A stretch of 25,733 nucleotides of DNA from a virus. Positions 1-25,733 of the stretch are shown here, piece after piece; position 1 is the stretch's first letter, and every line of letters starts with the position of its first letter. The stretch lies in IMG/VR virus record IMGVR_UViG_3300025319_000095, positions 1-25,733 of that record. One strand, 5' to 3'. Both the position numbers and the translations under genes were made by a program. Below the pieces are notes generated by a model. The model was not told the origin of the DNA. It saw only the letters and a list, made by a program, of their open reading frames with translations, and made no database searches.

Positions 1-353
1 TGATTTTCCAAGTTTACTACCGGTAAAGAATCTTTACCGCCCCCCCTAAAATCCAGGCTCATAACCTCTTGAACTTTTACCAGATCAACCCGATATCGAT
101 TAAAAATAATATTGGTTCTGGTCTTGCTTTCCTTAATCAGTAATCCAGATACGCAAAGAATCTCCAAAGATTTCATGACCGTGGGCTTTGAAACTCCAAG
201 CCATTCCTGAAGGTATCGAAGAGATCCAGTGTACCAGCTCTCACCATCCTGTGAAAAACCGTAAATAATAGCAAATACGTCCCTGTCGTTTCCTCTTAAT
301 CCAAGTCTCGAAACCATCCATCCCGAAACCTGATAGTAATGTAAATCCTGCAT
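1..353 (-). CDS. Helix-turn-helix (winged helix) protein, possible phage replication initiator, partial
   Basis: An open frame of 117 codons starts at ATG 353-351 and runs off the left edge, so the C-terminus is missing. Residues about 42-75 read as a winged helix: a tyrosine/leucine-rich first helix, then WLGVSKPTVMKSLEIL as recognition helix and LLIKESKTRTNIIFNRYRV as the wing. This layout is typical of the N-terminal DNA-binding domain of phage replication organizers (O/DnaD-like) and of MarR/PadR-type regulators. The start lies 3 bases after the stop of the DUF3850 gene, so the two are probably co-transcribed. The coding sequence contains a perfect 19-base palindrome at 21-39 and a run of seven G (7 C on the plus strand, 40-46). 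The DNA-binding fold is well supported; the replication role is inferred from position and the internal palindrome. Confidence 0.6.
   Translation of the reverse strand, partial: MQDLHYYQVSGWMVSRLGLRGNDRDVFAIIYGFSQDGESWYTGSLRYLQEWLGVSKPTVMKSLEILCVSGLLIKESKTRTNIIFNRYRVDLVKVQEVMSLDFRGGGKDSLPVVNLEN
21..39. repeat. Perfect 19-bp palindrome inside the putative replication gene
   Basis: The plus strand reads CGGTAAAGAATCTTTACCG, nine bases on each side of a central A. It lies in frame in the coding sequence (GGT AAA GAT TCT TTA CCG, G-K-D-S-L-P). Many phage replication initiators carry origin iterons within their own gene, as in lambda O. Only one copy is inside the window, so the role as an origin iteron is a guess. 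Confidence 0.5.
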
Positions 354-356
354 TCT

Positions 357-620
357 CTATATCATTCCGAGTATTGCATGACCCTCTTTTAGCCCGAAAT
401 TCGGGACTTCTTTTAAAACATAGGAAATAATCCTGAAAGTAGATCGGCCAGTATATTGCCCGTCTTTTACCTCGTCAAGTCTTAAAACATCACCGACTTG
501 AAAATCTCGGTCATTGTTCCTTAACTCAAAATTTTTCTCTCTCTTAAATACAGCATCAAAATATTGGGCGTCTGTTTTCAGGGCATGGTATCCCTTGTGA
601 TCTCCGTTCTTCATAAACAT
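357..620 (-). CDS. DUF3850 domain protein
   Basis: An 87-residue protein starting at ATG 620; a second in-frame ATG is two codons in. Nearly the whole length matches the DUF3850 pattern: H-A-L-K-T near residue 12, YFDAVFKREKNFELRNNDRD, then VGDVLRLDE, a YTGR motif and a C-terminal GLKEGHAILG. DUF3850 is a small ASCH/PUA-like beta-barrel family common in phages and integrated elements; members are suspected to bind RNA or modified nucleotides, but no reaction is established. It lies downstream of the terminator at 665-696 and 3 bases before the replication-like gene, so it probably starts a further unit. No TAnnTTTG box was found in the 621-664 leader. Confidence 0.75.
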   Translation of the reverse strand: MFMKNGDHKGYHALKTDAQYFDAVFKREKNFELRNNDRDFQVGDVLRLDEVKDGQYTGRSTFRIISYVLKEVPNFGLKEGHAILGMI

Positions 621-664
621 TTTTTTGGTGGGTGAATTCGTAATTTATTAAACTTTTTGGGAGT

Positions 665-696
665 AAAAAAAGGGCGAAACAAAGCTCCGCCCCTTT
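665..696 (-). terminator. Intrinsic terminator of the 3.9-0.7 kb unit
   Basis: On the minus strand AAGGGGCG (695-688) pairs with CGCCCTTT (676-669), 8 bp with one G-U wobble and an 11-base loop, and runs into seven T (671-665). It lies 18 bases beyond the stop of the gene ending at 714. Confidence 0.75.
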
Positions 697-713
697 CTGA
701 TCAACTTACCCAA

Positions 714-1421
714 TTAACCTATTCGATTCTGTGAATCTCCAGAGCCAAGGGCGAAATGCTTCTGGATCAATTCTAAATTCTTAACACTGTGATTTGGAAC
801 CAATGACAAAACAGGGTATCGGCTTTTTGAGCCAGGTTTATTTGATGTGTGCATTTTTACGTTCAAATCAAAAATAATCCCCTTAATATGCCCGTGATCC
901 TCAATAATCTGATCAAATATTCCAGTAATCTCTGGGATTGAGCTGTTCACCCCTTTCGTATTTATCTCCCAATATCCCAAAACACCGTTTATTTTCGGGA
1001 TCAATACTCGCATTTTTAAGTTAGAAACCCATTCAGTCTGCCACTTTTTTGCGAGTTTTTCAATCAATTCTGGGTGTTCAATAGTAGAATATTTCTCGTA
1101 CCTGCCAGAGCTATCCGAAAACACTTCAAAGTTTATCCTATCACCAAAGGAAACGAGCTTTCCGTCTTTACTCCGAAGCTCCAGCCTTTCGTCACATACC
1201 AAAGCTGGATCGTCATCCAGAAACACGACCTGAATAGTCCTCGGGGCCTCTCCGTATTCAGCCGTAAAGTAGCTGCTATAAGCTCCAGTCGGAATGAAGT
1301 AATCGACACTAACCGGATACTGCTTGCCTCCTTTATCAATCATTTTTCCGCATTTAATTTTCCCCAAAAAAGGGAAATTCAGCCTCGGTGCTTTTTCAAC
1401 TCTTTTGATTCTTCCGTTCAT
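714..1421 (-). CDS. Phage gp3-like / recombination directionality factor-like protein
   Basis: 235 residues, starting with an ATG that overlaps the upstream stop by 4 bases (ATGA). The N-terminal half has GKI-KCG then VDYFIPTG, a tyrosine-rich stretch, YGEAPRTIQVVF and a D-rich end (LDDD). This is the layout I associate with the phage gp3-like family (recombination directionality factor-like, also annotated 'hydrolase or metal-binding protein'). Family members are found in phage early regions and in a few phages control integrase direction; in most their role is unknown. The C-terminal half (residues about 110-235) is alpha/beta and unrecognised. It is the last gene before a terminator. No integrase is visible in this window, so an excision role cannot be argued from context. 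A DNA-binding accessory role in replication or recombination is the safer wording. Confidence 0.45.
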   Translation of the reverse strand: MNGRIKRVEKAPRLNFPFLGKIKCGKMIDKGGKQYPVSVDYFIPTGAYSSYFTAEYGEAPRTIQVVFLDDDPALVCDERLELRSKDGKLVSFGDRINFEVFSDSSGRYEKYSTIEHPELIEKLAKKWQTEWVSNLKMRVLIPKINGVLGYWEINTKGVNSSIPEITGIFDQIIEDHGHIKGIIFDLNVKMHTSNKPGSKSRYPVLSLVPNHSVKNLELIQKHFALGSGDSQNRIG

Positions 1422-1693
1422 ATCTCTATCAGGTTAATTTCTCTAATTACTGTTTCGTCAAAGTTGTGGAATTCTGCTATTTTTTTATCTGCAATGAACC
1501 TCCTGAACGAGTAATATTCATGCTTATACGATTTTTGATTTTCAAAATCTTTCAGCAGATCTGGACTTTCACTACAACTATGCTTGGTCAGGTCTTTGTA
1601 AGCTTTTTCGACAGCGCAATCGGTTTCCTCGTCTGTATATTCAGTCCCTTTAAAATGCGTTGCTTTTAACTCAAGCTTTATTTCTGCTTTCAT
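1418..1693 (-). CDS. Small phage protein of unknown function
   Basis: 91 residues, acidic and helical, with no signal peptide or membrane segment. It starts at ATG 1693 with ATGA overlap to the upstream gene and overlaps the next gene by 4 bases in the same way, so it is translationally coupled on both sides. The N-terminus (KAEIKLELKATHFKGTEY) is followed by an acidic patch and two cysteines (about residues 26 and 39), then YYSFRRFIADKKIAEFHNF. I do not recognise the family. The tight coupling between a ubiquitous phage early protein and the gp3-like protein suggests an early or replication-linked accessory role. Confidence 0.6.
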   Translation of the reverse strand: MKAEIKLELKATHFKGTEYTDEETDCAVEKAYKDLTKHSCSESPDLLKDFENQKSYKHEYYSFRRFIADKKIAEFHNFDETVIREINLIEI

Positions 1694-2004
1694 GGCTCAA
1701 TAAATTTTGAAATGTCTGTTGCTTTTTTGATGAGAGTTAATACTTGTTCATAACTTTCCGTTTCTCCATGCATTGCAAGAGTAGGCGCAATATTATCCAG
1801 CATTTCGAGTAATTCCTTAGCGTTTGAAATTAGCAGTGCGTTCGCAATAGCTCCTTCATGAGGTTTTCCAAGGTCTTTGCAAACATCACCGATAACCATG
1901 ATAAACCCAGTGGCATAGTATGGAAATCTAACATCAACAAACCCGTTTGATTCCGGATTTATGTAAACCTCCCATTTACCTTTTGTTCCTTTAAAGCTGT
2001 CCAT
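1690..2004 (-). CDS. Conserved small phage early protein (GKWEV...ANA-ELLE type)
   Basis: 104 residues. It opens with FKGTKGKWEVYINPESNGFVD, continues with a hydrophobic beta strand (GFIMVIGDVC) and then GAIANALLISNAKELLEMLD, and ends with a helix containing LTLIKKATDI. This order (a GKW start, an ANA-LIS-A-ELLE helix, a final I-KA helix) is very frequent in small early proteins of phages of many hosts, but no function is known to me. It overlaps the nuclease gene upstream by 14 bases and the next gene by 4, so it belongs to the same operon as the RecB-like nuclease. No catalytic motif is visible. Confidence 0.6.
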   Translation of the reverse strand: MDSFKGTKGKWEVYINPESNGFVDVRFPYYATGFIMVIGDVCKDLGKPHEGAIANALLISNAKELLEMLDNIAPTLAMHGETESYEQVLTLIKKATDISKFIEP

Positions 2005-3016
2005 TTTCTGCCTCCTTTCTCATTTTGATAAGTGTAGAAAGATTCACGTTTACGAAGTTTCCAGATACGTCCTTTTTCTCCAGATCAATTTCACCCTCGC
2101 AGATCAATACCGATTTCTCTCTCTTTCTCAGTTCCAAGGCTCCCAACTTTAACAGGTGCGGCAACTTCAAAAGCGACTTGCTTCCACTCTGATCGGTAAA
2201 ATTATAGGTCGGATTTTCACCCCTCCAGTCTTTAGGTGACCAGTTGTAAATTCTGTCAATTCCAATCTCTGGGAAATTCTCATTCCAGAGCAATCTGTAA
2301 GACTCTAGCTGGATCTCGTGAGCTTCAAAAAATCCTTTCCGGCCAGACTTAAAATCGATAATAGCAGTCACCACCGTTTCGGTTTTACTCTCTTTCGGTT
2401 CCCCTTTCCTTGGGCCTGATTTATAAACCTCTCCGAAATATCCTTTTTCCACTATTGTGAGTTCTGCCACCAAATCGATCGCTCCAGCTACTCCCATTTC
2501 TTCGCTAGCCAATACTATTTCAACCGATAAAGGTTTCACAGAGTAATCAATGCACCACTGCGCAAAAGCGAGTAAATCTTTCTTGAATTCCTCTTCGTAA
2601 TTGACAAAATCCTGTGGCAGTTTATTAGACTCTATGTATGCCAAAAGTCTTTCGCGAAGCTTATCCAGATCTAACTTCTTCATGATTAAAAGAGTCCCTA
2701 TTTCGATATGCAAAAAGGTTCCATAATAGGATCGATCCTTTGTGTAGTTTTGAGATTCTTCGTACCCTTTTTCAGCTATCCACTTTATTAAATGAGGGCT
2801 GGTAGGTAAAGAGCTTTCAATAAATCCAGTCACGCTAGAATAAAACCGAGGCTCTAGCGATTCATCCAAGGTGTAATAAATCCGGTCAATCGTTCCACCC
2901 ATTCTATAAACAGGTCTAGGCGCAAGCCTCAACGCTTTTTCATCGAAAAACATTGCGACCATCTGTTCAGTCGTGATTCCGTTCCCTAAGTCATAAACTC
3001 CGTTAATTCCTTCCAT
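1991..3016 (-). CDS. PD-(D/E)XK nuclease, RecB/Cas4-like phage exonuclease
   Basis: 341 residues with the ordered motifs of the RecB-like nuclease superfamily: GTFLH with His103, GAIDLV with Asp181 preceded by Glu166, the core IIDFKSG with Asp221 and Lys223, and QLESY with Gln236 and Tyr240. These residues bind metal and cut phosphodiester bonds in the family. Phage members usually act as 5'-3' exonucleases in recombination or replication, feeding a single-strand annealing protein. No cysteine cluster is seen, so an iron-sulphur Cas4 form is unlikely. The start ATG overlaps the stop of the XRE-like gene by one base (TAATG). No annealing protein or helicase is recognisable next to it, although the gp3-like gene two places downstream might be functionally linked. 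The nuclease call is strong; the precise activity is inferred. Confidence 0.8.
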   Translation of the reverse strand: MEGINGVYDLGNGITTEQMVAMFFDEKALRLAPRPVYRMGGTIDRIYYTLDESLEPRFYSSVTGFIESSLPTSPHLIKWIAEKGYEESQNYTKDRSYYGTFLHIEIGTLLIMKKLDLDKLRERLLAYIESNKLPQDFVNYEEEFKKDLLAFAQWCIDYSVKPLSVEIVLASEEMGVAGAIDLVAELTIVEKGYFGEVYKSGPRKGEPKESKTETVVTAIIDFKSGRKGFFEAHEIQLESYRLLWNENFPEIGIDRIYNWSPKDWRGENPTYNFTDQSGSKSLLKLPHLLKLGALELRKREKSVLICEGEIDLEKKDVSGNFVNVNLSTLIKMRKEAENGQL

Positions 3017-3249
3017 TAGTTTTTTGGTTTAATATTGAATAATTCGTTTGCATCGCACTCCAGTAATCCACAGATAATCGGGATCCATTCAGCCCGAAAG
3101 GATTTCGTTTTTCCATGGATCAAATTACTGACATTGATTCTTTGGGTTGATGTCTCAGATTCAGGCCACAGGGCCCGACCGAGATCAATCATTTTTACCT
3201 GGGAACTGTTTTCTGAATTCAGCTTCTCCAAAATTCGTTTTAAGTCCAT
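3016..3249 (-). CDS. XRE/Cro-like helix-turn-helix regulator
   Basis: 77 residues. Residues 20-50 hold a helix-turn-helix: a first helix with IDLGRALWP, a longer turn, then RINVSNLIHGKTKSF as recognition helix. It is followed by WIPIICGLLECDANELFNI, the C-terminal helix typical of small Cro/C1-type repressors that ends in a hydrophobic 'ELF' motif. It is coupled by TAATG overlaps to both neighbours, inside an operon rather than opposite a divergent promoter. That makes it a possible feedback regulator of its own unit and of the two similar upstream promoters. Target sites are unknown; the conserved ATTAAAGAA element near the promoters is one candidate. Confidence 0.7.
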   Translation of the reverse strand: MDLKRILEKLNSENSSQVKMIDLGRALWPESETSTQRINVSNLIHGKTKSFRAEWIPIICGLLECDANELFNIKPKN

Positions 3250-3512
3250 TACGTTGTGTTTAATTTATTTTTTAACTCTTCGATCTCTTCGCTCAGGCTC
3301 TCGATTTCATCCTTCAAATCTTTGATTTCAGAGTCCTTGCCCTCCATGCAATTATGACAGGCGTTTACAGTCACTTGTAAATGGCCTCTGCCCCTGCTTC
3401 TCCTTGTCTCGGACTCAGAGCAAAGCCCTGAGCCACAAGTCCCACAATAAACCTCGAAATCAATATCGATTTTTTGGCTTATTTCAATTTCCACGTTCTC
3501 AAATACCGGCAT
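3249..3512 (-). CDS. Small zinc-binding protein with C-terminal coiled coil
   Basis: 87 residues. Cys23-x2-Cys26 (in YCGTCGSGLC, with Cys31) and Cys52-x2-Cys55 (ACHNC) form a probable zinc ribbon separated by a basic loop (TRRSRGRGH). Residues 58-84 form an almost pure Glu/Lys/Leu heptad stretch, hence a coiled coil and probably a dimer. The basic loop between the two cysteine pairs could touch nucleic acid. Start ATG 3512 lies one base after the upstream stop; the stop overlaps the next ATG by one base. I do not know a named family; adaptor or DNA-binding roles are open. Confidence 0.6.
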   Translation of the reverse strand: MPVFENVEIEISQKIDIDFEVYCGTCGSGLCSESETRRSRGRGHLQVTVNACHNCMEGKDSEIKDLKDEIESLSEEIEELKNKLNTT

Positions 3513-3513
3513 A

Positions 3514-3819
3514 TTATCTCAGGTCTGATTTATTCAAAACAGCCTCTAAAAGATTATCGGTATACTCTTTAGGGTAATCCGTAACCTCTCCGTACTGGTC
3601 ATTCACGACCAAAAAATAGAATTCATAACCCGTGAAGCTCATTAGCTTTTCCATAGGCGTGATTTGGCCGTCTCCAGTCCATCGGGAATGGACATCAAAA
3701 GTAATCAGGCCATGGGATCCGTATGCTTCCTCATTCTCAGGCGCATGCTCGAACTTAATTTCCCCTTTTTCAATGTTGGTATTTACCACCAATTCCAATT
3801 TGTCTACCGTTGTGATCAT
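3514..3819 (-). CDS. Small acidic phage protein of unknown function
   Basis: The frame is open back to a TTG at 3852, but the likely promoter -7 box lies at 3857-3850, so TTG 3852 and ATG 3846 are at or before the expected transcription start. ATG 3819 gives a short leader like the other two promoters and is preceded by AAACGGA, a leader motif found before four more genes here. I therefore choose 3819 (101 residues). The protein is acidic and beta-rich, with WTGDGQITPMEKLMSFTGYEF and a C-terminal helix; no membrane segment or known motif is seen. It is the first gene of the unit ending at the 665-696 terminator. Confidence 0.6.
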   Translation of the reverse strand: MITTVDKLELVVNTNIEKGEIKFEHAPENEEAYGSHGLITFDVHSRWTGDGQITPMEKLMSFTGYEFYFLVVNDQYGEVTDYPKEYTDNLLEAVLNKSDLR

Positions 3820-3849
3820 GATTTCCGTTTTTCTATTGTTTAACATGCA

Positions 3850-3880
3850 CAAATATATAATTTTCGATTTAACAGTAAAT
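3850..3880 (-). promoter_or_regulatory. Bacteroidota-type promoter of the 3.9-0.7 kb unit
   Basis: The minus strand has a perfect -7 box TATATTTG (3857-3850) inside the longer TTATATATTTG shared with the promoters at 6309 and 7299. The -33 position (3880-3877) reads ATTT, a poor match to TTTG. A copy of ATTAAAGAA lies further upstream (about 3893-3885), shifted relative to the other two promoters. Confidence 0.65.
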
Positions 3881-4011
3881 CATTTCTTTAATATTTTTTT
3901 CGTCAAATAATCTCCAGGCTTTCACAGGATCAGAGTTTTACCCAAATCTTTCCGTATTCAACCGGAAACGGGCCAAATTTCACCGATCTGTCTTTTCAGG
4001 ATAAAGTATAA

Positions 4012-4038
4012 GCATTTACGCCAGCTCTCCGTAAACGC
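4012..4038 (-). other. Hairpin immediately behind the DUF932 terminator
   Basis: On the minus strand GCGTTTACG (4038-4030) pairs with CGTAAATGC (4020-4012), nine bp with one G-U wobble around a 9-base loop. It lies directly beyond the T-run of the terminator and has no T-run of its own. It could be a back-up terminator, a 3'-end stabiliser or a small protein-binding palindrome. The rest of 3853-4089 shows only the promoter and terminator described separately. Confidence 0.45.
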
Positions 4039-4063
4039 AAAAAAACAGCCCTTTCGAGCTGTT
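4039..4063 (-). terminator. Intrinsic terminator of the DUF932 unit
   Basis: On the minus strand AACAGCTC (4063-4056) pairs with GGGCTGTT (4051-4044), 8 bp with one T-G wobble, closed by a GAAA tetraloop and followed by a seven-T run (4045-4039). It begins 26 bases after the stop of the DUF932 gene. Confidence 0.85.
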
Positions 4064-4089
4064 CTTAATTTAGGGCAAATGATAAGGGG

Positions 4090-5205
4090 TTATTTTTTCA
4101 TGCTTGCAGCTCTTTCCATAAGCTTGCCAGCTATTTCCTGAATCTCCCTACTTCTTGAAGCCTCAGAATCTCGACCCAAAGCCGTTACCCAGTTGACCAG
4201 TTTCCAGAGTGTGGGCTCTCCTTGAACTCCGTCCTCGGTTCTTCCATTAGTCAGGATCTTCTGAACCCTTCCAGCCTCGTCTTTTGAAAGTCCTCGCTTA
4301 GGTAATTCCCGAACCTCTTTGTCCAGATCCACGTCAATCATGCTCGCATCCTGAACCAGCATCATTTCAGCCATTAACCGTTTGCGGTCAAAAAGGCCTC
4401 TGGTTAGATCCTTTATCGCTGAAGCTTGGGTCTGAGTGTCCAGCAAATAAGTTCGCTCTGAAAGCTCCAGATTTTCAGGCAAACGGGATCCAAGGTGAAC
4501 CGTTCTCAAAACTGACTCACGAACCATTCCATTAAGACAAACGCCCTGCATCGTAAAGGTTCTTAACTCTAGCGCACCGTCCCCGTAATCCGAGCTAGAA
4601 AGTCTGGCCCCGTATGCCATGACAGCCGTTCCATTTTTCGGGGTTTCAAAAATCAACGGCTCCGGCATCAAAACTTCGATAAACAGTTTCGTGTCAGTCA
4701 TTAAACCATCGGCCAAAACTGCGCTTTGAGCGTAGGCACTTTTCACGAAAGATTCTACCAAGTCAACTGAATTCAATCTGCGGTACTGATCCGAAAGCAC
4801 TCCCCGAACCTCCTGTCCGACAGCCCTCAATAGTACTCGGGTTCTTTTTGCATAGCCGGAATGCTCATTCAGGATATTGGCGCAAAGCTCTTTTTCCCAT
4901 TCCGATCCAGTAGCCAAAGATTGAAGGTACTTAGCAGGAACCCCGAGCTTGTCAGCCAACTGATAAACAGCATTCGGGTGCATATTAAGTTGCTCAGTTG
5001 GCATCTGCATTCTAACCGTTCCGTCTGCGTTTACGAATCCCAGGACTTTACTGCGCTGGTCGTTATTAGTCCCGACAGGGGTCACAAAATCCCTTGAAAT
5101 TTTCCCCTCAGAGATCAACCTTGCGTAGGCTGTTTCAGCATTAATTGAATGGCCAGCGATTCTAGCTCTTAACTTGTTAACCGTTACTTCTTGTAAATTT
5201 TCCAT
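4090..5205 (-). CDS. DUF932 phage/plasmid-like protein
   Basis: 371 residues. The central part fits the DUF932 family: RTRVLLRAVGQEVRGVLSDQYRRLN, the LVESFVKSA helix, then TDTKLFIEVLMP, GARLSSSDYGDGALELRTF and VCLNGMV. DUF932 proteins are widespread in phages, plasmids and integrated elements, often highly expressed and near replication or recombination genes; some are thought to act like single-strand annealing or anti-restriction factors, but this is not settled. Start ATG 5205 is preceded by AAAAACGGATC, the leader motif seen before other genes in this block. It is the largest and last gene of its unit and is followed by a strong GAAA-loop terminator, so its mRNA 3' end is well defined. 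No membrane or secretion signal. Confidence 0.75.
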   Translation of the reverse strand: MENLQEVTVNKLRARIAGHSINAETAYARLISEGKISRDFVTPVGTNNDQRSKVLGFVNADGTVRMQMPTEQLNMHPNAVYQLADKLGVPAKYLQSLATGSEWEKELCANILNEHSGYAKRTRVLLRAVGQEVRGVLSDQYRRLNSVDLVESFVKSAYAQSAVLADGLMTDTKLFIEVLMPEPLIFETPKNGTAVMAYGARLSSSDYGDGALELRTFTMQGVCLNGMVRESVLRTVHLGSRLPENLELSERTYLLDTQTQASAIKDLTRGLFDRKRLMAEMMLVQDASMIDVDLDKEVRELPKRGLSKDEAGRVQKILTNGRTEDGVQGEPTLWKLVNWVTALGRDSEASRSREIQEIAGKLMERAASMKK

Positions 5206-5222
5206 GATCCGTTTTTTAAAGG

Positions 5223-5432
5223 TTATTTGAAATAGTGTGTAAGAATATTTTTTGCAATCTCTCTTTTTTGGTACTGGTCTGAGATAAAACCAATCCTGAC
5301 AATGATGAAGCTTTTCTTTTTGGTCTTTAGGTCATACTGCATCTGAACCAGCTCCTGATATCCGTCATTATCAATAATCCCAACGTCCTGCCATTCGGAT
5401 TTTTTCGGAAAAAAGAACTCTAGTAATTTCAT
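5223..5432 (-). CDS. Small basic phage protein of unknown function
   Basis: 69 residues starting at ATG 5432, overlapping the upstream stop by 4 bases (ATGA). The sequence has a short aromatic start (LLEFFFPKK) and two strands rich in hydrophobics (VGIIDNDGYQELVQM, SFIIVRIGFIS), then a basic helix. The alternation of strands and the basic character suggest a small alpha/beta nucleic-acid- or protein-binding fold, but I recognise no family. It lies 17 bases before the DUF932 gene in the same unit. Confidence 0.55.
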   Translation of the reverse strand: MKLLEFFFPKKSEWQDVGIIDNDGYQELVQMQYDLKTKKKSFIIVRIGFISDQYQKREIAKNILTHYFK

Positions 5433-5728
5433 GACTCAGGGAAAAATTTCGTGAACTGCTCAGTCGCTGAATGCATAAAATGCATGAACTCAGATTTGCT
5501 TATTTCCTTCTCAATTTCATAAGCAGTCATTAATGATGACAGATAGCTAATTGAAACCTGTGTAGAAACCGGAGTCTTGGGATCTGATATACATACCAGC
5601 ATTGCGAATTCGCCCCCGTTATAAACCATTGCTTTCTCCCAGCCTCCGTTAGATTTCAGAAAATAGAAACCCTCTTTAACCTCAATCTGTACTGTTTTTG
5701 TCTCGACTCTTTTTACCGTTAATTCCAT
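5429..5728 (-). CDS. Phage protein of unknown function
   Basis: 99 residues. An N-terminal beta-rich half (LTVKRVETKTVQIEVKEGFYFL, a conserved-looking GGWEKA and a hydrophobic strand MLVCIS) is followed by a helical half with two histidines close together (FMHFMHSATEQF). No signal, membrane segment or known catalytic motif is visible. It is coupled to the following gene by an ATGA overlap and lies 25 bases after the 5754 gene. Part of the four-gene run of small unknown proteins ahead of the DUF932 gene. Confidence 0.55.
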   Translation of the reverse strand: MELTVKRVETKTVQIEVKEGFYFLKSNGGWEKAMVYNGGEFAMLVCISDPKTPVSTQVSISYLSSLMTAYEIEKEISKSEFMHFMHSATEQFTKFFPES

Positions 5729-5753
5729 GATTTTTGTGATTTATGTGTGAAAA

Positions 5754-6047
5754 TTAAAATTCTACGCCTGCAATTCTCTTAAAATTATCAATGACTTTGA
5801 AGCCTGTCAAAATCCCTCTTTTTGTGGATCCTGTGGTTTGGCTATAAATGTGATCGAAAAAAATGTAAGTCAATTTTTCTCCGGTGAATTCAAGCTTCAC
5901 CCAATTCCAGATAAACTGCTGGCTCTCGAATCCTATGTGATAATAGGTTTTGTCCAGAGCTTCAATTTTATAAGCAAGCTCGATTTGAGATCTCTTACCA
6001 GCTTTGTTAAAAGCCTCTTTAATGTCCGTTAATGCTTGAAATTCCAT
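5754..6047 (-). CDS. Phage protein of unknown function
   Basis: 97 residues. ATG 6047 is preceded by AAACGGAC, the leader motif shared in this block, which supports the start. The protein has a helical start (LTDIKEAFNKAGKRSQIELAY), then aromatic beta strands with QQFIWNWVKLEF and KLTYIFFDHIY, and a basic end. The aromatic strand pair resembles small single-domain beta proteins, but no family is recognised. It follows the 6061 gene by 13 bases in the unit driven from the promoter at 6309. Confidence 0.55.
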   Translation of the reverse strand: MEFQALTDIKEAFNKAGKRSQIELAYKIEALDKTYYHIGFESQQFIWNWVKLEFTGEKLTYIFFDHIYSQTTGSTKRGILTGFKVIDNFKRIAGVEF

Positions 6048-6060
6048 GTCCGTTTATGTT

Positions 6061-6282
6061 TTAAAATGAATAAAATCTAACTATCAAACCTCTTCGCAAC
6101 TTGCAAACTGTCACGTCCAAACCCTCTCTGAATGCTCTTTCTACCAACTTATCCGCAAGCTCCAGACCTACCAAAGAAACAAGGCCCCGAACCCCTACCA
6201 ATTTCGAAACGCTTTTTCCAGAAAAATTACGTCCATTTACTTTGATTTTGAAGCTTCCGTTTATCTCAGATGTTGCTCTCAT
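6061..6282 (-). CDS. Small basic protein, first gene of its unit, unknown function
   Basis: 73 residues, strongly basic (many Arg and Lys) with a central hydrophobic helix (SLVGLELADKLVERAFREG) and a valine/arginine-rich C-terminal strand pair. ATG 6282 lies 26 bases after the -7 box at 6316-6309, so the leader is about 20 bases. A plus-strand frame overlaps this gene (6101-6319), but it has no leader or neighbour to support it. No known family; size, charge and first position suit an early phage takeover or nucleic-acid-binding protein, which is a guess. Confidence 0.5.
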   Translation of the reverse strand: MRATSEINGSFKIKVNGRNFSGKSVSKLVGVRGLVSLVGLELADKLVERAFREGLDVTVCKLRRGLIVRFYSF

Positions 6283-6308
6283 GGCTGTTTTTCAGTTTTT
6301 AATATGGA

Positions 6309-6339
6309 CAAATATATAATCGATTCTTTAATAGTCAAG
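6309..6339 (-). promoter_or_regulatory. Bacteroidota-type promoter of the 6.3-4.0 kb unit
   Basis: Minus strand: -33 CTTG (6339-6336), a 19-base spacer containing ATTAAAGAATCG, and -7 box TATATTTG (6316-6309). It matches the Bacteroides consensus TTTG-N19-TAnnTTTG at all but one base and is nearly identical to the promoter at 7299-7329. Confidence 0.75.
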
Positions 6340-6358
6340 TGATTTTAAAATATTTATC

Positions 6359-6390
6359 AAAAAAAAATACCACTCATTTCGAAGTGGTAT
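6359..6390 (-). terminator. Intrinsic terminator of the two-gene 7.3-6.4 kb unit
   Basis: On the minus strand ATACCACT (6390-6383) pairs perfectly with AGTGGTAT (6374-6367) around an 8-base loop and continues into a nine-base T run (6367-6359). It begins 21 bases after the stop at 6412 and directly abuts the next promoter. Confidence 0.85.
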
Positions 6391-6411
6391 CTCTATTACT
6401 TTTAATTCCTT

Positions 6412-6675
6412 TCAATTATCATGGATATTAATTACATGATGCCTCATTATCAACCTATCTGAAACAATCTCTCCGTTTTTCAATAGTTCAAATTCAGTCC
6501 TGTCGTGAAACGTATGAGCTTCGATACTGTATCCCTGGGCCCTCAAATTTATTTCAGTCTTTTCGCCTTTAAATCCAGTCAGCAAAAGATAAACTGAAAA
6601 AAACTTGTCCATTTCATAATTGAGCCTTTTTAGAAACTCCGTTGTAATTTCTTCCATTGTTTTTCTAGTATCCAT
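6412..6675 (-). CDS. Phage protein of unknown function
   Basis: The frame reaches back to a TTG at 6699, but ATG 6675 has AGAACGGAA immediately before it, the leader motif common in this block, and removes the overlap with the upstream gene. From 6675 it is 87 residues. A helical start (MEEITTEFLKRLNYEMDKFFSVYLLLTGF) leads into alternating strands with GYSIEAHTFHDRTEFELLKNG and a histidine-rich end (MRHHVINIHDN). Three clustered histidines at the end could bind metal, but no motif is recognised. Last gene before the terminator at 6359-6390. Confidence 0.55.
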   Translation of the reverse strand: MDTRKTMEEITTEFLKRLNYEMDKFFSVYLLLTGFKGEKTEINLRAQGYSIEAHTFHDRTEFELLKNGEIVSDRLIMRHHVINIHDN

Positions 6676-6688
6676 TTCCGTTCTAGGT

Positions 6689-7276
6689 TTAAGATTCAAG
6701 TTTTTTTAATTCAGCTTTTAATCTCTCAATATTTCTCTGTTTAATATCCTCTTTATTCAGCTCATGATATTTTTTCAGGATCTCAGGAAAAGAGTTGAAA
6801 ATGTTTTTAGCATTTTTCATTTTCCAATATAAAGTTCGATTCCCTGTGTCTCTGAAGTCAGGATCAAAAGCGACCAATTCCATCCAAAACTTTTTGAAAA
6901 AATCTACCGGATAATCCTTATCTGATCCACCAGAGCCAAAAATATATGGCCCTGTCGGAAACGTTATCAATAAAAGCCGTTCTGTTTCCGTAGGCTCCAG
7001 TCCACCGTCAGGCCATGATATTGACCTGTTTGTCCCTTCTCCATACATTCCAATTTTTACATACTCACTTATTGAGATCCAATCTGGGTTATAAAATACA
7101 TTGAGATCAATGTTTATCCCGTAAAGGTCTTTCAATTCGAGCCTTAAAAGATCCAGCCTGGATTTATACTCTAGGTCTTTTAAATCAAAGCAAATGTCTT
7201 GCTCATGCTTTTTCAATAGCTTAAAAATCTGCTTGTAAGCCAGTGATGTTTTTTCCAATTCTGTTTCTTTTTCCAT
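6689..7276 (-). CDS. Phage protein of unknown function, coiled-coil ends
   Basis: 195 residues. The N-terminal 30 residues and the C-terminal 30 (KEDIKQRNIERLKAELKKLES) are charged helices likely to form coiled coils. The middle is globular with a glycine/tryptophan-rich part (WPDGGLEPTETERLLLITFP, YIFGSGGSD) and a WMELVAFDPDF segment. ATG 7276 lies 22 bases after the -7 box at 7306-7299 and carries the AAAACGGAT leader, so the start is firm. I do not know the family. First gene of the right-most accessory unit, next to the lysis genes but separately transcribed. Confidence 0.6.
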   Translation of the reverse strand: MEKETELEKTSLAYKQIFKLLKKHEQDICFDLKDLEYKSRLDLLRLELKDLYGINIDLNVFYNPDWISISEYVKIGMYGEGTNRSISWPDGGLEPTETERLLLITFPTGPYIFGSGGSDKDYPVDFFKKFWMELVAFDPDFRDTGNRTLYWKMKNAKNIFNSFPEILKKYHELNKEDIKQRNIERLKAELKKLES

Positions 7277-7298
7277 ATCCGTTTTGTTTAAAATTTCT

Positions 7299-7329
7299 CA
7301 AATATATAAACGGTTCTTTAATATCCAAA
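7299..7329 (-). promoter_or_regulatory. Bacteroidota-type promoter of the 7.3-6.4 kb unit
   Basis: Minus strand: -33 TTTG (7329-7326), exactly 19 bases of spacer with ATTAAAGAACCG, and -7 TATATTTG (7306-7299). This is a full match to TTTG-N19-TAnnTTTG. The gene starts at 7276, giving a leader of about 16-20 bases. Confidence 0.8.
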
Positions 7330-7344
7330 TGCAGAAAAGAAAGG

Positions 7345-7364
7345 TTTTTAAGCCTTAAAAAGGC
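7345..7364. repeat. Short inverted repeats between lysis genes and accessory promoter
   Basis: GCCTT-AAA-AAGGC (7352-7364) and TTTTTAA-GCC-TTAAAAA (7345-7361) overlap each other. Either could form a small hairpin; on the minus strand the first could act as a weak terminator for the late operon, which otherwise lacks a clear one. The remaining 7365-7524 region shows no gene or strong signal to me. Confidence 0.3.
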
Positions 7365-7524
7365 CCGATTTCCCGAATTTCGAGCTTTCTTTTCTTTTAT
7401 ATATCAATTATCAACTCAATTAAAAGACTCCGTTATACGCTTAAAAATGGCTGTTTTCAGGGCTGTAGAAATCAAATACCGCTTTCATTCTCTCAAATAG
7501 CCTAAAAAGCAAAGAAACCAGCCT

Positions 7525-8037
7525 TTATCCGGCCGATTTCCTCTTTTTCCACCAACCCACTAAAAATGGCACAATAAAAGCGAAAACAGATCCTGCAACC
7601 TTTCCCCACGTAGGAAATATGGCTTCTGTAATCTGCTCAACTACCTCCTGACCTTCACTACTTTTCTCCAGATCTTTTTGCCTGGATTTCGTTTCCGTTA
7701 CCTCTTTTTCGCTTTCTATGGATCTCGAAGAATTTAAACTGTCCTCTTTTCGATCCTCAGTTTTTTCGCTTTTAGTATGGATAGTCGTTACCGTAACAGG
7801 TTTCAAAACTGTGATACCTGCTGAATCCAGAGCTATGAATTTCTGCTCGATTATCTGAGTCGTTTCTTCAAAAAATCTCAGAGCCTCAGAGCTTCCAGAA
7901 CTTTTGAAAACTGAATCAGAAACAAAAGCACTCACGGACTTTAACGCCTCATGAGTGCTTTTTTCCTTTTGCTTTTTGATCGACTTACAACCGACCCCAA
8001 AAAACAATATTAAAAGGATCCCGAATAAAGATTTCAT
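7525..8037 (-). CDS. Probable unimolecular spanin (u-spanin), outer-membrane lipoprotein with C-terminal membrane anchor
   Basis: 170 residues. It begins with a lipoprotein signal: MKS, a hydrophobic run (LFGILLILFFGVG) and Cys17 as the lipid-bearing residue. A long Ser/Glu/Lys-rich, probably helical periplasmic part follows (residues about 20-140). A single transmembrane helix lies near the end (WGKVAGSVFAFIVPFLVGW, 144-162), followed by a positive tail (KKRKSAG) that would stay in the cytoplasm. A protein tied to the outer membrane by a lipid and to the inner membrane by a C-terminal helix is the layout of u-spanins such as phage T1 gp11, which fuse the two membranes in the last lysis step. 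After Cys17 comes KSIKKQK, not the acidic stretch typical of surface-exported Bacteroidota lipoproteins, as expected for a periplasm-facing protein. Follows holin, endolysin and one unknown gene, with ATGA overlap. Confidence 0.7.
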   Translation of the reverse strand: MKSLFGILLILFFGVGCKSIKKQKEKSTHEALKSVSAFVSDSVFKSSGSSEALRFFEETTQIIEQKFIALDSAGITVLKPVTVTTIHTKSEKTEDRKEDSLNSSRSIESEKEVTETKSRQKDLEKSSEGQEVVEQITEAIFPTWGKVAGSVFAFIVPFLVGWWKKRKSAG

Positions 8038-8504
8038 TTCCCTTTGAAAACTCTATCGTAAAGCTTCTGCGCATCCTGCCAGATTTCAATTTTAGTGTAT
8101 TTCCCATCGGCCAGTCTGTAACTGACATGTCCAGCTATTGCCAGCAAAAAAGAGCCTCGTCTGGCCTTGGTTAAAAATCCCGCTTTCTGCTCATACTGAA
8201 CCTGCTTCACAAGTTCCTGAATAATTTCTTCCGCGCTCATTCCCGACCAGTCTTTATTGACCAACTGATAACCCTTTCCGACATTCAATGCGATCTGAGG
8301 AACGATCCTTTCCAAATGAGCTACCAACTCTGGCGCCCATGTCCCAGGGAAAAGCGAAGCTAATTTATTGTCCAGCTTTCCCTCGGTCATTTTTTTGAAG
8401 TTCTCTGCTATTGTCACAGCTATTAAGCCGTGATCCTGAACAAACCCGAGTCCAAGACCCAAAAAGCTTCTGATTTTTAATACCAAACTTTTTAATTTTT
8501 TCAT
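8034..8504 (-). CDS. Lysis-region protein of unknown function
   Basis: 156 residues. The N-terminus is basic then glycine/leucine-rich (IRSFLGLGLGFVQDHGLIAV), which might be a weak membrane-binding helix. The rest is helical with LFPGTWAPELVAHLERIVPQIAL, an acidic EEIIQELVKQVQYEQKAGFL helix and a final DAQKLYDRVFKG helix. It lies between endolysin and the spanin-like gene, overlapping the latter by 4 bases. That position fits a lysis accessory or structural protein, but I recognise no family and no catalytic residues. Confidence 0.55.
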   Translation of the reverse strand: MKKLKSLVLKIRSFLGLGLGFVQDHGLIAVTIAENFKKMTEGKLDNKLASLFPGTWAPELVAHLERIVPQIALNVGKGYQLVNKDWSGMSAEEIIQELVKQVQYEQKAGFLTKARRGSFLLAIAGHVSYRLADGKYTKIEIWQDAQKLYDRVFKGK

Positions 8505-8534
8505 GATTTTTTTGATTTTAAGTTCCTGTTTTTA

Positions 8535-9170
8535 TTAATAATTAAGCCATTGATAATACTTTTTAACCGCCTTAATTCTGTCTTTTAAGTGGTTTGGAGT
8601 TCTTTTTGAATTAGGATTTCCCAGATTCACAGCTCTACTGATCGCCAATATACTGTCTGAATCAACTGTTTTGCAATAACTCCAGATTTTGTTTCGGCTA
8701 AAAAACCAGAAAGCAAGCTCGAAAGCGTAAACCGTTTTCGCCAGATCTGGATTAATATCTAGCACGATCCCTAAATCCCTTCCTGCCATTAAATAATTAT
8801 CTCTCCCGGTCAAATGCACCGCAGATCTTCCTCTGAATTTATAACCGTCTCCAGATCCCTCTGGGCCATTTCCCATTCGACCACCGTAAACCCTTTCTGC
8901 CAGTTTCACAGGGTTAAATTGTAAAGTTCTCGCATCCGCTTCGGTCTTGACATAAGCCTGGAAAACTTCTAAAATCCTTTCCCATGAATAGTTGAGGTTT
9001 TCTTCAAATCTTTTCCAGCCCATCGTTTCGACATCACACTGGCCCAGAAAATTCGCAGCCTCTGAATTCGTATATCCGTAAAACTTGGCAAATGCAATAG
9101 TCGAAGCCTTACCAAATACCCCGTCTGCTTTAACCCCTATTTTTTTCTGTAAAGCGATTATCTCTTTCAT
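8535..9170 (-). CDS. Endolysin, GH19 chitinase/lysozyme-like peptidoglycan hydrolase
   Basis: 211 residues. It starts with a short peptidoglycan-binding-like motif (LQKKIGVKADGVFGKAS, residues 7-23), followed by the glycoside hydrolase 19 core: FLGQCDVET with Glu48 as probable catalytic acid, RFEENLNYS with Glu56/57, KLAERVYGGRMGNG, EGSGDGYKFRGR and AVHLTGRDNY. In family members the first catalytic glutamate is usually preceded by His (H-E-T/S); here it is V-E-T. GH19 lysozymes cut glycan strands of peptidoglycan. No signal peptide, so it needs the holin encoded just upstream, whose stop overlaps this ATG by 4 bases. The classification is clear from motif order. Confidence 0.85.
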   Translation of the reverse strand: MKEIIALQKKIGVKADGVFGKASTIAFAKFYGYTNSEAANFLGQCDVETMGWKRFEENLNYSWERILEVFQAYVKTEADARTLQFNPVKLAERVYGGRMGNGPEGSGDGYKFRGRSAVHLTGRDNYLMAGRDLGIVLDINPDLAKTVYAFELAFWFFSRNKIWSYCKTVDSDSILAISRAVNLGNPNSKRTPNHLKDRIKAVKKYYQWLNY

Positions 9171-9736
9171 TCGATTTCTCCAGTCTTTCTGTTGATAAAT
9201 ATGTCCAGCCTATTCAAAGCAATTTTTATCGGCTCCCATGGATAAACTCCGTAGGCGTTTTTCAGCACTGAGGCGATTTCAAAACCGAGCATGACAGAAT
9301 AGAAACCAGAGCTGGCCAGACCGCTAATGAAATCATGCTCTCCAGCAATTTTTGTGTTTTTCAGGATCCCGAGACAAAGCACAGCGACTGTGATCCCGAA
9401 GAGCTTTTTACCCATTTTCTCGTAAAAAACACGGCCGGAAAATTTACGCTTCTTTTTCCCTTTTGAATCCAGAATGAGAACCCCTTCTAAGGTTTCAAAC
9501 TCATTGAAGGCCCTTATTCCACCTGCCAAAGTGTCTAATAAAACAGCCATCAAAAGCCCTGCAAGAAAATCGTAATCATTAAAAACTCGGGTATGAAAGA
9601 AATCAAACGGGCTCTGCTCCAGAATGAAAACAGGTTTCTGCAAGTACATTAATAAGGGACTTCCGTACATAAACATGTGAATTCCGTAAGCTTGGCTTTG
9701 ATTCAGGCCAATGGACTTGAATAATTTAGCTGGCAT
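9167..9736 (-). CDS. Phage holin (holin 4 / toxin secretion-like family)
   Basis: 189 residues with three probable membrane helices: about 56-76 (DFLAGLLMAVLLDTLAGGI), 112-126 (LFGITVAVLCLGIL) and 136-158 (FISGLASSGFYSVMLGFEIA). A further weak hydrophobic patch lies near residues 20-32. Between helices 1 and 2 lies a basic loop (KGKKKRKFSGRVFYEKMGKK), and helix 3 is followed by SVLKNA, close to the E-x-S-x-(L/I)-E/K-N-A ending of the holin 4 family. The longer N-terminus than usual is an oddity. Four-base overlap with the endolysin gene supports a lysis cassette. Confidence 0.7.
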   Translation of the reverse strand: MPAKLFKSIGLNQSQAYGIHMFMYGSPLLMYLQKPVFILEQSPFDFFHTRVFNDYDFLAGLLMAVLLDTLAGGIRAFNEFETLEGVLILDSKGKKKRKFSGRVFYEKMGKKLFGITVAVLCLGILKNTKIAGEHDFISGLASSGFYSVMLGFEIASVLKNAYGVYPWEPIKIALNRLDIFINRKTGEIE

Positions 9737-9749
9737 TATTAAAATTGGT

Positions 9750-10349
9750 TTAAATTATTTTTTGACACTTAGCATGTGAGACAATGGTTGCGTTAGTAGT
9801 CCCGTTGTAAGTAGCTCCAGACCACGTCCATTGAAAATAAAGCTGCAGCGTTTGATTCACTGAAGCATCAAAAACAAAATTGTACATATAACCGCCTCCA
9901 TACATTCCAAAGATTGAGTTTGCGGGATTTATCCCGTTTGCGTCTAATAACTTAAATCTCGCTGTTCTACTTCCTGCAGTGGCACCTTCAAAAGACAGTA
10001 AAAACTTTAATTTACAAAGGATTGATTGAGACTGATAATTTAAATTGGAAATACACATGGTCCTGCTAAGAACATTAGCAACATCAGAAGTGAATGTCAA
10101 TGAATAGTATTTTGTTTCTAATCCTGATTCCCTGCTTCCTTGCTCAAATACAGTGATTTCAATTTCATATTGAGCTCCTTCCAACATTTCGCTTGGAGCG
10201 AATACAGCACTCCCATTTACAATATTAAAACAGCCTTGCCAAGTGTTTAATTGAAGCAAATGAAAAGTAAGGTTTGAACTTATGAACTTTGGAGAAACGA
10301 CTAAATCTGGGATCTGATTTTCGTTCAGGATTAATCTTCGCTTGCTCAT
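9750..10349 (-). CDS. Beta-rich tail fibre-region protein of unknown function
   Basis: 199 residues. Almost entirely beta-type sequence with many Ser, Thr, Asn and aromatic residues, a glycine/tyrosine patch (FGMYGGGYMYNF) and a C-terminal FQWTWSGATYNGTTNATI stretch. No signal or membrane segment. It is coupled by ATGA to the fibre chaperone-like gene and is the last structural-type gene before the holin, a usual place for receptor-binding or fibre tip proteins. I see no specific family; a carbohydrate-binding or trimeric fibre tip module is plausible but inferred. Confidence 0.5.
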   Translation of the reverse strand: MSKRRLILNENQIPDLVVSPKFISSNLTFHLLQLNTWQGCFNIVNGSAVFAPSEMLEGAQYEIEITVFEQGSRESGLETKYYSLTFTSDVANVLSRTMCISNLNYQSQSILCKLKFLLSFEGATAGSRTARFKLLDANGINPANSIFGMYGGGYMYNFVFDASVNQTLQLYFQWTWSGATYNGTTNATIVSHAKCQKII

Positions 10350-10804
10350 ATTTCAGTCGGTTTCACAGGCCAAACCACATTGAAAATGTCTGCCTGATTT
10401 GTGATATCCCTCAGGGCCTGACGGTAATCAGTCCAAGGTTTGAGATCGTTTTTATAGGGCGAATCAGATAGCATCACGTAATCGCATTCCCTCAGTTTAC
10501 TATTCCGGATATTCCGAATTGACTCCAGCTCTCTTTGAACTTTCTGGCTCAGTTCCTCACTCGTCAAATCCTGCTCAATATATCCGACCTCGTAAATCCC
10601 ATTTACTAAAACCGGAGTGCCTAAAACATACTTTTTGCTTGGGTTTTTAATTACTGCTTTTTCAGTCACAGAGTAAACCCCAAATTCGTTAAGAGTCTTT
10701 TCGCTCAGGTTTTCAGGAAAACTTGTATTAGGAAAATCGACCGCTAGTTCCTTTAACAGGTACGGGAATTTTATTACGCTCTTTTCTTTTTTCAAATATG
10801 TCAT
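10346..10804 (-). CDS. Tail fibre assembly chaperone-like protein
   Basis: 152 residues. The C-terminal half carries the motif order of phage tail assembly chaperone/fibre assembly proteins: a helix with RNIRNSKLRECDYVMLSDSP, then WTDYRQALRDI and a final VVWPVKP. The W-x2-YRQ-LRD-(x)-WP-x-P signature is characteristic. Such proteins help fibres fold or trimerise, and some remain on the tip. The N-terminal half holds beta strands with repeated N-P-S and G-x-P. It sits between the LamG-like fibre gene and another beta-rich protein and is coupled to both by ATGA overlaps. Confidence 0.65.
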   Translation of the reverse strand: MTYLKKEKSVIKFPYLLKELAVDFPNTSFPENLSEKTLNEFGVYSVTEKAVIKNPSKKYVLGTPVLVNGIYEVGYIEQDLTSEELSQKVQRELESIRNIRNSKLRECDYVMLSDSPYKNDLKPWTDYRQALRDITNQADIFNVVWPVKPTEI

Positions 10805-11517
10805 AGACCAAATCTCGATTTTGTTGCGTTATAATTTGCTAAAACTTCTGCGGCACTCAAAGCCCTGTTATAAATATGCACCTGGGAAATGGAACCGCCA
10901 AAATATTCCGCATCAGTCACATAGTTTCCTATCCGTGGTTTGAGTGAGTTTTTAGGCAACGTGTCGGCCGTAATCGTTGTGGAGGAATTAGATACTCCGT
11001 CCAAATAATAAATCAACTGCGTACCGTTAAAAGTCCCTGTGACAAAATGCCAGTTTCCGTCCCCTCTAATGTCTGTCGCTATATCACTGTTTTTCCAAGC
11101 TCCATCGTAATACGCCAGCCCGTCCAGTATCAGAGCCGAGGCGTTCCCTCCCACATTTAAATGGAAACAAACTGATCCGGTCGTTCCGTCAAAACCTCCA
11201 CTGATAACCCAACCTTTCGTGGAGGCGTTAGCTTTCACCCATGCTGAAATCGTGATATAATCCAAAGCCATAGTCGTTGAACTTTGCGCTAGCTCAACGT
11301 AATCATTTGTCCCGTCAAAGGTCAAATGCCCTCCAACCCCAGAATTAAACCCGACCCCGTTTACCAGAGTACCGTCATTATTACTCGGGCTTAAATCATT
11401 CCAAGCCGAACCAGATCCCGGATACGAAGCCGGATCCCCGGCATCCAAATGAAGAACCAAACCACTCTGAATAATGCCTTGCACAGCACCCCAGAAACCT
11501 AATTTGTTTACACTCAT
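10801..11517 (-). CDS. LamG/concanavalin-like jellyroll fibre protein
   Basis: 238 residues. From about residue 19 it reads as a LamG-like jellyroll: LVLHLDAGDPASY, WNDLS, GHLTFDGTNDYVEL, YITISAWVKA, GNWHFVTGTFNGTQLIYYLDG, and the ending ISQVHIYNRALSAAEVLANYNA that closes many laminin-G-type domains. Such domains bind glycans and are common in phage fibres and Bacteroidota surface proteins. In this phage it is probably a receptor-binding element or sits on the fibre shaft. Start and stop both overlap neighbours by 4 bases, placing it in the tail-fibre operon. No protease or lyase motif is visible. Confidence 0.75.
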   Translation of the reverse strand: MSVNKLGFWGAVQGIIQSGLVLHLDAGDPASYPGSGSAWNDLSPSNNDGTLVNGVGFNSGVGGHLTFDGTNDYVELAQSSTTMALDYITISAWVKANASTKGWVISGGFDGTTGSVCFHLNVGGNASALILDGLAYYDGAWKNSDIATDIRGDGNWHFVTGTFNGTQLIYYLDGVSNSSTTITADTLPKNSLKPRIGNYVTDAEYFGGSISQVHIYNRALSAAEVLANYNATKSRFGL

Positions 11518-12245
11518 ACACCGTGATTTTTAGAAATGACAGCGTTATAATTTGTCCCGTCATAAGTAATCGTGACAATGTCTTTACTGCTCAAAGTACC
11601 CGTCAAACTTGGAACCGATTTCCCAGCCCAATGCATAGTGGGCCAAGTGATAGTTCGACTTCCAGTAGTATCCTGAGTAATGATTAATTGGTAAGGCCCT
11701 CCAGACTTGGGATTCGAAAAGCTCAGGGTTACGTTGCCCGTTAAAGTCATTGACTGAACATTACCCTGATTCCAGTTAACCGTAACAGCTCCCGTACTAT
11801 TTCCCTTAGCAAATACAGGTGTAGCCAATTGACCTGTAACATCCAAGTTCGCAGGGAAAACAAAATTACCACTTGCGAAAGTGCCTGCCTGAATAGTCGA
11901 AGCGTTTTGATTATGAGTTACCGAAGCATAAAGCAAGTTTAAAGCGGTCAGGATATTGGACCAAGTCAGCTTCTTTAATAAAAAACCATCGTCACTATCC
12001 GTAAACCCGAACCGATCCCCTCCCACAGGGATCGCCTTGGTTGAGGCGGCATTTATTTGAGTGGCTACACTGTCTGGAATTGAACCAGTCCACGAGTACG
12101 GCAACGAGGCCCAAGCCGTGACACCGTTTCCGAGTTTCCCCTTCAAAGTATCTGTCTCGAATCCCAGCTCTCCGTCAGCTAAAATAGGGTTTGTAGCAGT
12201 CCATTGAGCCGCTGTACCTCTACGAATTTGAATAATATCTGCCAT
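11514..12245 (-). CDS. Tail fibre protein with Mtd-like N-terminal motif
   Basis: 243 residues. The first 50 residues (IIQIRRGTAAQWTATNPILA, DGELGFETDT, KLGNGVTAWASLPY) form the small beta-prism-like N-terminal module found in many phage tail fibres, including the major tropism determinant type. A linker containing QNASTIQAGTFASG leads into a C-terminal beta domain rich in Thr/Ser with WPTMHWAGKSVPSLTG. The N-terminal module usually attaches to the tail tip, so this protein likely follows the large tail-tip protein encoded just upstream and could anchor the LamG-like protein downstream. Stop and next start overlap by ATGA. Confidence 0.7.
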   Translation of the reverse strand: MADIIQIRRGTAAQWTATNPILADGELGFETDTLKGKLGNGVTAWASLPYSWTGSIPDSVATQINAASTKAIPVGGDRFGFTDSDDGFLLKKLTWSNILTALNLLYASVTHNQNASTIQAGTFASGNFVFPANLDVTGQLATPVFAKGNSTGAVTVNWNQGNVQSMTLTGNVTLSFSNPKSGGPYQLIITQDTTGSRTITWPTMHWAGKSVPSLTGTLSSKDIVTITYDGTNYNAVISKNHGV

Positions 12246-12246
12246 T

Positions 12247-14715
12247 TTATGGTGTTCCTCCGTCTATGTTTTGAGATGATAAATAAACTGAATCAGGACT
12301 TCCGCCATCGATATTGCCTCTCAAAGAGTTCAATTCCGGCACTGAAGTGAAATATAAAATTCCGATTTCATTTCCAGTCACCAAAGGCGTTGTAACTGTT
12401 AATTGGGATCCTGAAACCGTCCAATCGAATAAACCTCCCTCTTCGAGAACCTGACCCTGTAAAGTCACGAACAAAACGACAGGATCGGCATTCATTAGGT
12501 TGAAAATATTGGATCCAGAATAAGTGAAAACCTCTTTTATAGGAACGCTTGAGGCTGGAGCGATCAAAGTTCTCATCGTTTCCAGACTTATTTTGGTCAT
12601 TTCCTGACCCGATTCCTCATTTTTTACAGCATTAAAAACGATCTCTGAGGTCGTCAATCCAGTAGTATCGAGGTCTTTTTTATTCAGGATAGCACTCGGA
12701 TTAAGTCTAGCGTTTGAAGTTTCTCCAGATACATCTCCGTTTAGCTCAGGAAAAACAATCTCTGGGAAGGTAATATTCGGCAAATTGGCTCCGTCAGAAA
12801 GTCCAGGCACTGTGATTCTGATCGGTGCTATAAAATAATCACCCTCTCTAGGCTGGTCGACATTTTCTTCAAAATACGTGGGAACTACATCTGCATCGAA
12901 TATCTCCCGATAAACGTTCCTCATTAAACCAGAACCCAAACCCATGGTAATCGAAACTGCCAGGTATTTTCTGGATGAAATTGAGGCCTTATCTTTTATG
13001 ACAGTCAAAGGCGTAATCTGCTCCCCTCTCTGGAAAAAATCTCCAGATAAAACAGCCGAAGTTGCGCCATTCATCGACAGCCATTGAAGTAAAAACAATC
13101 TTCGAATATTGAGATTGTCCGTCTTTCCTCTCCGGTTCCATGTGGTTGTCAAGGTTCCTGCAACGTCCATCACTCCAGCAACTCCCTGAACCAATCCGTC
13201 CGAAATATAATGCTGAAAGCTTGGCCCCTTATAAGCGGTCACAGCTCCAGTGGTTGCGCCCTCTAGTAAGATCTTTTCGTTACTTGGCTGCTCTACTCTT
13301 AAATTGGTTTTCCATCCAGTTAAACGAATTTCTGTACTGTCAGCAGACCCAGTTTTTACCAGCTTGTAAAACCTGAATTTTACATTTCCATCGTTAGGAA
13401 TTGAACCGATTGAAATTGCGTAATCCTGCCACCTTCTCCGCTTCTCGGTTTCAATTCTTAAAAAGCTTTCATTTAAACTCCAACCGTCAGCAGTCCAATA
13501 ATAAGTAACCGGAAGACTCAATAAAGTCGTTTCGATTATCACTTGAAAAAAAAGCACTGGTCTGGATCCTGCGATTAAAATTGCTGGGTAATCAAACCTG
13601 TGACTGAATGCAATTTCAATAGTATCAAATCCAGCTACCGTTAAAGCATACGCGTCCGACTCCAGATAATTAGGCTGACGTGTCAACTGTTTTCCCGGGA
13701 TCTTTACAGCGTATAAATTCCCTTTATAATTAGCAATTACTCGCTCGATAGTTATTCCCAGCACTCCAGAAACAGCCGTCCAGCTATTCAGCGTTGTGGC
13801 ATCAATCCAGTCCGCCTCTGTTTGAAACCCTCCTGTCGTGGTTTCTCCTGTACTTTCTACCGTACTGATATAAACTTCTGCGTTTCTCAGAGCTGGATTA
13901 AAAGACAATGAACCGGATTTATTTATCAGACCTCTAAAAATACTAGTGGCCGTGTCCATTTCAATGATCGGATCAAAGCTCGTAAACCCGACATAAACCC
14001 CGAGTGCTGAGTACTCCCTTTCAATATAAGAGCTGGATTTCGCCTGAATATTCTCAATTCTCCAGCCTCGATACTGATAAATTCTACAAAATAAAGGCCT
14101 TAAAATAGACTCCAAGACCTCTGCACAGTTGGGATCATCTCCAAAAGCTAAAAAGGTTTTCGCATCGACTTTTGCTTGCTTCAAAGGACTGTCAGCATTC
14201 CCTGAAAGCATCCCGTTTGAATACATATTTACAGCCTCAAAAATAGGCAAAGCCAACTGAGTGCCAGCCAAAGCCTGTAACAGGTAATCAAATAAACTAT
14301 TCGATCCAGATAGATTTGTAAAACTAGCCGTTTTTAAGCCGTCTAAGCCGTCAGAGCCTTGAACAGTCACTAAGTAAGGCAATGAGGTGTATCTCTCCGC
14401 ATACCTCTCAGGATTAACCCAGCCTGACCAAATTAATTCGTTCGCAAGGTCTAGTATTTCAATACTGTACTGATAATCCTCAGCCTGTCCCAGCTCAATA
14501 GTGGCAAAGTTCGTAGTAACGTAAAAATTTATCGATACATCTCCAGGCAAAATAGGATTTACAATATCAGAACCCGAACCAATTTTCAATTCGATCCAAT
14601 CTCGACCAGCTCCATCGAATTCGGTAACAGCTCCAGCATATCCAGCCAACCCGATATTGACCGTGACTTTTCCATAAATATCGGACGTACCGATTATTCT
14701 AAATTTTGTTGCCAT
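12247..14715 (-). CDS. Large tail-tip / baseplate protein
   Basis: 822 residues, the largest protein here, directly after the tape measure gene, where siphoviruses encode distal tail and tail-tip (Dit/Tal-like) proteins. The N-terminal 110 residues are beta-rich (YQYSIEILDLANELIWSGWV, then VTVQGSDGLDGLK), as in Bacteroidota phage tail-tip proteins. A middle section with WTADGWSLN and several strand repeats follows, and the C-terminus has a tail-tip-like segment (IKEVFTYSGSNIFNL). The last 25 residues contain two copies of NIDGG-(S/T)-P separated by DSVYLSSQ, a short repeat likely to join the fibre. No peptidase or lysozyme motif seen. The role comes from position and length, not a firm family match. 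Confidence 0.65.
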   Translation of the reverse strand: MATKFRIIGTSDIYGKVTVNIGLAGYAGAVTEFDGAGRDWIELKIGSGSDIVNPILPGDVSINFYVTTNFATIELGQAEDYQYSIEILDLANELIWSGWVNPERYAERYTSLPYLVTVQGSDGLDGLKTASFTNLSGSNSLFDYLLQALAGTQLALPIFEAVNMYSNGMLSGNADSPLKQAKVDAKTFLAFGDDPNCAEVLESILRPLFCRIYQYRGWRIENIQAKSSSYIEREYSALGVYVGFTSFDPIIEMDTATSIFRGLINKSGSLSFNPALRNAEVYISTVESTGETTTGGFQTEADWIDATTLNSWTAVSGVLGITIERVIANYKGNLYAVKIPGKQLTRQPNYLESDAYALTVAGFDTIEIAFSHRFDYPAILIAGSRPVLFFQVIIETTLLSLPVTYYWTADGWSLNESFLRIETEKRRRWQDYAISIGSIPNDGNVKFRFYKLVKTGSADSTEIRLTGWKTNLRVEQPSNEKILLEGATTGAVTAYKGPSFQHYISDGLVQGVAGVMDVAGTLTTTWNRRGKTDNLNIRRLFLLQWLSMNGATSAVLSGDFFQRGEQITPLTVIKDKASISSRKYLAVSITMGLGSGLMRNVYREIFDADVVPTYFEENVDQPREGDYFIAPIRITVPGLSDGANLPNITFPEIVFPELNGDVSGETSNARLNPSAILNKKDLDTTGLTTSEIVFNAVKNEESGQEMTKISLETMRTLIAPASSVPIKEVFTYSGSNIFNLMNADPVVLFVTLQGQVLEEGGLFDWTVSGSQLTVTTPLVTGNEIGILYFTSVPELNSLRGNIDGGSPDSVYLSSQNIDGGTP

Positions 14716-16350
14716 TTATCCAATGATTTTATTGACTCTTTGAAGATACCTGTTAGATGACAAAACGATATTTTCTCCAGTCACTACCGCATAAAGTTCC
14801 TGGGCTCCAGAGTTACCACCCGTCCCGAACTTACTTAGGAAAGATCCCATTTTTTCGAAAGGTATGACCGCCTCTTTTCCGCTTGGGTTATCTCCCAAAA
14901 TTGCGGTCGTCATTCCGGTAACCATACCACCCTCGGCAAACTTTGGTAAACCAGCCATTCCTTGAAACAGCTCTTTAAATCCAGCCATTCCGCCAAACTT
15001 TCCTGCACCCATTCCCAAACCTCCGAGTAAAAGATTCAAAGCAAAAGCCGCAGCCGCGGCCGCAATCAATTTCACGATCAGAGCTTTTATGCCATCTATC
15101 AAAGTTCTGAATCCTGCCTTTCCATTAGTAACCATAGCCTCGAAACTAGCCTGTAAAGTCTGACCGAGCATATTTGTCAGAGTCCCAGCCCATGCCATTT
15201 CTTGGTTATATTTTTTCTGTTCCTCAGTTGCGAAAGTGATTCGATCAATCGCCTCCTGAGGAATAATGATCCCAGCACTCAGCGCACCTTTCAAAGCAGG
15301 ATTTAAAAGCCTCTCTGAGATCTGCTTTATATTCCCGAGAGTTTCTTCCGAATATTTGTCTTTGAACTCGAAAGGATTTCTCATGCCGGCCATGATAGCG
15401 ATTGATTTCTCTCTCTCTTTATTCACGGCTTTAATCCCAGCCAACTCGGTTTCGTTTCCTTTATTGACGATCCCATTCAGTCGAACCCTTTCCCTTGCAG
15501 CATCTGCGACCAGTTCTTCACGCTTTGCGAGTAAAGTATTCAGAGCCTTCGTACTCTCGTCTGAAATATCATTCGCCTTCTGACTGATTCTCATTTCCTC
15601 GATCTGCATCGATAAAAGATTGTCCTCGGCTTTCAATCTTTCAGCAATCAGAGCAATCGCTTTTTGAGCATGGGCCTGCCTTTCTTTTTCACTCAAGCTC
15701 TGATCTCTGGCCAGCTCAGACGATTCCGCAATTTCACGGTTCAATCTTGACCGAGTTAAAATCAGATCATTTTCCGCGTCCTCAATCTTTATGGCTAAGT
15801 CTGCCAACCTACCTCCAGCTTTAATACCGTCCGTAAACGCATTAACAGTAGCTTTTCCAGCCTCTTTCGCTCCACTGGCCAGAGTCTTGAAACCCTGTGC
15901 GAGGTCACCGTTTAACATTTGCGAAATCCCAGCGAAAACAGTTCCCCCGAGATTCTGCAAGACTCCTAAAAGGTTTCTAAAAATCTGTACGACAGGCTCA
16001 ACGACCGACATCAAAGCATCCATTCCGGCCTCTGTTGTGGCTAGATAGGTAATCAGTGAGGCCAGAGCGACCACGATTAACCCGATGCCAGTACTCGCCA
16101 TCGCTATTTTGAGAGCTTTCCAGCCCAAAGCCATCGCCTTTAAAACAATCTCGCCAGCGGTCATACTACGCAACAAAGCGACTTGCTCAATAACAGCAAC
16201 TTTTAACCCTTTAGCGTATAGCATTAACTGCTTGCTCTGCTGTTTTACCTCATCTGTGAAGGTTTTCAGCATTGAAAAAGAGTCCTGCAAAGCACTTACA
16301 AACGGGTCTGAATCCAGTCCCAGCGTTGCGATTAATTGTTTTTTATCCAT
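14716..16350 (-). CDS. Tail tape measure protein
   Basis: 544 residues. Helical N-terminus (LIATLGLDSDPFVSALQDSF, then a coiled coil with EVKQQSKQLMLYAKGLK), a hydrophobic segment near residues 85-110 (IAMASTGIGLIVVALASLI), a long Glu/Lys/Ala coiled coil (residues about 190-320), a second hydrophobic part (LIVKLIAAAAAAFALNLLLGGLG, about 430-455) and a glycine-rich end with LPKFAEGGMVTGMTTAILGD, the typical 'FAEGG' tape-measure tail. The tape measure sets tail length and its membrane segments help DNA entry. At 544 residues it predicts a rather short siphovirus tail. It starts within the end of the chaperone fusion frame (19-base overlap), the usual order. Confidence 0.9.
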   Translation of the reverse strand: MDKKQLIATLGLDSDPFVSALQDSFSMLKTFTDEVKQQSKQLMLYAKGLKVAVIEQVALLRSMTAGEIVLKAMALGWKALKIAMASTGIGLIVVALASLITYLATTEAGMDALMSVVEPVVQIFRNLLGVLQNLGGTVFAGISQMLNGDLAQGFKTLASGAKEAGKATVNAFTDGIKAGGRLADLAIKIEDAENDLILTRSRLNREIAESSELARDQSLSEKERQAHAQKAIALIAERLKAEDNLLSMQIEEMRISQKANDISDESTKALNTLLAKREELVADAARERVRLNGIVNKGNETELAGIKAVNKEREKSIAIMAGMRNPFEFKDKYSEETLGNIKQISERLLNPALKGALSAGIIIPQEAIDRITFATEEQKKYNQEMAWAGTLTNMLGQTLQASFEAMVTNGKAGFRTLIDGIKALIVKLIAAAAAAFALNLLLGGLGMGAGKFGGMAGFKELFQGMAGLPKFAEGGMVTGMTTAILGDNPSGKEAVIPFEKMGSFLSKFGTGGNSGAQELYAVVTGENIVLSSNRYLQRVNKIIG

Positions 16351-16691
16351 GCTTTTAATCGTTTTTGAAGTTGTTTTTCCATTTCCTCAGGATCAATATC
16401 GATAATAAAACTCTCATCCAAGCCCGGAATGCTCCAGAAAACGCTCAAAGGTGGCAGTTTCTGCTTGGGATCCTCGTTCGCTTTAGCCAAAATCCAGGCA
16501 ATTCTCCGAAAGTGATTTTCTTCTCGATCTTTCTTTTTCTGAACTCCCCGAGAAAAACTTACAAACTCTCTGAAAGTCAAATCAAAAAGGCGTGTCGGAT
16601 CTAAACCCAACACGCCTGCCATTTCAAATAATGAATCCTCCGTAAGCTCTACTTCTTCGCCAGTCTTTTCGGCTTTTGAACCTCTTCGCTT
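16332..16691 (-). CDS. Tail assembly chaperone T-extension, read by -1 frameshift from the upstream gene
   Basis: Frame open from the slippery A run (16698-16690) to a stop at 16332; 119 residues are read after the slip, the last 96 following an internal ATG at 16622. The junction peptide after the slip begins K-R-R-G-S-K-A-E-K-T-G-E-E. No stop interrupts it, and the extension overlaps the first chaperone gene's end exactly as in the gpG/gpGT arrangement of lambda-like phages. The body has LGLDPTRLFDLTFREFVSFS, a basic RKKDREENHFRRIAWILAKA helix and an acidic end. The fusion would be 227 residues. ATG 16622 has no Shine-Dalgarno at proper spacing (a GGAGG lies 14 bases upstream, too far). Confidence 0.75.
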   Translation of the reverse strand, partial: KRRGSKAEKTGEEVELTEDSLFEMAGVLGLDPTRLFDLTFREFVSFSRGVQKKKDREENHFRRIAWILAKANEDPKQKLPPLSVFWSIPGLDESFIIDIDPEEMEKQLQKRLKAWIKNN

Positions 16692-17014
16692 TTTTTTTCT
16701 GGCTTCGGCATAGATTCAGCAATCATCGCAGAAAGCTCTTTAACTTTTTCCGGTGAACTCAGGATCCATGTGAACACGTCCTCGTAAGCAATTTTCGGCT
16801 GGAGTCCTTTTTTCTTTTCCTTCAAAGCGTAAGGATAGAAAATCAAGTCGCAAACCACGTCTAAAACGTAATCATCGTCATTGATCAGCTCCAGATACTT
16901 AGCGATTGTCATTCTCTTTTCAGGCTCGTAGAACTTCATAAAAGTGACTACCTCAGAGAACGAGCCAATGGTAAAACCGATTTCGATTTTATTCCCGTTA
17001 ATATCTATTTCCAT
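16649..17014 (-). CDS. Tail assembly chaperone (gpG-like)
   Basis: 121 residues. Starts with a beta hairpin (MEIDINGNKIEIGFTIGSFS), then helices (FMKFYEPEKRMTIAKYLELIN, VLDVVCDLIFYPYALKEKKK, EDVFTWILSSPEKVKELS) and a Lys/Glu-rich tail. This small helical protein directly between the major tail protein and tape measure is the usual gpG chaperone that coats the tape measure during tail assembly. Near its end, codons 106-108 (GAA AAA AAA AGC) contain nine A in a row that could slip to the -1 frame and fuse the next frame. Most ribosomes would stop at 16649, so the short form is expected to dominate. Confidence 0.75.
   Translation of the reverse strand: MEIDINGNKIEIGFTIGSFSEVVTFMKFYEPEKRMTIAKYLELINDDDYVLDVVCDLIFYPYALKEKKKGLQPKIAYEDVFTWILSSPEKVKELSAMIAESMPKPEKKSEEVQKPKRLAKK
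16690..16698 (-). promoter_or_regulatory. Programmed -1 ribosomal frameshift slippery site
   Basis: Nine consecutive A on the minus strand, read GAA AAA AAA AGC in frame; the heptamer A AAA AAA allows both Lys-tRNAs to re-pair after moving back one base. The -1 frame is then open to 16332. Such signals are conserved in the tail chaperone pair of long-tailed phages. Confidence 0.75.
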
Positions 17015-17016
17015 AA

Positions 17017-17433
17017 TTAAACGACAGTGCTTTCAGTAGGTGCGCCAGTTTTTTGAAACGAGGCCGAATAAGTAGAAATCCCGTTCTGAGGATCAGTTCT
17101 CGAAATAGACATTAGCCATCCCGACTGACTGTAATACTTTTCTCCTGTCTCAGTTCCTCCGTAGTAAAGAGTAGCTGGAACGACAGCCGTGAGATATTCA
17201 TTGTAAAGCAGTGACCAGTTCCCTGCTTCAAAACTCGAGTTCCCTTCAACCGTAACAGTTCCGTCACGATCTCCAGCGATATAAGTTTTGTGAGTGATTC
17301 CCGTGGTCGGATCTTTACTCAGTTTATCAGTAGTTTCCAGCATTTCGACTGTTCCTTCCATACCTCCTGAGGTTTGCCCAAGAACGGCAGTGGTCGCCAC
17401 TTTAAGAATTACAAATTTGCCATCAATAGCCAT
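17017..17433 (-). CDS. Major tail protein (tail tube)
   Basis: 138 residues. Beta-rich, with the pattern of tail tube proteins of the TP901-1/lambda V class: start MAIDGKFVILKVATTAVLGQTSG, central GTVEMLETTDKLSKDP with TYIAGDRDGTVTVEGN, and the C-terminal GWLMSISRTDPQNGISTYSASFQKTG where the last strand 'YSASFQ' is typical. It forms the stacked rings of the tail tube. Position between tail completion and chaperone genes supports it. Spacing to neighbours is 2-3 bases. Confidence 0.8.
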   Translation of the reverse strand: MAIDGKFVILKVATTAVLGQTSGGMEGTVEMLETTDKLSKDPTTGITHKTYIAGDRDGTVTVEGNSSFEAGNWSLLYNEYLTAVVPATLYYGGTETGEKYYSQSGWLMSISRTDPQNGISTYSASFQKTGAPTESTVV

Positions 17434-17436
17434 ATT

Positions 17437-17856
17437 TTAAGAATTTTGAGATTTATAAGATAATCTGAGACTTTTTATTGCTGTCCGACCTTCAGAGCCT
17501 TCGATTATGTCTTCTCCAGATCCAGCAAATTGCATTGTAAATATATTGATACCTGCCAGAATTCCAAAAGTTGAAAGCCTCGTAGGGGTTATCTCAGTAA
17601 CAATCGTCCTGGCAGTACTCGAAACCCAATCCAGATCGCCACCTCTCCCGATAAACTTTTCACATATCTGAATCGAAATAGTCCCCTCAGACATAAATGA
17701 AAGCTTATCATTCAGGGCCGTTTCACTCAGTAAGGCAATAGTTATGTATCGGTTGGTTTCAACAGGTGGCATAACAGACCAAGCCTTTACCGGAGTCATC
17801 AAAGCATTAATCGAACTGACCAACGCTTCCCTAATTTCTGAGCCTGATAGAATCAT
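17437..17856 (-). CDS. Tail terminator / tail completion protein (DUF3168-like)
   Basis: 139 residues with an N-terminal helix (EIREALVSSINALMTPVKAWSVMPP), a YITIALLSETAL strand, a segment FMSEGTISIQICEKF and a C-terminal strand set with SLRLSYKSQNS. This order (helix, proline-rich loop, strand pair, V-S-T-R helix, closing strand) matches small tail terminator proteins (gp17/gpU-like or DUF3168-like), which cap the tail tube and meet the head connector. Located directly before the major tail protein and coupled to the gp10-like gene by ATGA. Confidence 0.6.
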   Translation of the reverse strand: MILSGSEIREALVSSINALMTPVKAWSVMPPVETNRYITIALLSETALNDKLSFMSEGTISIQICEKFIGRGGDLDWVSSTARTIVTEITPTRLSTFGILAGINIFTMQFAGSGEDIIEGSEGRTAIKSLRLSYKSQNS

Positions 17857-18233
17857 TTCAAAATAGCATTAAGTCTGTCCTGCAATCCTTCTGTTTCCCT
17901 TTCAAACGCTTTCTGCATTGCGTAATTCTTCCACCTTTCCTCGACATAAATGGCATAATTTACGTTCGTTCCTACCTTAATTTCCTGCTCTTTCGGGATC
18001 TCATTAAGCTTGCCATTGTAGCTTTTTCCCTGTTGATCCGTGTAGGAATAGCTGGTTTTTCCCTTGTGGCTCGTCCGACCAGTATCCACCAAAACATGAC
18101 TTTTATATCCCGATTCAATCATTAAAGCAGTGAGTAAAAGTTCCTCCATTAATGCTTTGATAATCTCGTCCCCTGCCTGATCCAAGTCATTCAAAACAGC
18201 ATTAACGTCTCTAGTATTAATTTTCATTTCCAT
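17853..18233 (-). CDS. HK97 gp10-like head-tail joining / tail completion protein
   Basis: 126 residues. An N-terminal helix with the pattern VNAVLNDLDQAGDEIIKALMEELLLTALMIESGYKS is followed by VDTGRTS, the 'DTG-R' turn typical of HK97 gp10-like proteins, then a Lys-rich loop and VGTNVNYAIYVEERW, the family's 'Y-A-x-Y-V-E' motif. These proteins join head and tail during morphogenesis. Starts at ATG 18233, overlapping the upstream stop by one base; a second in-frame ATG is two codons further. Confidence 0.8.
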   Translation of the reverse strand: MEMKINTRDVNAVLNDLDQAGDEIIKALMEELLLTALMIESGYKSHVLVDTGRTSHKGKTSYSYTDQQGKSYNGKLNEIPKEQEIKVGTNVNYAIYVEERWKNYAMQKAFERETEGLQDRLNAILK

Positions 18234-18553
18234 TATGAAGCCCTCTCTTTTTCAGTAGCCAAAACAGATAACGTAAAAGGATTCAACTCGTAAACCGCCC
18301 CAATCACGTAAGTCTTTCCTCTGTACTCCAGTTTCATTGCTGTGGTAATCAAAGCTGAAACAGGATTTTTTACGATAATAAAACTCGTTCCTTTTATCCC
18401 CGTCCACTGGCCCGACTCAGATCCTGTCGAATATCCTTTCTCAGTAACATTTGCCCAGCCCGACCAGAATAATGCAGTCGTTTCGGTTGAGCCTCCAGTT
18501 GCGGTTTCCACATACGTAGTATCGTAGACCTTTATAAACTTATCCCGTTTCAT
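18233..18553 (-). CDS. Head closure / head-tail adaptor protein (SPP1 gp16-like)
   Basis: 106 residues, beta-rich. A start with KVYDTTYVETATGGSTETTALFW leads to WANVTEKGYSTGS, a segment SFIIVKNP and a YRGKTYVIGAVYEL end, as in small head closure proteins of the SPP1 gp16 / phage head-tail joining family (a barrel with 'G-x-Y-x-I' near the end). It sits after the gp6-like connector and before the gp10-like protein, its standard position. ATGA overlap with the connector gene. Confidence 0.65.
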   Translation of the reverse strand: MKRDKFIKVYDTTYVETATGGSTETTALFWSGWANVTEKGYSTGSESGQWTGIKGTSFIIVKNPVSALITTAMKLEYRGKTYVIGAVYELNPFTLSVLATEKERAS

Positions 18554-19008
18554 ATAAAACCTTTGAGCCTCCGATTTTTAATTACCCTCTTTACGTTCTC
18601 AGGCATGTATGAACTCGGTTCCCCTCTTTTATACCAGTCATACGCCAGCTCCAAGACTGCATTTTTTAGATCCATTCCACCTTTTGCCAAGGTCGTGTAT
18701 GTGATTTCAATCCCGTCCGTGACACTGATATAGGGCATCGATTGGCCTGTATATTCAACCGTGGTCGTGATAGTTGCTACTGGAGAAAACGGTAAAAATC
18801 CAGACCAATCTTCGGCATAAATCACAACGGTACTGGCTACCAAAGAAAGGTTTGTCTGGTTCTCGATTTCTTCTCTTGCTCCAGTAATCAATGATTCGAT
18901 CAGAGCGTTTTCAGAACCTCCAGAATCCTCCGACCTGAAAAACAGCACAGCTTCCGCCAGCGTTGCGATCTCAGATCCGGTTTTTGTCTTGCTAATTATT
19001 TCAATCAT
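18550..19008 (-). CDS. Head-tail connector (gp6-like / phiE125 gp8-like)
   Basis: 152 residues. Residues 15-60 form helices (EVATLAEA-like start: ATLAEAVLFFRSED, ALIESLITGAREEIENQTNLSL), the typical gp6-type 'A-x-E-x-I-x-x-x-T' layout. A strand-rich middle follows (VVIYAEDWSGF, LPFSPVATITTTVEY), then YTTLAKGGMDLKNAVLELAYDWYKRGE. It joins the portal to the tail in HK97-like phages. It follows the capsid gene and its terminator and opens the connector-tail set. No obvious new promoter was found between 19009 and 19066, so it probably depends on read-through. Confidence 0.7.
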   Translation of the reverse strand: MIEIISKTKTGSEIATLAEAVLFFRSEDSGGSENALIESLITGAREEIENQTNLSLVASTVVIYAEDWSGFLPFSPVATITTTVEYTGQSMPYISVTDGIEITYTTLAKGGMDLKNAVLELAYDWYKRGEPSSYMPENVKRVIKNRRLKGFI

Positions 19009-19060
19009 TCCTTTATCGTTTAGGGTTTTAAACCTCTTTTCTGCTGGGACTTAAATTAAC

Positions 19061-19085
19061 AAAAAAACCCGCCATTTAGACGGGT
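19061..19085 (-). terminator. Intrinsic terminator directly behind the major capsid gene
   Basis: On the minus strand ACCCGTC (19085-19079) pairs with GGCGGGT (19073-19067), 7 bp with one T-G wobble and a 5-base loop TAAAT, and flows into a seven-T run (19067-19061). It lies 24 bases after the capsid stop and 53 bases before the connector ATG. It probably lets the capsid and packaging part be made in excess over the connector-tail part. Confidence 0.8.
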
Positions 19086-19109
19086 CTTTATCACAGGTAC
19101 TTTTTCCCC

Positions 19110-20360
19110 TTACGCTGGAGTAATGGCCGTCAGGACATTAGCAATGGTATCGTAGAAAAACGCATCTGTTCTTCTCACTACGTTGATGATCGATTCCTCG
19201 ATTCTCGCAGTAATAAGGTTTTTCTGAACGTTGTCAGAATCTTGGTCAAAGAATCTCAATGACATTCCTTCCAAGGCCATCGGCATCACATATCTACTAT
19301 CTCCTGCTCCAATGTAACCCAAAGCGATAGCAGTGGTAGCAATAACAGGAACTCCGTAAACGTAAAGCATCGAAGTTTGAGAATCGAAAATGATATTCTG
19401 CAAATGCTTTCCTGTGGTATCCTTAGCCGATAAAAGCTTCCAGTAATCAACCGGGTGAATTCCGACAAAGTTTACCTGATACTCTGAATTCGCCAACAAA
19501 GCACAAATACCGGCAATCGCATCGTAGGTACTCTGAACTGCGGCAGCCACTTTGAAAGTCGGGATCCCAGCAAAAGCAGCCGAAACTACTGGAGCGTTGA
19601 AAATACCTTCTACCCTTCCTGAAGCTCCAGTACCGAAAAACAGTTCCGTATCTTCTTTCAGCATCAAATCAGCGACCAGCATCGTATTGATGAAAGTTGC
19701 GATTCCCTTTACGTTTCTCAGGGTCTGACGACCGATCAACTGGAAAGCCGCAATGGTCGATTCAGTAGCTGTCGCAAGCGCAGCCTTATATTCCACCTGA
19801 GCTTTGGCCGATCCCTCAGTAGCCTGAACCCCGACTGCTCCTTCCTTAGCAGTTTCTCTGAGGAAAGTATAAACCGCCTCGTCTGTCTGGCCCATTCCCA
19901 GCAATTCTCGAACGTGTCTGTTTCTTCTGGCCAAAGGAACAATTTCGGAATTATTGTTTACTGCATAAGCAGTGGTCGCAGTGGTAGCTCCCAAAGAGTT
20001 TGCACCCGTAAAGATTCCAGGCACTTTCACAATGTCAAACTGGACGCTGGTACTCAGTCCCTTCGTGAATGAAGTAATCAATTCCTTATTGTCAGTAAGT
20101 TTTTTGATGACTTCTCCAGAGAACGAAAGCTCTCTCTTATTCCCTTCGGCCATGTCAGAAATCTGCTTTTTCAGCGATGTTTCCATGGTATCGAAATCAG
20201 ACTTGGAGACCAGATCTCCGAGAGCTTTTTCGATTTTATCTTCAAGACCTTTGTGCAGATCCTCTGCTTTCTTGAATTCACCTTTTGCCTCAGCCTGTGC
20301 CGTGGTCTTAATGTCACTTTTGATCAGCTCAATAAGCTCTGATTTTTCTTCTTTTGTCAT
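19110..20360 (-). CDS. Major capsid protein, HK97 fold
   Basis: 416 residues. The first ~95 residues are a charged coiled coil (KKAEDLHKGLEDKIEKALGD and so on), like the HK97 scaffold-like delta domain that the protease removes. The mature part begins near TKGLSTSVQFDIVKVPG (about 99-115), has the N-arm, then VPLARRNRHVRELLG, TYTF-type core (VYTFLRETAKEGAVG), IAAFQLIGRQTLRNV helix, DTELFFGTGASGRVEGIF and the P-domain/A-domain end (IGAGDSRYVM, MSLRFFDQDSDN). These features identify the HK97 family. It lies just after the prohead protease, as usual. Confidence 0.9.
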   Translation of the reverse strand: MTKEEKSELIELIKSDIKTTAQAEAKGEFKKAEDLHKGLEDKIEKALGDLVSKSDFDTMETSLKKQISDMAEGNKRELSFSGEVIKKLTDNKELITSFTKGLSTSVQFDIVKVPGIFTGANSLGATTATTAYAVNNNSEIVPLARRNRHVRELLGMGQTDEAVYTFLRETAKEGAVGVQATEGSAKAQVEYKAALATATESTIAAFQLIGRQTLRNVKGIATFINTMLVADLMLKEDTELFFGTGASGRVEGIFNAPVVSAAFAGIPTFKVAAAVQSTYDAIAGICALLANSEYQVNFVGIHPVDYWKLLSAKDTTGKHLQNIIFDSQTSMLYVYGVPVIATTAIALGYIGAGDSRYVMPMALEGMSLRFFDQDSDNVQKNLITARIEESIINVVRRTDAFFYDTIANVLTAITPA

Positions 20361-20377
20361 TTTTTTAGAATGGTTTT

Positions 20378-21085
20378 TTAGAAAGATTTTAATTTATAAA
20401 GTTCTGCAATGCCGAAAAACGGCTCTACTGTTTCTGGTGGATCCTGCCGGCCAGACTTTTCAAGTGTCTCGATAATGTCAGCGGTTTTCAATATTTCGTA
20501 CTCTATTTCCTTCATGAACTCGTCACTGGCTTTCCCCTTTCTAATGTAATCAGTCAGGGCATTTAAATGCTCTCGGATCTTTCCCAGATCAGTGAAAGAT
20601 TCCATTTCAACGGCTCCGCTTTTCTTAATCTCTACGAGCTTTGCCATTTCTTGCGCTCCCCAAATTACCGTGGAAACTTCCATAAGCTTGACCTCTTTTA
20701 TGAGCTTTCCGCCTCTCTCATTCAGTCCAGTGTTGTAGGATTTCCCCCAATACGAATGCTCTTTTATAGCTCCCTCTTGGTAGGCGTCCAGAACGTCAGT
20801 CGCTAATTGAGATCCCAGCATTTTTGACCTGGCATACGGTGCATCGTCCTGCTCAAACATTTCAACGACTTTCCCGATAGGTGGCAAAAGTTTCTTTTCA
20901 TGATTCCAGAGATGAACAATCCGGTCAGCTCCAGAAGGCCCCTGCTCAGCCATGGTTTTTTTAAAAGTCCCTTTCTGAGTATAATCATCGTCAGAATCGT
21001 AGGCCTCAAATTTAGCGAAAGCAAAAGTCACCATCCGCTTTGAAGTGTCCAAATCTTTGATTATGTATTGGCCGTGTTTTAACAT
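20378..21085 (-). CDS. Prohead maturation protease, HK97 (S78) type
   Basis: 235 residues. The core (10-150) shows the S78 pattern: an FAFAKFEAYDSDDDYTQKGTF opening, RIVHLWNHE with His62 as candidate catalytic residue, LPPIGKVVEMFEQDD, ATDVLDAYQEGAIKEHSYW with Ser111 as candidate nucleophile, and VKLMEVSTVIWGAQ with Glu136. The last 80 residues are a charged helical tail probably used to enter the prohead. It cuts the capsid protein's N-terminal part during maturation. Encoded between the MuF-like and capsid genes. The family call is firm; catalytic residues are assigned by position in the pattern. Confidence 0.8.
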   Translation of the reverse strand: MLKHGQYIIKDLDTSKRMVTFAFAKFEAYDSDDDYTQKGTFKKTMAEQGPSGADRIVHLWNHEKKLLPPIGKVVEMFEQDDAPYARSKMLGSQLATDVLDAYQEGAIKEHSYWGKSYNTGLNERGGKLIKEVKLMEVSTVIWGAQEMAKLVEIKKSGAVEMESFTDLGKIREHLNALTDYIRKGKASDEFMKEIEYEILKTADIIETLEKSGRQDPPETVEPFFGIAELYKLKSF

Positions 21086-21114
21086 GATTCAATGATAATA
21101 TTTTTTTTTGAAAA

Positions 21115-21861
21115 TTAAGCTCTCTCGTAAATAATTGCGCATCGACAGTTAATAACATTTCCAGCACTCCCCCGAGGATCTCCCGGATACTGCATCTTGT
21201 CAAAGCCTCCGTCCACTCTCCGAACCTCGAAAAACTCATCCATTTCAATCGCCCGTTTTGAATTCATTTCCCTGTGGGTGTCTCTCTCTCTCCCGTCTAC
21301 TGAAGCAAGCCATTTCTTTTTCAGCTTTTTTCCAAGTCCTGTGGCCTTCGCACTATTTATCGAGGCCCAATTACTGGTTCCGACTATCTCAGTTCTCGCA
21401 ATCCTTTCAGCTCTGTAAGTAGCGAATCGACCTTTATACTCTCCGATGTCTTTTATTATTTTCCTCGAAATTACCGAAATTCCTTCGCCATTACTGATAC
21501 CCTCTGTAAGTATAGGTCGGAGCCTTTGAATGACGTAGCGCCTACTAAAATCAATTATTTCCGTAATCCGATCGCCTCCGTTCTTTTCTAAAAAGTCATT
21601 TATTAAGTTTTCCCAGAACCCAGCCTTTAAAAGCTCTTTTTCATTTATCTGAAAAGCTCTAGCGGTCTTAATTATCATTTGCCTATAAACCGGCTCTATT
21701 CCCTTCTCGAAATATTTGTCAATATTCTTAACAGCTCCTTTTGGATTTCTGTCTACGGCTCTCTCGAATTCAGCAAACTGCTTTCTGAAAACCAGATCCA
21801 ATTTTAATTTGAATTCCAGCTCCAGGCGTTCACGTTTGCGGTTGATTTTCTCAATATTCAT
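21115..21861 (-). CDS. Phage head morphogenesis protein (SPP1 gp7 / Mu F-like)
   Basis: 248 residues. The C-terminal part has the full MuF-type signature: RAERIARTE (150-158) with NWAS, KWLASVDGRERDTHREM (183-199), and PGDPRGSAGNVINCRC (226-241). The N-terminal 145 residues are charged helices. These proteins are minor head components bound near the portal and thought to help DNA delivery. Length is normal for a form without a fused C-terminal toxin domain. Start ATG 21861 overlaps the portal gene's end by 11 bases. Confidence 0.85.
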   Translation of the reverse strand: MNIEKINRKRERLELEFKLKLDLVFRKQFAEFERAVDRNPKGAVKNIDKYFEKGIEPVYRQMIIKTARAFQINEKELLKAGFWENLINDFLEKNGGDRITEIIDFSRRYVIQRLRPILTEGISNGEGISVISRKIIKDIGEYKGRFATYRAERIARTEIVGTSNWASINSAKATGLGKKLKKKWLASVDGRERDTHREMNSKRAIEMDEFFEVRRVDGGFDKMQYPGDPRGSAGNVINCRCAIIYERA

Positions 21862-23140
21862 CGAACAATTTTCCTATTTCGCTGGATCCAAATTTAGCCT
21901 TTGACATGATCGCTTCAATATCGTATTCTTCCAGCCTTACCAGACCACTCGGAATGAGGTAAACATTTTCGTATTTGGGATCCACTTCTACGCCCGATTC
22001 CTTTTGCTTCTGGCCGATAGTTTTCCAGTACTGAATATTCAGAGTTTCCGCCAGCAACTTAGCATCTGTCTGAAGTTCCTCAATAGAATTGGTATCGTAA
22101 TCCAATCCCAGACCAACACCGAAACCATCAAAGCCGAAATGATTCATTCCATCACAGAACATTTCGACAATAGGTAAAATCGCATCTGTATAAGCTTGTT
22201 TTTTAGCCTCTCTCATTGAGGTTCCAAAGCTTGCGCTCGCATCCGTCTGGTCAAAGATCAAATACGGGATATGGTAGACTATGCAAATATCCCTGAGGAC
22301 TTGCTTATTCGCTTCGTACAGGTTCAAATCTACTGGACTCAATCCAATCGGAATGAATGAAATATCTCCAGAAGTCATCAACCATTTACCCTTGTTACCT
22401 GGGCCGTATGCCTTTTCGCTCAGAAGCTTTTCGGCTCTGGCTCTCTGGGTATCGTCCATAGGATCTGCCAGCCTATCCGTGATAATTCCAGCAACTCCAC
22501 CGTTTTGAATAGCTGCCAGGTCGGCTGTGTCGATATCCTTGGTCTTCTGAGTAACCGTCCTCAGGGAATTCATTGGGCTGTTCCCGTCTTCGCCAACTCC
22601 AACCTGATCGAACTTTAAAGACTCATTAAAGATGAAAATCATTTCCTCTCTGGGAATTACACGGCCGGTATCAGTAATCAAAAAGCCTGACGGCCCTTTA
22701 AAAGCTTGCTCATAAATAGGCTGAACAAAGTTACTTGGAATGACATGTACTTCAGTCCAACGGCCAGAGCTTAACTTCGGAACGTAGATGTATAAAGATC
22801 CTGTCGAAAGTAAGAAACCATAAGCCTGATAAAGGAACTGAAATCGGCTCTGGTAACTATTAGGCCGCTCCAGAATCTCCAGAATTCTATGAATTTTCAA
22901 CAGGGTTTTGTTCCCTTGCTTATCAGACTGGAAGACTGTAAAAGGAACTTTTGCGCTCTTTTTAGCAATCCAGCTAATAACAGCATAAACGTATTTTACC
23001 CTCTCAAAATCCTCGACATATTTCGTCTTGTCATCACTTCCAATAAAAGGGGCGTAGCTCCCAACGAATGAACTGGATCTTTTAACCTCCCGACCTCGAA
23101 AGGTGAAAAACTTTATCACGTCCTGAATCTGTTTGATCAT
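21851..23140 (-). CDS. Portal protein, HK97 family
   Basis: 429 residues. Motifs of HK97-type portals include VYAVISWIAKKSAKVPFTVFQ near residue 50, a helix with ILEILERPNSYQSRFQFLYQ (about 86-105), LLSTGSLYIYVPKL, and VGVGEDGNSPMNSLRTVTQ (P-x-x-S-L wing motif). A stem part SASFGTSMREAKKQAYTDAILPI precedes the C-terminal helices. It forms the dodecameric vertex ring through which DNA is packed. It follows the large terminase by 29 bases; its ATG at 23140 is the first in the frame after the MIKQ start. Confidence 0.9.
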   Translation of the reverse strand: MIKQIQDVIKFFTFRGREVKRSSSFVGSYAPFIGSDDKTKYVEDFERVKYVYAVISWIAKKSAKVPFTVFQSDKQGNKTLLKIHRILEILERPNSYQSRFQFLYQAYGFLLSTGSLYIYVPKLSSGRWTEVHVIPSNFVQPIYEQAFKGPSGFLITDTGRVIPREEMIFIFNESLKFDQVGVGEDGNSPMNSLRTVTQKTKDIDTADLAAIQNGGVAGIITDRLADPMDDTQRARAEKLLSEKAYGPGNKGKWLMTSGDISFIPIGLSPVDLNLYEANKQVLRDICIVYHIPYLIFDQTDASASFGTSMREAKKQAYTDAILPIVEMFCDGMNHFGFDGFGVGLGLDYDTNSIEELQTDAKLLAETLNIQYWKTIGQKQKESGVEVDPKYENVYLIPSGLVRLEEYDIEAIMSKAKFGSSEIGKLFDEY

Positions 23141-23169
23141 CGCTTTTTTTCTTGAAATATAATGATTTA

Positions 23170-24414
23170 CTATAAACCAAACGCTGGTTTCCGTCCGAGT
23201 AGCAAATCAGTAGCACCCCAAACCAAAGCGTCAACCCTGTCCGGGGACTTATCACTAGAGCCTGAAAAATTAATCATCTGCTTTTCAAGCTCAGGATGAA
23301 AGCCGACATGAAATACTTTTCCTTGCTCATAAAGAGCGAAAATCGGTTCAGCTCTCACATATTTTCCCTTGGTAGCTGTTACCAACTTTATCCTAACAGC
23401 GATCCCAGATCCTAAAAGCTTATGTTTTATAATCGTTTCGACCATGTCACCTCCTTGGTTCTTTTCAGCAACTATTGCCTCTGCATTCCATTTCTTAACC
23501 TGATTTAATGCGACAGTTGACCACTCGTCAGGGCTGTATCTACCTGAATTATCCTCCAGTACATAGCCATGATTCAAAGAGTCCAAACCCATAGTGATAA
23601 TGCCAGTTTCATCGCTATGCTCATTTTTAGAAACGGCAGGATCTATGGCCACCACGATTCGCTTTAAATCAGGTTTTACATTTACCCGAGCCCTTTCAAT
23701 ATCGACTTGGCTCCAAAGCTGACCTGCTGCACCTTCAATAAACTTTCCGTAGATCTCTTGCTGAATCATCTGCTCATTCATTCTACCTATTTCAAGTGAC
23801 AGATCGTCAATATCGGTCTTTGAAAGTAACGGATTATCGTAGCTCGAGAACTCCAGGCAACGATAACCCTTAACCCCTGCCATTGCGTTTTTATACAAAC
23901 TGTAAAACCTATGCTCTCGCTCCTTCACGAACTTACCTTTAGGAACTCCGGCAGCAATTAACATCGAACCATCGTAATCCATTAACATCGGTAAAACGGC
24001 ATTGGTAAATAGGTAATCATTTTTTAAGATGATCCCAGCCTCATTGAGGAAAATTATATTGTACCCGAAACCTTCCCAGTTTTCAGGCCTGTCAGCGCTC
24101 CGAAAATCGCAATACCCTCCACCGACAGTGAGTAACTGCATGACCTTTTTCTGGGCTGAATAACTATACGGGATCTTTGATTTTTTCAGCTCAGGCAAAA
24201 AATATCGTTCGATATACCTGTCAATATTAGCTGAGATTGTGTCACCCCAAAGTAACTTTTTTCCCTCCAGCATCCATTCGATAAAAGCATTTGCAGCCCC
24301 TTTAGTGGCTCCAAATCTTCGACCCTTGGTTACTATCAAATAACGGACTTCAGGGCTATTATTAAAAAAGATCTCTAATTGGGCCTGAGTGTAGCTCAAA
24401 TTTAGATTGATCAT
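23170..24414 (-). CDS. Terminase large subunit (ATPase and nuclease)
   Basis: 414 residues. The ATPase part has the Walker A-like TKGRRFGATKG (29-39) and a Walker B strand NIIFLNEAG (119-127) with catalytic Glu125; the usual Asp of 'DE' is Asn here, as in several phage terminase groups. The RNase H-like nuclease part has VVAIDPA with Asp258, SDETGI, VAEKNQGGDMV with Glu317 and DRVDALVW with Asp395. It pumps DNA into the head and cuts the concatemer. ATGA overlap with the small 86-residue gene upstream, and the portal gene follows. Confidence 0.9.
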   Translation of the reverse strand: MINLNLSYTQAQLEIFFNNSPEVRYLIVTKGRRFGATKGAANAFIEWMLEGKKLLWGDTISANIDRYIERYFLPELKKSKIPYSYSAQKKVMQLLTVGGGYCDFRSADRPENWEGFGYNIIFLNEAGIILKNDYLFTNAVLPMLMDYDGSMLIAAGVPKGKFVKEREHRFYSLYKNAMAGVKGYRCLEFSSYDNPLLSKTDIDDLSLEIGRMNEQMIQQEIYGKFIEGAAGQLWSQVDIERARVNVKPDLKRIVVAIDPAVSKNEHSDETGIITMGLDSLNHGYVLEDNSGRYSPDEWSTVALNQVKKWNAEAIVAEKNQGGDMVETIIKHKLLGSGIAVRIKLVTATKGKYVRAEPIFALYEQGKVFHVGFHPELEKQMINFSGSSDKSPDRVDALVWGATDLLLGRKPAFGL

Positions 24415-24671
24415 TTTTTACTCAAATCGAGTTTAAATTTCTTGCGAAGATTATCCCAAAGAGCCTCGAATAAAACTTCCTCTTTTTCAGGGGTCACGCC
24501 TTCGCAGTCCATTCTCATTGAGTTCGTGTACAGGGTTTTTCCTACTTTGAATTTTACAATATACCAGACCTTGCCAACCGGGGCGTAATTCCCTTTCCAG
24601 ACTTTAGATTTGACTTTCTCGTAAATGAATTCTGGCTTATCCGAGCCGTCTTTTCCTTTCTCACTTTCCAT
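24411..24671 (-). CDS. Small basic protein between terminase genes, unknown function
   Basis: 86 residues, Lys-rich, with a beta-type middle (VKSKVWKGNYAPVGKVWYIVKFKVGKTLYTNSM) and an end helix (EEVLFEALWDNLRKKFKLDLSKK). No known motif. It is translationally coupled to the large terminase (ATGA), so a packaging role is likely from context, perhaps a DNA- or terminase-binding accessory. The first 100 bases upstream (24672-24781) hold no called gene; see the micro-ORF remark in the findings. Confidence 0.55.
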   Translation of the reverse strand: MESEKGKDGSDKPEFIYEKVKSKVWKGNYAPVGKVWYIVKFKVGKTLYTNSMRMDCEGVTPEKEEVLFEALWDNLRKKFKLDLSKK

Positions 24672-24781
24672 AAATCAATGATTTTAAAATTAAATTCTGT
24701 TTTTCTTACTTTTCGCCAAATACTTTTCGATACTCTCTCGGGGTTTTACCAAACCAAACCAAATAAAATGAATGCTTTCCT

Positions 24782-25153
24782 TTAATTCTCAGAATCGCCC
24801 TTTATCACTCTACGGGTAATTACTAGCTGTCCGTCAATCTTTCCCTCGATATCATGGACATTCATGCTCAAGGCTCTCTGTTCCTCTTTAGTAGCAATCA
24901 ATTTATACAGGGCTAATTGAGTGGTTGCGTTCTTCGACTGATACCATTTCCCCCTCAGGGTCGCTTTAGTCAGGACTCGAACTTTTTCGATTTCTTCAAA
25001 AATCCTTTTATATCCGTCCGATTCAGCCGGAAAATGCTCATAAAAGGTACTCTTCGCACAGGGTAAAAAAGCAACGCATTCTTCAATAAACATGAGTTTG
25101 TTCTTCTCAATAGCTTCAATCGCTTTCTTTTCCAGATCTTCTGTATTGTACAT
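24782..25153 (-). CDS. terS: Terminase small subunit
   Basis: 123 residues. An N-terminal helix (LEKKAIEAIEKNKLMFIEECVAFL) leads into CAKSTFYEHFP, the recognition helix of a helix-turn-helix typical of small terminases and TetR-like proteins. A central helix set follows (IFEEIEKVRVLTKATLRGKWYQ, TTQLALYKLIATKEEQRAL), and a C-terminal strand. The pattern 'NATTQLALYKLIATKEE' with the Trp/Lys-rich start is common in Bacteroidota phage small terminases. It recognises the packaging site and loads DNA on the large subunit. Starts at ATG 25153, 2 bases after the upstream gene. Confidence 0.75.
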   Translation of the reverse strand: MYNTEDLEKKAIEAIEKNKLMFIEECVAFLPCAKSTFYEHFPAESDGYKRIFEEIEKVRVLTKATLRGKWYQSKNATTQLALYKLIATKEEQRALSMNVHDIEGKIDGQLVITRRVIKGDSEN

Positions 25154-25155
25154 GG

Positions 25156-25733
25156 CTATTTTTTGTGTTTAGGATCCAATATCAAAGGAACCGCGGTTTT
25201 CCAATTTATTTTGTGATGCAACCTTCTGTGTGTTTCTCCCATCATTGCGATCTTAACACAGCTCGGGGCGGTCATTACCGTGTAAAAGGATTTGACATAA
25301 GTTCCCTGGGCTCGGTACATTTCCGACATACCTCCTTTTACCGACTGAGTGGCCTTGTGATTCAGGGACACCGAATGAATGGTAAAAAAGAGCGATCCTC
25401 GGTTCCCTTTACCGACATAGGTATTTACGTCCTCGTTCTGTCTACCGACCCACCAGAGCCGTTTTTTAGTGTCACAAAGAAAAGAATTCATAGCTTTTCT
25501 TCTAAGCTTGATTTTATTCCCGAAAGATCCATTTCCACCTCCGAGATAATCTCCGTTCTGGGCCATACATAAAACGACAGCTCCAGAGCTATTCAGAAAA
25601 TCAATCATGATCTGGAAGGTCTTATTTATGTTCTTTATCGACCTATCCTTATACTCATACAAATGATTGAATTTAAAGCTGAACCCTGTGTAATCATCGT
25701 CAAGCTGGATGAAGTATCTGTAACCTCTCTTTT
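25156..25733 (-). CDS. Putative GT-A glycosyltransferase, TET-associated (TAGT)-like, partial
   Basis: The frame is open through the right window edge; 191 residues are visible and the N-terminus is missing. A TTG at 25662 is not needed as a start because coding signal continues upstream. The visible start reads RGYRYFIQLDDDYTGFSFKF: a hydrophobic strand followed by D-D-D, the metal- and nucleotide-sugar-binding DxD of GT-A glycosyltransferases. A helical stretch follows, then LCMAQNGDYLGGGNG, and a C-terminal HRRLHHKINW with a His/Arg cluster. This layout reminds me of phage TET-associated glycosyltransferases that add sugars to hydroxymethylated bases. That family link is from memory and needs checking. 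It is encoded directly before the small terminase. If right, the phage may carry glycosylated DNA as protection against host nucleases. Confidence 0.5.
   Translation of the reverse strand, partial: KRGYRYFIQLDDDYTGFSFKFNHLYEYKDRSIKNINKTFQIMIDFLNSSGAVVLCMAQNGDYLGGGNGSFGNKIKLRRKAMNSFLCDTKKRLWWVGRQNEDVNTYVGKGNRGSLFFTIHSVSLNHKATQSVKGGMSEMYRAQGTYVKSFYTVMTAPSCVKIAMMGETHRRLHHKINWKTAVPLILDPKHKK

Follow-up and report, generated by a model that had tools for sequence, protein, structure and literature searches.

A phage glycosyltransferase gene of the TAGT family and its conserved ParB-domain partner upstream of the terminase genes

The window analysed here corresponds to an entire IMG/VR record (25,733 bases), and its right edge cuts a minus-strand open reading frame (25156-25731) that is followed by the terminase and portal genes. 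The features of this region are:

25156..25731, minus strand: TAGT glycosyltransferase, C-terminal 191 residues (open reading frame and PF20691), with 94 N-terminal residues beyond the right edge
25690..25707, minus strand: QLDDDY, residues 103-108, metal/sugar-nucleotide DxD-type motif (sequence and alignments A1/A2)
25426..25437, minus strand: NEDV, residues 193-196, candidate catalytic/acceptor-side acid of a GT-A enzyme (alignment A2)
25213..25218, minus strand: HH, residues 266-267, conserved C-terminal pair (alignments A1/A2)
24782..25153, minus strand: terminase small subunit-like ORF of 123 aa, named by position and without a family match, beginning 2 bases past the TAGT stop
24411..24671, minus strand: ORF of 86 aa between the small and large terminase genes (ORF list)
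23170..24414, minus strand: terminase large subunit, TerL (Terminase_6C, 2e-13)
21851..23140, minus strand: portal protein (Phage_portal, 4.9e-42)

The original prediction, made from the window alone, had read the cut-off frame as a GT-A glycosyltransferase of the TAGT (TET-associated glycosyltransferase) family adjacent to the packaging genes, and had proposed extending the contig to the right. A viral-contig scan retrieved two IMG/VR contigs overlapping the window at 100% identity, L002 over 6104 bp and L003 over 1997 bp, and in both the gene is completed to 285 aa with an ATG start (L003:7605-8462). The anticipated QLDDDY, glycine-rich (QNGDYLGGGNG) and His/Arg-rich (RRLHHKI, at the protein end) motifs are all present in the frame. 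The fragment matches PF20691 with 57.5 bits over profile positions 77-205, and no other Pfam family (hmmscan; cut-off 27.5); the full-length protein reaches 116.2 bits over positions 3-205, about four times the curated cut-off. In alignment A2, which comprises 38 relatives, D106 and D107 are invariant, as are N193 and D195 of the NEDV motif; the HH pair is invariant in alignment A1, and H267 is kept in at least 90% of A2, which includes divergent second copies. Given the invariance of these key residues, the TAGT signal is far beyond chance.

The AF2 model of the protein (pLDDT 90.5, pTM 0.89) has as its best PDB fold matches GT-A enzymes, including LH3/ColGalT1, TarP, SunS and GalNAc-T2, with TM up to about 0.5; ADP-glucose pyrophosphorylase, a related nucleotidyltransferase, stands further down the list. 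These model-based matches favour sugar-nucleotide chemistry and say nothing on the acceptor. No match was obtained by phmmer against PDB sequences or against NCBIfam. The Pfam family shares with the window protein the full-length match, the GT-A fold and the DDD and (N)ED motifs, and the cut-off gene is, by profile and predicted structure, a GT-A glycosyltransferase of the TAGT family, as had been proposed.

L003 contributes about 7.9 kb beyond the right edge of the window. Its first bases (GGGGGGCGGTAAAAATTCTTTACC) are those of the window's left end (GGGGGGCGGTAAAGATTCTTTACC) save one change, and the repeat GGGGGGCGGTAAA(G/A)ATTCTTTACC occurs at window 1-45 and at L003:1-40. This repeat is probably where the two contigs broke, and at about 34 kb the genome is nearly closed; since the end repeat is shared and both pieces encode parts of what seems to be one replication protein, the window and L003 together are probably about the whole genome. 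Their 57 ORFs contain 21 Pfam families, including portal, terminase, capsid, protease, SSB, TAGT, ParB_N and Gly_transf_sug (hmmscan). The same scan found no TET/JBP, thymidylate synthase, dCMP hydroxymethylase or base kinase, and no ParA/CbiA/AAA_31 family. Partner oxygenase or base-synthesis genes had been expected to the right of the window; L003 holds instead a ParB-domain protein, a GT32-like glycosyltransferase, an SSB and a C5-methyltransferase-like protein. The C5-methyltransferase-like gene lies at L003:1242-1967 (PHROG 757, 2e-64; PPC and ENP motifs by eye), and the GT32/OCH1-like gene, which encodes a DXD motif, lies at L003:6228-6902 and overlaps the gene of the ParB-domain protein (Gly_transf_sug, 2.7e-10). 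The phage thus has two different glycosyltransferases within one operon; T-even phages with disaccharide bases likewise have two.

The ParB-domain protein, hereafter the partner, is encoded directly upstream of the TAGT with an overlap of 20 bases; it has 241 aa and a ParB_N domain (PF02195, 31 bits against a cut-off of 26.3). In a predicted model its first half matches the structures of ParB, Noc and KorB, with weaker matches to sulfiredoxin and free serine kinase, and its C-terminal domain is helical, without a clear structural match of its own among the matches listed. An alignment of 41 partners reveals a variable ParB_N half and about 115 strongly conserved C-terminal residues, with the consensus YTxKI..P.YEP.GE.P...RH.VFNY.KIAEYYAHA..E.Q.LME.SALVIIDF.KAIENG (alignment A4). 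ParB_N is absent in about one sixth of the partners (12 of 80 independently found partners are shorter than 190 aa, some of them cut by contig ends, and complete short ones include those of L019, L028, L030, L055 and L064) and is therefore not indispensable to the pair. In the proteins scanned, the C-terminal domain was hit by none of the Pfam or NCBIfam models except for a TetR_C_19 match in the divergent L189 that was weak and below threshold, and NCBIfam gives for the partner only weak matches of ParB-domain type.

PHROG 620 (ParB-like partition protein) spans the C-terminal domain of the partner, and PHROG 842 (beta-glucosyl-HMC-alpha-glucosyltransferase) holds the TAGT; these are separate entries named by analogy, and their descriptions are silent on the pairing and on the separate conserved C-terminal domain. 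A role of the partner as a partition protein was considered and rejected: the ParB_N domain is common to the partner and to ParABS systems, but it is variable and optional, conservation resides in the C-terminal domain, and no ParA ATPase is encoded among the 57 ORFs of the window phage. The N-terminal domain is also similar to the N-terminal part of ParB-DNA methyltransferase proteins (PHROG 498 at 1e-20 and 4e-51; PADLOC Type II MTase, MTase_II, at 1e-38). These phage DNA methyltransferases fused to ParB_N are a parallel pairing of the domain with a DNA-modifying enzyme; in the present pair, by contrast, the glycosyltransferase is encoded apart from the ParB_N protein, which has a C-terminal domain of its own. 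Apart from such methyltransferase proteins with a ParB-like N-terminus, neither the TAGT nor the partner matched any defence-system model.

The association of the two genes is nearly constant. Wherever upstream DNA was available (74 loci, some of them near-duplicates), the partner was found upstream of the TAGT by HMMs built in this work, in 73 cases directly adjacent; in the remaining locus, L058, a methyltransferase-like gene lies in between. The two frames typically overlap by 8, 11, 14, 17 or 20 bases, as expected under translational coupling. As an independent test, viral contigs were scanned with the C-terminal domain of the partner alone, which yielded at least 586 loci, and the best 80 were inspected: a TAGT is present at all 80, directly following the partner in 77 by a strict rule, adjacent in two that the rule had missed owing to a TAGT frame with a long upstream start, and separated by a methyltransferase-like gene in one (L169). 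In addition, an unbiased Pfam scan for TAGT was run on two sets of 295 genomes, one from the order of L051 (Bacteroides) and one from that of L066 (Blautia). The family scored over the cut-off in 9 of the 590 genomes, two of which are the centre genomes, picked because they carry a TAGT, and in all nine a gene of ParB_N type adjoins the TAGT. Divergent TAGTs are among the nine: L187 and L188, with a different ParB C-terminus, L189, and L200, where a tandem TAGT pair is followed by the ParB gene. In these four the TAGT was confirmed and ParB_N found, with three of the four ParB_N scores 0.2 to 1.8 bits below the curated cut-off (hmmscan). Since divergent TAGTs also adjoin ParB_N genes, the association holds for the sampled prophage TAGTs in general and is not confined to one clade. 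The conserved context of the present TAGT clade is a ParB-domain partner and not TET: unlike the TET-associated setting of PF20691, the window phage is without a TET/JBP gene, and what accompanies its TAGT in a conserved manner is a ParB-domain protein whose C-terminal domain is distinct.

Loci of the TAGT pair are distributed in Bacteroidota, several Firmicutes, Verrucomicrobiota, Kiritimatiellae, Spirochaetes, Actinobacteria and Proteobacteria, and named carriers include the Lactobacillus phages phi jlb1 and c5, Nocardia NTR1, Porphyromonas phage005, Vibrio pv27 and the archaeal virus HHTV-2. In phi jlb1, NTR1, phage005, the E. coli Rac prophage and many contigs the terminase genes directly follow the pair; the original prediction had noted the neighbouring terminase genes in the window. 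A Rac-type pair, with at least 80% of the query covered, is present in 885 of 5426 complete E. coli genomes, and its TAGT is labelled GREB1-related protein in RefSeq. Two E. coli TAGT alleles differ by 12 changes in all (dN 0.006, dS 0.041), values consistent with purifying selection on the small basis of those 12 changes. In K-12 strains the pair is reduced to a ynaK stump: YnaK corresponds to the first 84 residues of the partner, and the frame runs into a deletion that joins the partner start to ydaY. The ynaK of the Rac prophage in E. coli K-12 NCM3722 (L087:3459-3722) is accordingly a truncated partner remnant and not a full gene.

The TAGT family was reportedly described by Iyer et al. 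in 2013, and relatives may use other acceptors, as GREB1 on protein. The T6 ggt protein (beta-glucosyl-HMC-alpha-glucosyltransferase) matches PF20691 with 39.4 bits, has IDDD and CED motifs by eye, and shares with the window TAGT the Pfam family and a predicted GT-A fold (PMC13216743). It glucosylates phage DNA by putting a second glucose on glucosyl-hmC (PMC13216743; PMC13390438). Unlike the paired TAGTs, ggt lies beside gene 42, which encodes dCMP hydroxymethylase, and is without a neighbouring ParB gene. The direct comparison of alignment A2 with T6 ggt gave a match that is not significant (hhalign), so the kinship of this clade with ggt is that of the Pfam profile. Several phages carry distant TAGTs without a recognisable alpha- or beta-GT, which has been deemed surprising (PMC13216743, NAR 2026), and phages of the window type match this description. 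The word ParB has no occurrence in the main text of that paper, and among abstracts joining ParB, glycosyltransferase and DNA modification none was found on a TAGT and ParB pair. The pairing suggests an answer to the puzzle of TAGTs that lack the usual enzymes, one of genomic context only.

The origin of an acceptor was sought in 23 TAGT records. The thymidylate-synthase family (PF00303) occurs in one, Vibrio pv27, with positive controls matched. PF12851 (TET/JBP) gave 0 of 23 and 0 of 14 in genome scans in which no positive control matched either, and the absence of TET/JBP is consequently that seen by hmmscan in the phage's own 57 ORFs. C5 methylase as a general source of the acceptor was rejected, PF00145 (2 of 23) and PHROG 757 (2 of 23, one weak) being sporadic. 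The gene annotations of Lactobacillus c5 and of E. coli Rac, which in both cases include many hypothetical proteins, name no hydroxylating enzyme. Since PF00303 is confined to pv27, C5 methylases are sporadic and no hydroxylase appears in the c5 and Rac lists or in the 57 ORFs, a route via a known hydroxylated base is unlikely in these phages; because the known hydroxylating enzymes are missing, either an unrecognised enzyme makes the acceptor or the TAGT uses an ordinary base.

The reading we prefer, to which we give about an even chance, is that the pair is a ParB-guided two-subunit phage DNA glycosyltransferase that serves the self-marking or shielding of virion DNA, or counter-defence. The TAGT, with its GT-A fold, would be the catalytic half and would take the sugar from a nucleotide sugar. 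The conserved C-terminal domain of the partner may bind or activate it, in a complex to which the obligate pairing and the gene overlap point. Where present, the ParB-type domain would bring this complex to DNA in a nucleotide-dependent manner, as its fold and the ParB_N-methyltransferase proteins suggest, and DNA would be the acceptor by analogy with the family. The sugar would be placed at the phage's own sites or close to them, at a late stage of infection and just ahead of packaging, and the product may shield or mark the virion DNA against host nucleases, a role suggested by the late-operon position and the dispensability of the pair in some phages. The neighbouring enzymes (GT32-like, radical SAM, N6/N4 methylase, P-loop fusion, second TAGT) would vary the decoration. 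A bolder form of this proposal, which we consider rather improbable, is that the ParB-type subunit loads the TAGT onto chosen phage sites and the sugar is joined to a base without prior hydroxylation, for example at an exocyclic amine, which would give a new modified base in about one sixth of sequenced E. coli.

The main rival is glycosylation of a protein or other non-DNA acceptor (capsid, terminase or a host protein), with the partner as an acceptor-recognition or activating subunit. The closest solved folds are indeed protein glycosyltransferases (LH3/ColGalT1, SunS, GalNAc-T2) and TarP, but at a TM of about 0.5 or lower these neighbours share only the GT-A fold. T6 ggt, the sole cited family member with a known reaction, acts on DNA (PMC13216743). 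Such an acceptor would agree with the position of the pair at the head of a structural operon and with the lack of any hydroxylated-base source among the genes found in the window phage and in the c5 and Rac lists; the ParB_N domain, whose optional nature also speaks for this rival, is nevertheless a ParB DNA-binding-type domain that most partners carry, and divergent TAGT clades too adjoin ParB_N genes. Overall, we judge a non-DNA acceptor unlikely.

ParB proteins bind specific sites, and the partner and TAGT might in principle mark the cos or pac site for correct cutting by terminase, given that the pair immediately precedes the terminase genes in many loci and is the first pair past cos in phage c5 (order: cos, partner, TAGT, small ORFs, TerL). 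However, in T4-sized Vibrio pv27 the pair adjoins a helicase and terminase genes are absent from the 8 kb around it, and in HHTV-2 nearly 3 kb separate the pair from TerL. Furthermore, the Lactobacillus phages LL-Ku and Ld25A have an internal deletion that fuses the partner start to the late part of the TAGT, and Ld17 lacks the partner as well as some of the TAGT, yet all three retain terminase. Because these are isolated phages with a broken pair, the pair is not needed for the virion on their hosts; this dispensability is easier to reconcile with an accessory function, for instance counter-defence, than with one essential to packaging, and the marking of a packaging site appears quite improbable.

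The classical scheme, in which the TAGT acts on hydroxymethylcytosine or hydroxymethyluracil supplied by a TET/JBP or base-synthesis enzyme elsewhere in the phage, draws on the family name, on the T6 precedent and on pv27, which has both the TAGT pair and a thymidylate-synthase-family gene. It was already disfavoured by the missing TET/JBP, thymidylate-synthase and kinase genes among the 57 ORFs of a nearly closed phage and by the single PF00303 record among 23; the PF12851 scans also gave 0 of 23 and 0 of 14, though no control matched. This scheme is very unlikely. Least probable of all is a toxin-antitoxin-like or superinfection-exclusion pair, in which the TAGT would damage the host or an incoming phage under the control of the overlapping gene upstream: two overlapping genes with a regulator-like one first, their frequency in prophages and the truncated partner retained alone in K-12 recall such systems, but the pair occupies a late-operon position, not that of a lysogeny-expressed cassette, and among defence models the matches are confined to methyltransferase proteins whose N-terminus is ParB-like.

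If the pair glycosylates DNA, an unrecognised DNA modification is present in many temperate phages and many E. coli genomes. The idea is directly testable, since natural contrasts between intact and broken pairs exist in Lactobacillus phages (c5 against Ld25A or LL-Ku), and K-12, with only the ynaK stump, is a natural negative.

Other genes of the window phage are also of interest. No reverse transcriptase is present among its Pfam families, and there is thus no evidence of a diversity-generating element; a laminin-G/lectin-type protein and a Mtd_N (major tropism determinant N-terminal) protein are encoded at window 10801-12245 on the minus strand and are likely receptor-binding parts. ASCH domains are proposed readers of modified bases, and the DUF3850 protein at window 357-620 (minus strand), with weak ASCH (PUA-like) similarity, may by analogy be part of the same modification biology.

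The surroundings of the pair vary among loci. Tandem TAGT genes in the order partner-TAGT-TAGT occur in L053, L065, L066, L067, L071 and L199; the first copy is the more divergent, and the C-terminal HH is missing in the two copies inspected (L053, L065). A radical SAM gene, a candidate base-modifying companion, lies beside the pair in seven loci, mostly Clostridia prophages: after the TAGT in L056, L057, L061, L065, L066 and L067, and before the partner in L036. An N6/N4 DNA methylase is found beside the pair in L028, an amidoligase gene and a glutamine-amidotransferase-like gene come after the TAGT at L007:7966-9708, and at L069:6498-7901 the TAGT has an N-terminal P-loop fusion (weak AAA_18; Walker A GPSCSGKST). 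Finally, cytidylyltransferase-like and HAD-like genes, recognised by eye, lie at L200:1-1550, upstream of the divergent TAGT pair, and these neighbours suggest a CDP-activated donor in that prophage.
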